A DNA stretch of 64,000 nt from Pontibacter oryzae (lineage in GTDB: Bacteria; Bacteroidota; Bacteroidia; Cytophagales; Hymenobacteraceae): assembly GCF_003576375.1 (NCBI RefSeq), contig NZ_QWGE01000003.1, positions 248,001 through 312,000 of the forward strand, read 5' to 3'. The position numbers and the translations under genes are program-made. The notes beneath the pieces were generated by a model. The model searched no databases. It had not been told where the DNA came from and worked only from the letters and a program-made list of their open reading frames with translations. Positions 1 to 64,000 of the stretch are shown piece by piece (position 1 is the first letter of the stretch; every line of letters begins with the position of its first letter).

Positions 1-332
1 GCATTACCATTTTCTCCATAGCTGAAACCGGTAGTATATGGTGTTGAATAAACACCATCGCTACCAACTACATATACTTGCTTTATATCCTGGTTTTCGA
101 TACCCAGGTACCAGCCCGGTTGAGAGCCCGCCCCTCCATTCGCCCAAACAGTGTATCTTCCGTTCACCGTGGCGAGCCCAGAGTTGAATGCTTGGCTATA
201 GGCGTTAAATGCCTTTGTGGTGCTGTTGTATTCTATACCAACCTGCCCAAATGCTGAAGCAGCGCCAAGCACAAGGAGTGGCAAGAGCAGGAAGTATGAC
301 GAGAATTTCGAGATAGTTGTATAACGTGTCAT
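1..332 (-). CDS. Secreted protein of unknown function (partial, 5' part only)
   Basis: The gene enters the window with only its N-terminal 110 codons; the 3' end lies beyond base 1. The start is the ATG at 332-330. Residues 1-29 form a classical signal peptide: a short basic start, a Leu-rich core and a likely cleavage after AFG. The exported part begins QVGIEYNSTTKAFNAYSQAF and is rich in Asn, Gly, Ser and Tyr, which suits a secreted or cell-surface protein. I recognise no domain. In a type IX secretion organism a C-terminal sorting domain is possible, but that end is not visible. It lies upstream of an AT-rich spacer and is read away from the fatty-acid hydroxylase region. Confidence 0.7.
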   Translation of the reverse strand, partial: MTRYTTISKFSSYFLLLPLLVLGAASAFGQVGIEYNSTTKAFNAYSQAFNSGLATVNGRYTVWANGGAGSQPGWYLGIENQDIKQVYVVGSDGVYSTPYTTGFSYGENGN

Positions 333-671
333 TTCTTTGTAGAAGTATATCCTATAATCTTATGATTTAATACCTTAAATATTCCATTTAATATATTCAC
401 AAGCATATACTTAACTATAGAGATATATGTTACAAAATATATCTAATGTTTTATATACACTTCAAATGTAAACCATAAAAATATATAAATCAATATATAG
501 AAATTATAAATATCACAGAAAAATTAAACGCTTACTCTACAAAATATCACTATTTACGCTTGTTTTACAGCTATATAGCCAAAACCCCGGTTTAAGGGTT
601 GTATGTTTTTGTACAAAACGCATAAAAAAAAGGGCTACTAGAGCCCTTAAAAAAATTAGTTTTTGTAAAAT
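333..671. other. AT-rich intergenic region
   Basis: About 340 bases with long A/T runs and no credible reading frame. It should hold the promoter of the secreted-protein gene at its left end, and it holds the terminator of the hydroxylase gene at its right end (630-648). I see no RNA gene. Confidence 0.6.
630..648 (-). terminator. Intrinsic terminator of the fatty-acid hydroxylase gene
   Basis: A 7-bp stem (AAGGGCT/AGCCCTT, 630-636 with 642-648) has a 5-nt loop. On the minus strand it is followed by a run of T (a run of A at 624-631 on the plus strand). It lies 24 nt after the stop codon at 672. Confidence 0.8.
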
Positions 672-1280
672 TTATCTGTTACGCTTAGGCATTGTACCTA
701 AAATATAGTCCCAGAGGGGAGAAGATACGCCAAATGCTTTATCGTGATCCTTGTAGTGATGGATACTGTGGTTGATCCAGAGTTGCTTTAAAAAATTCTT
801 GGGCGGTGGGTAGGCATGTACAATATAATGCACCAGCAGGTACATGGCATAACCAAACAGCACACCGGCCACTACACCAAACACAAACGTGCCGAAGATC
901 ACTTTAAATATAAAGAAGAAAGCCGAGGCGTAAAGTATACTTACAACCGGTGGCATGGCCAGGCGCTTCTTATCTTTAGGGAAATCGTGATGGTTGCCGT
1001 GGAAAAGGTACTGCAAACGCGCCTTTAGTGGTGTGTTGGTATCCATATGGAACACATAGCGGTGCGCCAGGTACTCTATCAGGGTAAAAATAAACCACCC
1101 CATGAAAAAGAACCCGATGGCCTCGAATATACTGATAAAGCTATGCGTAATTCCATAGTACACCAACCCGACAGCTATCGTCAGGAAAATTGAAATAGGT
1201 ACAGCTATGTGCGTTCTGGTCATTTTCTCCAGAACAGGGTTTTTAAAGAGCTGTGCGCTTCCTTTATGATTAGGTTTCAT
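672..1280 (-). CDS. Fatty acid hydroxylase / sterol desaturase family membrane protein
   Basis: A 202-residue integral membrane protein of the non-haem di-iron hydroxylase family. The histidine clusters that bind the iron pair in this family are visible in order: HRYVFH (73-78), HGNHH (94-98), HYIVH (151-155) and HSIHH (171-175), followed by a conserved GVSSPLWDYILGT end. Hydrophobic segments lie near 25-45, 48-70 and 112-150. The length matches short bacterial FA2H-like members, which lack the cytochrome b5 domain of the eukaryotic enzymes. By family it would hydroxylate the acyl chain of a membrane lipid, for instance a sphingolipid or another amide-linked chain; the actual substrate is not visible. 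It is a single gene with its own terminator. Confidence 0.85.
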   Translation of the reverse strand: MKPNHKGSAQLFKNPVLEKMTRTHIAVPISIFLTIAVGLVYYGITHSFISIFEAIGFFFMGWFIFTLIEYLAHRYVFHMDTNTPLKARLQYLFHGNHHDFPKDKKRLAMPPVVSILYASAFFFIFKVIFGTFVFGVVAGVLFGYAMYLLVHYIVHAYPPPKNFLKQLWINHSIHHYKDHDKAFGVSSPLWDYILGTMPKRNR

Positions 1281-1378
1281 AATTGATTTTGATGTATTAT
1301 TTAACGCTGCAAAGCTACTTAAATTTTCAAATCAAGACGTAAAAGACGTGGCTTGTTCTACTATAACGGCAGCAGAGG

Positions 1379-1885
1379 TTATAGGTTAAGCACCCGCAAA
1401 AAGTCACTAACTTTTATGGCGGGGCCCTTTAGCGTATGCTTTGCGCGGGTATAGAACTGCTTGCGGTGAGCGAATGTTTCGGTAAGGTATGAAATTAATT
1501 CGTCGGCGGTTTTGCCTGCCAGCAGCGGGCGCTCTTGCTGTCCGCGCCTTAGCAGCCTACTGGCCAGTTGGTTGGCGGGCACATCCAGGAAAAATGTTTG
1601 CCCCTGGCGGTTCATAAAATCTATGTTATCGAAGAAGCAGGGCGCGCCTCCGCCGGTTGCCACAACAGCCTGCTGGTGCTGCGCCGCAATTTGCTGCAGG
1701 GCCTGCCGCTCCAGGCTCCGGAAATGTTCCTGACCCTGCACTGCAAATAACTCTGCTATACTTTGCCCCTGCTGCCGCACAATGTACTCATCTAGGTCCA
1801 CGAAGGTATAGCCAAGGCGCTGCGCCAACTGCCGGCCCAGGGTGGTTTTCCCGCTGCCCATCATACCTATTAAGAAGATTCGCAT
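1379..1885 (-). CDS. aroK: Shikimate kinase
   Basis: This enzyme phosphorylates shikimate at the 3-OH in the aromatic amino-acid pathway. The 168-residue length is typical. The Walker A loop GMMGSGKT is at 7-14, the shikimate-binding Asp in VDLDEY at 32, Arg near 56, the GGG turn at 78-80, the lid with RRGQQERPLL around 113-122, and the C-terminal Arg at 141. It starts at an ATG with no evident Shine-Dalgarno sequence, as is usual in this phylum. It follows the 1930-2589 gene on the same strand after 44 nt and may be cotranscribed with it. No other aro gene is nearby. Confidence 0.95.
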   Translation of the reverse strand: MRIFLIGMMGSGKTTLGRQLAQRLGYTFVDLDEYIVRQQGQSIAELFAVQGQEHFRSLERQALQQIAAQHQQAVVATGGGAPCFFDNIDFMNRQGQTFFLDVPANQLASRLLRRGQQERPLLAGKTADELISYLTETFAHRKQFYTRAKHTLKGPAIKVSDFLRVLNL

Positions 1886-1929
1886 TAGGAGTTGTAGCTA
1901 TTGATTATTTAATATTAAAATTCGTTCGC

Positions 1930-2589
1930 TTAATCTCGGCATAATCCATCTTCTTCTGGGTCTGCAAAAGACTTTTGCCTTCTGTGCTCCGAAACTTCTC
2001 CTGATTTATCAACTCGCACTACAACTGTATAATACGGGTGCTCCCCACAGCCGAAAGCTTTATAGTCAAATAATTGCACCAAATAGTAACCATCTACTTC
2101 TTGCACTACTGTTGTTCTTGGCTTACTATTAAAGTACCTGTATCCATCTTTAAAATAGCTTTTATTAAAGACTGGATAATAGCCAGACATTACAATAGCA
2201 TAGCTTAACGCTTCCTCTCTTGTCTCAACCGGTGCAAAAATCTCCTTAAACTGTGACCTACTGGAGATAAATTTAAATTCTACTGAATCTTCAATTACTA
2301 TGTTTTTGCAACCACACATCATTCCTTTGTTTGCCCACTTTGAGTCATGGCAATACTCACTTTTATCGCATAGAGCAAAAGTATAAGCAAAACTATGAGT
2401 TGGTTTAAGGCCACCTAAATAATCAGGCGCTTTTCTAACATCAAAGTATCCATACTTGGTTTTAATCTCATCATATCTTGTTGAATCTATTTGCAAGGTC
2501 TGTATCTGACTAAAATCTTCTGTTATAGATTCATCTGTACATGACCAAAGAAATAATATCAGCAACAGGACACCCAACTTGTTACTCAC
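1930..2589 (-). CDS. Hypothetical lipoprotein
   Basis: A 219-residue protein with a lipoprotein signal: a hydrophobic stretch at 5-15 followed by FLWSC, the Cys at 17 being the predicted lipidation site. Six or more Cys occur in the mature part, including a CDKSEYC and a MCGC cluster, which could form disulfides or bind metal. I do not recognise the family. Its start lies inside the end of the DoxX-type gene (8-nt overlap), so its translation is probably coupled to that gene. The DoxX partner carries a redox-type motif, which makes a periplasmic redox or metal role conceivable, but this is only inference. Confidence 0.65.
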   Translation of the reverse strand: MSNKLGVLLLILFLWSCTDESITEDFSQIQTLQIDSTRYDEIKTKYGYFDVRKAPDYLGGLKPTHSFAYTFALCDKSEYCHDSKWANKGMMCGCKNIVIEDSVEFKFISSRSQFKEIFAPVETREEALSYAIVMSGYYPVFNKSYFKDGYRYFNSKPRTTVVQEVDGYYLVQLFDYKAFGCGEHPYYTVVVRVDKSGEVSEHRRQKSFADPEEDGLCRD

Positions 2590-3685
2590 CCTCCGCCAGC
2601 AGTTCCTGCACCTCTTCTATGTCTGGGGTGTCGTTGTGGTGCCACTTGCCTTTTACCGTGCCGTTCTGGAGTAGCACAAGCCCCGGGTTGGAACGAATAA
2701 TGGTTTTAAGCACGGTGCCATCGCCAAAGTAAAACGGCACAGCCAGGTTTACCTCGTGGCGGAAAACCTCAAAATCCTGAGCGCTGCTGCTGGTTATCAC
2801 CATTGGGGTAATACCAGCTTTCTCGGCTGCTTTAACTAGTGCGTTTATACTTTCGAAGTTCTTCTGCTCGGCCTTTGCCACGCTTTGCACTAGTATCAGC
2901 AGTTTGTTGCCACTTAGTACTTCCTGTGTAAAGTCGGCCTCATCGTTCCAAACGTTAAAGTCCGTGATCTTTGGCCCATCCTCGGGGTTAACAGCCAGCA
3001 TCTCCTTAAAAGTATAAGTCGTGTCGGTTGGGTACTCTTCAAACTCTTCTTCCTGGCCATCCTTGGTCATCACATACTTGTAACGCAACGGCGCCGAAGG
3101 CTTCATCAGTTCTGGGATGTTGTTACCGACTTTGTAAGACCTGAAATCGATGTAAGGCAAGTGCTCATACGCATACCACCCTATAACCACTGATAGCGCC
3201 GCTGTGATAATTGTAATAATGGTGCCTGATGATGCACGCACAAAAGGTGGCAGGTAGCGCTGCGTAAACAGCAACACTAGAATCATCAGCAACAACACGA
3301 TATCTTTTGTAAACGATTGCCAAGGCGTGAGTACAATGGCGTCGCCGAAGCACCCGCAATCCGTTACTTTGTTAAAGTATGCCGAGTAAAACGTCAGGAA
3401 GGTGAAAAACACGATAATCAGCAGCAGCAGCCATAGTATAAGCTTCAGCCGGAAACGCACCAGCAAAGCTACACCCAGCACAATCTCTGCGGCGCTCAGG
3501 AAAATGGATAGGAACAGTGAGTATGGCTCAAAGCTCTTGAAAAAAGGAGCGATGTCTGTGGAGAATACCTCAAAATACTCCTCTAGTTTAATGGCTGTGC
3601 CCACCGGGTCGTTTATCTTGATAAGGCCCGAAAAGATGAACAGCACGCCCACAAAGAGCCAGAAAAACTTTGTAATGAACTTCAT
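2582..3685 (-). CDS. DoxX/MauE-type membrane protein with thiol-redox-like C-terminal domain (BT_3928-type)
   Basis: A 367-residue protein. The N-terminal half has four or five transmembrane helices typical of the DoxX/MauE superfamily, including FSGLIKINDPVGTA near 18-31. A conserved CGCFGDA loop follows near 110-116. The C-terminal half (about 180-367) is soluble and resembles a thioredoxin-like fold without an obvious CxxC (segment GNKLLILVQSV and following). This is the layout of the Bacteroidota family often labelled BT_3928. The paired Cys in CGC suggests exchange of electrons or disulfides across the inner membrane, by analogy with MauE and VKOR-like proteins. The downstream lipoprotein overlaps its last codons. 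Confidence 0.8.
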   Translation of the reverse strand: MKFITKFFWLFVGVLFIFSGLIKINDPVGTAIKLEEYFEVFSTDIAPFFKSFEPYSLFLSIFLSAAEIVLGVALLVRFRLKLILWLLLLIIVFFTFLTFYSAYFNKVTDCGCFGDAIVLTPWQSFTKDIVLLLMILVLLFTQRYLPPFVRASSGTIITIITAALSVVIGWYAYEHLPYIDFRSYKVGNNIPELMKPSAPLRYKYVMTKDGQEEEFEEYPTDTTYTFKEMLAVNPEDGPKITDFNVWNDEADFTQEVLSGNKLLILVQSVAKAEQKNFESINALVKAAEKAGITPMVITSSSAQDFEVFRHEVNLAVPFYFGDGTVLKTIIRSNPGLVLLQNGTVKGKWHHNDTPDIEEVQELLAEGE

Positions 3686-3764
3686 CAGAAAAGTTAGAGA
3701 GTTAGAAAGTTAATAAGTTTGTGCGCCAAAGATTAGGAGTTCTACCTGTATCCTCCCCACCGCT

Positions 3765-3786
3765 GGTGCGAGCTTGCAGCTCGTAC
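3765..3786. repeat. Short palindromic intergenic element
   Basis: GGTGCGAGC (3765-3773) is followed by ttgc-type spacing and GCTCGTACC (3778-3786), giving 8 of 9 pairs. There is no T run, so it is not a normal terminator. It lies between the DUF1599 and DoxX genes and looks like a REP-like intergenic palindrome. Confidence 0.5.
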
Positions 3787-3836
3787 CTTCACCTGGTAAC
3801 ACCGCCTCCCCTGTTTTTCGGAGAAGCCTGGAAAAG

Positions 3837-4382
3837 TTACGCCGCGAAGCCGGATTTTATCAATGCAAACACGGCGTAATTGATCATATCGCGGTAATTG
3901 GCCTCCACACCTTCTGAGATCAGCGTCTGGCCCTCGTTATCCTCAATCTGCTTGGTACGATACAGCTTCATCAGGATAATATCGGTGATGGAGCTTACGC
4001 GCATGTCGCGCCAGGCCTCACCGTAATCGTGGTTTTTGGCGTTCAGCAGCTTAATGTTCTCCTCGATGTGGTGCGTATACTCGCGCTCCACCTCCTCCGC
4101 CGACAGGCTCTGCGGAGCATTCGCAGGCAGGTTCAGCTGCATTAGCGCAATAACGCAGTAGTTGATGATGCCAACAAACTCGCCGTTAATATCATCCTCC
4201 ACCAGCTGTTTTCCTTTTTCCTGAATGGAGCGGATGCGCTGCGCCTTTATAAAGATCTGATCGGTGATGGAAGGCAGCCGCAGCACGCGCCAGGCAGTGC
4301 CGTAATCCTTGGTTTTCTTCACAAATGTATCTTTGCAGCGCTGTACTACCTGATTATATTCTTGCAGTGTTTGACTAATCAA
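3837..4382 (-). CDS. DUF1599 domain protein
   Basis: The protein is built from two tandem copies of one unit. Each copy has a KTKDYG.AWR.LR..SITD segment (KTKDYGTAWRVLRLPSITDQ, then NHDYGEAWRDMRVSSITDI), followed by a second shared block ending INY.V.AL. This two-copy layout is the DUF1599 family of Bacteroidota; its biochemical role is unknown to me. The longest frame begins with the ATG at 4427, but that would overlap the divergent folP start at 4418. I therefore prefer the TTG at 4382-4380 (protein beginning LISQTLQEYNQ), which leaves a 35-nt divergent spacer. The DUF1599 and folP pairing suggests a conserved neighbourhood. Confidence 0.8.
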   Translation of the reverse strand: MISQTLQEYNQVVQRCKDTFVKKTKDYGTAWRVLRLPSITDQIFIKAQRIRSIQEKGKQLVEDDINGEFVGIINYCVIALMQLNLPANAPQSLSAEEVEREYTHHIEENIKLLNAKNHDYGEAWRDMRVSSITDIILMKLYRTKQIEDNEGQTLISEGVEANYRDMINYAVFALIKSGFAA

Positions 4383-4417
4383 CTTTTTAGCTTTAATTTT
4401 AAAAATAATTGACCTAC

Positions 4418-5284
4418 ATGCCAACATTGGAAGCGAAAGATACGCTTTTTAAGAAAAAATACACACTAAACTGCCGTGGAAAGCTGCTCTCCCTGGAGGC
4501 GCCGCTGGTCATGGGCATCCTTAACCTTACCCCCGACTCTTTTTACCCGGGCAGCCGCCTGAGTTCTGCCGAAGAAGCCGTTGCCAAAGCCGGAAAAATG
4601 CTATCCGATGGAGCCGACATACTTGATATTGGCGGTTACAGCAGCCGGCCCGGCGCTGCAGACATTTCTGCGCAGGAGGAACAGGAACGCATACTCCCGG
4701 CAATACAAGCCATACTTCAAAAATACCCGGAAGCGATTTTATCGGTAGATACGTTTCGTGCTGACGTGGCCGAAGCCGCAGTAAACGCCGGTGCCGCCAT
4801 CATCAACGACATCTCGGGGGGGCTTCTGGATGAGGCCATGTTTGAAACATTGGCGCGCCTGCAGGTGCCTTATATACTGATGCACATGCGCGGCACGCCC
4901 CAAACCATGAGCGGCCTGGCAAAGTATGAGGATGTAACGGTAGAGGTGCTGGACGAGCTGCGCGTGCAGGTAGCCAAGCTGCAACAACTGGGCGTAAAGG
5001 ACATTATCCTGGACCCTGGCTTCGGGTTTGCCAAAACCGTGGAACATAATTTTGAATTGCTTCGCCATTTGGATGATTTGCGTATCTTAGACCTGCCATT
5101 ACTAGTCGGCCTCTCCCGGAAATCCATGGTATACAAAACTCTGGGCATTGAGCAGGCCGATGCCCTAACGGGTACAATAGTGGTAAACACGCTGGCGTTG
5201 ACAAAAGGTGCCGACATTTTGCGCGTACACGACGTAAAAGAAGCGAAGCAAACAATTATACTTTTAGAGAAAGCGAAACTTTGA
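4418..5284 (+). CDS. folP: Dihydropteroate synthase
   Basis: It condenses p-aminobenzoate with the pterin pyrophosphate in folate synthesis and is the target of sulfonamides. The TIM-barrel signature motifs are present: MGILNLTPDSF (32-42), ADILDIGGYSSRPGA (66-80), SVDTF, INDISGG, LMHMRGTP, DPGFGFAKT, GLSRKS and the C-terminal RVHDVKEA. I chose the ATG at 4418; an in-frame TTG at 4409 would add only three residues. Its TGA stop overlaps the TTG start of cdaA by four bases (TTGA, 5281-5284), so the two genes are translationally coupled. Confidence 0.95.
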   Translation: MPTLEAKDTLFKKKYTLNCRGKLLSLEAPLVMGILNLTPDSFYPGSRLSSAEEAVAKAGKMLSDGADILDIGGYSSRPGAADISAQEEQERILPAIQAILQKYPEAILSVDTFRADVAEAAVNAGAAIINDISGGLLDEAMFETLARLQVPYILMHMRGTPQTMSGLAKYEDVTVEVLDELRVQVAKLQQLGVKDIILDPGFGFAKTVEHNFELLRHLDDLRILDLPLLVGLSRKSMVYKTLGIEQADALTGTIVVNTLALTKGADILRVHDVKEAKQTIILLEKAKL

Positions 5285-6123
5285 TTTTTTTATTCAGCAT
5301 AGGTTTTTTGGAGATTGGGTGGATTGAGATAATTGACATCCTGCTCGTAACGGTGTTGCTGTACCAGTTGTACAAGCTCCTGACGGGCAGTGTGGCACTT
5401 AAGATTTTCCTGGGCCTGCTCTCTATTTACCTGCTTTACCTAGTGGTGCGCGCCGCCGGCATGGAACTGCTCACCATCATACTTGGCCAGTTTATGGGCG
5501 TTGGTGTGCTGGCCGCCATCATACTTTTCCAGCCCGAAATACGGCGTTTCCTGTTGCTGATCGGTAAAACCACCGCCTTTAACAACGACCGCTTTTTCAG
5601 GAGTTTCCCGTGGCGCCGCGAGCAGAGCGATAAACTTAGCCTAACGCCCTTTATCGAAGCCTCCAAATCCTTGGCAGGCAAAAATACCGGAGCCCTGATT
5701 GTGTTTGCCAAAAGCTCCGAGCTGAAATATTACGCCGAGTCCGGTGACCTGATCGATGCCGTGATCTCGAAGCGCCTGCTCATGTCTATCTTTAACAAGA
5801 ACAGCCCGCTGCACGATGGTGCCGTTATAATTTCGGGCAGCCGCATTAAAGCCGCACGCTGCATACTTCCGGTATCCGAAAACCAGGAAATCCCGGCCTC
5901 TATGGGTTTGCGCCACCGCGCCGCCATCGGCCTGACCGAGATTACAGATAGCGTTGTATTGGTTGTATCAGAGGAAACGGGGCAGATTGCCTTGGTGCGC
6001 AACGGCGAAGTATACCGCAACCTCTCGTCGGCAGATCTGCGCGTAAAGCTAAACCAGTTCCTGTTCGATACCGACCAAAAGCCAGCCGCCGCTGTCTCAG
6101 AAAAATCAGTCAGCGCAGCATAA
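5281..6123 (+). CDS. cdaA: Diadenylate cyclase CdaA (c-di-AMP synthase)
   Basis: A 280-residue membrane enzyme that makes cyclic di-AMP from two ATP. Three transmembrane helices cover about 15-95. The DisA_N catalytic domain follows (about 100-245), with DGA at 179-181 and RHR at 211-213, both needed for catalysis in this family. The start is a TTG embedded in the folP stop (TTGA). No ATG exists nearby that would keep the first transmembrane segment, and the protein then begins in the usual way for the family. c-di-AMP controls potassium and osmolyte balance and cell-wall homeostasis in other bacteria. No CdaR or GlmM gene is adjacent, unlike in Firmicutes. Confidence 0.93.
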   Translation: MIFLFSIGFLEIGWIEIIDILLVTVLLYQLYKLLTGSVALKIFLGLLSIYLLYLVVRAAGMELLTIILGQFMGVGVLAAIILFQPEIRRFLLLIGKTTAFNNDRFFRSFPWRREQSDKLSLTPFIEASKSLAGKNTGALIVFAKSSELKYYAESGDLIDAVISKRLLMSIFNKNSPLHDGAVIISGSRIKAARCILPVSENQEIPASMGLRHRAAIGLTEITDSVVLVVSEETGQIALVRNGEVYRNLSSADLRVKLNQFLFDTDQKPAAAVSEKSVSAA

Positions 6124-6436
6124 TTTTATGCTTCCGAAAGGCAGCACTTCAGTGTTTGCTGCCTTGAACAAGGGCTACTTTAAAGCCACGCAGGTATAAA
6201 AGCACAGCAGGCTTTCGACTTGTTTTAGCCAGTAGCATACTATGGTTATATTTCTCAAGTTAAAAGCTTGCCATGATCAGCTATGAGATGTGACTTCGCG
6301 GCAGTAATGCTTAACATGCCCTTACAGCGGTCCGCTGCAGATTTTTTGAGAAAGAATGCCTGAAACGGTTCGCGTGAGATTAAGTGAAGAGTATACCTCA
6401 ACCTCCCTAACGCTTGAACACCCTACATTCCAAACT
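6124..6436. other. Intergenic region between convergent genes
   Basis: About 310 bases. A 9-bp hairpin, AAGGCAGCA with TGCTGCCTT (6138-6146/6157-6165), lies 14 nt after the cdaA stop. It lacks a good T tail but could end the folP-cdaA transcript. I see no coding or RNA gene in the remainder. Confidence 0.5.
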
Positions 6437-6643
6437 CTAAAGTTTTCCTTGCCGCCTATACCACACCAGCCAGTAGGCCGCAATACCCAACACAGGCACC
6501 ACCCACAGTATGGCCACCCAGATCAGGCGCGAGCCGATAGGGTAATCAGATTTGAAAATAAGGTGAATAAGGGCAATGGCCACCAGCAGGTAGTTTAGCG
6601 TGACCAGTAGGAAAATCTCGGGGTTCCGTGCAAATAGCTCCAT
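6437..6643 (-). CDS. PLDc_N-type small membrane protein
   Basis: A 68-residue protein with two transmembrane helices and the PLDc_N pattern: a first helix, then FKSDYPIGSRLIWVAI, then VVPVLGIAAYWLVWYRR. This is the same module found at the N terminus of cardiolipin synthases, but no phospholipase D domain follows, so it is a stand-alone module. Its function is unknown. It lies 3 nt downstream of the 6647-6934 gene, so the two are surely cotranscribed. Confidence 0.75.
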   Translation of the reverse strand: MELFARNPEIFLLVTLNYLLVAIALIHLIFKSDYPIGSRLIWVAILWVVPVLGIAAYWLVWYRRQGKL

Positions 6644-6646
6644 GGG

Positions 6647-6934
6647 CTAGAATAGGGTTTCACTTACAAACCACATTAGGTAGAGCAGCGCCGGCGCGAT
6701 TAGTAGCAGAATAGTGCCGATATGCACGCGTGTCCACTGTGGGTTCAGTAGCATGCTCAGGTATGCCTCCACCGACAGCAGCAGTGAGAAGTAGAATGCT
6801 ATCTGCAGCAGTGTGTACATAATATCGGCCTCGCCGCGAATACCTGCCGTAGTATAGGCCAGAAACGATATTACCATCCACGACAGCACCGTGCCCAGTA
6901 ACACCTGCCCCGGCTTTATTTTAATGTTATTCAT
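6647..6934 (-). CDS. Small membrane protein of unknown function
   Basis: A 95-residue protein with three predicted transmembrane helices, near 10-30, 38-60 and 70-93. There are few charged residues and no Cys or His cluster. I recognise no family. It is followed after 3 nt by the PLDc_N-type gene. The two small hydrophobic proteins may act together in the inner membrane, but nothing in the sequence proves it. Confidence 0.6.
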   Translation of the reverse strand: MNNIKIKPGQVLLGTVLSWMVISFLAYTTAGIRGEADIMYTLLQIAFYFSLLLSVEAYLSMLLNPQWTRVHIGTILLLIAPALLYLMWFVSETLF

Positions 6935-6975
6935 ACTTTCTGCGGCTTCTTTACCGGTACAAGTTATAAAAAAAC

Positions 6976-7004
6976 AAAGCCACTCCCATAACAGGAGTGG
7001 CTTT
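6976..7004 (-). terminator. Terminator of kbl
   Basis: A perfect 11-bp stem (6976-6986 with 6994-7004, AAAGCCACTCC/GGAGTGGCTTT) with a 7-nt loop. On the minus strand it is followed by TTTG then a T run. It lies 27 nt after the kbl stop. Confidence 0.9.
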
Positions 7005-7030
7005 TCTATACTTGAAGTATGGGTTTACAC

Positions 7031-8221
7031 TTACTTGATCACACCCAGCTCCTTGCCAACTTCCACGAAAGCGGCGATACATTTATCGATGTGCTCTTTG
7101 TCGTGCACGGCGGATAGCTGCACACGGATGCGCGCCTGGCCTTTTGGCACTACCGGGTAGTAGAAACCGATTACGTAAATGCCCTTATCCAACATGCGGG
7201 CGGCAAACTCCTGCGCCAGCGGGGCATCGTAAAGCATAACCGGCACAATCGGGTGGTCGCCGGGCTTAATGTCGAAACCCGCCGCCGTGATCTGCTCACG
7301 GAAGTACTTGGTGTTCCACTCCAGTTTATCGCGCAGCTCAGTGGTAGAGCTCAGCAGGTCCAGCACTGCAATAGATGCACCCACAATAGACGGGGCCAGC
7401 GAGTTAGAGAACAAGTATGGCCGCGAACGCTGGCGCAGCATATCGATGATCTCTTTTCGGCCAGAGGTAAAGCCGCCCATCGCACCGCCAAGCGCCTTGC
7501 CCAGCGTGCCCGTAATGATGTCGATTTTACCCACTACGTTGTGGTACTCGTGCGTGCCGCGGCCTGTTTTGCCCATAAAACCGGAGCTGTGGCAATCATC
7601 CACCATAATCAGGGCTTTATACTTGTCAGCCAACTCCACGATCTTATCCAGCTGGGCCACGGTGCCATCCATCGAGAAAGCGCCATCTGTTACGATAATG
7701 CGGTGTTTTGCACTTTGGGCTTCCTGCAATTTGGCTTCCAGGTCGGCCATGTCGTTGTGGTTGTAGCGGAAGCGCTGCGCCTTGCATAAACGCACACCAT
7801 CAATAATAGAGGCGTGGTTCAGGGCATCAGAGATAATCGCTGACTCAGCATCGAACAGCGGCTCGAACACGCCTCCGTTGGCATCAAAAGCGGCCGCGTA
7901 AAGTATGGTATCCTCGGTGCCCAGAAACTCGGAGATCTTGTGCTCCAGCTCTTTATGTATATCCTGGGTACCGCAGATAAAGCGCACCGAGCTCATGCCG
8001 TAGCCATGCGTATCAATGGCCTCCTTGGCCGCCTCAATTACACGCGGGTGCGCAGACAGGCCCAAGTAGTTGTTGGCACAAAAATTAAGCACATGGTGCA
8101 TTTGCGTGGTATCGATGTCTGCGCCCTGCGGCGTGGTGATAATGCGCTCCTGCTTATACAATCCTGCCTCTTTAATCTCGGCAAGCTGTTGTTCTAGGTC
8201 TGGTTTTAAAGTCTCGTACAT
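7031..8221 (-). CDS. kbl: Glycine C-acetyltransferase (2-amino-3-ketobutyrate CoA ligase)
   Basis: A PLP enzyme of the alpha-oxoamine synthase family that splits 2-amino-3-oxobutyrate with CoA into glycine and acetyl-CoA, the second step of threonine breakdown. The 396-residue length is normal. [14 protein letters not shown] is near 46-59, VRFICGTQ at 79-86, the PLP-pairing Asp and His in VDDCHSSGF (about 207-215), and the Schiff-base Lys in GTLGKALGG at 242. The first-step enzyme, threonine dehydrogenase, is encoded divergently at 9886-10860 with one repetitive gene between them, which supports Kbl over the related KAS or BioF enzymes. Confidence 0.95.
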
Positions 8222-8272
8222 AGTTTCGTTTCTCGTTATACGTTGCTCGTTGTTTTCTCTTTTATAGTATGA

Positions 8273-9499
8273 TCACAGGCCGGTCGCCTCGCCGGTATCG
8301 TCGGGCTTTGGCGGTGGCCTGCGTATGATGGGCCGTGGCCGCGCGGGCTTCGGCGTTGGGTTTTCTGCAGCTGTGTCGGTTTTCTCACGTGCCGCTTTAT
8401 TTTCCGCTTGATCCATACTTGCTTCCCCTTCCCTTTCTTGGGCAGGCTTTTGCAGGGCCGCTGGCCGCTTTATGACCGGCCTTTGGCGCGGTAGCTTTGG
8501 TGTTTCCTCCGTTGGCGCGGCTATACTTTGAGCTTCCTCCGCAGGGTTGTCGTCTATAGGCTTAGGCGGTTCTGCTGCTGGTTTTTGCAGGGCTGTTGAC
8601 CGTTTAATAACTGGGCGCGGGCGAATAGCAGGTTTAGCGGCAGACTCATTTTCAGGCTTTTGCTCCGGGGCTTTTTCCGGTTGCTGCAAGGCGGTAGGCC
8701 TTTTGATAACCGGCCTTGGGCGCGGCGCTTTTGGCTGCTCCTCGATAGTACTTGCATCCGGCGCAGTTGGCTCAGGCTTGGCTTCCGCATCGGGTGTTGG
8801 CTTTTGCAGCGCAGCCGGGCGCTTTATAACAGGGCGCGGCCTGGCTGGTTTGGCGTCAGTGGGCTCCTGGGCGGCTGGGTTTATACTTGGTTCAGCAGGT
8901 GCTGCGGCATCTTTTTCCTCTTCTGGTTTTTGCAGCGCGGCCGGGCGCTTAATCATCGGTCTTGGCCGTGCCGCAGGCTTAGTCGCCTCGCTATTTTCAG
9001 GAACGGAGGCAGTTTCATCCGCTTCGGTTTTCGGCTTAGCTATAACCGGCCGCTTCACCACTGGTCTAGGGCGCGGGGCTGGTGCCTCGGTGGTACTAGC
9101 TGCCTCAGCGGCTGGCTTCTCCAATGCTTCGCCCTCGGCAGGTTTTCGGATGGCTGCAGGGCGGCGCACCGCTGGCCTTGGCTTTGGAGCGCTTTCCGCA
9201 GGTGTGGCGGCAGGTGGTTGCTGCGTCGGTGCTGTCTCGGCAGGTGTTGGCTTAGCGGCTGCAACTGCCCTACGGGCTGCCGGCCGTGGCGCCGCCGCTG
9301 GCGCTGCTTTAGGGACATCCTCCTCCGCCAAGTGGTACCGCAGGCGCACATCGTTCAGCACCATCTTTAGCTGCACCTGAAAGCTGTTGGGGTGCATTTG
9401 TGCATACATCTCCTGCCATGCCACAAAACGCATGGGTTCTGCAGCCGCAAAAGCCGCCTTATTTATCCGCTTCTTTATAAGATACTCTTCAAACGTCAT
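8273..9499 (-). CDS. Pro/Ala/Arg-rich repeat protein with eight RPRPVIKRPAALQKP-type motifs
   Basis: A 408-residue protein. Residues 1-60 look folded: alpha-helical, with aromatic residues and a QVQLKMVLNDVRLRYHLAEED segment near the end. From about 65 it is low complexity. A basic motif of consensus RPRPVIKRPAALQKP recurs eight times, starting near residues 107, 143, 178, 220, 260, 293, 338 and 387. The copies are separated by acidic, Ala/Pro/Glu-rich linkers, so spacing is 33-49 residues. There is no signal peptide or membrane segment, so it is probably cytosolic. The alternation of basic beads and acidic linkers suggests an intrinsically disordered multivalent binder, perhaps of RNA, DNA or the ribosome (inference). 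I do not recognise the family. It lies 51 nt upstream of kbl on the same strand. Confidence 0.75.
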   Translation of the reverse strand: MTFEEYLIKKRINKAAFAAAEPMRFVAWQEMYAQMHPNSFQVQLKMVLNDVRLRYHLAEEDVPKAAPAAAPRPAARRAVAAAKPTPAETAPTQQPPAATPAESAPKPRPAVRRPAAIRKPAEGEALEKPAAEAASTTEAPAPRPRPVVKRPVIAKPKTEADETASVPENSEATKPAARPRPMIKRPAALQKPEEEKDAAAPAEPSINPAAQEPTDAKPARPRPVIKRPAALQKPTPDAEAKPEPTAPDASTIEEQPKAPRPRPVIKRPTALQQPEKAPEQKPENESAAKPAIRPRPVIKRSTALQKPAAEPPKPIDDNPAEEAQSIAAPTEETPKLPRQRPVIKRPAALQKPAQEREGEASMDQAENKAAREKTDTAAENPTPKPARPRPIIRRPPPKPDDTGEATGL

Positions 9500-9583
9500 G
9501 CAATACAGCCTTACTATGATGCGGTTTACGGTTACAGCCTGCTACAGGCTACTAAACTCATGTCTTGTATCAACTTCTTAGTA

Positions 9584-9591
9584 CAAAGATA
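9584..9591 (-). promoter_or_regulatory. Probable promoter -7 element of the repeat-protein gene
   Basis: On the minus strand the sequence reads TATCTTTG, a perfect match to the Bacteroidota -7 consensus TAnnTTTG, about 85 nt upstream of the ATG at 9499. I see no clear TTTG -33 element at the usual distance. Confidence 0.5.
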
Positions 9592-9742
9592 AGAAAATCC
9601 GCGGGCTGCACTTGGTTCATGTTACGCCTGTTTTAACTGTATTATCTAATCATCAAATCTGCCTCAAACGCTTTCCTGCGCCACATGGCTCGCCTACCTT
9701 TATTGCCAAGGTGAATACAGGTTAAAGTTAGATTAGTTGCAT

Positions 9743-9771
9743 GAGAGCGCTTGCTCCTGGCAGGCGCTCTC
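9743..9771. other. Hairpin in the divergent spacer before tdh
   Basis: GAGAGCGC (9743-9750) pairs with GCGCTCTC (9764-9771) around a 13-nt loop that can add TGC/GCA pairs. On the plus strand TTATTATAA follows. It belongs to no neighbouring gene end, because both flanking genes start here. It could terminate a short unannotated transcript. Otherwise I see nothing in 9500-9885 except the two promoters. Confidence 0.45.
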
Positions 9772-9835
9772 TTATTATAAACGTTCCTGCTGTTTACGCA
9801 CTAGGTCCTGCATGCTTTCTTCGGAAGTATATTTT

Positions 9836-9863
9836 TTGGATTGCACCGAATTCGGTTACTTTG
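9836..9863 (+). promoter_or_regulatory. Promoter of the threonine dehydrogenase gene
   Basis: TTG at 9836-9838, a 17-nt spacer and TTACTTTG at 9856-9863, close to the TAnnTTTG -7 consensus. Transcription would start near 9870, about 15 nt before the ATG at 9886. Confidence 0.6.
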
Positions 9864-9885
9864 TACAAAGATTTTGATTTAGCTT

Positions 9886-10860
9886 ATGGCAAACACAAGT
9901 GACACGGTATTGGTGATTGGTGCCTGCGGGCAACTGGGCTCAGAACTAACAATGGAACTGCGCCGCATGTATGGGGAGGCAAATGTAGTGGCAGCAGATA
10001 TCGCACCGCCAAAACAAGCTGACTTGCGCGATTCGGGCCCATTTGAGAAAGTGGATGTGCTGGATACAAACGTGCTGGCCAGCATAGCCGGCAAGTACAA
10101 ATTTAAGCAAATATATCACTTGGCAGCAGTGCTCTCGGCAACCGGCGAAAAGAATCCGAAGTTTGCCTGGAAACTGAACATGGATGGCCTGTTTAACGTC
10201 TTGGACCTGGCTCTGGAGCATAAGGTAGGCAGTGTCTACTGGCCTAGCTCTATTGCCTGCTTTGGCCCAAGCACGCCACGCCAGAACACACCGCAGCAAA
10301 CCATCATGGACCCAAACACTGTGTACGGCATCAGCAAGCAGGCTGGTGAGCGCTGGTGTGAGTATTACTTCCAGAAGTATGGCTTGGATGTGCGCAGCCT
10401 GCGCTACCCTGGCCTAATCGGCTACAAAGCACTGCCTGGCGGCGGCACCACTGATTATGCCGTGGATATTTACCACAAAGCCCTGGATGGCGAGGCGTTT
10501 GAGTGCTTCCTGAGCGAGGATACGTACCTGCCGATGATGTACATGCCCGATGCCCTGAAAGCAACTATTGACCTGATGCATGCCCCGGCAGAGCAGGTAA
10601 AAGTGCGCGACTCTTATAACCTGAGCGCCATGAGCTTCTCGCCACAGGAAATAGCGGCCTCCATTAAAAAGCACATTCCGGATTTCGAGATCATCTATAA
10701 ACCAGACTCGCGCCAGCAGATTGCCGACTCCTGGCCACAAAGTATAGACGACAGCGCTGCCCAACAGGATTGGGGCTGGAACCCAAGCTATACCCTGGAT
10801 GCCATGACCGAGGACATGCTGCTAAACCTTAAAAGGATGAAACAGGAGCAAACAGCTTAA
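9886..10860 (+). CDS. tdh: L-threonine 3-dehydrogenase, short-chain (epimerase-like) type
   Basis: A 324-residue NAD-dependent extended SDR protein. The Rossmann motif IGACGQLGSE is at 11-20, an Asp for NAD ribose at VVAAD, HLAA near 78-81, and the catalytic Tyr147/Lys151 in VYGISK, with Ser near 121-122. The sequence follows the epimerase-like threonine dehydrogenases rather than the zinc-dependent alcohol-dehydrogenase type of E. coli. The segment LPGGGTTDYAVDIYHKALDG after the catalytic site is characteristic. It oxidises threonine to 2-amino-3-oxobutyrate, the substrate of kbl encoded divergently at 7031-8221. Confidence 0.9.
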   Translation: MANTSDTVLVIGACGQLGSELTMELRRMYGEANVVAADIAPPKQADLRDSGPFEKVDVLDTNVLASIAGKYKFKQIYHLAAVLSATGEKNPKFAWKLNMDGLFNVLDLALEHKVGSVYWPSSIACFGPSTPRQNTPQQTIMDPNTVYGISKQAGERWCEYYFQKYGLDVRSLRYPGLIGYKALPGGGTTDYAVDIYHKALDGEAFECFLSEDTYLPMMYMPDALKATIDLMHAPAEQVKVRDSYNLSAMSFSPQEIAASIKKHIPDFEIIYKPDSRQQIADSWPQSIDDSAAQQDWGWNPSYTLDAMTEDMLLNLKRMKQEQTA

Positions 10861-10886
10861 ATCTGGCTGCATAGTATAAAGTATAA

Positions 10887-10922
10887 GCAAGAGAGGCGAT
10901 GCGAAAGTATCGCCTCTCTTGC
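10887..10922 (+). terminator. Terminator of tdh
   Basis: A perfect 14-bp stem (10887-10900 with 10909-10922) with an 8-nt loop, followed by TTTACAGG. It lies 26 nt after the tdh stop. Confidence 0.85.
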
Positions 10923-11038
10923 TTTACAGGCAGCCTCTAGTTGGCAAACTGGCGCAACGTATAAATTGCTTTCCAAACCTGCACGCGCGTTACAAGTATA
11001 ATCTCCTGGTCACTCCTATTACCCTCAAAATCCTGAGC

Positions 11039-11767
11039 ATGATTGTAAACGCAACACCCCAAGGCTGGGAAGTAATTTACCAGCAGGCACACGGTATGCT
11101 GGCTGCCCAGTTAGCATATTATCTTAAGCCCGAACTGCAATGCGCCCATTGGGTAGAAACGCTGGTAGCCATTGCCAACCACGACAACCGCCAGCGCACC
11201 TGGCACGGGCAAGATGGCCTAACGCCAGCTGGCGCGCCCGCCGACTTTACACTACAGCCTAACACCCTGGAGCAAGCCCATGCCCTGATGGATGCCGTAC
11301 GCTTCCAGGGCCGCTGGGTAACGCTGCTCACCTCCATGCACATGATTTACCTGTACGAAAGCCGCCGCGGCGAGAACCAAACCACCGATACCTTCCTGGA
11401 TGCGCAACTAGAGCTGCAGGAGAGCTGCAGGAAAACGCTTAAGCTCACTAAAAAGCAGCCCCAGCAAGCCTACGCCATCCTGCAGTGGTGCGACCGCCTC
11501 TCGCTTATACTTTGCCGCAACGAGCTACCCGCCGATGAGCGCACGCTAGAGATTACCACCGGCCCAGATGGCAAATCATACTTTGTGAAGCAGCTGCCCA
11601 GCCAAACGGTAAGTATAAACCCGTGGCCTTTCGCAGAAACCCACCTGGAGGTAAGCCTGGAATACCGCGAGCTCTACCAGCTCCAGTTTAAGAATGATGC
11701 GGAGTTGGCCACAGCCATGCATCAGGCTGAGGTAAAGTATAAAAGCTGGGTGCTGGAGAAAGAATAA
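11039..11767 (+). CDS. DUF3891 family protein
   Basis: A protein of 242 residues from the ATG at 11039. The open frame extends upstream, but only through the tdh terminator and without an ATG, so the later start is right. The N terminus MIVNATPQGWEVIYQQAHG and the pattern of conserved His and Asp (AHGMLAAQLA, IANHDNRQ, MHMIYLYESRRG) match the DUF3891 family as I know it. An HD-like, metal-binding helical fold is possible given the His and Asp spacing, but this is inference. It sits upstream of a thioredoxin-like gene on the same strand. Confidence 0.8.
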   Translation: MIVNATPQGWEVIYQQAHGMLAAQLAYYLKPELQCAHWVETLVAIANHDNRQRTWHGQDGLTPAGAPADFTLQPNTLEQAHALMDAVRFQGRWVTLLTSMHMIYLYESRRGENQTTDTFLDAQLELQESCRKTLKLTKKQPQQAYAILQWCDRLSLILCRNELPADERTLEITTGPDGKSYFVKQLPSQTVSINPWPFAETHLEVSLEYRELYQLQFKNDAELATAMHQAEVKYKSWVLEKE

Positions 11768-11886
11768 GTTCAGTGCAACATGTAGCTTTGCTCAAACAGA
11801 AGGCATGTTCAAAAACTCATCTTTTTTTAACCAATAGCGGCCAGCCTTCGTCTATACTTCTTAGCAAATTAGCGCCACACATACCC

Positions 11887-12204
11887 ATGACTATTACAGA
11901 AGCCACAGACAACGACCTGAGAAAGCTGATTTTTGAGAGAGATAAGGTAATCGTAAAGTTTGTAGACGAATCCTGCCCTATTTGCAAAACCCTGGAGCCT
12001 GCCTTTGCCCGGCTTGCCGCCGACCCGGCTTATACCGACATCATGTTTGTGCGCATGCACGCTAAAGAAAACCCTGTATCGAGCAAGGAGGTAAAGCTAA
12101 CCGGCACACCATTTTTCGCCACGTACCGTAACGGCACTCTGCGCGACTGCGGCATTATCTCGACGGAGGAAGGAGTGAAAGAGATCCTGGTTCGCCTGAA
12201 ATAA
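11887..12204 (+). CDS. Thioredoxin-like protein
   Basis: A protein of 105 residues from the ATG at 11887; the upstream extension has no good start and reads through the spacer. The thioredoxin fold is evident: VIVKFVDESCPICKTLEPAFARLA with a CPIC active site instead of the usual CGPC, then the cis-Pro segment TGTPFFATYRNG. The absence of a signal peptide places it in the cytosol. The changed active-site dipeptide (PI) should alter its redox potential. It probably works as a general thiol reductant or disulfide handler; its partner is unknown. It belongs to the same transcriptional direction as DUF3891 and DUF4403. Confidence 0.8.
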   Translation: MTITEATDNDLRKLIFERDKVIVKFVDESCPICKTLEPAFARLAADPAYTDIMFVRMHAKENPVSSKEVKLTGTPFFATYRNGTLRDCGIISTEEGVKEILVRLK

Positions 12205-12296
12205 ATATCCCTGACTATTTCGGAACGCCCCAGCGCCTATAGCTGTTTTCAGAAACCTGTGCTAACTTGCGCAGCTTTTTTAAAATCAGCTAAAAC

Positions 12297-13751
12297 GTGT
12301 ATAAAAACCACCTTCTCAAGAGCTTAGTGCTCCTATTACTCATAGCCTCCGGCTTTGCCATGCCTGGCTGCTCCAGCACCGATAAACTGAACACAGCCGC
12401 CCCGGACGCTACGGCGCTTGGCGCACCGGCCTATAAACCGCAGCTCTCCTCCATCTCAGTGCCAGTTTCAATTTCTATCGCGGCCATGGAGGACAAGCTA
12501 AACCAGGAGCTTTCGGGGGTGCTGTACAAGGATACCAACCTGAACGACGACAACGTGGCCGTAACCGTGACCAAGAAGGGTCGCATGAGCATCCGGGCCG
12601 ATAAGGATAAGATATACTTCTCGGTGCCGCTGCATATCTACGCCAAAGGCCGATGGAAATGGGACCCTTGCAAACTGTGCCCCGCCATCGATAAAACTGA
12701 AGACACAAGCTTCGATATGGTGATTAACACTGAAAGCAGAATTGGCCTGACGGAGGATTACCGCATTAACACCATAACCAGCGGCGATTTTGAGTGGGGC
12801 AACACAAAACCGGTGCTGGAGCTTGGCCCCCTTAAGATCGGGCTTGCCCGTTTTGTGGAACCTGCCCTGCGCAACCAGATGAGCACGCTCTCCAAGCAAC
12901 TGGACAAAGAGCTGCAAAGCCGCCTCGACATGAAAAAGTATGTAACCGAGGCCTGGGTGATGCTGCAGGAGCCTGTAAAGCTGGACGATGCTATGAACGC
13001 CTGGCTAAGCGTGGTGCCCAAAGAAGTACGCATGGCGCCGCTGCAAGCCAAGAACGGCACCCTGAACACCCGCCTCGGCATTACCTCATACATTGCCGTT
13101 ACCACCGATGGCAAACCAAAAACGCAGGTCAACAGAAACCTGCCTAAACTTATTGTGGATAGCCGCCTGAGCGATGAGATACAGATTGGCCTTACGGCAA
13201 ATATCCCGTACGCGCACGCCAGTAAACTATTGCAGGAGCAGGTAGCCAAACAGACCTACAAGTTCGACGGAGGCAAAAGCCAGCTCACTGTAAACGATGC
13301 GTCCATCAGCCCAAGCGGCAACCAACTGATTATGATGCTAGACGTGAACGGCAAAACCAAAGCCGGCTTGTTTACCAAGAAGATCGTAGGCAAAGTATAC
13401 CTGCGCGGCACGCCATACTACGATGCCGAAACCGCCTCCATTAAGGTGCGCGACGTAGACTACGACCTCGACACGAAAGATAAACTGCTAAGTACCGCCA
13501 GCTGGCTCGCCAAGAACAAGTTTAAGGATATGATTCAGCAGCAGGTAAACATCCCCGTGAGAACCGAGCTAGAGAACGCCCGGAAAATGCTGCAAGCCAG
13601 CCTGGACCAGCAGGGCCGTGTGCATGAGTCGGTGCTGCTGCGCGGAAGTATAAAAGAGATCACCCCAGATAACATTTACCTAACCGCAGACGGCATTAAA
13701 GCTGTAGTTAACGCCAAAGGCACGCTAACCGCAACCGTGGATAAGTTTTAA
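12297..13751 (+). CDS. DUF4403 family lipoprotein
   Basis: A 484-residue protein starting with GTG at 12297. The signal peptide carries a lipobox ending PGCSS, with the Cys at 25. The mature region shows two related halves of about 200 residues (SISVPVSISIAAMEDKLNQEL near 53-73 and IQIGLTANIPYAHASKLLQEQ near 297-317). This is typical of DUF4403, whose structure resembles the lipid-binding SMP/BPI-like fold. Lipid transport or envelope maintenance at the inner face of the outer membrane is plausible but unproven. The C-terminal part ends in a compact beta-rich domain. The gene converges on the 13900-14640 gene. Confidence 0.8.
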   Translation: MYKNHLLKSLVLLLLIASGFAMPGCSSTDKLNTAAPDATALGAPAYKPQLSSISVPVSISIAAMEDKLNQELSGVLYKDTNLNDDNVAVTVTKKGRMSIRADKDKIYFSVPLHIYAKGRWKWDPCKLCPAIDKTEDTSFDMVINTESRIGLTEDYRINTITSGDFEWGNTKPVLELGPLKIGLARFVEPALRNQMSTLSKQLDKELQSRLDMKKYVTEAWVMLQEPVKLDDAMNAWLSVVPKEVRMAPLQAKNGTLNTRLGITSYIAVTTDGKPKTQVNRNLPKLIVDSRLSDEIQIGLTANIPYAHASKLLQEQVAKQTYKFDGGKSQLTVNDASISPSGNQLIMMLDVNGKTKAGLFTKKIVGKVYLRGTPYYDAETASIKVRDVDYDLDTKDKLLSTASWLAKNKFKDMIQQQVNIPVRTELENARKMLQASLDQQGRVHESVLLRGSIKEITPDNIYLTADGIKAVVNAKGTLTATVDKF

Positions 13752-13755
13752 TTTT

Positions 13756-13899
13756 TTAGACGTTAGATTTTAGACGCTAGACCTTAGACAAATGAAAAAG
13801 CAATTGAGGCTGCCATTACGGGAGCCTCAATCGCTTTTTCATTAATCGTTACACAAAATCTAATGTCTAACGTCTTATGTCTAAAACCTAACCTCTAAC
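13756..13899. repeat. Inverted-repeat bracket of TTAGACGT-type short repeats around a terminator
   Basis: Right after the DUF4403 stop, 13756-13792 consists of degenerate copies of TTAGAC(G)TTAGA. From about 13855 to 13899, directly before the stop of the opposing gene, the same words occur inverted (TCTAATGTCTAACGTC and following). The bidirectional terminator 13793-13841 sits between them. Confidence 0.65.
13793..13841. terminator. Bidirectional terminator between convergent genes
   Basis: A 19-nt stem with 18 pairs (13793-13811 with 13823-13841) and an 11-nt loop. The arms begin TGAAAAAGC and end GCTTTTTCA, so each strand has a T-rich 3' side. Confidence 0.85.
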
Positions 13900-14640
13900 C
13901 TAGAGCTTATCCATCGGCGTTGGGCTGTTGAAAACGGAATCTGAAATAGCGGTTGGCGCGGCAATATGCGTGAGTTTGAAGTCGCTTTGCGGGTTGCTGC
14001 GGTCGCTGGCTAGCTTTATACTTCCGTAGTCTTTGTAATCGCTCCAGCGGCGGGTAAACGATGGCTCCTTGTCCTCGAAATTCCTGAAAAAGGCCCACTG
14101 CGTTACCAAACCCGAGTTTCTATCTACCCACACGTGGTATTTATTCTGTGGCGTCAGGCCCACTTCCTCAAAGGTCATTTGCAGCACATCGGCTTTGGCG
14201 CCATCCATGGTTTGCTGCTCTGCTACATACTTTAGCGTAACGCCCGGGTCTTGTAGCTTAAAGGGCATTACCAGCCAGTAAGAGTTGTTTATGAACAGGG
14301 CGTAAGCGCGGTCCAGCATCTTCTGCTTCTCCTCGGGGTTTTGCAACTCCCGGCCTGCCACGTATACTTTGCCCTGCTTGGTTTGGGTATCGATGATGGC
14401 TATTGTGCTGTCTTTCTCCCACCGGAAACGGTTTTGGTGCTTATCCCAGACCTGGTATTGGTTGTTAAAGGTCCAGGCAAGGTAGCGGGTATCGTCCCAA
14501 CCTTTTTGTCCGCCCATTTTCTTCATCACCTTTGCGGCAATTGCTTTGGCTTTAGCATCTGATTGAGCAGCAGCGTTTATGATGGGTAAAGCCACAAGGC
14601 AAAGTATAAAAAGAGGCTTCAGAAAATTTTTCGATAACAT
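13900..14640 (-). CDS. Secreted protein, LolA-like fold likely
   Basis: A 246-residue protein with a signal peptide (1-25, cleavage after AAAQ). The mature part starts KAKAIAAKVMKKMGGQKGWDDTRYLAWTF, which fits the start of periplasmic LolA/LolB-like and DUF6503-type proteins of Bacteroidota. Later strands contain YWLVMPFKLQDPGVTLKYV and VWVDRNSGLVTQWAFF, typical of an outer-membrane lipoprotein-sorting fold. I assign only the fold class, with moderate confidence. No Cys is present after the signal peptide, so it is soluble in the periplasm rather than lipidated. It has its own promoter region and a shared bidirectional terminator. Confidence 0.65.
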   Translation of the reverse strand: MLSKNFLKPLFILCLVALPIINAAAQSDAKAKAIAAKVMKKMGGQKGWDDTRYLAWTFNNQYQVWDKHQNRFRWEKDSTIAIIDTQTKQGKVYVAGRELQNPEEKQKMLDRAYALFINNSYWLVMPFKLQDPGVTLKYVAEQQTMDGAKADVLQMTFEEVGLTPQNKYHVWVDRNSGLVTQWAFFRNFEDKEPSFTRRWSDYKDYGSIKLASDRSNPQSDFKLTHIAAPTAISDSVFNSPTPMDKL

Positions 14641-14783
14641 ATGAGTATAGTTTATTAAAGTGCCTTAAGTTACGGATTTATACTTTAGAAGCTATCGGCC
14701 TTAGGCTTACTTCAGCTTGTTTTTAACCCAACACAAAGTGCTGCCGTATCCATCTAGGTATACCAAACACTGCAAAACCGCCT

Positions 14784-15746
14784 ATGGCAAATAATTATAC
14801 TCCGAAAGAGATTTTTGGGCTGCTCAAGACCTCTGGCATCGAGTTCCTGGACAATAAATCGCTGCGGTTGGCGGCTGCCCTAGCTTTTAACGCCATTTTC
14901 TCCATCCCGCCTATCCTGATCATACTTATAAAAGTGGCAAGTCTGTTTTTGGGCGAGGAGGCTGTGTCCGGGGAGCTTGCCAGCACTATCTCCAAAGCTA
15001 TCGGGCCTAATGCAGCCGAAGCCATACAAGGCGTTATTAAAAATGCGTCGATGGCCGAATCGTCGGGGTGGGCGTTGTGGGTTGGTATTGGCACTACTAT
15101 TTTTGCGGCCACCACGTTTTTCTCCACCCTGCAAGAGTCGCTTAACAGCGTCTGGAACCTAAAGGTAAAACCAACCAACGGCATCCTTCAAATGGCCAAA
15201 GTACGCATGTTCTCGTTTGGTATAATCCTGAGCATTGCGCTGCTCATGCTGATTTCATTCGTGATAAGCACAGGCATCTCGGTGCTTAGCGATTTCCTGT
15301 CGGACCAGCTGCCGGGCATTGGCGTTTGGGTGATAAAGCTGATAGATTTTGTGGTATCGGTAGGGCTGGTAACGCTCTTGTTCGGGCTGATCTTTAAATA
15401 CCTACCGGATGCGCACATCCGCTGGCAAGACACTCTGATCGGAGCGCTGATCACGGCCTTGCTTTTTGCGCTGGGCAAGTTCCTGATAAGCTTATACATC
15501 GGCACTTCCGACCCAGGTTCTGCCTATGGTGCGGCGGGCTCCATTATCGTGCTGCTCGTCTGGATCTACTATTCCTCCATGATCGTGTTTTACGGTGCTG
15601 AGTTTACGCAGCAGTATGCCACCAAGTATGGCCAGCGCATCCACCCGAAATCCCATGCCGTGTTCGTGGAAGAGCGCGAGGTACACAAAGACCCCCAAGA
15701 CAAGAAAAGCGGAAGGCCGCCTTCTGAAGGCAGGTTTGAAGGGTAG
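14784..15746 (+). CDS. YihY/BrkB family inner-membrane protein
   Basis: A 320-residue protein with about six transmembrane helices. It has the YihY/UPF0761 signature: the N-terminal LRLAAALAFNAIFSIPPIL segment, TIFAATTFFSTLQESLNSVWN near 110-130, and PDAHIRWQDTLIGALITALLF near 210-230. The C-terminal LLVWIYYSSMIVFYGAEFTQQYA is the conserved end, followed by a charged cytosolic tail. The family was once called ribonuclease BN in error; its true role is unknown, and an envelope transport or virulence-associated function has been proposed. The gene is monocistronic and converges on rlmN. Confidence 0.9.
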   Translation: MANNYTPKEIFGLLKTSGIEFLDNKSLRLAAALAFNAIFSIPPILIILIKVASLFLGEEAVSGELASTISKAIGPNAAEAIQGVIKNASMAESSGWALWVGIGTTIFAATTFFSTLQESLNSVWNLKVKPTNGILQMAKVRMFSFGIILSIALLMLISFVISTGISVLSDFLSDQLPGIGVWVIKLIDFVVSVGLVTLLFGLIFKYLPDAHIRWQDTLIGALITALLFALGKFLISLYIGTSDPGSAYGAAGSIIVLLVWIYYSSMIVFYGAEFTQQYATKYGQRIHPKSHAVFVEEREVHKDPQDKKSGRPPSEGRFEG

Positions 15747-15831
15747 GCTTTTGCGTAGCACGTAATACGTATCAGGTAGCACGATGCATGCCTCAGGTTT
15801 AGCGAGAGCGCAACCTATGGCTAAGTTCGGC

Positions 15832-15907
15832 CCAGTTTGTAATTGGCAAAAATATACTTGCGCCAGTTGCAAACTGGCAAGTTTCCTAACCACCAGTTAC
15901 AAACTGG
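15832..15907. repeat. Three evenly spaced 15-bp palindromes CCAGTT-N3-AACTGG
   Basis: Copies lie at 15832-15846 (one arm mismatch, AATTGG), 15863-15877 and 15893-15907. Their centres are 31 and 30 bp apart, three helical turns. They have no T tails, so they look more like protein-binding sites or REP-type elements than terminators. Confidence 0.7.
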
Positions 15908-15970
15908 CGGTATGAAAAGAGGTGTGCTGCGGCCAAAACACATCCGCCCGGTATACATCACATAAAAAGC

Positions 15971-16009
15971 AAGAGCGGCACCTGCGTATTATTCGCAGGT
16001 GCCGCTCTT
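15971..16009. terminator. Bidirectional terminator between yihY and rlmN
   Basis: A perfect 16-bp stem (15971-15986 with 15994-16009) with a 7-nt loop. It is T-rich on the plus strand (CTTTTATACTTTTA) and followed by GCTTTTTATG on the minus strand. Confidence 0.9.
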
Positions 16010-16082
16010 TTATACTTTTACTCAGGTTAGTTAATCCCTATGTGCATCGTGCTACTTGATACGTGCTACGTGCTACGCTAAG

Positions 16083-17153
16083 CTAGGCTGTCTTCTCTTT
16101 CACGGCCAGTTGCCCGCAGGCGGCGTCGATGTCCTTGCCACGGCTGCGGCGCACATTCACCTGCAGGCCACGGTCGGCGAGGTAGTAAATGAACTTCTGC
16201 AGGCGGTCATCGTCGGTGTTCTGGAAGTCGGCGTTCTCGATCGGGTTATACTCGATGATGTTGATCTTGCACGGGATGATCTTAGAGAAACGCAGCAGGT
16301 CTTCGGCATCAGCGGCGGTATCGTTAAAGTTATCGAACACGATGTACTCATACGTTACCTTACGGCCAGTTACCTCGTGGTAATGCTTCAGGGCATCGGT
16401 CAGGGCCTCCAACGAGTTTGTCTCGTTTATCGGCATGATCTGGTTCCGCTTTTCATCATTGGCGGCATGCAGTGAAAGGGCCAGGTTAGCCTTTACGCCA
16501 TCATCGGCCATCTTCTTTATCATTTTGGCGATACCTGCGGTACTTACTGTAATGCGGCGCGCCGCCATGCCCAGGCCATCATGTGCCGTAATGCGCTCAA
16601 TGCTCTTCATCACGTTGGCATAGTTCAGCATCGGCTCGCCCATACCCATATATACAATGTTGGTAAGCGGCTGGCCGTACTGTTTCATACTTTGCTCGTT
16701 TATGCGCACCACCTGGTCGTAGATCTCGGCGGCATCGAGGTTGCGCACGCGGTCCATGTAGCCGGTGGCGCAGAACTTGCAAGTTAGTGAGCACCCTACC
16801 TGGCTGCTCACGCAGGCGGTTTTGCGCTCGTCATGCGGAATCAACACGCCTTCTACTATGTGGGCATCGTGCAGTTTGAAGGCAGATTTTATAGTGCCGT
16901 CGTTGCTCAGCTGCTGGGTGGCCACCTGCACGGCATTTACCGTAAAGTGCTGGTCTAGCTTCTCGCGCAGGGCAAGGCTTACGTTGTTCATCTCCGCAAA
17001 CGACTGTGCCGAATGCTTCCAGAGCCACTCATACACTTGTTTGGCACGGAAAGGCTTCTCCCCGTTCTCCACCAGCCACGCCTTCAGATCGTCCAGCGAC
17101 AGCTTCCGGATGTCCTTCTTATTCAGGATATTTATATCTGCAATCAAACTCAT
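16083..17153 (-). CDS. rlmN: 23S rRNA (adenine2503-C2)/tRNA adenine37 methyltransferase
   Basis: A 356-residue radical SAM enzyme that methylates C2 of A2503 in 23S rRNA and A37 in some tRNAs. The radical SAM cysteines CSLTCKFC are at 121, 125 and 128. The upstream KTACVSSQVG segment, YMGMGEPMLNY near 205-215 and the C-terminal AACGQLA with the catalytic Cys are all present. The N-terminal helical domain (20-75, KPFRAKQVYEWLW) is the usual RNA-binding accessory part. It is followed upstream, after 9 nt, by the thioesterase gene on the same strand, so the two probably form an operon. Confidence 0.96.
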   Translation of the reverse strand: MSLIADINILNKKDIRKLSLDDLKAWLVENGEKPFRAKQVYEWLWKHSAQSFAEMNNVSLALREKLDQHFTVNAVQVATQQLSNDGTIKSAFKLHDAHIVEGVLIPHDERKTACVSSQVGCSLTCKFCATGYMDRVRNLDAAEIYDQVVRINEQSMKQYGQPLTNIVYMGMGEPMLNYANVMKSIERITAHDGLGMAARRITVSTAGIAKMIKKMADDGVKANLALSLHAANDEKRNQIMPINETNSLEALTDALKHYHEVTGRKVTYEYIVFDNFNDTAADAEDLLRFSKIIPCKINIIEYNPIENADFQNTDDDRLQKFIYYLADRGLQVNVRRSRGKDIDAACGQLAVKEKTA

Positions 17154-17162
17154 ACGGCAAAA

Positions 17163-17603
17163 TTACAAAAATACTCCTGCATTAGTTTCAATCTTTGCTT
17201 TTACTTCGGCGGGCAGGCTCATTAGTTTGCGTTGCTCGTAGTTAAAGCACAGCATGCCTGTTTTGGCGCGCGCCACTTCTTTACCGTTTTGGTTGGTGAT
17301 GTGGTAGGTAATGTCGAAACCATACTTGTTCAGGTCATCAAAGGCGAGGTTTATGTGCAGCACATCGCCGTAAAAGCCCTCGCCCTTATACGCTATCGCC
17401 ACATCGGCCATAATCATACCTGCCCCGCCTATACTTAGCTCGCTCCAGCCAAAGTGGTTCAGCAGCTGCATGCGCGCCTCGTGCATGATCGAGAGCAGGG
17501 CATCGTTGCCGAGGTGGTTTCCGTAGTTCAGGTCGGTTACGCGCACCGGAATGGTGGCTTTAAAGTGGCTATGGTCGGGGATGCGGACGGTTACTCTTGC
17601 CAT
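17163..17603 (-). CDS. Acyl-CoA thioesterase, 4HBT hot-dog fold
   Basis: A protein of 146 residues from the ATG at 17603; a TTG 24 nt upstream is a less likely start. It shows the hot-dog signature with VRVTDLNYGNHLGNDALL (the Asp/Asn pair of the 4-hydroxybenzoyl-CoA thioesterase type) near 23-40, and a conserved GEGFYGDVLHINLAF strand. It would hydrolyse an acyl-CoA in the cytosol; the substrate cannot be read from the sequence. Only 9 nt separate it from the rlmN start, so cotranscription is likely, though the functional link is unclear. Confidence 0.85.
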   Translation of the reverse strand: MARVTVRIPDHSHFKATIPVRVTDLNYGNHLGNDALLSIMHEARMQLLNHFGWSELSIGGAGMIMADVAIAYKGEGFYGDVLHINLAFDDLNKYGFDITYHITNQNGKEVARAKTGMLCFNYEQRKLMSLPAEVKAKIETNAGVFL

Positions 17604-17672
17604 GTGTTTTTGCTTAGCGGCAGCCAATGCCGGTGTTATACTTTTATTTTCTTAAATTCTGACGTTTATATA

Positions 17673-17704
17673 TTGCAGCCTCTGCACTGCTTTGCGTACA
17701 TTTG
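17673..17704 (+). promoter_or_regulatory. Promoter of mnmD
   Basis: TTG at 17673-17675, a 21-nt spacer and TACATTTG (perfect TAnnTTTG) at 17697-17704. Transcription should start near 17711, giving a leader of about a dozen bases before the ATG at 17724. Confidence 0.65.
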
Positions 17705-17723
17705 TAAAGTAACACAATAAAAC

Positions 17724-18407
17724 ATGCACCTCGAAATACGACAGACCAAAGACGGCTCTAACACCCTGTATGTGCCCGAACTAAACGAGCATTACCACTC
17801 GGTGCACGGTGCCATGCAGGAGTCGCAGCATGTTTTTATCCGGCATGGGCTGGAGCATGTTCTGGAACAGAAGAAAGACCTGAAGGTGCTAGAGGTTGGT
17901 TTCGGCACTGGCCTGAATGCCATACTTTCCTTCCCGGCGGCGCTTACTAAAAAAGCTTTTATACAGTACGATACGCTGGAAAAATACCCGCTGCCCGAGG
18001 AAACGGTGCGCCAGCTTAATTACGAGAACATCATCCTGAACCCCGAGCTGCACGATTATTTCTACCAGCTGCACGCCGCCCCCTGGAACGAGCCAGCAGA
18101 AATTATCCCGTACTTCACGCTGCAGAAAATGCATGAGTCGCTGGAGGAGTTTGTGGCGCCCAACTCATACTACGATGTGGTATACTTTGATGCCTTTGCC
18201 CCCGAAAAGCAGCCCGAGCTCTGGAGCGATGCCATGTTCAAGAAACTTTTCAACGCCATCCGGCCCGGCGGCATACTTGTTACTTATTGCGCCAAAGGTT
18301 CTTTTAAGCGCAGCCTGAAAGCGGCCGGTTTTATGGTGGAGGCATTGCCGGGCCCTCCGGGCAAGCGCGAAATGACCCGTGGCGTGCGCCCTGTGGTGGA
18401 GCGCTAG
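17724..18407 (+). CDS. mnmD: tRNA 5-methylaminomethyl-2-thiouridine(34) methyltransferase MnmD
   Basis: A 227-residue SAM methyltransferase acting on the wobble uridine of certain tRNAs. It is the stand-alone version of the N-terminal half of MnmC. The SAM motif VLEVGFGTGLNAILS is near 55-69, YDVVYFDAFAPEKQPELW near 150-167, the sequence GGILVTYCAKGSFKRSLKAAGF near 186-207, and the conserved end LPGPPGKREMTRG. The oxidase half of MnmC is absent, as in other MnmD-type organisms. It is a single gene. Confidence 0.93.
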   Translation: MHLEIRQTKDGSNTLYVPELNEHYHSVHGAMQESQHVFIRHGLEHVLEQKKDLKVLEVGFGTGLNAILSFPAALTKKAFIQYDTLEKYPLPEETVRQLNYENIILNPELHDYFYQLHAAPWNEPAEIIPYFTLQKMHESLEEFVAPNSYYDVVYFDAFAPEKQPELWSDAMFKKLFNAIRPGGILVTYCAKGSFKRSLKAAGFMVEALPGPPGKREMTRGVRPVVER

Positions 18408-18414
18408 GTTGGCT

Positions 18415-18714
18415 TTATACTTCCTGCCGGCTTAGGTCTGCAATCATTTCGTCAATCTTCCGGAGCCTTTGTTCATACATTACCTGCACGCTCAGGCGGT
18501 AGGTACCTATACTTATGCCTTAAAACACAAGGCCACCGGCAAGCCACAACAAAGCCTGTACTTTTATGCTTGCGCTGTAAAACGCCTGCACCGGCAACCC
18601 CATTACTTCCAGCATAAACACGAACATTGGCAAGCCAAGCAGCAAGGCACCCGCGCCAGCCACCAGCGTGTAGTTAGTGCTTTATCATACTGTTGGCCAT
18701 ACTTCTAAAGTCGG
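18415..18714 (-). pseudogene. Remnant of a small membrane protein gene (sigma-factor partner)
   Basis: Read on the minus strand, one frame gives NYTLVAGAGALLLGLPMF, a second hydrophobic segment ending LAGGLVF, then a TAA stop. The same frame resumes as GISIGTYRLSVQVMYEQRLR and ends SRQEV with a stop at 18417-18415. Two transmembrane-like segments followed by a short basic helical tail resemble the small membrane protein often encoded just after ECF sigma factors in Cytophagales. There is no valid start. An in-frame stop and probably further shifts near the 5' end make it non-functional. Confidence 0.6.
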
Positions 18715-18732
18715 CGGTGGTACACCAATACG

Positions 18733-19162
18733 CTATCCTTTCACGACAACGAGGTTAACTTTTATGCCCAGCACATCGGCAATTTCTTTGTAGCTTTTAT
18801 CCTCCAGGTATAGGATGATGATTGCCCGGTCTATTTCTTTGAGCTTTTTGATGGCATTATAAAGCACATCCAACTGGGCTGCCTCCGCAGTGCCCGGCGC
18901 TCGGTTATAGGCTCGGTTTTATGTACCTCAACTTCCTGGGGTGCTTTTTTAGCCTTCTTAAACAGCGTTAGGCAAACGTTGAGAGCCAACCGGTAAACCC
19001 GGCCGCCTTCTCCTCAAAAAAGCTGTGCGAGCGCCACAGTTGCACGCATACTTCCTGAAAATAGTCTTCATAATCTTGTTCGGTATCGGTGTACGCCCGG
19101 CATATTTTATTAATGATGCCTATGTTTTCCAGAATAAAATTGCCATAGAAATCTACTGTCAT
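18733..19162 (-). pseudogene. Frameshifted ECF-type RNA polymerase sigma factor
   Basis: From the ATG at 19162 the first 64 codons encode sigma region 2 (NKICRAYTDTEQDYEDYFQE, then VCVQLWRSHSFFEEK) and stop. Shifting frame continues the protein: NVCLTLFKKAKKAPQEVEVH, ending near TEPITE. A second shift gives TAEAAQLDVLYNAIKKLKEI and IILYLEDKSYKEIADVLGIK, sigma region 4. A stop at 18735-18733 removes the last helix. The family normally reads ...TWLYRVALNVCL..., so a short deletion, possibly between two TGGCTCT-like words, explains the first shift. The reading frames and order are seen directly; loss of function is inferred. Confidence 0.8.
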
Positions 19163-19387
19163 GCGGCTAAAGGTCTTTGACCAGTTAGTAGGCGCAAATC
19201 AGATTTTATTACAGACAAATCATGTTTTTTTCTGTGCAGCAAACCCAAGATAGCCAATGCTTGAGCAAAGTCTATTGCGGTACTGCATCTGCTCTTGATA
19301 ACAGAATATAGTTATGCGCGTATATTCTTGTGAGCCCAACCTGCACCAGGCTTTCCAAAACGCAGAGGCTCCCAAGAAACGCTTACT

Positions 19388-20539
19388 ATGCCCCAGACAA
19401 CCAGCTACGGCAAACGCACCCTAAAAACCAGGCTGCTAAATATTCTTTCGATCCTTACACGTGCCTTGGCCGTTGTTGCGATTATTGGCACGGTGGTGCC
19501 GCTTTTCCCTTTCGAGGAGTGGTTTGTGCGCGTATTTGATTTCCCGAGGCTACAGCTGTTTTGCCTGGCGCTTGGCAGCTTTATCCTTTACCTTACGCTG
19601 TACTACCAGCACCGGAAGCGCGGCAAGTTTTTCCTGCTGCTGCTTGCCGTAGTGGTTATCTATCAAGCCATTAATATATACCCTTATACTATGCTGGCTG
19701 AGGTGCAAACCAAGCAAACTGAGCGCGACCCTGCCGACACGACCCAGCTCAGCATTATGGTGTCTAATGTGCTAATGACCAACACAAAGTACAGCAAGCT
19801 GATGGGTAAGGTAGAGGATTACCAGCCTGATATTCTGCTGCTGCTAGAATCGGACTCAGTATGGCAGCACGCCTTGCAACCCCTTATGGCGCATTATCCT
19901 TACCGAATAGAGATACCGCTGCACAACACCTATGGCATGCACCTATACAGCAAACTACCCCTGCGCCAAAAACGCGTAAACTACCTGCTTAGCAAAGAGA
20001 TTCCTTCCATTAAAACTTATGTTCAGTTGCGCAGCGGTGACTGGGTAGAGCTGCGAGGTGTGCACCCCAAACCACCCGTGCCTACCGAGGACGGCAATTC
20101 GCGTAAGCGTGATGCCGAAATCATACTTGTCGGCGAAGATGTATCCGACTCGAAATACCCGGTAGTAGTGGCCGGCGACTTTAACGATGTAGCTTGGTCT
20201 GCCACAACCAAGCTTTTCCAGGAGGTGAGCGGTTTGCTGGACCCACGCATTGGCCGGGGTTTCTATAGCACGTTTAACGCAAACTATCCGCTGTTGCGCT
20301 GGCCTCTGGATCATGTTTTCCACTCCACGCACTTTAAGCTGGTGGAGATGCAGCGCCTGTCCGGTATCGGCTCCGACCACTTCCCCATTTATATTAAGCT
20401 GAGTTACGAACCCGACGAGAAGTATGAGCAAACGGCCCCCAAAGCCGACGAAGGCACGCAGGAAGAAGCTACAGAAACCATTACCGAAGGCATAGAAGAG
20501 GCCAAATCAACAGAGCAGCCAGCCACAGGAACCAAATAG
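19388..20539 (+). CDS. Endonuclease/exonuclease/phosphatase (EEP) family membrane protein
   Basis: A 383-residue protein. Two or three transmembrane helices fill 18-100, followed by an EEP domain facing the periplasm (about 120-345). Metal and catalytic motifs are visible: a Glu in DILLLLESDSV, VVVAGDFNDVAWS, PLDHVFHS and GSDHFPIYIKLS at the end. The last 35 residues are an acidic, disordered tail rich in Glu and Thr. The family cleaves phosphodiesters in nucleic acids or lipids; membrane anchoring favours an extracytoplasmic substrate. The gene stands alone beside the decayed sigma-factor locus. Confidence 0.88.
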   Translation: MPQTTSYGKRTLKTRLLNILSILTRALAVVAIIGTVVPLFPFEEWFVRVFDFPRLQLFCLALGSFILYLTLYYQHRKRGKFFLLLLAVVVIYQAINIYPYTMLAEVQTKQTERDPADTTQLSIMVSNVLMTNTKYSKLMGKVEDYQPDILLLLESDSVWQHALQPLMAHYPYRIEIPLHNTYGMHLYSKLPLRQKRVNYLLSKEIPSIKTYVQLRSGDWVELRGVHPKPPVPTEDGNSRKRDAEIILVGEDVSDSKYPVVVAGDFNDVAWSATTKLFQEVSGLLDPRIGRGFYSTFNANYPLLRWPLDHVFHSTHFKLVEMQRLSGIGSDHFPIYIKLSYEPDEKYEQTAPKADEGTQEEATETITEGIEEAKSTEQPATGTK

Positions 20540-20672
20540 TTATACTTTTAGGTTTCAGCAATTTGCATTGCCAGACCCCTGTTGTGCGTAGTGTTCTATG
20601 GTTTATAATATCCTCGTTATTTGTGTGCCTCGAAGGTGAACTCAAGCTTGGCGCGAATGGTTAAGAGCTAAA

Positions 20673-20701
20673 TTGCACTTTTTTATCGCTGCTATACTTT
20701 G
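20673..20701 (+). promoter_or_regulatory. Probable promoter of the 20761-21057 gene
   Basis: TTG at 20673-20675 and TATACTTTG at 20693-20701, a near match to TAnnTTTG with about 19 nt between elements. The ATG follows after about 60 nt. Confidence 0.45.
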
Positions 20702-20760
20702 AAATTAGTCATAAAGTAGTAGATTGCAGTGGAGAAGAGCATTCCTCAAAAAAATATTGT

Positions 20761-21057
20761 ATGAAAAGCTTACTTAGAAAAGTTATTAAACCATTTCTTC
20801 CGAAGTATGAGGTGGTTTGCACAACCTATCAGGTTATTCCGGGCTTGCCAGTAAACGGCAACCAGCAGAAGCACACTTTTGGCAAGGGTTCTTCTGAAGA
20901 AGCCCGTAAGTTTTACGTTAAAGTGATAAACTCTGACATGACCAGAACTATGGCTCCTGTAGAGGTACACCTGAAGCGCCGCGGCAAAACCATCGAGCAG
21001 CAACACTTTGGCCCTGTGGAAGAACTGAAAAAGTTTAATATAGTATACAAAGGCTAA
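20761..21057 (+). CDS. Small hypothetical protein
   Basis: A 98-residue basic protein with no signal peptide or membrane segment. The N terminus MKSLLRKVIKPFLPKYEVVC resembles an amphipathic start. The rest is beta-rich (KFYVKVINSDM, VEVHLKRRGKTIEQQHF). I do not recognise it. A credible upstream promoter and a strong downstream terminator support it as a real, separately transcribed gene. Confidence 0.6.
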   Translation: MKSLLRKVIKPFLPKYEVVCTTYQVIPGLPVNGNQQKHTFGKGSSEEARKFYVKVINSDMTRTMAPVEVHLKRRGKTIEQQHFGPVEELKKFNIVYKG

Positions 21058-21082
21058 GTACGCTTAAAAGTATATCGTATAG

Positions 21083-21116
21083 AATCGCCCTGCCGGAAGT
21101 TACTGGCAGGGCGATT
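21083..21116 (+). terminator. Terminator of the 20761-21057 gene
   Basis: A 12-bp perfect stem (21083-21094 with 21105-21116, AATCGCCCTGCC/GGCAGGGCGATT) with a 10-nt loop, followed by TTGCG. Confidence 0.8.
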
Positions 21117-21149
21117 TTGCGTTATAAGCCACCTGTAATAACAAAAAAA

Positions 21150-21194
21150 CCTGTCTGTTACAGCACCAGCACGCGTGGCTCTGTAACAGGCAGG
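21150..21194 (-). terminator. Terminator of the TetR gene
   Basis: A 14-nt stem with 13 pairs (21150-21163 with 21181-21194, around CTGTTACAG/CTGTAACAG). On the minus strand it is followed by TTTTTTTG. Confidence 0.8.
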
Positions 21195-21250
21195 CATCTT
21201 AGCGAAGGCATACACGGTATAAACCGCTGCCTTTCTTTCCTGTCTGTTTT

Positions 21251-21784
21251 CTACTTAATGTACTTCGTCTTGATAAGGTCGAGCATTTTGATGAAGTGGC
21301 TCTTGTCTTCGTTTGTGAGGTAAGATCTCCAAAGGCCCTCTACCAACAGCATAAGCACCTCTGTTTCAAGCTCAGGTTCTGCATAGCCCAACTTACGGAA
21401 CGCCTCCACCAACTTTTGCATCACGGAGTGTGAGTAGCGCAAATGGTGCTTCTGTGATATTTCCTCATCTACCAGGCGGAACTGCATGCGCCAGAAATTA
21501 CGCTCGTCCTCTACTAGTTTTAGGGGCATATCCAGCACATTGCTGATTAGCTTGTTGGGGTCGTTTTCCTCTACCAGCCCTTTGCTCTTATCGGTAATGC
21601 GGCGGTAACCAGCCTTCACGACAGCCTCCAGTAAATTCTCTTTGCTAATGTAGTGCTTAAAAATAAGGCCTTCTGATACACCCGCCTCTCTTGCGATCAG
21701 GCTGGTTGGGGTGGCATCGTACCCCTTGTCTGCAAAGAGGTTTAATGCTGTCTCTAAAATTATTTCTTTCTTTGTTTTAAGCAT
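21251..21784 (-). CDS. TetR/AcrR family transcriptional regulator
   Basis: A 177-residue protein. The N-terminal TetR helix-turn-helix is clear: ILETALNLFADKGYDATPTS, then LIAREAGVSEGLIFKHY (about 9-46). The C-terminal ligand-binding part is helical and not diagnostic. It is a repressor whose ligand and targets are unknown. No transporter or enzyme gene is divergent within 400 bp, so it may act at a distance or on itself. The upstream region holds its promoter. Confidence 0.9.
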   Translation of the reverse strand: MLKTKKEIILETALNLFADKGYDATPTSLIAREAGVSEGLIFKHYISKENLLEAVVKAGYRRITDKSKGLVEENDPNKLISNVLDMPLKLVEDERNFWRMQFRLVDEEISQKHHLRYSHSVMQKLVEAFRKLGYAEPELETEVLMLLVEGLWRSYLTNEDKSHFIKMLDLIKTKYIK

Positions 21785-22201
21785 CTCGGTATCTCAAAAT
21801 ATAAACCTACGGCCGTACCTTCCCAACGGGCACAACAACAGGTAAAGCGCATAAGTATGTAGGAAAATACAAAAGTATAACATCTGACAGAAATTATCAG
21901 TGTGCTTTTGCGCAGATTGCGTGCTACAAAGTTATCATTTTATTAATTATGGCGCTAACATATTATCATTACCCACACCAATAGATTGAATTAATGCACA
22001 ATTGGCAATGCAACACAGCATTTCATGCTAACCTGCTTTAAGTACTCTAATTAACTGCGTTAGCTGCGGATTAGTTGCCTTGCCATACTTGCCCATGTGT
22101 TTGCTAAACATCATTTTAAGCGCTGCAATGCAATTTTACACCTGGCGGCCATACTATATGCTTACAGGAATGAGAGGTTTTGATGTGGTAGAAATATGGC
22201 T
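21785..22201. other. Non-coding region between TetR and the folate gene
   Basis: About 415 AT-rich bases. It contains the upstream region of the TetR gene and the tail of the 22202-22777 gene. I see no terminator of good quality and no gene. Confidence 0.5.
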
Positions 22202-22777
22202 TTAATGGCGCTCCCAAACGGCCTGCGGCATAACAATGGCATCCATGGGCACATCAAATGGGTTAGGGTCGGCAATTTTTTTAATGGGCGGCTCCAGCGA
22301 TAAGCCAACTTTAAGCACGTCGGGGCGGCAGTCGGCCAGAAAGCGATCGTAGAAGCCCTTGCCGTAGCCCACGCGGTGACCCGCTTCATCAAAAGCCAGC
22401 AAGGGAATCAGCACCATATCCACTTCCGGCGCATGGATGATGTGCGCGTTCTGAGGCTCCGGGATGCCCCACTTGTTTTCTATCAGCACGGCCTCATCGG
22501 TGAGGTGGTGGTGCGTAAGTATGTTCTGGGCCACATCGGTTACCGGCACGGCCACGCGCACCTCGGGATGTTGCTGCCGCAGCCTGTTAATGATTAGCCA
22601 GGTATTTACCTCGTTGTTTTTAAGGATGGGCAGAAACACATGCACCGTTTGGCCTGCCTTTAACGCAAAGCGGCTAAAAAATTGATCGGCTATTTGCTCG
22701 CTGCGGCGCTGCACCTCCTCTGCCGGAAGCGCGCGCCGCAGTTGCAGCATGTGTCTGCGCAGCTCCGATTTCTGCAT
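22202..22777 (-). CDS. 5-formyltetrahydrofolate cyclo-ligase
   Basis: A 191-residue enzyme of the MTHFS/YgfA family that converts 5-formyl-THF to 5,10-methenyl-THF using ATP. It has the N-terminal KSELRRHMLQLRRAL, the ENKWGIPEP motif near 101-109, the ATP-binding VLIPLLAFDEAGHRVGYGKG (about 121-140), then FYDRFL. Its ATG overlaps the TAA of bshC by one base (TAATG), so translation is coupled. A GAGGAGG stretch just before the ATG encodes the final Glu residues of BshC and may also serve as a ribosome site by chance. Confidence 0.93.
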   Translation of the reverse strand: MQKSELRRHMLQLRRALPAEEVQRRSEQIADQFFSRFALKAGQTVHVFLPILKNNEVNTWLIINRLRQQHPEVRVAVPVTDVAQNILTHHHLTDEAVLIENKWGIPEPQNAHIIHAPEVDMVLIPLLAFDEAGHRVGYGKGFYDRFLADCRPDVLKVGLSLEPPIKKIADPNPFDVPMDAIVMPQAVWERH

Positions 22778-24339
22778 TATTCCTCCTCTATAATGGTAAA
22801 CTTAAACTCCAACGGGTCGAAAGCCTCTACCAACGCAGGTATAAAGTCGGGGTTGTTGGTTTTGTAGGTGAGCAAATTGTCTTTGCGCTCCTGCAGCGTG
22901 CCGCCCGGGAAGAGCTTGTCCTTCAGGTTTTCGAGTTGCTTAAAGGTTTGCTCGTGCTTGCTGTCGCGGGCTTTGGATATCTTCTTCTCCAACATCTGCA
23001 GCGAGTTATTGGCTTTTTGCGCCTCAGCGCCTACAGCTTTGGTCAGGGTTGGGTCTATACTTTCGGCAAGCTTCTCTACCTCGGCAAAGGCAGCGGCCAC
23101 TGCCTGGCGCTGCGCCTCCAGGTTGATCTCTTTCTCGTGTATCTGCCCGGAAAGCTGCTTCTTCAGTTCCTGAAAATCCTGGAAAAGGTCCTGGGGCTGC
23201 AGGTTAAGTTTGTGCATGCGGCTGGCGTTGCTGCGGCTAATGTAAAGCGCCGAGTTGCGCAGCATCAGCATCGGAAAAGCCACGTCATACTTGGCAAACA
23301 GCTCTTTCAGTTGGAACCAGTAGGCCACTTCCGCACCACCGCCAATGTAAGCCAGGTTCGGAAGTATAAGCTCTTCGTATAGCGGCCGAAGTATAACGTT
23401 TGGGCTAAAGCGCTCTGGATGCTCCTGCGCCTCCTTGCGTATCTCCTCCAGCGTAAAGCTCAGGTCTGTGTTAAGCACGTTATACTTGCCACCTTCTTGC
23501 ACAATGCGCTCGCGCAGGGTATCGGTCAGGTAAAACAGGTTGATCTCGCGCGAGTATACCTGTGGTTTATACCCTAGCTGCTCCAGTTTCTGGCTTGTCT
23601 GCTCTACCAGTTTGTTGGATAGCTGCTCGGTTAGCTCCTGCTCCACTATGGGTGTCAGCGCTTTCTTCAGTTCCGCGTGGTCGCCGTCTATACTCACTAG
23701 TCCATACTTGCCGAAAAGTGCGTGGGTAATGGCGCGCGTGGCGTCTGCCAGGTTCTTGCTGGTGCGGTAGGCCTCCTCAAAAACAGGGTATGCTTCGGGC
23801 AGCTCGGCTAGCAGCGTGCCCATGTCCTGGGTTGAGAAGCGGCCTACGGCGCCGGTTTGCCCGGTTTCCCAGGTATACTTTTTGCCGAACAGGTTAAAAT
23901 GATTGATCTCGGCAAAGTCGTGGTCTTCGGTGGCCATCCAGTATACCGGCACAAAGTTATAGTCCGGATACTTCTCATGCAGCTGCCTGCATGTGTTTAT
24001 CGCCGTAACGATCTTATACACAAAATATAGCGGGCCGGTAAAAATATTCAGCTGGTGGCCGGTAGTGATGGTAAACGTATTGGGCTGTAGCAGCAGCTCA
24101 AGGTTTTGCTGCACCTGCGGATTGATTTCGGAGATGGAAATATACTGCTCCTGAAGCGCCGTATATAAGGTCTGGCGCTGTGTTTCTGTAAAGCGCTTTT
24201 CTTTGATCTGGGCCTCAAACGCATCCAGGGTCGGGAAGTGGTTGTAGAATGGCCGCAGCTGCTCGCCACAACAAAGGTAGTCGGTAATGGTCTGGGAAAA
24301 AGCGCCTGTGGCGGCGTAATCCATCTTCGTGATCTTCAT
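22777..24339 (-). CDS. bshC: Bacillithiol biosynthesis cysteine-adding enzyme BshC
   Basis: About 520 residues from the ATG at 24339 (start MKITKMDYAATGAFSQTITD); another ATG at 24354 is equally possible, and a TTG at 24432 is unlikely. The protein carries FTITTGHQLNIFTGPLYFVYKI, the nucleotide-like binding stretch of the family, and TEDHDFAEINHFNLFGKKY, then the long coiled-coil region QIHEKEINLEAQRQAVAAAF near the C terminus. BshC joins cysteine to glucosaminyl-malate to make bacillithiol, the low-molecular-weight thiol of Bacteroidota and Firmicutes. bshA and bshB are not in the window. It is coupled to the cyclo-ligase gene. Confidence 0.92.
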   Translation of the reverse strand: MKITKMDYAATGAFSQTITDYLCCGEQLRPFYNHFPTLDAFEAQIKEKRFTETQRQTLYTALQEQYISISEINPQVQQNLELLLQPNTFTITTGHQLNIFTGPLYFVYKIVTAINTCRQLHEKYPDYNFVPVYWMATEDHDFAEINHFNLFGKKYTWETGQTGAVGRFSTQDMGTLLAELPEAYPVFEEAYRTSKNLADATRAITHALFGKYGLVSIDGDHAELKKALTPIVEQELTEQLSNKLVEQTSQKLEQLGYKPQVYSREINLFYLTDTLRERIVQEGGKYNVLNTDLSFTLEEIRKEAQEHPERFSPNVILRPLYEELILPNLAYIGGGAEVAYWFQLKELFAKYDVAFPMLMLRNSALYISRSNASRMHKLNLQPQDLFQDFQELKKQLSGQIHEKEINLEAQRQAVAAAFAEVEKLAESIDPTLTKAVGAEAQKANNSLQMLEKKISKARDSKHEQTFKQLENLKDKLFPGGTLQERKDNLLTYKTNNPDFIPALVEAFDPLEFKFTIIEEE

Positions 24340-24660
24340 GGTCTGTACATCCATCTGCTTATGTAGCCGTAGGTTTAGCCCTTTTAACAGGTTAGGCCGA
24401 AATGTGTTGCAGCAATTTTTGCGCGTAGGCAAAGTTACAGGATTTATCTGCGTTTTGCAGGCCCCACGATAGAAAGCAGGCGCAGGCAGCTAAGCCGCAA
24501 AACCACGCTATACTTCGTTACACGCTCAGCGTTTATACTTGCTTGAAACAGCTGTGCACATCCGCACCGGAACACTGGTATTACTGCAACTGCGTGCACC
24601 GGAAACAGGTATAGAGAAAGCTACGAAGGCACAACGTTCAACCCACATTAAAACCAGGCT
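24340..24660. other. Divergent spacer between bshC and the acyl-CoA ligase
   Basis: About 320 bases that should hold two divergent promoters. I find no perfect TAnnTTTG element and no gene. Two TATACTT words lie close together near 24510-24540. Confidence 0.4.
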
Positions 24661-26319
24661 ATGGCTACTCCCCGAATCCTTCCTCCCACGCCGGAGGCAC
24701 ACCAGTCGCAGTTGCTTATCGGTAGCATTTTAGAGCAATCGCTAAAGTATGAGCCAGACAGGGAAATCGTTTACCGCGACATCTCCCGCATTACCTACCG
24801 CGAGCTGAACAAGCGCGTGGCGCGGCTGGCAAACCTGCTTACCAACCACTTAGAGGTAGCGCAGGGGCAAACCGTTGCGTTCCTGGACTACGACAGCCAC
24901 CGCTACCTGGAGGGCTATTTTGCCATACCGATGGTGGGCGCTGTGCTGCACATGATCAACTTCAGGCTCTCTCCGGAGGAGATACTCTATACTATAAACC
25001 ACGCCGAGGATGCCGTTATTTTTTGCCACCAGGATTTCCTGCCCATACTTGAGGCGCTGCAGGGCAGAATGGAAATGGTAAAGAAGATCGTGCTGCTATC
25101 TGATTCCGGCGCTGAGGCGACATCGCCGTTGCCATTAGAAGGCGAGTATGAGAAACTGCTGCTAAACCAACCCGACAGCTATACTTTCCCGGACCTTCCG
25201 GAGGATGCCATTGCCACCACCTTTTATACTACCGGCACTACAGGGCTGCCCAAGGGCGTATACTTTTCGCACCGCCAGTTGGTGCTGCACACATTTGGGC
25301 TGGCTACTGCCCTGGGCGCTATGGATAATGCCGTTAAGATCGGCTCTAATGATGTGTACATGCCTATCACACCGATGTTCCACGTGCATGCCTGGGGTTT
25401 TCCGTACCTGGCCACTTTTCTGGGCATGCAGCAGGTTTACCCCGGCCGCTACGAGCCCGCCATGCTGCTGCAATTGGTGCTGAAGGAGAAAGTAACCATC
25501 TCGCACTGCGTGCCTACCATCCTTCAGATGCTTGTAAACAGCCCGCAGGTAAAATCCTTTAACCTTACAAATTGGAAAGTGGTTATAGGCGGCAGCGCAC
25601 TGCCTCGCGGCCTTGCTATGGCCGCTATGGGTTTGGGCATTGAGGTGATTACTGGCTACGGCATGTCCGAAACCTGCCCGGTGCTCTCGCTGACCTATCT
25701 CAACAAGAAAACAATGGCCCACCTGACCGAGGACCAGGAAGCCGATCTACGTATAAAAACTGGCCGCCCGATACAGATGGTGGACCTGCGGCTGATGAAC
25801 GAGGAGGGCCAGTTTTTGCCGAACGACGGTAAGTCTACGGGCGAGATTGTGGTGCGTGCGCCGTGGCTAACCCAAGGGTATTACAAGGATGAGGAGCGCA
25901 GCCTCGAGCTCTGGAAACACGGCTACCTGCACACCGGCGACATTGCCACCATCGACCCCGATGGCGTGATAACCATCACCGACCGTAAAAAGGATGTTAT
26001 CAAATCCGGGGGCGAGTGGATTTCCTCGTTGCTGCTGGAAAGCCTGATCTCGCAGCACCCCGACGTGCAGGAAACAGCCGTGGTGGCCGTGCCGGACCAA
26101 CGCTGGCAGGAGCGCCCGCTGGCTTTGGTGGTGGCCAAACCCGATACAAGTATAACCGACCAGGACTTGATCCGGCACATGGAGCAATTCTCGGACAGCG
26201 GTAAGATCAGCCATTACGCTGTACCTAAGCAGTTCCGGTTTGTTACCGAGATTCCGAAAACCAGCGTAGGCAAGATAGATAAGAAACGTATTAAAAAGGA
26301 ATTGGCTTCAGAAGACTGA
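24661..26319 (+). CDS. Long-chain fatty acid--CoA ligase (AMP-binding family)
   Basis: A 552-residue ANL-superfamily enzyme that activates a fatty acid as acyl-AMP, then acyl-CoA. The P-loop TFYTTGTTGLPKGVYFSHRQ is near 185-204, the second motif GYGMSETCPVLS near 330-341, then GEIVVRAPWLTQGYYKDE and the hinge Asp in YLHTGDIATIDPDG. It continues TDRKKDVIKSGGEWISS and ends with the catalytic Lys in PKTSVGKIDKK. The substrate chain length cannot be read; medium to long chains are usual for this subgroup. It precedes the PH-domain gene by 56 nt on the same strand. Confidence 0.92.
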   Translation: MATPRILPPTPEAHQSQLLIGSILEQSLKYEPDREIVYRDISRITYRELNKRVARLANLLTNHLEVAQGQTVAFLDYDSHRYLEGYFAIPMVGAVLHMINFRLSPEEILYTINHAEDAVIFCHQDFLPILEALQGRMEMVKKIVLLSDSGAEATSPLPLEGEYEKLLLNQPDSYTFPDLPEDAIATTFYTTGTTGLPKGVYFSHRQLVLHTFGLATALGAMDNAVKIGSNDVYMPITPMFHVHAWGFPYLATFLGMQQVYPGRYEPAMLLQLVLKEKVTISHCVPTILQMLVNSPQVKSFNLTNWKVVIGGSALPRGLAMAAMGLGIEVITGYGMSETCPVLSLTYLNKKTMAHLTEDQEADLRIKTGRPIQMVDLRLMNEEGQFLPNDGKSTGEIVVRAPWLTQGYYKDEERSLELWKHGYLHTGDIATIDPDGVITITDRKKDVIKSGGEWISSLLLESLISQHPDVQETAVVAVPDQRWQERPLALVVAKPDTSITDQDLIRHMEQFSDSGKISHYAVPKQFRFVTEIPKTSVGKIDKKRIKKELASED

Positions 26320-26336
26320 TTGCCATGAAGTCATAC

Positions 26337-26366
26337 TTATCCACAGTATCAACATAGTTATCAACA
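26337..26366 (+). promoter_or_regulatory. Cluster of three DnaA-box-like 9-mers
   Basis: TTATCCACA (26337-26345, the perfect DnaA consensus) is followed directly by GTATCAACA (26346-26354) and, after 3 nt, TTATCAACA (26358-26366). They fill most of the 56-nt spacer upstream of the PH-domain gene, all in the same orientation. Confidence 0.5.
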
Positions 26367-26375
26367 TAAACACAT

Positions 26376-26756
26376 ATGGGATTATTAAGCGGCATGATGG
26401 GACACGCATCAGAGGTGTCTATCGAGAAAATTACCAGGGAGTTTCAGCCTATACTTATCGACGACGAACGCATAGAACGCGCCTATAAACTGATCCGGGA
26501 TATGCTGGTATTTACCAACAAGCGCCTTATACTTGTAAACAAGCAAGGCCTTACCGGCTCTAAAATCGATTATCAAAGTATACCTTATGGCAGCATCAAG
26601 ATGTTCTCAAAAGAAAGTGCCGGCATCGGTGATCTAGATGCAGAACTAAAGATCTGGCTAACCGGTGAGTCGGAACCAACTATCAAGCAGGACTTCCGGA
26701 AAGGCGACAATATTAACGAGGCCTACCGTGTACTGAGCAAGTATGTTTTGAAATGA
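26376..26756 (+). CDS. Bacterial PH-domain protein
   Basis: A 126-residue protein with the bacterial pleckstrin-homology pattern (bPH type): a strand ending FTNKRLILVNKQGLTGSK near 47-64, then IDYQSIPYGSIKMFSKES near 65-82 and DLDAELKIWL near 88-97. Such proteins are usually soluble, form rings or oligomers, and have unknown partners. The start is the ATG at 26376. The TGA stop is followed after a single base by the left inverted repeat that brackets the DUF559 gene. Confidence 0.85.
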   Translation: MGLLSGMMGHASEVSIEKITREFQPILIDDERIERAYKLIRDMLVFTNKRLILVNKQGLTGSKIDYQSIPYGSIKMFSKESAGIGDLDAELKIWLTGESEPTIKQDFRKGDNINEAYRVLSKYVLK

Positions 26757-26757
26757 G

Positions 26758-26792
26758 ACCTCCCCCTGCCCCCTCCTAAAAACAGGAGGGGG
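26758..26792. repeat. Left arm of a 35-bp perfect inverted repeat flanking the DUF559 gene
   Basis: A C-rich 35-mer that is the exact reverse complement of 27274-27308. Within it CCCCCTCCT and AGGAGGGGG form a 9-bp stem with a 6-nt loop. It starts 2 nt after the PH-domain stop codon and ends 6 nt before the DUF559 stop. Confidence 0.9.
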
Positions 26793-26798
26793 AACTCT

Positions 26799-27167
26799 TT
26801 AAGAGATATTGAAAGTTGCGTCTATTCGCTGCAGCACTGCTTCCGGTTGCTCAAACACTTCATCATTCCTAATCCGGATTACTTTGTAACCTAGAAACAG
26901 AAGTGTTTCATCCCGTACCTGGTCATTTGCGATAGCTTCAGCTGTGTCGTGCACAGCTCCATCTAATTCAATCACCAACCTTTCTGAAGCACAATAGAAG
27001 TCTACGATGTAACTCCCAATACTATGCTGCCTCCTGAACTTCCGCCCGCCGACTTTGTGCTTTCGGAGCAGGTACCAAAGTTCTTCCTCCGCTGGCGTCA
27101 TACTATTCCGTAAGAGCGCACGCTCAATTTTTAAATTCGGGATGCTGTGCAACTGGTCTTTGCGCAT
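26799..27167 (-). CDS. DUF559 family, Vsr-like endonuclease-fold protein
   Basis: A 122-residue protein of the DUF559 family, related to very-short-patch-repair endonucleases and the PD-(D/E)XK fold. It begins with a basic helical part, then SMTPAEEELWYLLR (22-35) and the conserved KFRRQHSIGSYIVDFYCASE (43-62). The putative metal ligands are Asp56 and the pair Glu67/Asp69 in VIELDGAVH, with GYKVIRIRNDEV near 93-104. The gene lies inside a perfect 35-bp inverted-repeat pair and is preceded by the rimO terminator, so it needs its own promoter. A nuclease role in moving or maintaining the surrounding repeat is an attractive inference, not proven. Confidence 0.88.
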   Translation of the reverse strand: MRKDQLHSIPNLKIERALLRNSMTPAEEELWYLLRKHKVGGRKFRRQHSIGSYIVDFYCASERLVIELDGAVHDTAEAIANDQVRDETLLFLGYKVIRIRNDEVFEQPEAVLQRIDATFNIS

Positions 27168-27220
27168 AAGCTTCTGCTTTGCGAGCTAACATCTATATGC
27201 ATTAACTATGTTCCAGAAAA

Positions 27221-27259
27221 AAGCGAAAGCCTTACTCTTTTTGAGTAAGGCTTTCGCTT
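27221..27259 (-). terminator. Terminator of rimO, inside the inverted-repeat bracket
   Basis: A perfect 17-bp stem (27221-27237 with 27243-27259) with a 5-nt T loop. On the minus strand a TTTT run follows. It lies about 50 nt downstream of the rimO stop, beyond the right arm of the repeat. Confidence 0.9.
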
Positions 27260-27273
27260 GGTTATATGCTACA

Positions 27274-27308
27274 CCCCCTCCTGTTTTTAGGAGGGGGCAG
27301 GGGGAGGT
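27274..27308. repeat. Right arm of the 35-bp inverted repeat
   Basis: The exact inverted copy of 26758-26792. Its outer end falls on the last base of the rimO stop codon, so the bracketed segment fits precisely between the two convergent stop codons. Confidence 0.9.
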
Positions 27309-28621
27309 TAATTTACCACTTCCCCATACAAATCGAAATCTGAGGCATCGGTGATCTTTACGTTGGCGAAGTCGCCGAGGCGCACGTAGTTGCTATCGGC
27401 TGGCACCAATACTTCGTTATCCACCTCTGGAGAGTCGTATTGCGTACGGCCAACAAAATAACCGCTCTCTTTACGGTCGAACAGTACTTTGTATGTATTG
27501 CCAACTTTCTCTTCGTTCATCTCTACAGAAATGCCTTGCTGCAACTCCATAATGGCATCGGCACGGTCCTGCTTCACCTCTTCCGGCACATTATCTTCCA
27601 AAGTATAAGAATGCGTATTATCCTCGTGCGAGTACGTAAAAATACCTAAGCGGTCGAAGCGCGTTTCCTCTACCCAGTCGTATAGCTCCTGGAAATCCTG
27701 GTCGGTTTCGCCGGGGTGGCCGGCAATAAGCGTAGTTCTTAGAGCGATGTCTGGCACGCGCTGGCGGATTTGGTCTACCAACTCAATAGTGCGGCGCTTG
27801 CTGATGCCGCGGCGCATGGTCTTGAGCATGTTATCGGAGATGTGCTGCAGCGGCATATCCAAGTACTTGCAGATATTGTCGCGTTCGTTCATCACATCGA
27901 ATACCTCCATCGGAAACTGCGATGGGTAGGCGTACTGCATGCGTATCCACTCGATGCCATTTACATCTGAAAGATTTTTCAATAAATCGGCCAGCTTGCG
28001 CTCTCCGTAATGCTGCAGTCCGTAGTAAGTAAGGTCCTGGGCAATAAGTACCAGTTCTTTGGTACCCATGCTTGCCAACCTCGACGCTTCTTTAACCAGA
28101 TCCTCAATAGGTCGGTCAACGTGTTTGCCGCGCATTAAAGGGATGGCACAAAACGAGCAAGGACGGTTACAGCCTTCGGCAATCTTAAAGTATGCGTAGT
28201 GAGAAGGAGTTGTCAGTAAACGCTCGCCAATCAGCTCGTGCTTGTAGTCGGCCTCCAGTTTCTTGAGTAATTGCGGCAGCTCCAGGGTGCCAAAGTATGC
28301 ATCTACCTGCGGAATCTCTGCTTCTAAAGAGTCCTTGTAGCGCTGCGAAAGGCAACCTGTTACGTATAGCTTGTCGATCTGGCCAGACTCTTTGGCCTCG
28401 GCGTAGCGCAGAATCGTATCGATAGACTCCTGCTTGGCATTGTCTATAAAGCCACAAGTGTTAACGATGATGATGTTGGAATCATCCTGCTCAGACTCGT
28501 GCGCCACATCAAACTCATTGGCACGCAGCTGCCCCATCAACACTTCCGAGTCTACCAGGTTTTTAGAGCAACCCAAGGTAACTACGTTTACTTTATCTCT
28601 TTTTAAACTTCTTACTTTCAC
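27308..28621 (-). CDS. rimO: Ribosomal protein S12 methylthiotransferase
   Basis: A 437-residue radical SAM methylthiotransferase that modifies the conserved Asp of ribosomal protein S12. The UPF0004 N-terminal domain has Cys18, Cys56 and Cys90 for the auxiliary cluster. The radical SAM motif AEGCNRPCSFC gives Cys151, 155 and 158, and a C-terminal TRAM domain ends near residue 430. LGCSKNLVDSEVLMGQL distinguishes RimO from MiaB. The start is the GTG at 28621, just upstream of KVRSLKRDKVNVVTLGCS; no ATG fits as well. In this phylum it commonly sits near ftsY and rpmB, as here. Confidence 0.95.
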   Translation of the reverse strand: MKVRSLKRDKVNVVTLGCSKNLVDSEVLMGQLRANEFDVAHESEQDDSNIIIVNTCGFIDNAKQESIDTILRYAEAKESGQIDKLYVTGCLSQRYKDSLEAEIPQVDAYFGTLELPQLLKKLEADYKHELIGERLLTTPSHYAYFKIAEGCNRPCSFCAIPLMRGKHVDRPIEDLVKEASRLASMGTKELVLIAQDLTYYGLQHYGERKLADLLKNLSDVNGIEWIRMQYAYPSQFPMEVFDVMNERDNICKYLDMPLQHISDNMLKTMRRGISKRRTIELVDQIRQRVPDIALRTTLIAGHPGETDQDFQELYDWVEETRFDRLGIFTYSHEDNTHSYTLEDNVPEEVKQDRADAIMELQQGISVEMNEEKVGNTYKVLFDRKESGYFVGRTQYDSPEVDNEVLVPADSNYVRLGDFANVKITDASDFDLYGEVVN

Positions 28622-28731
28622 TTATGTATGTATTAGCGCATTAATCCTTAGTAACTGGAAACCAATGCGGGCCTGTATTAGTTCGATTGGCAACGTTGCT
28701 GCAAAAGTACGATTTGTTTGGCTAATAACAG

Positions 28732-28757
28732 AACAGCCCGCTGAATAGCAGGCTGTT
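28732..28757 (-). terminator. Terminator of the 28815-29261 gene
   Basis: AACAGCC (28732-28738) pairs with GGCTGTT (28751-28757), with extra GCT/AGC pairs inside. On the minus strand it is followed by CTGTTATTAG. It lies about 58 nt past the stop at 28815. Confidence 0.6.
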
Positions 28758-28814
28758 TGTTTTGAAAAGGCATGTTTGGATCAAGCTTTTTAGTATTTAA
28801 CAGCCATCAAAGGC

Positions 28815-29261
28815 CTACCATATAAATTTAGCTCTACGGGCTCTGAACGATTTCGTCATTCGCGGCTTGCGGAGCCATTCCCTTACAGCGCCAGGGCTTT
28901 TTAGCAGCTTAACCTCAATTGGCAATTGGTAAGTAGTAACAAGTAGCAGAATTACCTGGTATAGGTTATTGTCCCAGAGGTAATCCGGCGACTCCAGGAG
29001 AGCTATCTTTTTAAGCGGTGTATTTGGTATATTATGGATGAAATAGTCAATTAGCTCCTCGGAGAGGACACCACCGGCTGGTATGCCAGAGTCTATGAGC
29101 AAGTTCGGCACTTGTTTCTTCTGCACGGTATCAAATAAGGAAACAACGGTCTGAAAGAACTCAAGCGATTCTACACTTAAATCATCAGACCATTTCGCAC
29201 TCAAAAGATTAAGCGTATTGTCGAATGCTAACTCCATGGAATCATCCTTTTTTACAATCAT
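28815..29261 (-). CDS. Hypothetical protein, possibly STAS/SpoIIAA-like
   Basis: A 148-residue soluble protein. The pattern of an N-terminal strand with a Trp (NLLSAKWSDDLSVESLEF), a middle strand NLLIDSGIPAGGV, a KKIALLES strand and a final LPIEVKLLKSPGAVREWLRK resembles the SpoIIAA/STAS-like proteins common in Cytophagales, which have no assigned role. The basic end KSFRARRAKFIW is unusual. Confidence in the fold is low. It is flanked by AT-rich DNA and has its own terminator. Confidence 0.55.
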   Translation of the reverse strand: MIVKKDDSMELAFDNTLNLLSAKWSDDLSVESLEFFQTVVSLFDTVQKKQVPNLLIDSGIPAGGVLSEELIDYFIHNIPNTPLKKIALLESPDYLWDNNLYQVILLLVTTYQLPIEVKLLKSPGAVREWLRKPRMTKSFRARRAKFIW

Positions 29262-29582
29262 AACCCGCGCTACCTTAAAAATTGAATCCTAATTTATAAA
29301 CCATTGTTCATAATTTCACAATTATATTCCATTAATTCTACCCTATAACATAAAATTTTAGTTAAAAATGAGAGGAATGGCTTAAACTAGCTCAAAAAAT
29401 GCACTTAGCTATAAAGTTGAGAATTGCATACAGCACCTCGTGTTATGTGCAAGTCACATAACAGTGAGCAATAGCCATACTTTGTTAAATATTATACTTA
29501 GGAGAAGAGGTGAACCAAATGAAAGGAAGGCAGCCACATCATTTTGCTAGCACCCAATTGTAGTGTAGAGAAGGGAAGTTAC
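29262..29582. other. AT-rich non-coding region
   Basis: About 320 bases of A/T-rich DNA. It should contain the promoter of the 28815-29261 gene. I see no gene or strong hairpin. Confidence 0.5.
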
Positions 29583-30110
29583 TTAATAGTTTGCCTGGTA
29601 GTTAATCTGGAACTCAACATTTGTAACCTGCCCTTGTTGCACCTCAATTGGGAAAACGTTGTTCTCGCCATCATATTGGTTTGCGTAAAAGCCTTTTTCC
29701 TCTTTCGAGAACAAACTATACTTACCTGGCTCTAAGCTTACCGAGAAGCTGCCATTGGCATCGGTGGTGAATTGTGCAACAAGTTTTGCCTGGATGTTGG
29801 CGTGGAAAACACCATCCGTGGACGTGGTTTGCGAAGAATTAGTAAGCTCATATACATACATGGTACGCTGCACACCTCTGCCTTTACTCGGCGGTGCATC
29901 CGGTGAGGGCATTTGGTTGCCCGCTACCCATAGTACCTTGCCGGTTATGCCCTGCTCTACCGGGGCCGGCTGTTGCTCGTCCTGCGCCATATGCACCTGG
30001 TTTTGCGCTGGCATAGTTTGCTCTTGCTCGCTCTGGGATTGATGCGCGTTTTGGGCACCGTTGCACTGCGATAGCAGCAGGGCCAGTGGCATTAACAGGA
30101 GCCTTACCAT
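29583..30110 (-). CDS. Lipoprotein with carboxypeptidase-regulatory-like beta domain
   Basis: A 175-residue protein with a lipoprotein signal (LLLMPLALLLSQC, Cys at 16), a Gln/Glu-rich linker (17-55) and a beta-sandwich domain (about 55-175). The segment TTDANGSFSVSLEPGKYSLF is the signature of carboxypeptidase-regulatory-like/CnaB-type domains. It is anchored in the periplasm, probably to the outer membrane. It lies 11 nt downstream of ftsY, so it is probably the last gene of the rpmG-DUF4295-ftsY transcript. Confidence 0.75.
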   Translation of the reverse strand: MVRLLLMPLALLLSQCNGAQNAHQSQSEQEQTMPAQNQVHMAQDEQQPAPVEQGITGKVLWVAGNQMPSPDAPPSKGRGVQRTMYVYELTNSSQTTSTDGVFHANIQAKLVAQFTTDANGSFSVSLEPGKYSLFSKEEKGFYANQYDGENNVFPIEVQQGQVTNVEFQINYQANY

Positions 30111-30121
30111 ACGTAGTATAC

Positions 30122-31081
30122 TTATTTGCGTGAGAAGAAAGAGTCTACAAATTCGTGCTTGTCGAATAGTTGCAGGTCTTCAATTTTCTCGCCAACTCCG
30201 ATATACTTTACCGGAATTTTAAATTCGTCAGAAATACCAATCACCACACCGCCTTTTGCCGTACCGTCCAGCTTGGTAATAGCTAACGCCGTTACATCGG
30301 TAGCCTTTGTAAATTCGCGGGCCTGTAGCAACGCGTTTTGGCCTGTGCTGCCATCCAGCACCAACAGCACCTCATGCGGTGTGTCTGGTGTTATCTTCTG
30401 CATCACGCGCTTGATCTTGGAAAGCTCGTTCATCAGTCCCACTTTGTTGTGCAGTCGTCCGGCAGTGTCGATAATCACCACATCGGCGTTCATCTCCACA
30501 CCTTTCTTCACAGCATCGTAGGCCACAGAGGCTGGATCGGTGTTCATGCCATGCGAAATAACAGGCACGCCCACACGCTCGCCCCAGATGATGAGTTGGT
30601 CTACGGCAGCGGCCCGGAACGTATCGGCAGCGCCAAGCACTACCTGTTTACCCGCTTTGTGGAACTGGGCCGCCAGCTTTCCGATGGTGGTTGTTTTGCC
30701 CACACCGTTTACGCCAACAACCATAATCACATATGGTTTGATGTCTTTCGGCAGCTCGAAGTTGGCACCGTCGCCAGCGCGGTTCTCTTCAAGGAGAGCG
30801 GCAATCTCTTCGCGTAGGATACCATCCAGCTCGTCAGTGCTCACATACTTATCACGGGCCACACGTTTCTCAATGCGGTCAATGATCTTGACAGTTGTTT
30901 CTACTCCTACATCGGCATGCACCAGAATCTCTTCCAACTCATCAAGCACTTCCACGTCTACTGTGGATTTTCCGATAACAGCCTTGCTTAGCTGGCCGAA
31001 AAAGTTGCTCTTGGTTTTCTCGAGGCCTTTGTCCAGCGATTCTTTTTTCTTCTCTTTGCTGAAAAAGTCAAAAATTCCCAT
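30122..31081 (-). CDS. ftsY: Signal recognition particle receptor FtsY
   Basis: A 319-residue SRP GTPase that docks ribosome-SRP complexes at the membrane. A short N-terminal charged region replaces the long acidic A domain of E. coli. The N domain follows, then the G domain with GVNGVGKTTTIGKLA (G1, about 123-137), DTFRAAAVDQL, DTAGRLHN (G3) and TKLDGTAKGG (G4). It ends in the usual KYIGVGEKIEDLQLFD. It is encoded after rpmG and DUF4295, the conserved Bacteroidota arrangement. Confidence 0.96.
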   Translation of the reverse strand: MGIFDFFSKEKKKESLDKGLEKTKSNFFGQLSKAVIGKSTVDVEVLDELEEILVHADVGVETTVKIIDRIEKRVARDKYVSTDELDGILREEIAALLEENRAGDGANFELPKDIKPYVIMVVGVNGVGKTTTIGKLAAQFHKAGKQVVLGAADTFRAAAVDQLIIWGERVGVPVISHGMNTDPASVAYDAVKKGVEMNADVVIIDTAGRLHNKVGLMNELSKIKRVMQKITPDTPHEVLLVLDGSTGQNALLQAREFTKATDVTALAITKLDGTAKGGVVIGISDEFKIPVKYIGVGEKIEDLQLFDKHEFVDSFFSRK

Positions 31082-31194
31082 GCCGGTTTATGATGTAGGG
31101 TGAATGCTATCTAGGTGATACGGTAATATACTAAAAAAGTCCCAGTAAAGGGACTTCTTCATGTTATCTATCTATCGATGTAGAGTAGGCTGTA

Positions 31195-31350
31195 TTATTT
31201 CTTAGCAAGGAACTCCTGTACTTTGTCTACAGGTACCATTTCCTCTTTAAAGCTGTAAGCACCAGTTTTTGGAGATCTCACAGCCTTTATTACTTTCGCC
31301 CAGTCTTTACCTGTAGCGGTTTTTAGGGTTGCAACTACCTTCTTAGCCAT
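31195..31350 (-). CDS. DUF4295 small protein
   Basis: A 51-residue basic protein starting MAKKVVATLKTATGKDWAKV and ending VDKVQEFLAKK. The frame is closed by TAA at 31197-31195. It lies between rpmG (2 nt upstream) and ftsY, the typical place of DUF4295 in this phylum. Its size, charge and position suggest a ribosome-associated protein, but its function is not known to me. Confidence 0.88.
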   Translation of the reverse strand: MAKKVVATLKTATGKDWAKVIKAVRSPKTGAYSFKEEMVPVDKVQEFLAKK

Positions 31351-31352
31351 GG

Positions 31353-31541
31353 TTATTTAATTTCTTTATGTACAGTTACTTTTTTCAACACAGAGTTATA
31401 CTTCTTCAGCTCAAGACGCTCTGGAGTATTTTTTCTGTTTTTGGTAGTGATGTACCTTGAAGTTCCAGGCATGCCAGTAGCTTTATGCTCTGTGCACTCC
31501 ATAATAACCTGGATTCTATTACCTTTTGCTTTTTTAGCCAT
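31353..31541 (-). CDS. rpmG: 50S ribosomal protein L33
   Basis: A 62-residue protein beginning [20 protein letters not shown] with the L33 core [20 protein letters not shown]. Only one Cys is present, so it is the zinc-free form. It heads the rpmG-DUF4295-ftsY operon under the promoter at 31570-31601. Confidence 0.95.
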
Positions 31542-31569
31542 CTCGACAGTAATTTTTTATTTAGGACTG

Positions 31570-31601
31570 CAAATATAAAAGCTTAAATCTCTAATTACAA
31601 A
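31570..31601 (-). promoter_or_regulatory. Promoter of the rpmG-DUF4295-ftsY operon
   Basis: On the minus strand: TTTG (31601-31598), a 20-nt spacer and TATATTTG (31577-31570), a full match to the Bacteroidota sigma-ABfr consensus. The rpmG ATG is about 29 nt downstream of it. Confidence 0.8.
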
Positions 31602-31710
31602 CAATGTATAAATTTTCTTGTGAAACCTCTTTAAGATGCTTCACAACATTTACACGCGCTGTACAATGCGCCGTCCCCCGCGAGAGGCGAACAGCAAAGG
31701 TCGAAAAAAA

Positions 31711-31753
31711 CGGCAACGGAGGGGACCTGTCAGACAGCTTCTCTCCGTTGCCG
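31711..31753 (-). terminator. Terminator of rpmB
   Basis: An 11-bp stem CGGCAACGGAG/CTCCGTTGCCG (31711-31721 with 31743-31753) whose loop holds a second small hairpin (CTGTC-A-GACAG). On the minus strand TTTTTTT follows. Confidence 0.85.
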
Positions 31754-31852
31754 ATGTTTTATTCTAAAGTACCAGATGGCTTTCCCGGTCTGTATCTGAT
31801 TTGCGCCACAGCCTAAACTACCGCACACTTACAACCGGAAGAGATGCCAATA

Positions 31853-32092
31853 CTAGTACATAATGTAGCCTTGCTCTACTGCTTTCTTCAACACTGCAGT
31901 AATACCATTCTTGTTGATGGTTCTCAGTGCAGATGTAGATACTTTCAGCGTTACCCAAGCATCCTCTTCTGGGATGTAGAAGCGCTTCTTCTGTAGGTTT
32001 GGATAAAATTTACGCTTCGTCTTGTTATTAGCGTGAGAAACGTTGTTACCTACTTGTGGTCTTTTACCTGTTAAGTCGCAAACTCGTGCCAT
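31853..32092 (-). CDS. rpmB: 50S ribosomal protein L28
   Basis: A 79-residue protein beginning [20 protein letters not shown] with the L28 core [20 protein letters not shown] single Cys remains of the zinc motif. It has its own terminator, so L28 and L33 are separately transcribed here despite adjacency. Confidence 0.96.
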
Positions 32093-32226
32093 CTTGTATT
32101 CTTTTCTGGTTTATTTCAATAGGGGTGCAAATATCTATAAAAAGATACAGAATATCAAACGTGTATCTAAAAATTTACGCTCAATGTGTAGCATCTGCCA
32201 CACAAAGCAAGTTTAGGTAACATTTT

Positions 32227-32451
32227 TTATACTTTGCCCGGCTTACTCGCAGCCTGCTTCACCTTTTCATGGAAACCATACGGGCAATGTCGGCAGCCGT
32301 TTTCGCAGCACCAGCCACGCTCGGAAAGATATTTGGCCGTAAGTACCATCCGCCCCTGCTCGTTAAAGTAAAAGTCTTCTCCTTCTGTTAATTTCTGGCT
32401 CAACGCTTTGCAATTTATTTTTCTGCGCAAATAACGCCATTTATCCTTCAT
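32227..32451 (-). CDS. DUF5522 Cys-rich small protein
   Basis: A 74-residue protein with the conserved end RGWCCENGCRHCPYGFH; the four Cys and a His could bind zinc or an iron-sulfur cluster. The preceding part EDFYFNEQGRMVLTAKYLSE is also typical of DUF5522. Its function is unknown. It lies 134 nt upstream of rpmB on the same strand. Confidence 0.85.
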   Translation of the reverse strand: MKDKWRYLRRKINCKALSQKLTEGEDFYFNEQGRMVLTAKYLSERGWCCENGCRHCPYGFHEKVKQAASKPGKV

Positions 32452-32623
32452 CCATCAAAAACATGCACTACTAATACCTCTAACTCTACGGCATGCGCAA
32501 CGAGTTTGAGGCATAACCAACTCGGCCTGATGACCAGCACATACGCCCTGTATGCCCTCGCCGGCTTTGATGCGTTATGGGCCATTGCAAACGCGGGCTT
32601 TAACCACGTACTTAAACCCAAAG

Positions 32624-32654
32624 TTTGAATCTGGCCCTTAAATCGCTATTTTTG
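32624..32654 (+). promoter_or_regulatory. Promoter of rocD
   Basis: TTTG at 32624-32627, a 19-nt spacer and TATTTTTG at 32647-32654: a perfect Bacteroidota promoter. The leader to the ATG at 32735 is about 75 nt. Confidence 0.8.
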
Positions 32655-32734
32655 AAAACTATAAAATGATTTATCTGTAATTGTAAATAAGATAGGCCAT
32701 ACGCCTTCCATCACTAGAAAAACAATCAAAAACT

Positions 32735-33976
32735 ATGAGTACTCAAGCTATTACCACCAGCCAGGAAGCCATTGACATAGAGCATAAGTATGGTGCGCAC
32801 AATTACCACCCATTGCCCGTTGTGCTTAGCCGCGGCGAAGGCGTACATCTCTGGGATGTAGAGGGCAAGCATTACTATGACTTTCTTTCAGCGTATAGCG
32901 CGGTTAACCAAGGGCATTGCCACCCTAAGATTATTGGCGCCTTAACTGAGCAGGCACAGCAGCTTACACTTACCTCCCGTGCATTTTACAACGACAAGCT
33001 TGGTATTGCAGAGAAGTATGTGTGCGAGTACTTTAACTACGACAAAGCGCTGCTTATGAACTCCGGCGCTGAGGCCGTGGAAACAGCCATAAAGCTGGCC
33101 CGAAAATGGGGTTATCTTAAAAAAGGCATCGCACCGCACAATGCCGAGATTATTGTGGTGGAGCATAACTTCCATGGCCGCACCACAGGCATCATCTCTT
33201 TCTCCACCGACCCAGACTCTACCAAGGGCTTTGGGCCATACATGCCTGGCTATAAAGTGATTCCTTATAACGATGTAGCCGCACTGGAAGAGGCCTTGAA
33301 GGAAAACCCGAATGTTTGCGGCTTCCTGGTAGAGCCAATCCAGGGTGAGGCTGGCGTAATGGTGCCCGACGAGGGTTACCTGGCCAAGGCGCATGCGCTA
33401 TGCAAGGAGTACGACGTGCTGCTGATGGCCGATGAGATACAGACGGGCATAGGCCGTACTGGCGAAATTCTGGCAAGCTGCTACGATGGCGTGCATGCTG
33501 ACATCCTAATACTTGGCAAGGCCCTTTCAGGAGGGGTGCTTCCGGTTTCCTGTGTGCTTGCCAACGATGATATCATGCTATGCATCCAGCCCGGCGAGCA
33601 CGGCTCAACCTTCGGGGGGAATCCGCTGGCTGCCGTGGTTGCCATTGCTGCCTTAGAGGTAATTAAAGATGAAAACCTGACGGAAAATGCCCGCATCTTG
33701 GGTGAGGTGTTCAGAGAGCGCATGCGCCGCTTAATTGATAAGCGCCCAGAGCTGGTTACACTGGTGCGCGGCAAAGGCTTGCTAAATGCTATTATTGTAC
33801 AGCCCACTGCCGATGGCCGCACTGCCTGGGATGTATGCGTAGCCCTAAAAGACAAAGGCTTGCTCGCCAAGCCTACGCACGGTGATATCATCCGCTTTGC
33901 GCCGCCACTCGTTATCACAGAGGAGCAACTGCACGAGTGCTGCGACATTATCGAAGAGGTGATCATGAACTTCTAA
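32735..33976 (+). CDS. rocD: Ornithine aminotransferase
   Basis: A 413-residue class III PLP aminotransferase that converts ornithine and 2-oxoglutarate to glutamate semialdehyde and glutamate. It has the OAT-specific start [20 protein letters not shown] (16-35) and [13 protein letters not shown] (54-66). The PLP Asp is in [13 protein letters not shown] (Asp233), and the Schiff-base Lys262 is in ILGKALSGG. The end is the usual [13 protein letters not shown]. It links arginine and ornithine breakdown to proline and glutamate. It is monocistronic, with a clear promoter and terminator. Confidence 0.95.
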
Positions 33977-33996
33977 AACCATACTATATAAGTATA

Positions 33997-34033
33997 GAAA
34001 AGGCGATGCTGCAACATGTGGCATCGCCTTTTC
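33997..34033 (+). terminator. Terminator of rocD
   Basis: A 13-bp stem GAAAAGGCGATGC/GCATCGCCTTTTC (33997-34009 with 34021-34033) with an 11-nt loop, 20 nt after the stop. Confidence 0.9.
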
Positions 34034-34384
34034 CATATTTATACCTTTCTTAAACCAGGCCTTCTTGATCCCGCTGATCTGGCCAGCAGCTTATTAAAGA
34101 ACCACGATAGGTGACCCGGCACTGCGCCGGTTTAATAAAATGCGCTCGTAGACTAAGCCTAATTACTGTCCTGCACATCGACTGATTCTGCCAGTGCCGT
34201 AGTCCTAATCCTCTTTACTCCATGATTGAACCAAATCCCTTACCACTGCTGTTCCCGTCTTTATAGTAGTTATCTGGCTGTTAGTCGATTATAACGCTGA
34301 AAAAGTATAAAAACAGGTACTTGCCACGTTATACCCTTATAGCTTTGCAGCTTTCTGCTCTTATCACGCTTTGATGAACTTTAA
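34034..34384 (+). other. Intergenic region upstream of the DUF4407 gene
   Basis: About 350 bases. TAGCTTTG at 34340-34347 fits the -7 consensus for the DUF4407 gene, with TTG at 34321-34323 at a slightly short distance. A small CCGGC/GCCGG hairpin lies at 34116-34130. No gene is seen. Confidence 0.5.
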
Positions 34385-35560
34385 ATGAAGAAATTCTTTT
34401 GGTGGTGCGCTGGCGCCGACGATACCATACTCGAAAAATGCTCCCGCTCTGAGCACGTAAAATACGCCGGCGTAGGTGCTACTGTCCTGTTCACGGGTGT
34501 GCTTGCCAGTATTTCGGGTGGTTACGCGCTCTACACCGTCTTCGACTCGGTGCCTATGGCTGTTGCCTTTGGCTTGCTTTGGGGCGCCGTTATCTTTAAC
34601 CTCGACCGCTTTATAGTTTCCACGCTGCGCAAAGAGGGAAAGTTCTGGAAAGAATTGTTACAGGTAACACCGCGTATCCTGCTGGCTTTGGTACTGGCCG
34701 TTGTCATCTCAAAACCGCTGGAGCTTAAAATCTTTGACAAGGAGATACAGGCGGTTTTAAAGGAGAAACAGGCAGAACTTGCTATTGAGCACAAAAAACT
34801 GGTGAGCCAGCAGTTTGGCGAGGTAGACTCTGTAAAAGCCGAGATTGCCACCATACGCCAGGAAGTGGATGCCAAATTACAGGAGCGCAACAAGCTTTAC
34901 GATGCTATGGCCGCTGAGTCTGATGGAACAGGTGGTACAGGAAAAGTTGGCCGCGGGCCGATTTATGAGGAAAAGAAGCGCCAGTACGATAAAGTAGACG
35001 AGGAGCTCAAACTCTTGCAAGCCGATGCCCAGGAGCGCATAAACCAACGCCAGCAACGCATTGCCGAACTTATGCAGCAGTATGATAAAACAGTGAACGA
35101 GGGGCAGGAAAGTTTCTCGAACTACGATGGTCTGATGGCGCGCATCAACGCGCTGGATGAACTGCCCTGGCTGCCTGTTTTCTTCATCACGTTATTGTTC
35201 ATCTGTCTCGAAACGGCTCCTATTTTTACTAAGCTGATCACGAGTAAAGGACCTTACGATGAGATTCTGAAAGGCGTGGAGCACGAGCGCACCATACAGG
35301 AAATGCAACGCGTGGCCGAGCGCCAGAAGCAGTACGATGTACGCCTGCAGGTGGCAGAAACCAAGTTTGCCGCCCGCCGCGATTACGAAATGGATGCCAA
35401 GCGGGAGGAAGAGCGCATTAAGTCCGATGCTCACCTGGAGGTAGTTCGTGAGTCTGCGGCTGTCTGGAAAGAGCGTAAACTTGCCGATGTGCACCGTAGC
35501 CCCAACACTGCCGCCGAGATCCTAAACGATAACGAAGAGAACGGCTACTATAAGTGGTAA
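34385..35560 (+). CDS. DUF4407 membrane protein with coiled coil
   Basis: A 391-residue protein. It begins MKKFFWWCAGADDTILEKCS, the conserved DUF4407 start, followed by two transmembrane helices (about 30-75) containing GLLWGAVIFNLDRFIVSTLRKEGK, and a third near 98-118. A long charged coiled coil (about 130-260) follows, then a last transmembrane helix in LPWLPVFFITLLFICLE and a second cytosolic coiled coil rich in Glu, Arg and Lys. The molecular function is unknown; membrane-anchored coiled coils suggest a scaffold. It is monocistronic. Confidence 0.9.
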   Translation: MKKFFWWCAGADDTILEKCSRSEHVKYAGVGATVLFTGVLASISGGYALYTVFDSVPMAVAFGLLWGAVIFNLDRFIVSTLRKEGKFWKELLQVTPRILLALVLAVVISKPLELKIFDKEIQAVLKEKQAELAIEHKKLVSQQFGEVDSVKAEIATIRQEVDAKLQERNKLYDAMAAESDGTGGTGKVGRGPIYEEKKRQYDKVDEELKLLQADAQERINQRQQRIAELMQQYDKTVNEGQESFSNYDGLMARINALDELPWLPVFFITLLFICLETAPIFTKLITSKGPYDEILKGVEHERTIQEMQRVAERQKQYDVRLQVAETKFAARRDYEMDAKREEERIKSDAHLEVVRESAAVWKERKLADVHRSPNTAAEILNDNEENGYYKW

Positions 35561-35579
35561 GCGCTTAAGCTAAGTATAA

Positions 35580-35612
35580 AAAAAGCCTGGGCCGCTCTGG
35601 TTCAGGCTTTTT
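35580..35612 (+). terminator. Terminator of the DUF4407 gene
   Basis: AAAAAGCCTG (35580-35589) pairs with CAGGCTTTTT (35603-35612); the T run extends to 35613. It lies 20 nt after the stop. Confidence 0.85.
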
Positions 35613-35897
35613 TGTGCCTACCTGTTTATACTTTCCCAGATCTGCGAAAGTATGCGATGCGCGCCGTTACATAACTGGGTAACACGTTTTAGGCGCGCAC
35701 CAAATTTGTTTCCGTGAGCGGGCTTGCCTACACAAGAATCCGTAAAAACAGAAAGTCCTGCTGTATACTTTCAGCAGGACTTTCATATCATCTTAAACCA
35801 CACGCAAGTTAACTTATTATTTTCAGGATTGTCCGCATTATCGCTCGTGTCATCCATAGTCTTTTGTCCATTAGTCAAACATAATAAATCATACTTC
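35613..35897. other. Spacer between the DUF4407 gene and asparagine synthetase
   Basis: About 285 bases that contain a compound palindrome (35658-35699: TGCGCGCC, then GTTAC, mirrored by GTAAC and GGCGCGCA) and the terminator at 35751-35784. No gene is seen. Confidence 0.55.
35751..35784 (-). terminator. Terminator of the asparagine synthetase gene
   Basis: A 13-bp stem GAAAGTCCTGCTG/CAGCAGGACTTTC (35751-35763 with 35772-35784) with an 8-nt loop, followed on the minus strand by TGTTTTTACG. It lies 114 nt past the stop. Confidence 0.85.
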
Positions 35898-36851
35898 TTA
35901 GAACACGGCCTTGGTAAAGGGCTTACGCGAGAAAGCGGTTACCTCATCAATATCCTGCAAGCGGCAGATAAAGCGGGTCATGCGCTCCACGCCAAAGCCT
36001 CCGCCGGCTGTTTTCGGGATACGGCCTTCCTTGGCTACCTCCAGGTAATGCGTAAACGCCTGCTCGTTGGTGCCTACGTCAGCCATGCGCTTACGGATCT
36101 GACGGTACTCATGCTCGCGCTCCGCCCCAGACAGGCCCTCGCCAAAGCCTTCCGGCCAGATCACGTCATAGTTCAGGTAGGTGCCAGGCCGCTTTGGATC
36201 TTCTTTGTCATAAAACTCGCGGGTATGGTTTAGTAACCAGAACGGATCCGTGGCTTCCTCCGATTTAATTTTCTCATAATCAGGCCCTAGCTGTGCCTCT
36301 AGTTTCTCGGTGCGGTACACGGGCCACTTCTCATACTGTGGCAAAAGCTCGCCGCGCAGCTCCTGTATTAGCCCCGGAATCTCCTCGTTCAGGCGCTTAA
36401 ACACGAAATTTACCAGCTCCTCCATAAACTCCATCACAAAAAATCGATCTTTCCCCTTAAATTCGAAGTCTATTTGCGTAAATTCGAAAAGGTGGCGGCC
36501 CGTGTCGGCACGGTCGGCAAACTCGAGGCGCACGTTCGGCGATACAATGTACAGGCTGTCGAGGTCCGGGTGCATGAGGGCAAGCTGCTTATGGAAGATC
36601 ATGGACTTGGTAAGGCTCCAGCGCTGCTCGGCATAGGTAATGCTTGCATCAACCACGCCGTGGTTCAGCGGGTCTGTTATCGGCGATAGCATGAGCGGCA
36701 TGAGTTGCGTCAGCCCTTTCTTGAACATGAAATCGTGGGAGGCGCGCACAATGGCCTGCTGCACTTTCAGGATTTTAGGGAGCTTGGCGCGGCTGAGGTG
36801 GCTAACCGTAGACTCCAGAACAGTGGGTTCGGCAAGGATTTCTAATTCCAT
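35898..36851 (-). CDS. Asparagine synthetase of the AsnRS-like (archaeal) type
   Basis: A 317-residue protein with a class II aminoacyl-tRNA synthetase catalytic core but no anticodon-binding domain. Motif 2 runs near 105-133 (NVRLEFADRADTGRHLFEFT followed by QIDFEFKG), and motif 3 near 285-302 is AGGGFGVERMTRFICR. The length and lack of an N-terminal OB domain match the archaeal asparagine synthetase-related enzyme (AS-AR), which makes asparagine from aspartate, ammonia and ATP, rather than AsnRS. It is divergent from an AsnC/Lrp regulator, with a 16-bp operator-like inverted repeat between them, and near an aspartate-type aminotransferase, which supports asparagine synthesis. Confidence 0.88.
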   Translation of the reverse strand: MELEILAEPTVLESTVSHLSRAKLPKILKVQQAIVRASHDFMFKKGLTQLMPLMLSPITDPLNHGVVDASITYAEQRWSLTKSMIFHKQLALMHPDLDSLYIVSPNVRLEFADRADTGRHLFEFTQIDFEFKGKDRFFVMEFMEELVNFVFKRLNEEIPGLIQELRGELLPQYEKWPVYRTEKLEAQLGPDYEKIKSEEATDPFWLLNHTREFYDKEDPKRPGTYLNYDVIWPEGFGEGLSGAEREHEYRQIRKRMADVGTNEQAFTHYLEVAKEGRIPKTAGGGFGVERMTRFICRLQDIDEVTAFSRKPFTKAVF

Positions 36852-36917
36852 CTTTTTTATAAATTTGTTAATGAATAATTGGCTTATACATAAACAAATT
36901 AAGCATCGTTGCCTATT

Positions 36918-36965
36918 TTTAAAAATTTATCAATAATTATTTTTTATGTTTGATAAATTTTTAAA
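36918..36965. promoter_or_regulatory. Operator-like 16-bp inverted repeat between asnA-type gene and asnC
   Basis: TTTAAAAATTTATCAA (36918-36933) and its exact inverted copy TTGATAAATTTTTAAA (36950-36965) with a 16-nt spacer. The right arm covers the -33 TTTG (36949-36952) of the asnC promoter. This placement fits binding and autoregulation by the AsnC protein. Confidence 0.7.
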
Positions 36966-36983
36966 TACAAAGCAGTATATTTG
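36949..36983 (+). promoter_or_regulatory. Promoter of the asnC-type gene
   Basis: TTTG at 36949-36952 and TATATTTG at 36976-36983 (perfect TAnnTTTG), with a spacer of 23 nt, slightly long. The ATG follows 33 nt later. Confidence 0.65.
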
Positions 36984-37016
36984 CAACTTTGTTAATAGCA
37001 GCAAGTATAGAAGCAT

Positions 37017-37475
37017 ATGAATTATGAAATTGACAATCTGGATAAACAGATTCTAAGCCTGCTGATGCAGGACGTAACACGTGCCTACACCGATATAGCG
37101 AAAGAACTGGGCGTTTCAGGCGGAACCATACACGTCCGGATGAAGAAACTGACCGAGATGGGCGTGGTAAAGGGCGCGCAGCTGCTGGTAAACCCCTCGG
37201 CGGTCGGCTTCGATATCTGTGCCTTTATCGGTGTGTTTCTGGAAAAAGGATCTGAGTATAAAGACACCGTAGAGAAAATGCGGGAGATTCCGGAGATCGT
37301 GGAGCTGCACTACACCACGGGCTCTTACAGCATGTTTGCCAAGATAATTTGCCGCGATACCACGCACCTGCGCCAGGTACTTAACGAAAAGCTCCAGCCC
37401 ATAGAAGGCGTGCAGCGCACCGAAACGCTGATCTCGCTGGAAGAAAGTATAAACCGACAGATCAAGATAGAATAA
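37017..37475 (+). CDS. Lrp/AsnC family transcriptional regulator
   Basis: A 152-residue protein. The N-terminal winged helix-turn-helix is NLDKQILSLLMQDVTRAYTD, then IAKELGVSGGTIHVRMKKLTE (about 7-48). The RAM ligand-binding domain follows (about 65-145), with FLEKGSEYKDTVEKMREIP and ELHYTTGSYSMFAKI. By position it should sense asparagine or another amino acid and control the divergent asparagine synthetase gene and itself. E. coli AsnC has the same divergent arrangement with the unrelated AsnA enzyme. Confidence 0.93.
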   Translation: MNYEIDNLDKQILSLLMQDVTRAYTDIAKELGVSGGTIHVRMKKLTEMGVVKGAQLLVNPSAVGFDICAFIGVFLEKGSEYKDTVEKMREIPEIVELHYTTGSYSMFAKIICRDTTHLRQVLNEKLQPIEGVQRTETLISLEESINRQIKIE

Positions 37476-37507
37476 AAAAGAGGCGCAGTTTCCTGCGCCT
37501 CTTTTTT
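37474..37507. terminator. Terminator of the asnC-type gene
   Basis: A perfect 15-bp stem (37474-37488 with 37493-37507) with a 4-nt loop. It overlaps the last bases of the stop codon, has T runs on both sides and can serve both convergent genes. Confidence 0.9.
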
Positions 37508-37592
37508 GTAGATGATGTATTGGTGTAGCTGGGATAATGCTAATACTTTTCCTTCACTAAAACAGGAAAGTGCGCACCAACCCCAAACCTGT

Positions 37593-38849
37593 TTACTTCA
37601 GTTTTTGAAGTGCTTCGCGCAGCCTGCCCAGCGCTTCTTTAATCGCATCCAGCGAGGCGCCTCCTACCGACAGTCTGAACCAGTTAAGGTCTTTGCCCGT
37701 GCCGAAGGCCGAGAATGGCACTACCGCCAGCTTTGCCTTGTGCAGCACATAGAATGTAATGTCCTGGCTGGTTTCGAGCGTTTTGCCATCCGGGGTGGTT
37801 TTGCCAGCCAAATCCAGCTTGGCAGACAGGTAAATAGCGCCCATCGGCTCAATGGCATCCACCGAGAACCCTTCCGACTTCAGCTCCTGAAACCCGTTGT
37901 ACAGCACATTCAGGCTTTCCTGCACTTTTGGCTTAAACTCGTTCATAAAGCCGTCAACCTCCGCTGGCTGCTCCAGAAACTCGGCCATGGCTACCTGCTC
38001 GGCTTTTGGTGCCCAGGCGCCCACGTGTCCAAGTATGGATTTCATTTTATCCATCACCACCGTTGGGCCAAAGGCATAACCTACGCGCACGCCCGTGGCG
38101 GCAAAGCATTTAGACGTACCGTCGATGTATACCGTGTAATCGCGCATCTCAGGGCGTAGGCTTACCGGGTCGTAGTGCTCGGCGTTGCCAAAAGTCAGCA
38201 TCCAGTAGATCTGGTCGTAGAGCATGTACAGCGGCTTCTCGCCTTCGCCGCGGCTGCGGTTTTCCTCCAACACTAGGTTGCAGATCTCCTCCAGGTCTTT
38301 TTTGGAGAACATAGTGCCCGTTGGGTTCAGCGGAGAGCAAAGCGCCAGCATGGTTGCGCCCTTCAGGTGCGGCTTCACGTCGTCGGCGGTTGGCATAAAG
38401 TTGTTTTCGGGGCGGGTTTTTACTTCCACAGGCGCAGCCCCCGACAGGTGGCAGTAGTGGTTGTTGTTCCAGGATGGCGTAGGGTATACTACTTTATCGC
38501 CGGGGTCTACAAGGGCCATATAAGTGGCATAGATAAGCGGGCGCGAGCCGCCTGCCACTAATATATCGTTCTCCGGGTAATCTAGGCCGAGGCGCTCTTT
38601 TGTAAAGGCCACCACCGCTTTGCGTAGTACCGCCACGCCGTTTGCAGGCGGGTAGTTGGTATGGCCTTGCTCATAGGCTTTGGTAATGCCTTTGCGCAGT
38701 TCTTCCGGAATTGGGTAGATGCTTGGGTTAAAATCACCGATGGTGAGGTTGCAGATGGGCTCACCTTTGGCAATCATCGCGTTTACCTCGCCGGCCACAC
38801 GAATAATTTCGGAGCCGATCAGGTTTTGCGCCATTTTAGATACTGTCAT
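37593..38849 (-). CDS. PLP-dependent aminotransferase, aspartate-aminotransferase fold
   Basis: A 418-residue class I/II aminotransferase. Substrate and cofactor residues are visible: GGSRPLIYATY (about 100-110), Asn175 in PLNPTGTMFS, Asp212 and Tyr215 in YDQIYW, Schiff-base Lys247 in DGTSKCFAATGVRVGY (with Arg255), and a C-terminal Arg in WFRLSVGG. The closest role is transamination of aspartate or a related amino acid, supported by the nearby asparagine synthetase and AsnC. The precise substrate cannot be read. Confidence 0.88.
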   Translation of the reverse strand: MTVSKMAQNLIGSEIIRVAGEVNAMIAKGEPICNLTIGDFNPSIYPIPEELRKGITKAYEQGHTNYPPANGVAVLRKAVVAFTKERLGLDYPENDILVAGGSRPLIYATYMALVDPGDKVVYPTPSWNNNHYCHLSGAAPVEVKTRPENNFMPTADDVKPHLKGATMLALCSPLNPTGTMFSKKDLEEICNLVLEENRSRGEGEKPLYMLYDQIYWMLTFGNAEHYDPVSLRPEMRDYTVYIDGTSKCFAATGVRVGYAFGPTVVMDKMKSILGHVGAWAPKAEQVAMAEFLEQPAEVDGFMNEFKPKVQESLNVLYNGFQELKSEGFSVDAIEPMGAIYLSAKLDLAGKTTPDGKTLETSQDITFYVLHKAKLAVVPFSAFGTGKDLNWFRLSVGGASLDAIKEALGRLREALQKLK

Positions 38850-39052
38850 GATGTATAACGGGGTTAAAGTAGGTTCATGCTAAATTACTTATTTCTCGCC
38901 AAGTATAAACTCAATTTTCTAAAATGTTTATGCAAATGCTTTATTTTGATAAAATCCATACTTTAGAAAGCATAAATTTATCGAATCAGCAATCATGCTT
39001 TCGTTATGATGCGAAATCAATCCAGCGCTTATACTTTGTAAAGTATACTCCC

Positions 39053-41473
39053 CTAGAAAAGTAATGAAGCAGTCAGCTTTATACGCAGGTTATCTTTGGC
39101 TGATGGCAGGGCGTACGGGCCATACCTGTAAAAAGCGCCCACCCCAATGCCGCTGAACGGCGAGCTGATGATGTTATTGAGCATCAATCCAGACTCCAAA
39201 AAGCCTTTGCGCATACTTTGGCTTTGCTCGGCCAATTCCGCCGGAAGCGGGTTATGAAGCTTACCGATGCCGGCGTTAGTCACCACAACTATATCCGGGG
39301 CAAAAAAGCGGGTATTCAGCAGGCGCTTGCCCAGGTTCTGAGACAGAAACAAGGCGCCATACTTATCCGAGAAGAACTCGTAAGGCCGCATGGTCTCAAA
39401 GCCTTCGCCGGTGTATACTTTGTAGTCGGGGTTGTAGCTACCGTGGCCGTTGAAGCGCGTAACCAGCGGTGCCTGGCCTGCCACCCAGCCGCCTGCTACA
39501 AGTATACTTGTCTCGCCGAAGGTGCGGTGGCGCAGGCTTTTCTCCAGCCTTACGTCATACTTATGGTAGCTGTACTCGCCATCCAAAAACCCATCGAAGC
39601 TGCGCGTGAACTGTAACCATACTACCGGGTACTCCTGCTGCGACATAGGCATCAGGCGGTTAAACTGCTGCATAAACTTCTCGCCGGGCGCGTAGCGCAG
39701 CGTCAGGACGGCCTCCGTAAGGTTAAACTGCGGCAAAGGCTCCCTTTCAGGTGCCAACAGTGTTGGCTGGCGGGTTTCCTGGCGCAGTTCTGTGTAGGCT
39801 TGCAGGTAGCGCAGCACGCGGCCCTTCAGGCTTATACTCTTATGCGATGTATAATCCATGTCGGGGAGCAGGGCGCGGCGCAGGTTGCCTAACACGCCAT
39901 AGCTTTGCCCGCTTGGCAAACGCCGCCCGCCGGTTTCCAGGATATCTTTGAAGAAGGTGGCGCTGAGCTGCAGTTCCAGGGGTTTGTAAAGTATAAAAGA
40001 GGCATCTGCGCCATACTTCGGCTCCTCATCCTTGAAGCCGTAACCCCAGTACCCGCCAACTTTAAAGCGCTCCGAGAAACGATCATTGGTATCCGCGCCC
40101 AAGCCCAGCCGGATGCCCTCAAACTCGCTGAAGCGCAGCAGGCGGTTCAGGTCCAGGCTAACGGCGCCAAGCGGCAGCTCTTTGCTCATCAGGTACTCCA
40201 ACACCCGGATGGTGCGGTCCAGTTTTTGGGCGCGGCCAACGCTGTCGAGGCGCTGGTATGTTTGCTGCTCCAGGTGCGTGAGCGAGTCGGGGCGGTAACC
40301 CTGGAAAAAGCTGTCGGGTTGCCGGTTGGCGTCGGGCTTCTGGGCCAGTGCCACTACGCCAAACTCATTTTTGCGCAAGGCAGGGTTTAGGTTGATATTG
40401 GTGAGATAGGTACGCATGTGGGCATAAGGCTGGTGCCCGTTCAGGCTTACCTGCGGAATGCGCAACTCTACGTCCAGCTCCGTCGGGAACCATACTTTGC
40501 TACTGCCTACCCGCTCGTATTGCTGCTGCAGCCTGATGTCGCGCTTATCGTCGTTCCCCGCCGACTGCGCCAGCACGTTCTGCACGGCCCAGCCATCGCT
40601 GTTTATGTATAGCAGGCCCTTTAGCCCTTCAAAATTTTTACCTTGCTCCGGCTTAAACGAGATTACGAATACGGTATCGGTGCCCTGCACCAGCGTTTCC
40701 TGCAGCACAAAATCATACTTACGTGTGCTGCCCGGGCTTAGCGGGCTCAGGTAATGTTTTCCGAAGAAAACAGGCAGGTCATCGTACACCGAAAAATCGC
40801 GGGCCTCGGCGGCCACTACACCAAAGCTTGGCTGCTGCAAACCCGATACGCGCGTGGCAAGTATGGTTTCTTTGGTGAGGTTGGGCTGCATAAACGCGTA
40901 GTCCGTAATGCTCTCGAGCAGGAAAAGGTGCTGCTTCTGCAACAGGCTTTGCATTCTCAGGTATGCCGAGTCGCGTGGCGAGAGAGACAGCGTATCTCGT
41001 AGCACCTTTTCCCCGACATCGGTGGCGGTAAGTATGAATTTGTTGTAGGTGCGGTAAGTATAGGCTGGCAGCTGCTGCAGGCGGTGCCGCTCCCGGTGCT
41101 GCGTTGCCACCCGGATGATGCGGTGCGCAGGGTTTTGGCCGGTGCCCCGTATCACAACTTCCTGCAGCTGCGCAGCCGCGGGCTGCAACCGCACATTTAG
41201 CTGCTGCACCGAATCAGGGTAAACTGTTTGCGCCGCATAGCCTACATAGCTAAAGCGTAGGCTGTGGATGGGCTTGCGGTGACGTAACAGATACTCGCCC
41301 TCCAGGTTGGTAGTGGTTCCGGTTTCGCCGTTGTTTACGGTTATACTTACAAAGGGCAGCCGCTCCCCGGTGGTGGCATCGCGTACAACGCCGTGTACTT
41401 GCTGCACCTGCGCAAACGTGAGCAAGGAGCTGAGACAGATGTATAAAATCAGGAGAGATCGGGAGTATGGCAT
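39053..41473 (-). CDS. DUF5686/carboxypeptidase-regulatory-like outer-membrane protein
   Basis: About 806 residues from the ATG at 41473; the upstream extension encodes no signal peptide. The signal peptide covers 1-22 (SLLILYICLSSLLTFAQ). A CarboxypepD_reg-like domain follows (VHGVVRDATTGERLPFVSIT, about 26-110), with LQEVVIRG, typical of SusC/TonB-linked families. The long C-terminal part is DUF5686, ending in a series of amphipathic beta strands and the terminal Phe of outer-membrane barrels (KLTASLLF). It is an outer-membrane protein of unknown cargo. It follows the PAP2 gene on the same strand but after a terminator. Confidence 0.88.
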   Translation of the reverse strand: MPYSRSLLILYICLSSLLTFAQVQQVHGVVRDATTGERLPFVSITVNNGETGTTTNLEGEYLLRHRKPIHSLRFSYVGYAAQTVYPDSVQQLNVRLQPAAAQLQEVVIRGTGQNPAHRIIRVATQHRERHRLQQLPAYTYRTYNKFILTATDVGEKVLRDTLSLSPRDSAYLRMQSLLQKQHLFLLESITDYAFMQPNLTKETILATRVSGLQQPSFGVVAAEARDFSVYDDLPVFFGKHYLSPLSPGSTRKYDFVLQETLVQGTDTVFVISFKPEQGKNFEGLKGLLYINSDGWAVQNVLAQSAGNDDKRDIRLQQQYERVGSSKVWFPTELDVELRIPQVSLNGHQPYAHMRTYLTNINLNPALRKNEFGVVALAQKPDANRQPDSFFQGYRPDSLTHLEQQTYQRLDSVGRAQKLDRTIRVLEYLMSKELPLGAVSLDLNRLLRFSEFEGIRLGLGADTNDRFSERFKVGGYWGYGFKDEEPKYGADASFILYKPLELQLSATFFKDILETGGRRLPSGQSYGVLGNLRRALLPDMDYTSHKSISLKGRVLRYLQAYTELRQETRQPTLLAPEREPLPQFNLTEAVLTLRYAPGEKFMQQFNRLMPMSQQEYPVVWLQFTRSFDGFLDGEYSYHKYDVRLEKSLRHRTFGETSILVAGGWVAGQAPLVTRFNGHGSYNPDYKVYTGEGFETMRPYEFFSDKYGALFLSQNLGKRLLNTRFFAPDIVVVTNAGIGKLHNPLPAELAEQSQSMRKGFLESGLMLNNIISSPFSGIGVGAFYRYGPYALPSAKDNLRIKLTASLLF

Positions 41474-41492
41474 CTGGTAAATATAAAAAGAA

Positions 41493-41516
41493 AAGGCGCT
41501 ACTCCCGCAGCGCCTT
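41493..41516 (-). terminator. Terminator of the PAP2 gene
   Basis: AAGGCGCT (41493-41500) pairs with AGCGCCTT (41509-41516), followed on the minus strand by TTCTTTTTAT. It lies between the PAP2 stop and the start of the DUF5686 gene. Confidence 0.75.
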
Positions 41517-41537
41517 GCCTTCATTAGCCGGTTTGGC

Positions 41538-42470
41538 TTAAAACGTTATACTCAGGCCCATGCCCGGGCTACCATTTGGCAACACCGTTGGGGCGATGGT
41601 GGTGTTGAGGCCTTTGTTTTTCGCCAGCTTGTCGTGCAGCCAGTACACCGTGTTCACCGAAAGTATGCCTACGCCGGCACCGGCCAGCACATCGGCCATC
41701 CAGTGCTCGTTGTTCATAACACGCATTACACCTGTGGCGCTGGCAATGGCGTAACTGCCCACGCTAACCCAAGGACTCTTGTGCCGAAACTCCTTATCTA
41801 CTACGGTAGCAATAGTAAAAGCATACGCCGTGTGCCCCGATGGGAAAGCAGTTGGGTCGCCGTTGGGCCTATCAATGTTGGTGAGTTTTTTGGCGGGCCA
41901 CACAATGGCAGAGGTAAGCGCCCCGGAAGCCAGCAGCAGGCCCGTTTGGCGGCCAATGTCGTGGCGGTTCTGCGAGGAGAACGCGTTAAAACCATACAAG
42001 TAGGCTATCGGCAGGAAAAACACGTAGTCGTCCACCTTGGTGCTAAAGTTAGGGGCATAGCGGTTGCGGTCGTCGCGGGCATCGTGGCTGCTGTAAAAGC
42101 CGTTGCCCTGTATGGTATACAACCCTGCGCCCACTAGCACAGCCGCCGGAATCAAGGCTCGCTTCAGAAATCGCTTGTCTTCGCCCTCACGCAGCTGCGC
42201 CTCGGTAAATGGGTTTTTCTGGCCAGGGTAAACGGTATCGGCTGGGGCCAAGGCAAGCGCAGCACCCGTATCTATCTGTGGAAGCGAATCAGCGGCTACA
42301 GAAACTTGTATGGCGGTATCGGTTTCGGTAAGTATACTTGTGTTTTGCGTCTGCGCCAGGAGTGGGTTAGTAAGCGCGAGCAAGCCAAACAAAGCGGCGG
42401 TTAGGTTTTTGGTCAGGTTCAAAGGCAATTCTCTTTTTGGTTGAACAATAGCTAATAAACTGTATTTCAT
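41538..42470 (-). CDS. PAP2 family phosphatase
   Basis: A 310-residue protein with a signal peptide (about 1-40, cleavage after LLAQ). The acid phosphatase motifs of the PAP2 family are clear: KKLTNIDRPNGD (motif 1), FPSGHTAYAF (motif 2 with the catalytic His) and RVMNNEHWMADVLAGAGVG (motif 3, with His and Asp). Several hydrophobic segments surround them. It likely dephosphorylates a lipid such as undecaprenyl pyrophosphate or a phosphatidate in the periplasm or at the outer membrane. The substrate cannot be determined. The region around 80-110 is a linker rich in Asp and Gly. Confidence 0.87.
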   Translation of the reverse strand: MKYSLLAIVQPKRELPLNLTKNLTAALFGLLALTNPLLAQTQNTSILTETDTAIQVSVAADSLPQIDTGAALALAPADTVYPGQKNPFTEAQLREGEDKRFLKRALIPAAVLVGAGLYTIQGNGFYSSHDARDDRNRYAPNFSTKVDDYVFFLPIAYLYGFNAFSSQNRHDIGRQTGLLLASGALTSAIVWPAKKLTNIDRPNGDPTAFPSGHTAYAFTIATVVDKEFRHKSPWVSVGSYAIASATGVMRVMNNEHWMADVLAGAGVGILSVNTVYWLHDKLAKNKGLNTTIAPTVLPNGSPGMGLSITF

Positions 42471-42614
42471 ACTTTTTTGTGCCCGTGTCCTATATTTTTT
42501 TGATGCTATCTACTGCTTTTCTCTTCGTTTATACTTCCAGAGCATCCAACTTTGCACTGTAACTGAACCGCCGAAACAAAGTATATTTAGCTAGACCAAT
42601 AAACCCTGCCGCCC

Positions 42615-44132
42615 ATGAAACTTTTATCCGCCGAACAAACCCGCGCCGCCGATGCCTACACGATTCAGGGAGAGGGAATTTCCTCCACGGATTTAATGGA
42701 GCGCGCCGCCCGTGCATTTGCAGGTTGGTTCGAGAATAAGTTTCAGCCCAGCGAGCAGGTGCACATCTTCTGCGGCCCCGGCAACAACGGCGGCGACGGA
42801 CTGGTAGTGGCCCGTTTGCTCCACGAGCGCACGTATGGCGTGCAGGTATACCTGGTCGGGGAGCAGGATAAAACCAGCCAGGATTTCAGCATCAACCTGA
42901 AACGCCTGCCCGAAGCCCTGCAGCCAAAGCATATTGCTAAATCGGCAGACCTGCCGGCGTTGGTTAAATCATCTTGCGTGATCGATGCGCTCTTCGGCAC
43001 AGGTTTAAACCGCCCCGTTACCGGCATCTTTGCCCAAGTCATCAACATGATGAATGAGAGCGGCGCCACCATCACCTCCTTAGACATGCCTTCTGGCCTC
43101 TACACCGACAGCCAGACACCCGAGGAAGGCGCTATTGTGCAGGCCAACCATACCGTCAGCTTTGAGCTTCCGAAACTAGCCTTTCTGCTGCCCCAGCACG
43201 AGCAATTTGTAGGCGATTGGCATGTAGTGCCCATTGGGCTAAGCCAGCAGTTTATTTCTGAGGTTGCATCTGATCTATACTTTACCACCCAGCAGGATGT
43301 GCACCAACTGATCCGGCCCAGAAAGAAGTTCTCGCATAAAGGGCTTTACGGGCACGCCTTGCTGCTCTGCGGAGGCTATGGCAAAATAGGGGCTGCCGTG
43401 CTTGCCGCGCGCGCCTGCCTACGCAGCGGGGCCGGGCTGCTAACGGTGCAGGTGCCCCAGGCGGGCTATACCGTGCTGCAGACCGCCGTTCCCGAAGCCA
43501 TGACGCTTACCGATAAGCACCGCAAGCACCTCTCGGCTCTGCCTTCCAATATCGATACGTTTGACGTGATTGGGGTAGGCCCGGGACTGGGCACGGAGCG
43601 TGTAACTAAAACTGCCGTTGGCCAGCTGCTTGCCACCGTTTCGCAGCCACTCGTCATTGATGCCGATGCCATTAATATTGTGGCCAGCAGTGATAAGTTG
43701 AAAGCCCAGCTTCCGAAGGGAAAAGTTATCTTCACGCCGCACCCCAAGGAGTTTGAGCGCCTGGTTGGCAAGGTAAAAAACGACTACGACCGCTTGCAGC
43801 ACCTGCGCGAGTTCTGCACCGAGTACCAATGCTATGTAACGCTTAAAGGTAGCCACACGGCCATAGGCACGCCTGAGGGCAAAGTATACTTTAACAGCAC
43901 CGGCAACTCTGGGCTGGCCACCGGCGGCACCGGCGATGTGCTTACCGGCGTGATAACCGCGCTGGTTGGGCAGCAATATTCGTTAGAGGAAGCCTGTTTG
44001 CTGGGTGTATATATTCACGGCTTAGCCGCCGACCTGGCCTTAAGCACCGTTGGAAGTATAGCCATGACGGCCTCCGATGTGATAGACCACCTGCCCAAGG
44101 CCTTTATGCACCTCAACCAGCCGATGCCATAG
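42615..44132 (+). CDS. nnr: Bifunctional NAD(P)H-hydrate repair enzyme (epimerase and dehydratase)
   Basis: A 505-residue two-domain protein. The N-terminal epimerase (1-210) has IFCGPGNNGGDGLVVARLL near 50-68 and SLDMPSGLYTDSQ near 155-167. The C-terminal ADP-dependent dehydratase (about 225-500) has GHALLLCGGYGKIGAAVLAA, VIDADAINIV, FTPHPKEFERL, VTLKGSHT and NSGLATGGTGDVLTG near 428-442. It repairs damaged NAD(P)H hydrates. It overlaps the convergent UbiA-like gene by 20 bp at the 3' ends. Confidence 0.95.
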   Translation: MKLLSAEQTRAADAYTIQGEGISSTDLMERAARAFAGWFENKFQPSEQVHIFCGPGNNGGDGLVVARLLHERTYGVQVYLVGEQDKTSQDFSINLKRLPEALQPKHIAKSADLPALVKSSCVIDALFGTGLNRPVTGIFAQVINMMNESGATITSLDMPSGLYTDSQTPEEGAIVQANHTVSFELPKLAFLLPQHEQFVGDWHVVPIGLSQQFISEVASDLYFTTQQDVHQLIRPRKKFSHKGLYGHALLLCGGYGKIGAAVLAARACLRSGAGLLTVQVPQAGYTVLQTAVPEAMTLTDKHRKHLSALPSNIDTFDVIGVGPGLGTERVTKTAVGQLLATVSQPLVIDADAINIVASSDKLKAQLPKGKVIFTPHPKEFERLVGKVKNDYDRLQHLREFCTEYQCYVTLKGSHTAIGTPEGKVYFNSTGNSGLATGGTGDVLTGVITALVGQQYSLEEACLLGVYIHGLAADLALSTVGSIAMTASDVIDHLPKAFMHLNQPMP

Positions 44133-45012
44133 CGGCGTACACTAGCCCGGCGTGCAGCAGCATGGCGCCATCGGCAAGTATGGCATAGTATATCCGGGGC
44201 CGATGAGCCGCCGAAAAGTATACCACCGTAGCCGCGCTCAATGTACTGGCAAGCAAAGCCCACAGCACAACGCCAGCCTCATTGCTCAGCAGAAGTATGG
44301 CATATAACCCCAGCAAGCCCAGCGAGAGCCGTTTCGTGTTCCTGACCCCGATCCACCCCGGGAAAGTGAGTGTGTTGGTATCGCGGTCATACGTATAATC
44401 CCGGATGTCGAAGAGCAAGGCCAGGGCAAGTATAAAAACGAAGCGGCGGAAGAAAAGCGCCAGCGCCTCTGGCTGCCATACCTGCAACCCTGCATCCAGC
44501 AACGGAAACATAGCCGTAACCACTGCCCATACATAGGCTATCAGGAAAACCTTAAGTAGCGGTACGCTCCGCAAGGGCTTTACACGTTGCTTTTTATACA
44601 GCATCGGCACGGTATACCCCACCGATATGACGGCCAGGTGCAGCAGGAACCATAGGTTTACCCTCAGCCCAAACCAAAAGTATACAGCCACGGCCATACT
44701 TATACTTAGCAGCCCAAGTATGGCAAGCTCGCGTTTGTGGCGCTGGCCCCAGGCCGGATCTTGCCTGTTTATGCGCTGCCCAGGCCTGCGAAGTATACTT
44801 TGCACACTGCTGAGGTTATAGGTAAAAAGCGTTGCCAGGAAGATAAACGTGGCCATGGGAAGCGACACGGGCAGGCCAGCCAGCAGGTAGGTTTCTACGG
44901 CCAGCGCAAAACCGCAACAGGATATAAACACGCTGCTATACAGCACACCTTCCAACACCCTATAGAGGCTTGGCTGCGCTGGGCGTGTACCGATTTGTCT
45001 GTTGGCTTCCAT
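44113..45012 (-). CDS. UbiA prenyltransferase-like membrane protein
   Basis: About 299 residues from the ATG at 45012 (a TTG at 45024 is less likely). It has eight or nine hydrophobic helices. The second Asp-rich UbiA motif is visible as FDIRDYTYDRDTNTLTFPGW near 213-232. The first motif, normally NDxxDxxxD, appears only as FTYNLSSVQ near 63-71, where most Asp are missing, so catalysis by the usual magnesium mechanism is uncertain. Its prenyl acceptor is unknown. The gene is unusually dense in AAGTAT/ATACTT words (10 within about 640 bp). Confidence 0.75.
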   Translation of the reverse strand: MEANRQIGTRPAQPSLYRVLEGVLYSSVFISCCGFALAVETYLLAGLPVSLPMATFIFLATLFTYNLSSVQSILRRPGQRINRQDPAWGQRHKRELAILGLLSISMAVAVYFWFGLRVNLWFLLHLAVISVGYTVPMLYKKQRVKPLRSVPLLKVFLIAYVWAVVTAMFPLLDAGLQVWQPEALALFFRRFVFILALALLFDIRDYTYDRDTNTLTFPGWIGVRNTKRLSLGLLGLYAILLLSNEAGVVLWALLASTLSAATVVYFSAAHRPRIYYAILADGAMLLHAGLVYAAMASAG

Positions 45013-45080
45013 GCTGTCTTGCAATTACGCAACAAATCCGCCCCTAATCAAACGGGAGTATGCCTGCGCCTAAAAACAAA

Positions 45081-45112
45081 AAGCCCGGCACAGGAAATCC
45101 TACGCCAGGCTT
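45081..45112 (-). terminator. Terminator of ppa
   Basis: AAGCCCGGC (45081-45089) pairs with GCCAGGCTT (45104-45112) with one mismatch, followed on the minus strand by TTTGTTTTTAGG. Confidence 0.75.
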
Positions 45113-45132
45113 AACAGGAAAAGTAAAATTCG

Positions 45133-45711
45133 TTATACCGCTTTCTCGCGCTTCTTAGGCTCGCCGAAAGTAGTGTTGTACAGTTCTATACTGTCCTGAA
45201 TGATTTTGTAAGCATGCTCGCGACCCAGGAATTGCTCCACGATCACTTCCTTGTGCTCCAGTTTCTTATAATCTTCGAAGAAGCGGCGCATCTCCAACAG
45301 GGTGTGCGGCGGCAACTCGGAAATATCGTTGATGTGGCGCACCGACATGTCGTTGTTTGCTACAGCGATGATTTTATCGTCTTCTTCGTTGTTGTCGATC
45401 ATCTGCATTACCCCAATTACTTTCGCATCGATCAGGCACATTGGCTGCACATCAATCGAGCAAATCACAAGGATGTCCAACGGGTCTTTGTCGTCGCAGT
45501 ATGTTTGCGGAATGAAACCGTAATTGGCCGGGTAGTTTACAGAGGAGAAAAGTACACGGTCAAGCTTTAGCATGCCGCTTTCTTTGTCTAGTTCGTATTT
45601 TGCCTTAGATCCTTTCGGGATCTCGATGATAGCACTTACTACTTCCGGCGCCTCTTCGCCATAGCTCACGCTATGCCATGGATTGTTGTTGTCCATTATC
45701 TCCATATTCAT
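45133..45711 (-). CDS. ppa: Inorganic pyrophosphatase, family I
   Basis: A 192-residue soluble enzyme that hydrolyses pyrophosphate. Active-site segments are present: [17 protein letters not shown] (about 30-46), the signature [10 protein letters not shown] near 73-82, [20 protein letters not shown] (about 97-116) and the C-terminal [13 protein letters not shown]. The start [15 protein letters not shown] includes three possible ATGs; I keep the first. It is monocistronic. Confidence 0.95.
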
Positions 45712-45765
45712 CTTTAAATTTTTAATGCGCCGTCAACTATCACATCTTCTTCAGGCGCTATGGTT

Positions 45766-47457
45766 TTATTTCATGTATACTTGTAAGGGTTTGCCTACGC
45801 TTCCGTTGGGCTCTTGTATGTATAACCAGGAGGCGATGGTTGCGGCAATATCGGATACAGCAGTTGCTTCGCTGCTCTCGCCGGGTTTTATATTCCATCC
45901 GTACCATACTAACGGTACGTGTGTATCATAGTTAGAGTAAGAACCATGGGTAGTGCCTTTTGACTCTCTGCCATGGTAGCCCTCGAACCAGCCTGGCTCC
46001 ATTAGCAGCACCACATCTCCGGAACGCTTCGCATTGTAACCGTTCTCAACATGCGACATCATGCCTGAGCTCCAGTTTGTGTTCTGCAACGTGGAGGCAG
46101 CCACCACGCGCATCATGCCTTCCAGACGCAAAGCATAATCCGCTACCCGCTGTTGCACTTCGCTTAATTCAAGTTTTTTGGCAAAGATAAGCTTGTAGTT
46201 AAGGTAGATCTGCTGGTTCATGTATTTTTCAACCCAATCGCCGTTGCCATACGTTTTGTCTAGGTAAGCATCTACAGAGTCGCGTACTGTGTTGGAAACA
46301 GCTACTCCTGCAGGCACTTTCATTTCTCTTAGAAACGCAGGCGCATGCGCTGCACCGTGGTCAGCTGTTAAGAAGAAAAGCACTTCGCCTTTTCCAACTT
46401 CTTTCTCAATCTCGCTGATCAGCTCAGCCAGTTCTTGGTCCAGACGCAGGAAGATATCTTCAGCTTCCACTGAGTTTGGCCCAAAGGTATGCCCCACGTA
46501 ATCCGTGGAAGAGAAGCTTACCGCCAGGAAGTCTGTTACATTATCCTTGCCCAGGTCTTCGCCACGCAATGCCGCTAAAGCAAAATCTTTGGTAATGGTA
46601 TTACCCGCTGGGATAGAACGAATCAGTTCATAGTCTTCTCCTCTTAGCGCGGGTATGTTATGCGGAAAAACAGGTTTCTCCTCGCCAGCCAGCGTCCCCT
46701 CCCAAGGAGAATCGTCAGCGGAGCTTTCGGTGTACTGCTCAAGCGGCAGCAGAGTTTCCCAAACACTGTTTAAGTACTGGTCTGCCAGTTTCTTATTGTT
46801 AAACGCTTGCACCCACTCCGGAAGGTCCTGACGGTAATACGTGCTCGTGATCCAGTTGCCGCTCGGAGAGTCGAACCAGTAAGCCCCGTTAGCCAAATGG
46901 CCAGCCGGAAGTATAGAACCGCGGTCTTTCAAGGCTATACCAATTACTTTAGCCTGCTTGTTTGTAGCCAGCCTAAGCTCATCGGTAATAGTTGTTGTTT
47001 TAAGGTTGGCCGGCGACATTTGCCCTGCTGTTGAGCTACTGCCTACCGTTTGCACAGATTTATCATCTACACAGTATACTACCTTTTTTTGGTCTCGCTC
47101 ATACCAGTTGTTCCCTACAATGCCATTTACTGCAGGCACGCTACCCGTATAAATAGAGGCATGCCCTGGCCCTGTATAGGTTGGTACGTAGTTGTACTGC
47201 GTGTTTTTAAAGTTAAACCCCTGCTGCAAAAGTTTCTTGAAACCGTCGCTACCATACTTGCTCCAGTAACGGTACAGGTAATCGTAACGCATCTGGTCAA
47301 CCACAATACCCACTACTAGTTTGGGTCTCTGGAAAGCAATGTGGCTCTGCGCAGCTGTGGCCTTGTTTGTGGTAGAAGTTGTTTGGTTGGCTCCAGCGCA
47401 TGCGCTTAGCAATAACATGCTGGCTAGTACTGGTCTTACCAAAGCTAACTTTTTCAT
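45766..47457 (-). CDS. PafA-type alkaline phosphatase lipoprotein
   Basis: About 563 residues from the ATG at 47457 (MKKLALVRPV); an upstream GTG would add 11. It has a lipobox LLLSAC. The residues of the PafA-like, calcium-independent alkaline phosphatases are visible: Asp in VVDQMRYDY, the nucleophile Thr in PTYTGPGHASIYTG, the Asn in NNWYE, the Lys/Arg pair in IALKDRGSI, DYVGHTFGP with Asp and His, TADHGAAH, and the late His in THGSYSNYDTHVPL. It removes phosphate from phosphomonoesters in the periplasm or on the surface. Its regulation is not visible, and no Pho box is apparent. Confidence 0.9.
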   Translation of the reverse strand: MKKLALVRPVLASMLLLSACAGANQTTSTTNKATAAQSHIAFQRPKLVVGIVVDQMRYDYLYRYWSKYGSDGFKKLLQQGFNFKNTQYNYVPTYTGPGHASIYTGSVPAVNGIVGNNWYERDQKKVVYCVDDKSVQTVGSSSTAGQMSPANLKTTTITDELRLATNKQAKVIGIALKDRGSILPAGHLANGAYWFDSPSGNWITSTYYRQDLPEWVQAFNNKKLADQYLNSVWETLLPLEQYTESSADDSPWEGTLAGEEKPVFPHNIPALRGEDYELIRSIPAGNTITKDFALAALRGEDLGKDNVTDFLAVSFSSTDYVGHTFGPNSVEAEDIFLRLDQELAELISEIEKEVGKGEVLFFLTADHGAAHAPAFLREMKVPAGVAVSNTVRDSVDAYLDKTYGNGDWVEKYMNQQIYLNYKLIFAKKLELSEVQQRVADYALRLEGMMRVVAASTLQNTNWSSGMMSHVENGYNAKRSGDVVLLMEPGWFEGYHGRESKGTTHGSYSNYDTHVPLVWYGWNIKPGESSEATAVSDIAATIASWLYIQEPNGSVGKPLQVYMK

Positions 47458-47601
47458 AAGGGTGTTGTGTATCATGTTACTTATGTTCACTTATTACAAA
47501 TATAACAAGTACCCTCCACTAACGTGCATGGTGTTCTGCTACAGCCTAATATTTACGATTTAATAACATTTAACCCGACTTTACAGGTAGCCGCAAAAAA
47601 T

Positions 47602-47635
47602 AAGCAGCGCCCACCTTTGTTGATGGGCGCTGCTT
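47602..47635 (-). terminator. Terminator of the ATP synthase operon
   Basis: AAGCAGCGCCCA (47602-47613) pairs perfectly with TGGGCGCTGCTT (47624-47635). On the minus strand ATTTTTTGCGG follows. It lies 18 nt after the atpG stop. Confidence 0.9.
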
Positions 47636-47652
47636 TTGTGCTTTGTTACTGA

Positions 47653-48543
47653 TTAATTTGAAGACAAAGCCTCTGCACCACCCACAATCTCGAGGATTTC
47701 TTTGGTGATGGCTGCCTGGCGTGTCCTGTTGTAAGTCAGTTTTAGCTGCTTCAGGAGCTCCCCAGCGTTTTCAGTTGCCTTGTCCATGGCTGTCATACGG
47801 GCACCGTGCTCAGAGGCATTAGACTCCAGAACGGCTTTGTATACTTGTATCTTCAGCGATTTAGGAATCAGCTCTTCAATAATCTCTTCTTTAGAAGGCT
47901 CAAAAGTATAATCGATCAGCAGTGCCGCAGCGTCCACCTCTTCGGCTGGCTTCTCCTCGATTGGCAGGAATTGCTCCTGGCGCACGATCTGAGTTGCTAC
48001 GTTCTTAAACTCGTTATATACCAGATCCACTTGGTCAAACTCACCAGCCACAAAGCCAGCCATGGCACGCTCCGCAGCAATGCGAACCGTATCAAAGGAT
48101 AAGGTTGAGAAAGTATTGCTATAATCACCGATTACGTTGAAGCCTCTTTTACGGAAAGCGTCAAAGCCTTTACGGCCGATTGTCAGGATGGTAACCTTAC
48201 CGGCATCAAACTGGCTTTTGTACTTACCATTAGTTAATGCCAGCACACCTTTAATGATGTTTGAGTTAAAGGCACCTGCCAGTCCACGGTCAGAGGTTAC
48301 GGCAATGATCAGTACGTTGTTAACGTCGCGTTTTTCGGCGTACAGATTAGTAACAGAACCTTCAGCCATCGACGAAAGGTTCGTCAGGATGCCGCTCAGG
48401 CGCTGTGCGTAAGGGCGCATACGCAGGATGCTATCCTGTGCACGTCTTAGCTTGGCAGCCGATACCATTTTCATGGCCTTGGTAATTTGCTGCGTCGACG
48501 AAACAGATGTAATGCGGCTTCTAACCTCTTTTAAACTTGCCAT
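47653..48543 (-). CDS. atpG: ATP synthase gamma subunit
   Basis: A 296-residue central-stalk subunit. The N-terminal coiled coil LKEVRSRITSVSSTQQITKA and the C-terminal NRTRQAAITKEILEIVGGAE are conserved; between them lies the Rossmann-like domain with VTSDRGLAGAFNSNI. It is the last gene of the operon; beta and epsilon (atpD, atpC) do not follow, which is common in Bacteroidota. Confidence 0.96.
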   Translation of the reverse strand: MASLKEVRSRITSVSSTQQITKAMKMVSAAKLRRAQDSILRMRPYAQRLSGILTNLSSMAEGSVTNLYAEKRDVNNVLIIAVTSDRGLAGAFNSNIIKGVLALTNGKYKSQFDAGKVTILTIGRKGFDAFRKRGFNVIGDYSNTFSTLSFDTVRIAAERAMAGFVAGEFDQVDLVYNEFKNVATQIVRQEQFLPIEEKPAEEVDAAALLIDYTFEPSKEEIIEELIPKSLKIQVYKAVLESNASEHGARMTAMDKATENAGELLKQLKLTYNRTRQAAITKEILEIVGGAEALSSN

Positions 48544-48612
48544 ATATTCTTGCTATGAGCAAAAGCTGAGGGGCAAAGTATGGCTTTACCCCTCAACCTC
48601 ATTACTTAAAGA

Positions 48613-50193
48613 CTATTTGTTATACTTTGCAGAAGTTTCCTTCGCCACCTGTTTGATAACAGCTGTAGTAGTGTCATCCAGCTTACCAGCTCTCAGTGCG
48701 TTAAGTGCATCTGCGTGCTGAGCACGAAGCGTGCGCAGGAAGTCTTTCTCAAAGTTTCTTACTTCAGAAACCGGAACTGTATCTAGCAAGCCATTGGTAG
48801 CGGCATAGATAGTTGCTACCTGCTCCTCTACCGGTACCGGCGAGAACTGTGCCTGCTTCAGGATTTCCAGGTTACGACGGCCACGCTCAATCGTAAGCTT
48901 TGTAGCAGCATCCAGGTCAGAACCGAACTTAGCAAACGCCTCCAGTTCACGGAACTGTGCCTGGTCCAGCTTAAGCGTACCAGCTACTTTCTTCATTGAC
49001 TTGATCTGCGCCGAACCACCTACGCGAGATACCGAGATACCTACGTTGATTGCCGGACGGATACCTGAGTTGAACAGGTTAGTCTCAAGGAAGATCTGGC
49101 CATCCGTGATTGAAATCACGTTTGTTGGGATATAGGCAGAAACGTCGCCCGCCTGCGTTTCAATGATTGGAAGTGCTGTAAGTGAACCACCACCTTTTAC
49201 AAGGTGCTTGATTGACTCTGGCAGGTCGTTCATGTTACGGGCAATCTCATCAGAAGAGTTAACCTTAGCCGCACGCTCTAACAAACGTGAGTGCAGGTAG
49301 AACACGTCTCCTGGGTAAGCCTCGCGCCCTGGTGGGCGACGAAGAAGAAGTGACACCTCACGGTAAGCCACAGCCTGCTTCGACAAGTCATCATAAACTA
49401 CCAGTGCAGGGCGGCCAGTATCACGGAAGAACTCACCGATGGCAGCACCTGTAAATGGCGCAAAGAACTGCATTGGAGCAGGGTCAGCGGCAGAAGCAGA
49501 TACAACTACAGTATAATCCATAGCTCCACCTTCTTGCAGGGCTTTCACAACCTGTGCTACAGTAGAGGCCTTTTGGCCAACAGCTACATAGATACAGAAA
49601 ACAGGCTCGCCTCTGTCATAGAATTCACGCTGGTTCAGGATAGTATCGATAGCTACCGCTGTTTTACCAGTCTGGCGGTCACCGATGATAAGCTCACGCT
49701 GGCCACGTCCGATTGGAATCATGGAGTCGATCGCTTTGATACCTGTTTGCATTGGCTCATTTACCGGCTGGCGGAAGATAACGCCCGGTGCCTTACGCTC
49801 CAGTGGCATTTCATACATTTCGCCCGCGATAGGGCCTTTACCGTCGATAGGCTGGCCCAGCGTGTTTACAACACGGCCAACGATACCTTCACCTACTTTA
49901 ATAGAGGCGATACGGTTAGTTCTTTTTACGGTGGCGCCTTCTTTGATCTCGCTATAGTCGCCGAGCAATACGGCACCTACATTGTCCTCTTCCAGGTTAA
50001 GAACAAGTGCCTGTAGACCGTTCTCAAACTCTAAAAGCTCACCAGACTGAGCCTTGGAAAGGCCATAGATACGAGCGACACCGTCACCCACTTGCAGTAC
50101 AGTACCTACTTCTTCCAGTTCCGCTTCGGTACGGAAGTTAGATAACTGTTCTCTTAATATGGCTGATACTTCGTCAGGTCTTACTTCTGCCAT
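48613..50193 (-). CDS. atpA: ATP synthase alpha subunit
   Basis: A 526-residue F1 subunit. The nucleotide-binding P-loop [15 protein letters not shown] lies near 170-184. Other landmarks are [20 protein letters not shown], the catalytic-interface [20 protein letters not shown] and [20 protein letters not shown]. The start is at 50193, 2 nt after the atpH stop at 50196, so the two are tightly coupled. Confidence 0.97.
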
Positions 50194-50195
50194 GA

Positions 50196-50753
50196 TTATA
50201 GTTTATTGATGTATGGGTTGTCTTTAAAATTATTTCTCAGCTTGCGGAGACTGTTCTTCACAGAGCTGTCGATTTGTTTATCTCCTACGCGCAGCACAAA
50301 GCCGCCGATAAGTGATGGGTCTACACGCTCTACTAACTCTATGCGCTTACCAGTCTGGGCTACCAGTTTCTGGCCAAGTTCATCGCGTAGGGCAGGGGTA
50401 AGCGGAGCAGCCGAAACGACCTCAGCCGTTTGAATGCCTTGCATTACCTTATATTGATCCTGGAAAGATGTTGCAACTGAATCCAAGATGGACTCCCGAT
50501 TTTTGCGGGCAATCAGGATAAAGAAAGCCAGTGTCAACTCCTGTACTTTCCCTTTAAACACGCCATTGATGATCGCTAGCTTTTTATCTGACTTAACGAT
50601 CGGATTCTCCAACAGCAGCTTAAAATCGCGGTTCTGAGAAATCACCTGAGAGAACAGCTGCATATCTGCATTTACCTGATCTAACACGTTCTTCTCCTCA
50701 GCCAGCTCAATCAGCGACTTCGCGTATCTGGAAGCAACTCTAATATCTGACAT
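50196..50753 (-). CDS. atpH: ATP synthase delta subunit
   Basis: A 185-residue subunit that joins the F1 head to the peripheral stalk. N-terminal [20 protein letters not shown] and the C-terminal [20 protein letters not shown] are diagnostic. It is encoded between atpF and atpA. Confidence 0.95.
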
Positions 50754-50810
50754 AGTGCTTTTTTATAATGCGGAGGTACTACTTTGGTAGCACTACAGCG
50801 TTTATACTTG

Positions 50811-51305
50811 TTAGTTAAGCGTTACTTCGCGGATATAATCCTGCGCCAGTGTGTGCTGGGCAGTTTTGTCGCTAAGCTCTCTTTTCAGGATTTGCTCGGC
50901 AATCTCCAGAGAAAGGGAAGCAGCCATATTCTTCACTTCAGTGATGGCAGCACGCTTCTCGTTTTCGATCGACTCGCGCGCCTGCTCAATCATGCGGGCT
51001 CCCTCTTCGTTAGCTTTTAACTTGGCTGTTTCTACAATGCTGTTGCCAGCCTCAGAAGCTTCCTTGAGGATTTTGTCGCGCTCCATACGTGCTTCAGCCA
51101 AAAGTTTCTCGTTGTCAGCTTTTAGCGCCTGCATTTCAAGCTTTGCCTTTTCAGCTGCGCTCAAGGCACTTTCAATAGAAGTCTCACGCTCATGCAGTGC
51201 AGTCATGATTGGCTTCCAAGCGAACTTACCAAGCAGGAACAGAACGATCAGGAAAGTTACTGTCTGCCAGAAAAGTAGACCAATACCAGGGGTTACTAAT
51301 TCCAT
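50811..51305 (-). CDS. atpF: ATP synthase b subunit
   Basis: A 164-residue peripheral-stalk subunit: one N-terminal transmembrane helix (GIGLLFWQTVTFLIVLFLL, about 7-25), then a long charged coiled coil to the C terminus. A single b gene is present, with no b' copy. Confidence 0.95.
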   Translation of the reverse strand: MELVTPGIGLLFWQTVTFLIVLFLLGKFAWKPIMTALHERETSIESALSAAEKAKLEMQALKADNEKLLAEARMERDKILKEASEAGNSIVETAKLKANEEGARMIEQARESIENEKRAAITEVKNMAASLSLEIAEQILKRELSDKTAQHTLAQDYIREVTLN

Positions 51306-51384
51306 TTTTTATGAAGTTGAATATTAGGTTCTTTTTTGAGTGGCTTTGCTGCCACCTTTAACTATACTGAACTATGTTTTTAAC

Positions 51385-51416
51385 CTCATCGTCTGGGCCA
51401 TGCGCCCAGACGTGAG
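51385..51416 (-). other. Intercistronic hairpin between atpE and atpF
   Basis: CGTCTGGGC (51390-51398) pairs with GCCCAGACG (51404-51412), extended by CTCA/TGAG with a one-base bulge. No T run follows on the minus strand, so it is not a normal terminator; it may stabilise the 3' end of atpE mRNA or partly reduce read-through. Confidence 0.65.
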
Positions 51417-51458
51417 ATTAATAAGCATGTTAGCTTTGTTACTTTTATAAAAAAGTAA

Positions 51459-51734
<276 letters not shown>

Positions 51735-51751
51735 TTAAAAAAATAAAATTC

Positions 51752-52768
51752 TTAGTGATGATCCTCTGCATGGTCGTGCTCCTCTACGGCGCCACCAAAG
51801 TACATTGCAGAAAGAAGGGTGAAGATATACGCCTGCAGCAGTGCCACAAACAACTCCAGGAAGTTCATGAAGGTAGCAAACGCCACGCTCAGCGGGCCAA
51901 CGGCCACACTTCTAAAGATAAAGATCAAGCTAAACAGCGACAGGATAATGATGTGGCCTGCTGTGATGTTAGCGAAAAGACGAACCATCAGGGAAAATGG
52001 TTTTGTCAGGATACCGATTAACTCCACAGGGATCATGATCGGGGCTAGCCATGTTGGCACGCCTGGCGTGGCAAAAATATGCTTCCAGTAGCTCTTGTTG
52101 CCGCTAAACACTGTAATCAGCAAGGTGATCAGTGCAAGAACCAGCGTTACAGCAATGTTACCTGTCAGGTTAGCGCCACCCGGCATCAGGCCAAGCAGGT
52201 TGTTAAACCAGATAAAGAAGAATACAGTGAGCAGGTATGGCATGTAGCGCTCATACTTCGGGCCGATGTTCGCCTTCGCAATCTCGTCACGAATAAAGAT
52301 AATGATCGGCTCAAAGAAAGATTGAATGCCACGTGGGGCGCTCTTCGGGTTGTTTTTATAACGGCCTGCGATTATAAAGAACACAATAAACAGCAGCGCC
52401 ACACTAACAAACATAGAAGCTACGTTTTTAGTGATAGAGAAATCATACAAAGCTGCATGACCTTCTAGTGGCTCACCTGCCTCGTTTACACGTGTGATAT
52501 GGCCGTGCTCCAGGGCATACCCATTATAAGGTACTGTTTCGTGGTTCTCGCCATAGAAATTGTGAGAAGAGAACACCTTAAACTCACCATTATCTACTAA
52601 TATAACTGGCAGGTAAAGAACTACCCCATCAGCAAAATGCCAAGTATAATCATCTGCGATGTGGTGCGTGATCATGTCACCTGGCTGAAACTCACCTCCT
52701 TCAACAGGCGCTTCAGCATATACAGTTAGCGTCAGGAAGGAAAACAATAAAACAAATAACCTCTTCAT
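51752..52768 (-). CDS. atpB: ATP synthase a subunit
   Basis: A 338-residue subunit, longer than the E. coli protein because of a cleavable signal-like N terminus (LFVLLFSFLTLTVYAEA) and a periplasmic segment of about 100 residues before the first conserved helix. The essential Arg is in PFSLMVRLFANITAGHIIIL, near residue 267-286, and the helix with PYLLTVFFFIWFNNLLGLMP is present. It ends in a His-rich EEHDHAEDHH tail. It lies 35 nt upstream of atpE. Confidence 0.96.
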   Translation of the reverse strand: MKRLFVLLFSFLTLTVYAEAPVEGGEFQPGDMITHHIADDYTWHFADGVVLYLPVILVDNGEFKVFSSHNFYGENHETVPYNGYALEHGHITRVNEAGEPLEGHAALYDFSITKNVASMFVSVALLFIVFFIIAGRYKNNPKSAPRGIQSFFEPIIIFIRDEIAKANIGPKYERYMPYLLTVFFFIWFNNLLGLMPGGANLTGNIAVTLVLALITLLITVFSGNKSYWKHIFATPGVPTWLAPIMIPVELIGILTKPFSLMVRLFANITAGHIIILSLFSLIFIFRSVAVGPLSVAFATFMNFLELFVALLQAYIFTLLSAMYFGGAVEEHDHAEDHH

Positions 52769-52811
52769 TAAGAATGATTTAGAAGCAAGATTTCACAAAC
52801 AGAACCTACCG

Positions 52812-53195
52812 TTAATTCTGCCCTCTCAAATGCGGGCGCAAGTTAGCCAACAAACTGTAAATTTCAAACCCGGTAAACAGGAAATATAACGCAAAGAAGT
52901 TGAAAACAAAGTGCAAGCGGCCCTCTTTAAAGAACCACACATACAGGCCTATTACACCGATGCTCAGCACCACCCGAAACCCCATCGAGGCAAAATAGTA
53001 CACCTGGAAGTTCTCAGGGTCGTTTTTATATCCTAGCTGGGTCAGGTAATAGGTAAATCCAGTGATGAATACGAAGAAAATAAGCATGTACCAGATATAT
53101 GCATGCAGCAGGGTATGCCCGGTAAATTGTAGCAGCGCACCGATAACAATACAAAGTATAGCCGCAAGTATGGCCAGGTTTCGGAAAAACGTCAC
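52812..53195 (-). CDS. Membrane protein of the atp operon (AtpI-like position)
   Basis: A 127-residue protein with four hydrophobic helices and the sequence FALYFLFTGFEIYSLLANLR near the end. It sits between the AtpZ-like gene and atpB, where many operons have atpI. Similarity to AtpI is only in size and topology, so the name is tentative. A role in c-ring assembly or magnesium handling is possible by position. Confidence 0.7.
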   Translation of the reverse strand: MTFFRNLAILAAILCIVIGALLQFTGHTLLHAYIWYMLIFFVFITGFTYYLTQLGYKNDPENFQVYYFASMGFRVVLSIGVIGLYVWFFKEGRLHFVFNFFALYFLFTGFEIYSLLANLRPHLRGQN

Positions 53196-53200
53196 GTATA

Positions 53201-53443
53201 TTACTTTTTATTTATTGATACTATCGTTAAAACCATCGTGCTTATTACGGCTATTAAAAGCAGCGCAATGGTAAACCATGGTTTTTCGTTACCCATATAA
53301 TCATCCAACTTCTGGCCAGCAAAAGCTGCCAGCACCAACGCCCCAATCATCTGGAACGCCATACCTGAATATTTCACATAAGGCTTTATACTATCTTGCC
53401 TCCGCTGCTCAGGTTTCTTATCTTTCTCAGAAGAATTATCCAT
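53201..53443 (-). CDS. AtpZ/AtpI-like small membrane protein
   Basis: An 80-residue protein from the ATG at 53443 (MDNSSEKDKKPEQRR). After a charged start it has two transmembrane helices: YSGMAFQMIGALVLAAFAGQ, with the AtpZ-like KLDDYMG loop, and WFTIALLLIAVISTMVL. It is the first gene of the operon; in other phyla AtpZ helps assembly or ion supply of the ATP synthase. Confidence 0.85.
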   Translation of the reverse strand: MDNSSEKDKKPEQRRQDSIKPYVKYSGMAFQMIGALVLAAFAGQKLDDYMGNEKPWFTIALLLIAVISTMVLTIVSINKK

Positions 53444-53459
53444 GTGTTTCAGAAGTTTA

Positions 53460-53467
53460 CAAAGGTA
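53460..53467 (-). promoter_or_regulatory. Probable promoter -7 element of the atp operon
   Basis: On the minus strand TACCTTTG, a perfect TAnnTTTG match, about 17 nt upstream of the AtpZ-like ATG. A clear -33 TTTG is not seen at the usual spacing. Confidence 0.5.
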
Positions 53468-53544
53468 GTCCTTTTTACGGTCACTAGCGTAGCATACATG
53501 CAAGCTTCTATATTATATCTGGCCTGAAACCAATATCGGTTTTA

Positions 53545-53589
53545 GATAGTTCAATAGCAGGCTGTAAAACAGCCCTTTGCTAAACTATC
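53545..53589. other. Nested hairpin upstream of the sprE-type gene
   Basis: Outer arms GATAGTT (53545-53551) and AACTATC (53583-53589) enclose an inner hairpin GGCTGT-aaa-ACAGCC (53560-53574). The structure overlaps the -33 TTTG (53576-53579) of the promoter for the downstream gene. Confidence 0.55.
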
Positions 53590-53609
53590 CAAGGATTATT
53601 GTATTTTTG
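53576..53609 (+). promoter_or_regulatory. Promoter of the sprE-PBP1A-uvrC operon
   Basis: TTTG at 53576-53579, a 22-nt spacer and TATTTTTG at 53602-53609. Transcription would begin near 53616, which excludes the most upstream possible start codon of the gene (53599). Confidence 0.65.
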
Positions 53610-53745
53610 TATAGGGCTAAGGACCTTGCTGCTTACAACTAATGTTATAGCAAGCAGCGGGGCATGTTGCCATAATTTTGCACAAACCGCGACGTTTATA
53701 CCTTATTATACTATAGTGCCTACACACTCTGCAGCAAGCATCACC

Positions 53746-56610
53746 TTGAACAAGAAACCGCTCTACATACTTTTTGTGCTTACCGGGCTCCTGCTGGCGG
53801 CCTGCTCCACGGAGCGTAATAACCCGCTGAGCAAGGCCTACCATAATACCACTGCCCGCTACAATGGTTACTTCCTGGCCAAAGAGAAGATGCGCCTGCT
53901 GGAAGAGCAGCTGCAGGAACAGACACAGTATGACTACAGCCAGGTGCTGCCAATTTACCCGGCCATAGACTCCACGACTGCCAAAGCCATGGCCGCCGAC
54001 CTGGAGGACATCAAGAAGAAAGCCTCTTTCCCGATTCAGTATCATAAGAACAGCAAATGGGTCGATAACAGCTATGTGCTGATCGGTAAGGCAAACTATT
54101 ACGAGCTGGCTTTTGCCGAGGCCGTTCGTACGTTTAAGTATGTTAACGCCAACAGCCAAAGCACTGACGACCGGCATGAGGCATTGGTATGGCTGATGCG
54201 CTCTTTTATGAAGCTCGGCGAGATGGAAAACGCCCAACAGGTATCGGAGTACTTGCGCAAAGAGCGCCTGAACCGTGCAAATGCCCGTGAGCTATACTTG
54301 GCCCGTGCCCATTACTACCGCCTGCAGGGCGATACCGCGCAGGTTATAGAGAACCTTGCTCTCTCTGTGCCCAACTTCGAGGAAAAAGATGCCGAGTCGA
54401 GGGTCCGTTATACTTTGGGGCAACTCTACCAGCTAACCGGCCAAGACAAGCTCGCCAACAAGCAATACAGCAAAATCCTGCGGAACAACCCGCCTTATGA
54501 CTTGGGCTTTTTCAGCCGCTTAAACCTGGGGCAGGTAACCGAGCTCGCCGATGCCAGTGACCGTGAGCGCATTGAAGGACATTATCAGAAGCTCTTGAAG
54601 GATGATAAAAACAAGGAGTACCGCAACAAGATATACTATGAGATGGCTCAGCTGGAGCTACGCCAGCAACAGTACGACAAAGCCCTCAACTACCTGAACC
54701 TATCGTTGCGCACGCCGGGTGCCCTGCCAAACCAAAACGCTTACAGCTATGTATCTGCCGGGGAGATTTATTTCGATAACCTGCACAAGTATGATGTAGC
54801 CGCCGCTTACTACGATAGCGCCGTGCAAGTATACCCGCAGCGCTCTCCGCTGTATGAGGCAGTGGCCGAGCGCGGTGAGATACTCGCTAATTTTGCGCAG
54901 CAGTACACAACCATACAAACCCAGGACAGCCTGCAACGCCTTGCCCGCATGCCAGAAGCCGACCGCATGGATTATCTGCAAAAGCTAGTGTTGCAGGCAG
55001 AAGAGGCCCGCCAGGCTGAAGCCGCAAAGCAACAGCAACTGGCACAGCAGGAAGAACAGCAAAGCCGTCGCCAGAACCGAAACAATAGCAACGGAGAGTT
55101 TGGCGCTGGCAACAATACAGGTGGCGTTTGGTATTTTGATAATCCCTCTGCCATGGCGACAGCACGATCAGAGTTTACGCGCCGCTGGGGCAACCGCCCA
55201 AACCAGGATTTCTGGCGTACCCGCACCCAAGGCGAAACCGGTGCCCAAACCGATATTGCCCGTGCTCCGGAAAGTATAAGTACCATCGAAAACCAGCTTA
55301 CACCCGAAGAGCGCATGCAGGCCCAGGTTGATACATACTTGCAAGATATTCCGCTAACAACCGCCGCGTTGCAGCGCTCAGAGAAACAGGTTGAGGAGGC
55401 TTTGTTTAAGTTAGGAGGTATCTATGCACAAATCCTAAAAGCGCCTTCCGAGGCAATCACGACCTACGAAAACCTGCTGGAGCGCTTCCCGCGCACTGAG
55501 CATGCCGCCGAAGTATATTATAGTTTGTACTTGCTTTATGGCCGCACCGGCAACACGGAGCAGCGCCAGGTATACCATAACAAAATCAAACAGCAGTTCC
55601 CGAACACGGCTTTCGCGCGCCTGCTTGACGACGAAGGCTTCATGGCAAAGAATGCAGCTAACAATATTATCGTACATGCGCTCTATGACTCTGCGTTTGC
55701 GCACTACCAAGAGCAGGAGTATAAGCAAACACTGGATTTGCTAAACCAAGTAACAGCGCAGTATCCTTTAAATGATATCCAGGATAAGGTTATGTTTTTA
55801 GATGCTCTGGTAGCCGCACGCACCGAAAAGCCGCAGGTGCTCCGCGACAAGCTTATTCGTTTTAAGCAGCAGCATAAAGGCAGCCCACTTATTTTCCAAG
55901 CCGATAAAATGCTGGATACTTACCAGGAGCTGGAACAGAAAAACCAACTCCGCGCCGAAGCGCCTGCCCCTCCAGCACCAACCACCAAAAAGCCAGCGCT
56001 AAGCCCGGAGGAAAAAGTTAGCACAGAAATTGCTCAGGTTACAGCATCGGCGGCAAAGGCCACGCCTGTTTTAAAAGCTGCCGAAATGGGTGCCACAGCG
56101 CAAAAGCAACCCGTGGCAGCACCTGCAGTGGTTACGCCTCAGCAGCCACTTGAGCCCAAAGCACAAGTGCCTGTGCAGCAACTTCAGCCGCAAGTTGCCT
56201 CTCCATCAGTTGCAGACTCAGCTGCTTTGCCCGCCGCTGACCCGCTGGAGTATAAAGCCGAAACAGATTCTGCCTACTACTTTGTGCTAATCTACCCGGA
56301 AGGGGAAGCTGCATTTAAGGACATCCAGCAGAAGTATGAAAAGTATAACAGCACATACTATAGGGCACAGGCCCTGAAAGTTGATTCAGTGGCATACGGT
56401 AATGGCAAAACCATGCTTGTGATGCGGGCTTTCCAAGACCCGAAGCTGGCATCATCTTATAACATTAAACAAAAGGCGCCCCAAGCTCCGGTGGGTAGAA
56501 TTAGAGGCGTAGATTTCACTACCTTTGTAATCTCTTCTGCCAACTTCCAGAAGTTTATGCAAAAGAGAGACCCGGACGCATACCTGATCTTCTTCAAAAA
56601 CAACTATTAA
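53746..56610 (+). CDS. Type IX secretion / gliding TPR lipoprotein, SprE/PorW-like
   Basis: About 954 residues from the TTG at 53746 (LNKKPLYILFVLTGLLLAAC), giving a classical lipobox at ACS; a GTG at 53716 is the alternative. The body is a long array of TPR-like helical repeats (about 60-390 and 540-760), with a Gln/Ala-rich coiled coil near 440-480 and a Pro/Gln/Ala-rich linker near 790-870. The C-terminal region YYFVLIYPEGEAAFKDIQQK resembles a small domain seen in this family. SprE (PorW) is a lipoprotein needed for type IX secretion in the phylum. The gene heads an operon with PBP1A and uvrC. Confidence 0.82.
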   Translation: MNKKPLYILFVLTGLLLAACSTERNNPLSKAYHNTTARYNGYFLAKEKMRLLEEQLQEQTQYDYSQVLPIYPAIDSTTAKAMAADLEDIKKKASFPIQYHKNSKWVDNSYVLIGKANYYELAFAEAVRTFKYVNANSQSTDDRHEALVWLMRSFMKLGEMENAQQVSEYLRKERLNRANARELYLARAHYYRLQGDTAQVIENLALSVPNFEEKDAESRVRYTLGQLYQLTGQDKLANKQYSKILRNNPPYDLGFFSRLNLGQVTELADASDRERIEGHYQKLLKDDKNKEYRNKIYYEMAQLELRQQQYDKALNYLNLSLRTPGALPNQNAYSYVSAGEIYFDNLHKYDVAAAYYDSAVQVYPQRSPLYEAVAERGEILANFAQQYTTIQTQDSLQRLARMPEADRMDYLQKLVLQAEEARQAEAAKQQQLAQQEEQQSRRQNRNNSNGEFGAGNNTGGVWYFDNPSAMATARSEFTRRWGNRPNQDFWRTRTQGETGAQTDIARAPESISTIENQLTPEERMQAQVDTYLQDIPLTTAALQRSEKQVEEALFKLGGIYAQILKAPSEAITTYENLLERFPRTEHAAEVYYSLYLLYGRTGNTEQRQVYHNKIKQQFPNTAFARLLDDEGFMAKNAANNIIVHALYDSAFAHYQEQEYKQTLDLLNQVTAQYPLNDIQDKVMFLDALVAARTEKPQVLRDKLIRFKQQHKGSPLIFQADKMLDTYQELEQKNQLRAEAPAPPAPTTKKPALSPEEKVSTEIAQVTASAAKATPVLKAAEMGATAQKQPVAAPAVVTPQQPLEPKAQVPVQQLQPQVASPSVADSAALPAADPLEYKAETDSAYYFVLIYPEGEAAFKDIQQKYEKYNSTYYRAQALKVDSVAYGNGKTMLVMRAFQDPKLASSYNIKQKAPQAPVGRIRGVDFTTFVISSANFQKFMQKRDPDAYLIFFKNNY

Positions 56611-56614
56611 CCAC

Positions 56615-58930
56615 ATGACTACGCGTCAAAAGACCCTTAACCCGAAGAACCCGATTTTCTCTAAGATAGTATCGGCTTTGTGGCTGCTTTTTATCGGCGG
56701 CTTCGTGGCTTTTATATTCTATATCTATGCGGTAAGCATCAATTTCCTGAACCTGTTCGGGGAGTTACCAAACCTGCGCTCCCTCGAGAACCCTAAAAGC
56801 GAACTGGCCTCTGAGCTTTTCTCGTCAGATAATGAGTTGTTGGGTAAGTACTTCCGCGAAAACCGCTCACCTGTGGATTACGAGGACCTGTCTGACAACC
56901 TTGTTAATGCCCTCATAGCTACAGAGGATATCCGTTTCGAGGACCACGCCGGCATCGACCCGCAATCTATGGTGCGTGTGGCGGCTGGTATACTTACCGG
57001 CCAATCGAAGGGTGGTGGCAGTACGCTTACGCAGCAGGTTGCCAAAAACTTATTCGATACGCGTGGCGATGAGTTGAATGATGGTATCCTGAGTGATGTA
57101 CCGGGCCTGCGCATGCTTATCCTTAAAACCAAGGAGTGGATCATGGCCGTGAAACTGGAGCGCTCTTATACTAAGCGCGAAATCCTGACTATGTATCTAA
57201 ACACCGTGCACTTTGGCTCAAACGCCTATGGCATTAAAGTGGCGGCAAAAACTTTTTTCAATAAAAAACCCGACGACCTGAATGTCGAGGAATCAGCTGT
57301 GCTGGTAGGTCTGCTGAAGGCCCCAACATACTACAGTCCTAAAATGAGCCCAGAGAACTCCAAGCGCCGCCGCAATACGGTGTTGGCGCAGATGGTAAAG
57401 TATGATAAGCTTTCTCAGGAGGAGTTCGACAAGCTAAAGGATCAGGATATTAAGCTCGATTACCGTGTGGAAAGCCATAACGTGGGTCTAGCGCCATACT
57501 TCCGCACCGAGGCTAGCAAATTCCTGTTGCAGTGGTGCCGCGAAAACGGCTACGACCTGTATGCCGATGGCCTGAAGATTTATACTACCATCGACTCTAG
57601 GATGCAGCAGTATGCCGAGCAGGCAGTTGCCGAGCATATGAAAGACCGTCAGAAAGCGTTTTTCGAGCATTGGAAAGGCCGAAACCCATGGGTAGACCAA
57701 AATATGCGTGAGATTGAAGGTTTTGCTGAGCAAGCCATAAAACGCACAGACCGCTACCGCCGCCTGAAAGCACGCTTCGGTGATGACCAGGACTCTATCA
57801 ATTATTACCTCAACAAAAAAATCCCGATGACCATCTTTACCTGGGATGGTGACAAGGAAGTTGAGATGAGCCCAATGGACTCGCTGAAGCATTATAAGAA
57901 GTTCCTGCAGACTGGCTTCATGGCCATGGAGCCACAGACTGGCCACATTAAAGCATGGGTAGGTGGCATTAACTACAAGCACTTCAAGTATGACCACGTG
58001 AAACAGGGTGCACGCCAGCCTGGCTCTACCTTTAAACCATTCTTGTACACTACCGCCATCGAAAACGGTTACTACCCATGTTACGAAGTACTGGATACTA
58101 AAACCTGTATCCCGCTTGCCGATGGTAATATGTGGTGCCCGAATAACGCTGACAATAAGTTTAGCGGCGAGAAGTATACACTGCGCAAGGCCCTTGCCGA
58201 GTCGGTTAACTCTATTTCCGCCTTCCTGATGAATAAGTTAGGCCCCGAAGCTGTTGCCCAAACTGCCCGCCGTATGGGTATTACCACTACTTTGGATGAA
58301 ACGCCAGCGCTTGCTTTGGGGACCAGCGATGTTACGCTGTATGATATGGTAGGCGCTTACGGCACGTTCGTGAACGGAGGTACTTGGGTGCAGCCATCAT
58401 ACATTACCCGCATTGAGGATAAGCATGGCAATGTAATCGCTGAGTTTGTGCCAAAAACGATTGAAGCCTTAAGCGAGCAGACAGCTTACATGATGGTGCA
58501 TATGCTTAAAGCCACTGCTGAGCCAGGCGGAACAGCTTACTATGGGCTGCGCTACCGTAATGGCCTTAAAAATGAGATGGGTGCCAAGACCGGCACCACC
58601 CAAAACTATTCCGATGCCTGGTTTATGGGTATTACCCCTGATCTAGTATGCGGAACTTGGGTTGGCGGTGAAGACCGCTCCATACACTTTAGATCAATGG
58701 CCCTGGGCCAGGGTGGCAAACTGGCTATGCCAATATATGGTTCGTTTATGCAGAAAGTATACAAGGATAAGTCGTTGGATGTTTCTAAAGATCCTTTCCC
58801 TAAACCTTCTGCGCCTTTATCTGTAGAATTAGACTGTAACAAGTATAACCAGGGCGTGCAGATAGACTCTACCCAAAAAGACGAGTTTTTGAACCTGCCA
58901 ACCGAGATTGACTTGGACGCTGAGATCTAA
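56615..58930 (+). CDS. Penicillin-binding protein 1A, bifunctional
   Basis: A 771-residue class A PBP. One N-terminal transmembrane anchor (about 20-45) precedes the GT51 glycosyltransferase: ATEDIRFEDHAGIDPQ with the catalytic Glu, GGGSTLTQQVAKNLF, then KREILTMYLNTVHFGSNAYG. The transpeptidase domain has QPGSTFKPFLY (SxxK), SVNSISAFL (SxN) and AKTGTTQNYSDAWF (KTG). It polymerises and cross-links peptidoglycan. It lies 4 nt after the SprE-like gene and 11 nt before uvrC. Confidence 0.95.
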   Translation: MTTRQKTLNPKNPIFSKIVSALWLLFIGGFVAFIFYIYAVSINFLNLFGELPNLRSLENPKSELASELFSSDNELLGKYFRENRSPVDYEDLSDNLVNALIATEDIRFEDHAGIDPQSMVRVAAGILTGQSKGGGSTLTQQVAKNLFDTRGDELNDGILSDVPGLRMLILKTKEWIMAVKLERSYTKREILTMYLNTVHFGSNAYGIKVAAKTFFNKKPDDLNVEESAVLVGLLKAPTYYSPKMSPENSKRRRNTVLAQMVKYDKLSQEEFDKLKDQDIKLDYRVESHNVGLAPYFRTEASKFLLQWCRENGYDLYADGLKIYTTIDSRMQQYAEQAVAEHMKDRQKAFFEHWKGRNPWVDQNMREIEGFAEQAIKRTDRYRRLKARFGDDQDSINYYLNKKIPMTIFTWDGDKEVEMSPMDSLKHYKKFLQTGFMAMEPQTGHIKAWVGGINYKHFKYDHVKQGARQPGSTFKPFLYTTAIENGYYPCYEVLDTKTCIPLADGNMWCPNNADNKFSGEKYTLRKALAESVNSISAFLMNKLGPEAVAQTARRMGITTTLDETPALALGTSDVTLYDMVGAYGTFVNGGTWVQPSYITRIEDKHGNVIAEFVPKTIEALSEQTAYMMVHMLKATAEPGGTAYYGLRYRNGLKNEMGAKTGTTQNYSDAWFMGITPDLVCGTWVGGEDRSIHFRSMALGQGGKLAMPIYGSFMQKVYKDKSLDVSKDPFPKPSAPLSVELDCNKYNQGVQIDSTQKDEFLNLPTEIDLDAEI

Positions 58931-58941
58931 TTCTGTGACCT

Positions 58942-60759
58942 ATGCCAGCAAACGAAAAGCTGAAGGATAAAATATCGCACCTGCCGCATAAGCCCGGCAT
59001 TTACAAGTTCTTCGACGATAACACTATTATTTATGTAGGGAAGGCGGTTGACATAAGAAAGCGTGTAAGCTCTTATTTCAACCGCTCTGCCCAGCATAAC
59101 AAGAAAACGCTTAAGCTCGTCTCCCAGATCAGGGACATTGAGTTTACTATCGTTGATACCGAGGTAGATGCTTTCCTTTTGGAAAATAATCTTATCAAAC
59201 AATATCAGCCAAAGTATAACATCCTTCTAAAGGATGGCAAGACCTATCCATACATCTGTATCGTAAATGAGCGTTTTCCGCGTGTTATTAGCACACGCAA
59301 CCGTAAGAACGATGGCTCCCGCTATTATGGCCCGTACCCAAGCGGCACAACCATGAACGTGATCCTGGATCTCATCCGGACCTTGTACCCGCTTCGCACC
59401 TGCACCTATAACCTTTCCCCAGAAAATATCGCGGCAGGCAAATTCAAAGTATGCTTGGAGTACCACATAGGTAACTGCAAAGGCCCTTGCGAGGCGCTCG
59501 TGGATGAAGCAGAGTATAACCAGCACATCGCCCAGATTAAGAACATACTTTCGGGAAACCTTACCGTAGCTAAGTCATACTTTAAAGAGCAAATGGCTAT
59601 TGCGGCTGCCGATTATCAGTATGAGCTAGCGCATAAGTATAAGCAGAAACTGGACATGCTTGAGGATTTTCAGGCGAAGTCGACGGTTGTTAGCAATACG
59701 CTTACCAACATCGATGTATTTACGATAACCAGTAACGAGCAATGCGCCTTTATTAATTATTTAAAGGTCATGAACGGCTCAATCATACTTACACAATCAC
59801 TAGAACTGGAGAAGAAGCTGGATGAGGAGGACGCCGAGATTCTGGCCTCGGTTATTGTGCAGCTGCGTCAGGAATTTGAAAGCACTTCCCGCGAGGTTAT
59901 CACAAACATTGAACTAGAACTCCCGCTTGATAATATTACCATCACTTACCCACAGATTGGGGATAAGAAAAAGCTGCTTAGCCTCTCGCTGAAAAATGCC
60001 TTATACTTACGTAAAGAGCGTGAGGGGCGGCAAGAAAAGAATAAAGAACTAACTGAGCAGCGCGAAATACGTGTTTTGGAGACAATGAAGAAAGATCTCC
60101 GCCTTACGGAACTACCACGCCACATTGAGTGCTTCGATAACTCGAATTTTCAGGGTGACAATCCTGTAGCATCTATGGTTTGCTTTAGAAATGGCAAGCC
60201 CAGCAAAAAGGATTACCGTCATTACAATATCAAAACTGTGATTGGCGCCAACGACTTCGAATCGATGTATGAAATTGTTACACGCCGCTACCGCCGCCTA
60301 CTCAACGAGAACCAGCCACTGCCGCAGCTTATCATTATTGACGGGGGTAAAGGCCAGTTAAGTATGGCAGTAAAAGCGCTTAGGGAGCTTAATATTTACG
60401 GGCAGGTAGCAGTAGTAGGCATCGCTAAACGCTTAGAAGAGATTTTTTACCCTGGAGATTCTCTGCCTTTATACATTGATAAAAAGTCAGAGTCGCTTAA
60501 GCTTATCCAACGCTTGCGTAATGAGGCGCACCGTTTTGCCATTACCTTCCATAGGAGCAAACGCGATGCAGGTACGCTTAAAACCGAACTCACCGACATT
60601 AAAGGTATTGGCCCTACCACCGCGGATGCTTTGCTTCAGAAGTATAGATCTGTAAAAAAGCTTCGTGAGTTAACTTATGAGGAGTTGGTTCTTGAAGTTG
60701 GTAAAGCTAAGGCTGCTATACTTCATGCGCATCTTCATGCAACTAACCAGGAAGCATAA
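58942..60759 (+). CDS. uvrC: Excinuclease ABC subunit C
   Basis: A 605-residue DNA-repair endonuclease. The GIY-YIG domain is at the N terminus (KPGIYKFFDDNTIIYVGKAV, about 15-34). The UVR motif follows near 200-235, the RNase H-like C-terminal nuclease with ECFDNSNFQGDNPVASMVCF near 394-413, and the end with a helix-hairpin-helix (LTDIKGIGPTTADALLQKY). UvrA and UvrB are not in the window. It is the last gene of the sprE-PBP1A-uvrC operon. Confidence 0.96.
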   Translation: MPANEKLKDKISHLPHKPGIYKFFDDNTIIYVGKAVDIRKRVSSYFNRSAQHNKKTLKLVSQIRDIEFTIVDTEVDAFLLENNLIKQYQPKYNILLKDGKTYPYICIVNERFPRVISTRNRKNDGSRYYGPYPSGTTMNVILDLIRTLYPLRTCTYNLSPENIAAGKFKVCLEYHIGNCKGPCEALVDEAEYNQHIAQIKNILSGNLTVAKSYFKEQMAIAAADYQYELAHKYKQKLDMLEDFQAKSTVVSNTLTNIDVFTITSNEQCAFINYLKVMNGSIILTQSLELEKKLDEEDAEILASVIVQLRQEFESTSREVITNIELELPLDNITITYPQIGDKKKLLSLSLKNALYLRKEREGRQEKNKELTEQREIRVLETMKKDLRLTELPRHIECFDNSNFQGDNPVASMVCFRNGKPSKKDYRHYNIKTVIGANDFESMYEIVTRRYRRLLNENQPLPQLIIIDGGKGQLSMAVKALRELNIYGQVAVVGIAKRLEEIFYPGDSLPLYIDKKSESLKLIQRLRNEAHRFAITFHRSKRDAGTLKTELTDIKGIGPTTADALLQKYRSVKKLRELTYEELVLEVGKAKAAILHAHLHATNQEA

Positions 60760-60779
60760 ACTCATACTTCTAGTTAATA

Positions 60780-60809
60780 AAAAAGGAGACTCAAATGAGT
60801 CTCCTTTTT
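60780..60809. terminator. Bidirectional terminator between uvrC and gldN
   Basis: A perfect 13-bp stem AAAAAGGAGACTC/GAGTCTCCTTTTT (60780-60792 with 60797-60809) with a 4-nt loop. It has A/T runs on both sides, so it can stop both convergent transcripts. Confidence 0.9.
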
Positions 60810-60827
60810 ATATCGCTGTTGCAAAGC

Positions 60828-61688
60828 TTAGTAGCTCCACAAGCTGTATTCGTATTCAATTAGAGCTTCTGCTGCATCCTGTGCTGCAAGTAAGCCTTTC
60901 TTGCCACCACCGTAAATATCTGCCAATGCTCTATCGCCTGGGTTAGATATTTTAGTGATGTAGGAGCTGAACAGCCACAAGTCAAAAGCATCTGCCAGGT
61001 TCTTATGCTGTGCATCGTTTTGCGCGTTGTACCAGATCGCCATATCCGGGTTGTTACGGAAGATGCGTACCAGGTCACTCATTTTAAAGCTCGCCACGTT
61101 CTGCTCAAAACCTAGCGGGTTAAGCGTTGCTGGCACTTTAATGCTGATCGACTGGATATCGTGATACATGCGGGAGCGCTTTTTATCGAAAACAACGTTT
61201 TCTTTCAGTTCCAGCAGGTACAGTTGCTTCGGGAAGAACTCGTTGCTAACAGCAACAGGCTCAGACGAACCGGCATCGCTACCTAAGGCAGCACCCCATC
61301 CATCATCCTCCGCTTGCTGTTGGCCAAAACCAGCAGCAATTTCCTCATCGCTCAATCCTCCATCGCTTTGCTTCGGAGTCATGTTAGCGATAAATTCTTC
61401 ACGCGTGATAGGCGTATTTACAGAGTCGCTTCGGTAAGGGGTAAGTTCACCGCTTTTTACCGCGTTGATAATCACTTTAGTGATCTCTCTGTTTTCTGAG
61501 AACATTGGCTTGTTCTGCTTTTCACGCAGGTCAACTTTACGCCATACTGTTTTCTTGAACAGAACATCAGACTCTGGAATAGGCCTTGCCGAAGGATTAC
61601 TAGAGGTTGTGTTTGATACCTGCTGCGCCATAGCACCTACAGATAACATCAAACCGGCTGCTACACCTATTGCTTTAACTAATTTCAT
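60828..61688 (-). CDS. gldN: Gliding motility / type IX secretion protein GldN
   Basis: A 286-residue periplasmic protein with a signal peptide (1-21). The core SDVLFKKTVWRKVDLREKQN (about 39-58), then PMFSENREITKVIINAVKSG and the C-terminal YTKISNP-type segment, fit GldN/PorN. The region 125-150 is a short acidic, Gly-rich insert. GldN forms the periplasmic ring with GldK. It follows gldM by 22 nt on the same strand, the standard gldKLMN order; gldK is not in this window. Confidence 0.93.
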   Translation of the reverse strand: MKLVKAIGVAAGLMLSVGAMAQQVSNTTSSNPSARPIPESDVLFKKTVWRKVDLREKQNKPMFSENREITKVIINAVKSGELTPYRSDSVNTPITREEFIANMTPKQSDGGLSDEEIAAGFGQQQAEDDGWGAALGSDAGSSEPVAVSNEFFPKQLYLLELKENVVFDKKRSRMYHDIQSISIKVPATLNPLGFEQNVASFKMSDLVRIFRNNPDMAIWYNAQNDAQHKNLADAFDLWLFSSYITKISNPGDRALADIYGGGKKGLLAAQDAAEALIEYEYSLWSY

Positions 61689-61710
61689 ACTCCTTGTAAG
61701 CTTCTAAATA

Positions 61711-63306
61711 TTAATTTAAAGGAACGTTGAAGTTCGGGCTTCCTACGTTAACATCAACCGCCTGGCCTTTATAGTTCAAACGCTTTACATCAACAACCTC
61801 AATCACAACACGGTCACCTTTGTTGGCCTTAGCAGCAAAGCTTGTCAGGTTCGCTGTTGGCCCGTTAAACTCACCCTGATCTACAGGTTGGTTGTTACGC
61901 ACCAGGAACGCTCTCCACTTTGTTACTCTATAACGTGCTTCGTTCGGTAATAATTGTTTAAAACCTTCATCAGCTACTGCCTGAATCTCAACCGCTCTGA
62001 AAGACTGTGCCGGAACACCGCGTTTCACATCCACTGGGCGGCCATTAACCAAGGCAACAATCTCAGGCTTTGGAATCGGGCGAACTCTGAATTTTTCAGA
62101 ACCGATTGCATTGCCACCGCTGCTTACGTTAATAGTTACCTCCGTTGCGTTCGGGATGATGGTTACCTCACCTTTTTTGGCACCTTTGATGGCAGAACCA
62201 CCGCTAGCGCTGAAGCTTGGGTCATATACTGCGCCCAACGCAGGCACCTGAATATTCAGCTCGTTAGCACACTGGAAATACAGTGCCTGCACCGATGCAG
62301 ACTGAACCTGGATTACCGGCTTCGCTACAATGTAGTCTTCTGTTAAAACAAATGTTGTATCGCGTCCATTCTGGTTAATGGTTACTTGTCCTTTCCAGGT
62401 TTGCTTTGAGTTACCATCCGCATCGTAGTTTGAGGCAGAAGCTACAAACTCTACTTTACCTAAGCCATTCTCAACTTTCACAGGCTTGCCCTGGAAACTC
62501 ATTTTAGGCGTAATGTTGTCAGAAGAAGCAGCGATAAACATATCTGCTTTATACTTTGTACCGGCTGCCACAGTTTTAGACTCAGCACGCGCCATCGCAA
62601 AAATCTTCTCAAATTTAATGATGTCGGCACCTACCTTTTGGGCAAGCTTCTGCAAAGCGTCTGCTTCATACTTCAATACTTCAGCTTCTTTCTGAGAAAG
62701 CACTGCCAGGGCAGCAACCATAGGAGTCTCTTCAAAGTTTAGCTGTGCAAAGTCTTTACGGCGCTGATCCGGGTCATTTTTAGCTACCGGGTCCTCTGAG
62801 CCATCAAGCGCCAGTTTGTCTGGCGTACTCGGGCTATACTGCTTCAGAAACTTAGCATAGTCATTTAGCTTATCCTTCAGTTCATAGGCAGCTCCGTTAT
62901 TCTTGTTAGCAGCGCCAATCATATTGATGGCAACGATGTCGTTACCCTCTGGTTGCGCATAGCCGCCTTCTTCAGTCTTACCACCAGTTTTTTCAACTAG
63001 CATATCGCGCAGGCCGCGGATATAGCTAACCATTTCTGATGTTCTCTGCCGTACTTGCTGCGCACTCTCCAGCACACGTCTGTCATTAGCAGAAGGTGTT
63101 TTATTTTCTGCTATGGCAGCTTTAATGTTAGATATGACCCCGGCATTATCATTCACTGTCTTATTGTTTACTTGTCGCAAGGATTCATCCAAGAACTGAA
63201 ACTTTAACAGGATAGCCGAGCTCACATTTAAGGCAAGCATTGCGGTCAGTACGAGGTACATCATACCGATCATCTTCTGCCTTGGTGTCTCTTTTCCTCC
63301 AGCCAT
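61711..63306 (-). CDS. gldM: Type IX secretion motor protein GldM
   Basis: A 531-residue protein with one N-terminal transmembrane helix in MIGMMYLVLTAMLALNVSSA (about 12-31) that in known GldLM complexes packs with GldL as the proton-driven motor. The helical and beta domains D1 to D4 follow in the periplasm, with SFQGKPVKVENGLGKVEFVA and the C-terminal VEVVDVKRLNYKGQAVDVNV. The length and the start MAGGKETPRQK match the family. Confidence 0.95.
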   Translation of the reverse strand: MAGGKETPRQKMIGMMYLVLTAMLALNVSSAILLKFQFLDESLRQVNNKTVNDNAGVISNIKAAIAENKTPSANDRRVLESAQQVRQRTSEMVSYIRGLRDMLVEKTGGKTEEGGYAQPEGNDIVAINMIGAANKNNGAAYELKDKLNDYAKFLKQYSPSTPDKLALDGSEDPVAKNDPDQRRKDFAQLNFEETPMVAALAVLSQKEAEVLKYEADALQKLAQKVGADIIKFEKIFAMARAESKTVAAGTKYKADMFIAASSDNITPKMSFQGKPVKVENGLGKVEFVASASNYDADGNSKQTWKGQVTINQNGRDTTFVLTEDYIVAKPVIQVQSASVQALYFQCANELNIQVPALGAVYDPSFSASGGSAIKGAKKGEVTIIPNATEVTINVSSGGNAIGSEKFRVRPIPKPEIVALVNGRPVDVKRGVPAQSFRAVEIQAVADEGFKQLLPNEARYRVTKWRAFLVRNNQPVDQGEFNGPTANLTSFAAKANKGDRVVIEVVDVKRLNYKGQAVDVNVGSPNFNVPLN

Positions 63307-63358
63307 TTTATACTATATTAACTGTTGTTTTCTTACCTAGAACTTATTCAAATCAATA

Positions 63359-64000
63359 TTAGCTTTTCATCGCTGTCAGCATGTTACCGTACACTGTGTT
63401 AAGGGAGTGTAGGTTTTGCGTCAGGCGGCTAACTTCTTGTTTGAACTGCTCTGTATCTTTGCTGGCATCAGTCAGGTTTTCCATGGCCATGCTAAGGTTA
63501 CCGTAGAACTTGTTCATGGCTTTCAAATGCGTGTTAGCATCCTGCAGTTCCATTTCGTAAACAGCGTTCAGGGCGCCCAAATTGCGGGTCATACCTTGTA
63601 CCTGGTTGTGATACTCCTGAGCATCAGCGGTAGAAACAGCCATTTTAGCGATAGCATCAGCTGTAGTAGCGTATGCATGATTGATCTTATCCATCTGATC
63701 AGCGGCAGATCTCACACGTACAGTATATTCTTCGGTTGCGGCAGTGGCATTGCTGATATCAGCTAAGCCAGCAGCTGTGTCGCTCAGGCGGTTAAGGCCT
63801 AAACCAAGTTTATTGATTGTCTCTGGAGTAATATCAGCATTACGCATCATATCATCCAATTTACCTGTTACAGAGGGACCTGCAGAAACGGCTGCTGTGG
63901 CAGGCACAAGACCTTCACCAGCGTAATCATCAGACAGTTGTGGGTAAACTCTTGACCAGTCTGGCTCGTGCCCTTGTGGCTGAAATGCACTTAGCGCAAA
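63359..64000 (-). CDS. gldL: Type IX secretion motor protein GldL (C-terminal part)
   Basis: The frame is open to the window edge at 64000. Bases 64000-63908 encode ...ALSAFQPQGHEPDWSRVYPQ, then LSDDYAGEGL, the conserved GldL segment after the two transmembrane helices (which lie outside the window). The cytosolic coiled-coil region follows, with repeated LNRLSDTAAGL-type, NLGALNAVYEMELQDAN and NLHSLNTVYGNML blocks. The whole protein drives secretion with GldM. A GTG at 63907 is internal and not the real start. It lies 52 nt upstream of gldM. Confidence 0.92.
   Translation of the reverse strand, partial: FALSAFQPQGHEPDWSRVYPQLSDDYAGEGLVPATAAVSAGPSVTGKLDDMMRNADITPETINKLGLGLNRLSDTAAGLADISNATAATEEYTVRVRSAADQMDKINHAYATTADAIAKMAVSTADAQEYHNQVQGMTRNLGALNAVYEMELQDANTHLKAMNKFYGNLSMAMENLTDASKDTEQFKQEVSRLTQNLHSLNTVYGNMLTAMKS

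Follow-up and report, generated by a model that had tools for sequence, protein, structure and literature searches.

Purifying selection acts much more strongly on the eight basic, proline-rich "beads" of a 408-residue Pontibacter oryzae protein than on the acidic linkers between them. The gene lies in the window, the whole 64,000-nucleotide stretch of contig NZ_QWGE01000003.1 that was analysed. We tentatively favor the reading that the protein is a small Bacteroidota adaptor, in which the bead would be a docking motif for a partner and would have been multiplied in several lineages for valency. A helical N-terminal domain of about 60 residues (the N-domain) would do the core job, binding or oligomerising, and the C-terminal bead, a basic peptide with proline-flanked hydrophobic residues, would serve as a short linear docking motif. 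Additional beads would allow one molecule to hold several partners, or one multi-site partner by avidity, and the acidic, variable and disordered spacers would be links of which only solubility and length are needed.

Architecture of the protein and constraint on its beads

The ORF (Table 1) has a computed pI of 9.8 and a net charge of +15, lacks cysteine, and has Pontibacter proteins as its best named relatives. In the AlphaFold2 model of the whole protein (mean pLDDT 52), helices were placed at residues 3-9, 14-20, 22-35 and 37-58, and secondary structure was absent beyond residue 58, where confidence was low. This agrees with the original prediction, made from the sequence alone, of a small N-terminal domain followed by a disordered tail. 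Within the tail, the highest confidence was found in the region of bead 8 (block means of 75 and 69, residues 381-400). The N-domain modeled alone reached a mean pLDDT of 71, and its predicted fold is regarded as moderately certain.

Table 1. Positions of the bead gene, its parts and its neighbors in the window
Feature	Position	Strand	Basis
Whole ORF, N-domain and eight-bead tail	8273..9499	-	ORF translation, profile scan
N-domain, residues 1-60, four predicted helices	9320..9499	-	AlphaFold2, alignment
Bead 1, residues 104-116	9152..9190	-	Profile scan
Bead 2, residues 141-153	9041..9079	-	Profile scan
Bead 3, residues 176-188	8936..8974	-	Profile scan
Bead 4, residues 218-230	8810..8848	-	Profile scan
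Bead 5, residues 258-270	8690..8728	-	Profile scan
Bead 6, residues 291-303	8591..8629	-	Profile scan
Bead 7, residues 336-348	8456..8494	-	Profile scan
Bead 8, C-terminal, residues 385-397	8309..8347	-	Profile scan
kbl, glycine C-acetyltransferase, 51 bp downstream of the ORF	7031..8221	-	Family models, position
tdh-like gene, NAD-dependent epimerase family, divergent, 386 bp upstream	9886..10860	+	Family models, position
TATCTTTG, fits the -7 promoter element TAnnTTTG, 84 nt upstream of the ATG	9584..9591	-	Consensus match

A profile trained on the family detected eight beads in the tail, with successive spacings of 37, 35, 42, 40, 33, 45 and 49 residues. By mismatch counting, a repeat test adopted after the result of a BLOSUM-similarity test had been seen, the tail holds 8 copies of a 9-mer at no more than 3 mismatches, and 200 shuffles reached 4 at most. 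The BLOSUM test gave 12 against a shuffle maximum of 11, a poor separation because the Ala/Pro-rich linkers score as repeats. Eight copies of a basic motif at intervals of 33-49 residues, as originally described, were thus recovered. When a bead-linker segment was used as the query against the protein's own genome, all seven matches fell inside this ORF and none elsewhere.

The N-domain query matched 62 of 200 genomes of the host family, comprising the genome of the window itself, 49 others of its genus and 12 spread over three further genera; none of the 20 non-matching genomes listed (118 further genomes were non-matching) was of the same genus. The search for the motif in related genomes thus returned homologues carrying it and left the prediction standing. 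Bead statistics were collected from 100 Hymenobacteraceae loci, which reduce to 62 distinct proteins with 435 beads, 4 to 8 in each (4, 5, 6, 7 and 8 beads in 1, 3, 9, 30 and 19 proteins, respectively). The Hymenobacteraceae consensus is [PA][PA]RPRP[VI][IMVF][KR]RP, in short form RPRPVIKRP. The bead windows (5,655 residues) contain 34% Pro, 30.5% K+R and, to three decimals, 0.0% D+E, the last figure being partly circular since the same profile had selected the beads; the linkers contain 18.9% D+E. Information within the bead peaks at a hydrophobic pair, V/I followed by I/M/V/F, with relative entropies of 3.6 and 3.9 bits; the two arginines reach 3.6 and 3.5.

Among these Hymenobacteraceae proteins, dN/dS was 0.043 for bead cores, 0.087 for the N-domain and 0.202 for linkers, based on 133 of the 1,891 pairs among the 62 proteins (60-97% identity), pairs which are non-independent and in which misaligned linkers may raise the linker dN. 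The 315 codons in columns falling in different classes in the two proteins were set apart. The dS values were alike (1.27 for beads, 1.32 for linkers), and gaps affected 7.1% of the residues in linkers against 1.4% of those in beads. The original prediction that the beads are under selection is borne out by these ratios, and divergence of the beads at the rate of the linkers, named there as the result that would speak against it, is not what was found, the beads being far slower. To call them nearly constant is slightly generous, as bead 1 (KPRPAVRRPAAIR) and several others are substituted.

Between bead copies within one gene, dN/dS is not computable because dS is saturated: pS was 0.76 (0.78 in the window gene), and synonymous codons vary freely among the eight window beads. 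This saturation indicates that the bead copies are old and that their sameness has been maintained; recent tandem duplication as its source is ruled out in Hymenobacteraceae. Near-identical tandem units do occur in some lineages (L143, L146, L150), as would be expected if the tail were a neutral or near-neutral low-complexity appendage built by tandem duplication, but the roughly fivefold lower dN/dS of beads and the synonymous saturation in Hymenobacteraceae leave that account very improbable.

The N-domain family and its tails

Judged from sequence comparison, the N-domain defines a Bacteroidota family for which no earlier description was found. Its profile matched 171 of the 291 genomes searched in the order, as well as 12 of 395 genomes drawn from the phylum, and a broader profile matched 32 of 395 genomes drawn from the class; these draws share some genomes. 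The named matches beyond Hymenobacteraceae were a Cyclobacteriaceae MAG, one Bacteroidetes MAG and Sphingobacteriales MAGs, which include Daejeonella, Sphingobacterium and Pedobacter, so that the family reaches Sphingobacteriaceae. The group can do without the protein, since whole genera of the host family and other genomes of the order gave no match. Viral contigs yielded no match. K10, I12, S39, F40, N49 and R52 were invariant in the N-domains of 20 diverse family members.

Searches of Pfam, NCBIfam and PHROG with the whole protein found no relatives (Pfam none at E up to 1; the best NCBIfam match, at E 0.25, was far under the model cut-off), and the 20 N-domain members gave weak single-member matches to family models only (best E 0.0072 and 0.0099). 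PDB sequence searches with the N-domain gave E values of 0.041 or higher throughout; 8ows and 28lu, looked at more closely, had E values of 0.14 and 0.43, the second alignment spanning just 31 positions. The single Foldseek match to the N-domain model (pLDDT 71) was a Toxoplasma mitoribosome chain (E 3.6, Z 4.9). In an open-access library, we found no paper with the string RPRPVIKRP and, among the matches listed, no description of the protein, family or operon.

By length, 143 distinct proteins fell into 31 bare (up to 75 residues), 14 single-bead (76-112) and 98 multi-bead (over 112) members, counts that are not frequencies, as the sample was picked for diversity and strong matches. All 31 proteins of the shortest class are bare and end just past the N-domain, at about 60 residues. 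All 14 distinct proteins of 81-112 residues end, as judged by eye, in one bead-like basic, proline and hydrophobic stretch, examples being KPVMRPKPKMN, KPIMRPKIN, KPVFKRPS and ARPVLKRPVIEKKP. The count of copy-number variation proposed with the original prediction thus gave none, one or several beads, with the family as a whole ranging from 0 to about 14. This range supports the multivalent design in the original suggestion of multivalent binding to a nucleic acid or the ribosome, or of phase-separating behavior. Whatever the N-domain does, it can do without a bead, which is missing from 31 of the 143 distinct members. One bead suffices in the short relatives and none is present in the bare ones, which argues that the core function lies with the N-domain and that the beads add contacts.

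Outside Hymenobacteraceae, beads have the same letters within a protein and a spelling that differs by lineage: ARPVFKKK and VRPVIKPK; RPVMRPVVKK; AKPIFKRP; LKPKIPG (also SALKPKIPG); KPKMVRPKI; GFKPRFNMK and GFTPKFRAA; KAPIKLAPG; KKLPLKAKP; PPLKRPIMK. The common grammar is a nearly acid-free segment of proline, Lys/Arg and a hydrophobic pair, set on acidic linkers. In bead copies, 27 of 33 tails beat all 200 shuffles and six did not (L045, L071, L136, L138, L189, L197); in L138 no repeat was found by this test. The matched windows were free of D/E in 28 of the 33 tails (exceptions L147, L149, L132, L187 and L138).

In families f5 (KPARPVLKRPVIEKK and KPARPVMRPVVKK) and f19 (ARPKMVKPK and KPKMVRPKI), the bead of single-bead members is spelled much like the beads of multi-bead ones, and in f18 a bare protein (L210) occurs alongside many-bead members. 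From these spellings, the ancestral tail probably held one C-terminal bead that was multiplied separately in several lineages; loss of beads in the bare members would be a rival account. A fuller version, in which one ancestral docking peptide was multiplied independently while its spelling co-evolved with, or was loosely read by, a general groove such as that of DnaK or a ribosome-associated factor, we consider unlikely. For the preferred docking reading, too, it is not obvious that spellings as different as RPRPVIKRP, GFKPRFNMK, SALKPKIPG and KAPIKLAPG would fit one common groove.

Candidate partners and known systems

The beads could instead bind RNA or the ribosome, with the pattern of basic beads and acidic linkers driving RNA-dependent condensates. 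The acid-free basic beads on acidic linkers and the overall charge and pI of the protein are consistent with this. Charge blockiness points the same way, as it exceeds that of shuffled sequences in the tail of the 408-residue protein (z 3.6) and in the remaining Hymenobacteraceae tails that were analysed (z 2.2 to 4.7). A precedent is Rho of B. thetaiotaomicron, whose RNA-driven condensation depends on two basic motifs acting together (PMC13269538). However, blockiness would be expected throughout if charge-driven coacervation were conserved, and it is no higher than, or lower than, in shuffled sequences in L132, L136, L150, L190, L195 and L197; something other than blocky charge alone must therefore be conserved in the family. 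Many tails are near neutral owing to their acidic linkers, and the hydrophobic positions of the bead are conserved as strongly as the arginines. We regard binding to RNA, the main rival reading, as somewhat unlikely. The hydrophobic pair would suit a protein groove at least as well, and favors it over plain nucleic-acid binding, because the latter would not demand V/I followed by I/M/V/F.

For the docking adaptor that we prefer, DnaK is a lead as candidate partner, since RPKPIFRPRP in arasin1 (PMC7736402, Table 1) resembles KPIFKRP beads and DnaK binds short hydrophobic peptides of the proline-rich antimicrobial peptide (PrAMP) group (PMC8864165). PrAMPs are defined by at least 25% Pro and a net charge of at least +1 (PMC7736402, Box 1), together with antimicrobial activity and an intracellular target, DnaK or the 70S ribosome; the bead windows, at 34% Pro and basic, fall within the limits on proline and charge, whereas the whole tail of the 408-residue protein, at 21% Pro, does not reach the former. 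PrAMPs such as Bac7, arasin and drosocin (PMC7736402) share with the beads PRP motifs, a cationic character and a hydrophobic residue beside the PRP. DnaK favors aliphatic and aromatic residues, and its groove accommodates PrAMPs (PMC8864165). A more specific proposal is that the beads mimic such peptides in the DnaK substrate groove, which would make the protein a multivalent adaptor or sponge for Hsp70, and a loose binding rule would permit the drift in bead spelling among lineages. The likeness is one of composition, the beads being internal segments of a larger protein, and leucine, given as the most important residue for DnaK (PMC8864165), is rare in the Hymenobacteraceae bead core. Such an Hsp70 adaptor or sponge appears improbable.

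Several known systems resemble the bead protein in part. The disordered region of Rho with its KE motifs is likewise from Bacteroidota, and has short conserved basic motifs that act together in a disordered, partly acidic region (PMC13269538). It differs in that Rho is a termination factor and combines one acidic motif with two basic motifs that are not alike. The bead family instead multiplies a single motif, to as many as about 14 copies, and its small leading domain is unrelated. The C-terminal scaffold of RNase E in BR-bodies is also a disordered bacterial tail that scaffolds partners. The RNase E tail has distinct partner sites, whereas the beads are copies of one motif in a protein with no enzyme domain. 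AT-hooks have a GRP core recognized by the Pfam AT-hook model; an AT-hook protein was rejected here, given no Pfam match at E up to 1 and a bead core of RPRP without Gly.

Disordered scaffolds with arrays of short linear motifs likewise combine conserved motifs with fast-evolving spacers, and repeated short docking motifs are a classic route to scaffolds and condensates in eukaryotes. The bead family differs from such arrays in its copy number, its lineage-specific spelling and its occurrence within one bacterial family. Motif arrays in disordered proteins are already known, and the bacterial series from 0 to about 14 with lineage spelling is a new variation on them; few bacterial cases with graded natural copy number are known to us. 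If the docking reading is true, the family would offer a natural series of valencies for one bacterial interaction. Because bare, single-bead and multi-bead versions exist in one family, exchanging them would be a simple way to test what valency does. As the family is common in the order and nameless in the libraries searched, finding a partner would annotate a gene of many Bacteroidota genomes.

Genomic context and promoter

As originally stated, the ORF lies between two threonine-catabolism genes; the gene at 9886-10860 scored above the cut-off of no equivalog model, and its naming as L-threonine dehydrogenase is an inference from its position next to kbl. In seven distant loci (L131, L148, L155, L157, L158, L176, L202), kbl directly follows the gene in the same orientation, separated by -1 to 24 bp, and tdh is divergent in the first six of these. 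The gap to kbl is larger in L146 (163 bp) and L191 (1,697 bp). In Sphingobacteriaceae-like loci, tdh is upstream on the same strand at a gap of 833-1253 bp, which is filled by a YebC-like gene in L132, the sole locus checked (Pfam).

This attractive synteny, together with a Beta_elim_lyase gene as divergent neighbor in two loci of another genus, would fit an accessory role in threonine catabolism, exerted on Kbl and Tdh. Presence and absence of the N-domain does not track tdh, however. In 291 genomes, both were found in 109, the N-domain only in 62, tdh only in 84 and neither in 36 (thresholds 1e-3 and 1e-70), with an odds ratio of 0.75 and a Fisher p of 0.31 in a test that ignores relatedness. 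Other members adjoin ClC channel, cdaA-like, nuoC-like or HtrA-like genes. Given the lack of support from presence and absence, a role in this pathway was set aside as quite improbable.

The element in Table 1 fits the consensus of the Bacteroidota -7 promoter element. TANNTTTG occurs in the 250 bp preceding each of the 62 distinct family genes examined, against a shuffle mean of 5.15 of 62, and a TTG 17-23 bases before it was seen in only 1 of the 62 genes. On this pattern, the gene likely has its own promoter. An Rfam scan of 6900-11000 gave nothing near the gathering score.

Some further features of these loci were noted. The last Pontibacter bead (bead 8 in the window, and family C-termini) often runs into a PPP stretch, RRPPPKP, presumably an EF-P-dependent stall site. 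A TACO1/YebC-like gene lies directly 5' of the proline-rich bead gene at L132:3256-3981 and in the equivalent place in L136; YebC proteins are reported to aid translation of proline stretches. The Beta_elim_lyase (threonine-aldolase-like) genes divergent from bare members are at L074:1695-2738 and L078:1739-2764, assigned by Pfam for one of the two, and are possibly a second link to glycine formation from threonine. In L139 and L147, of one other family, the bead gene comes after the ClC chloride channel gene. A patatin-like (phospholipase) gene, in place of the bead gene, lies between kbl and tdh in 5 of 5 loci (L164, L165, L166, L168, L169; by eye, with Pfam for one) from host-family genera g4 and g5, which gave no N-domain match and which we take to be Hymenobacter or its kin. 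Elsewhere in the window, a 196-residue ORF (3837-4427, minus strand) apparently holds two copies of one unit, KDYGTAWRVLRLPSITDQI and HDYGEAWRDMRVSSITDII.
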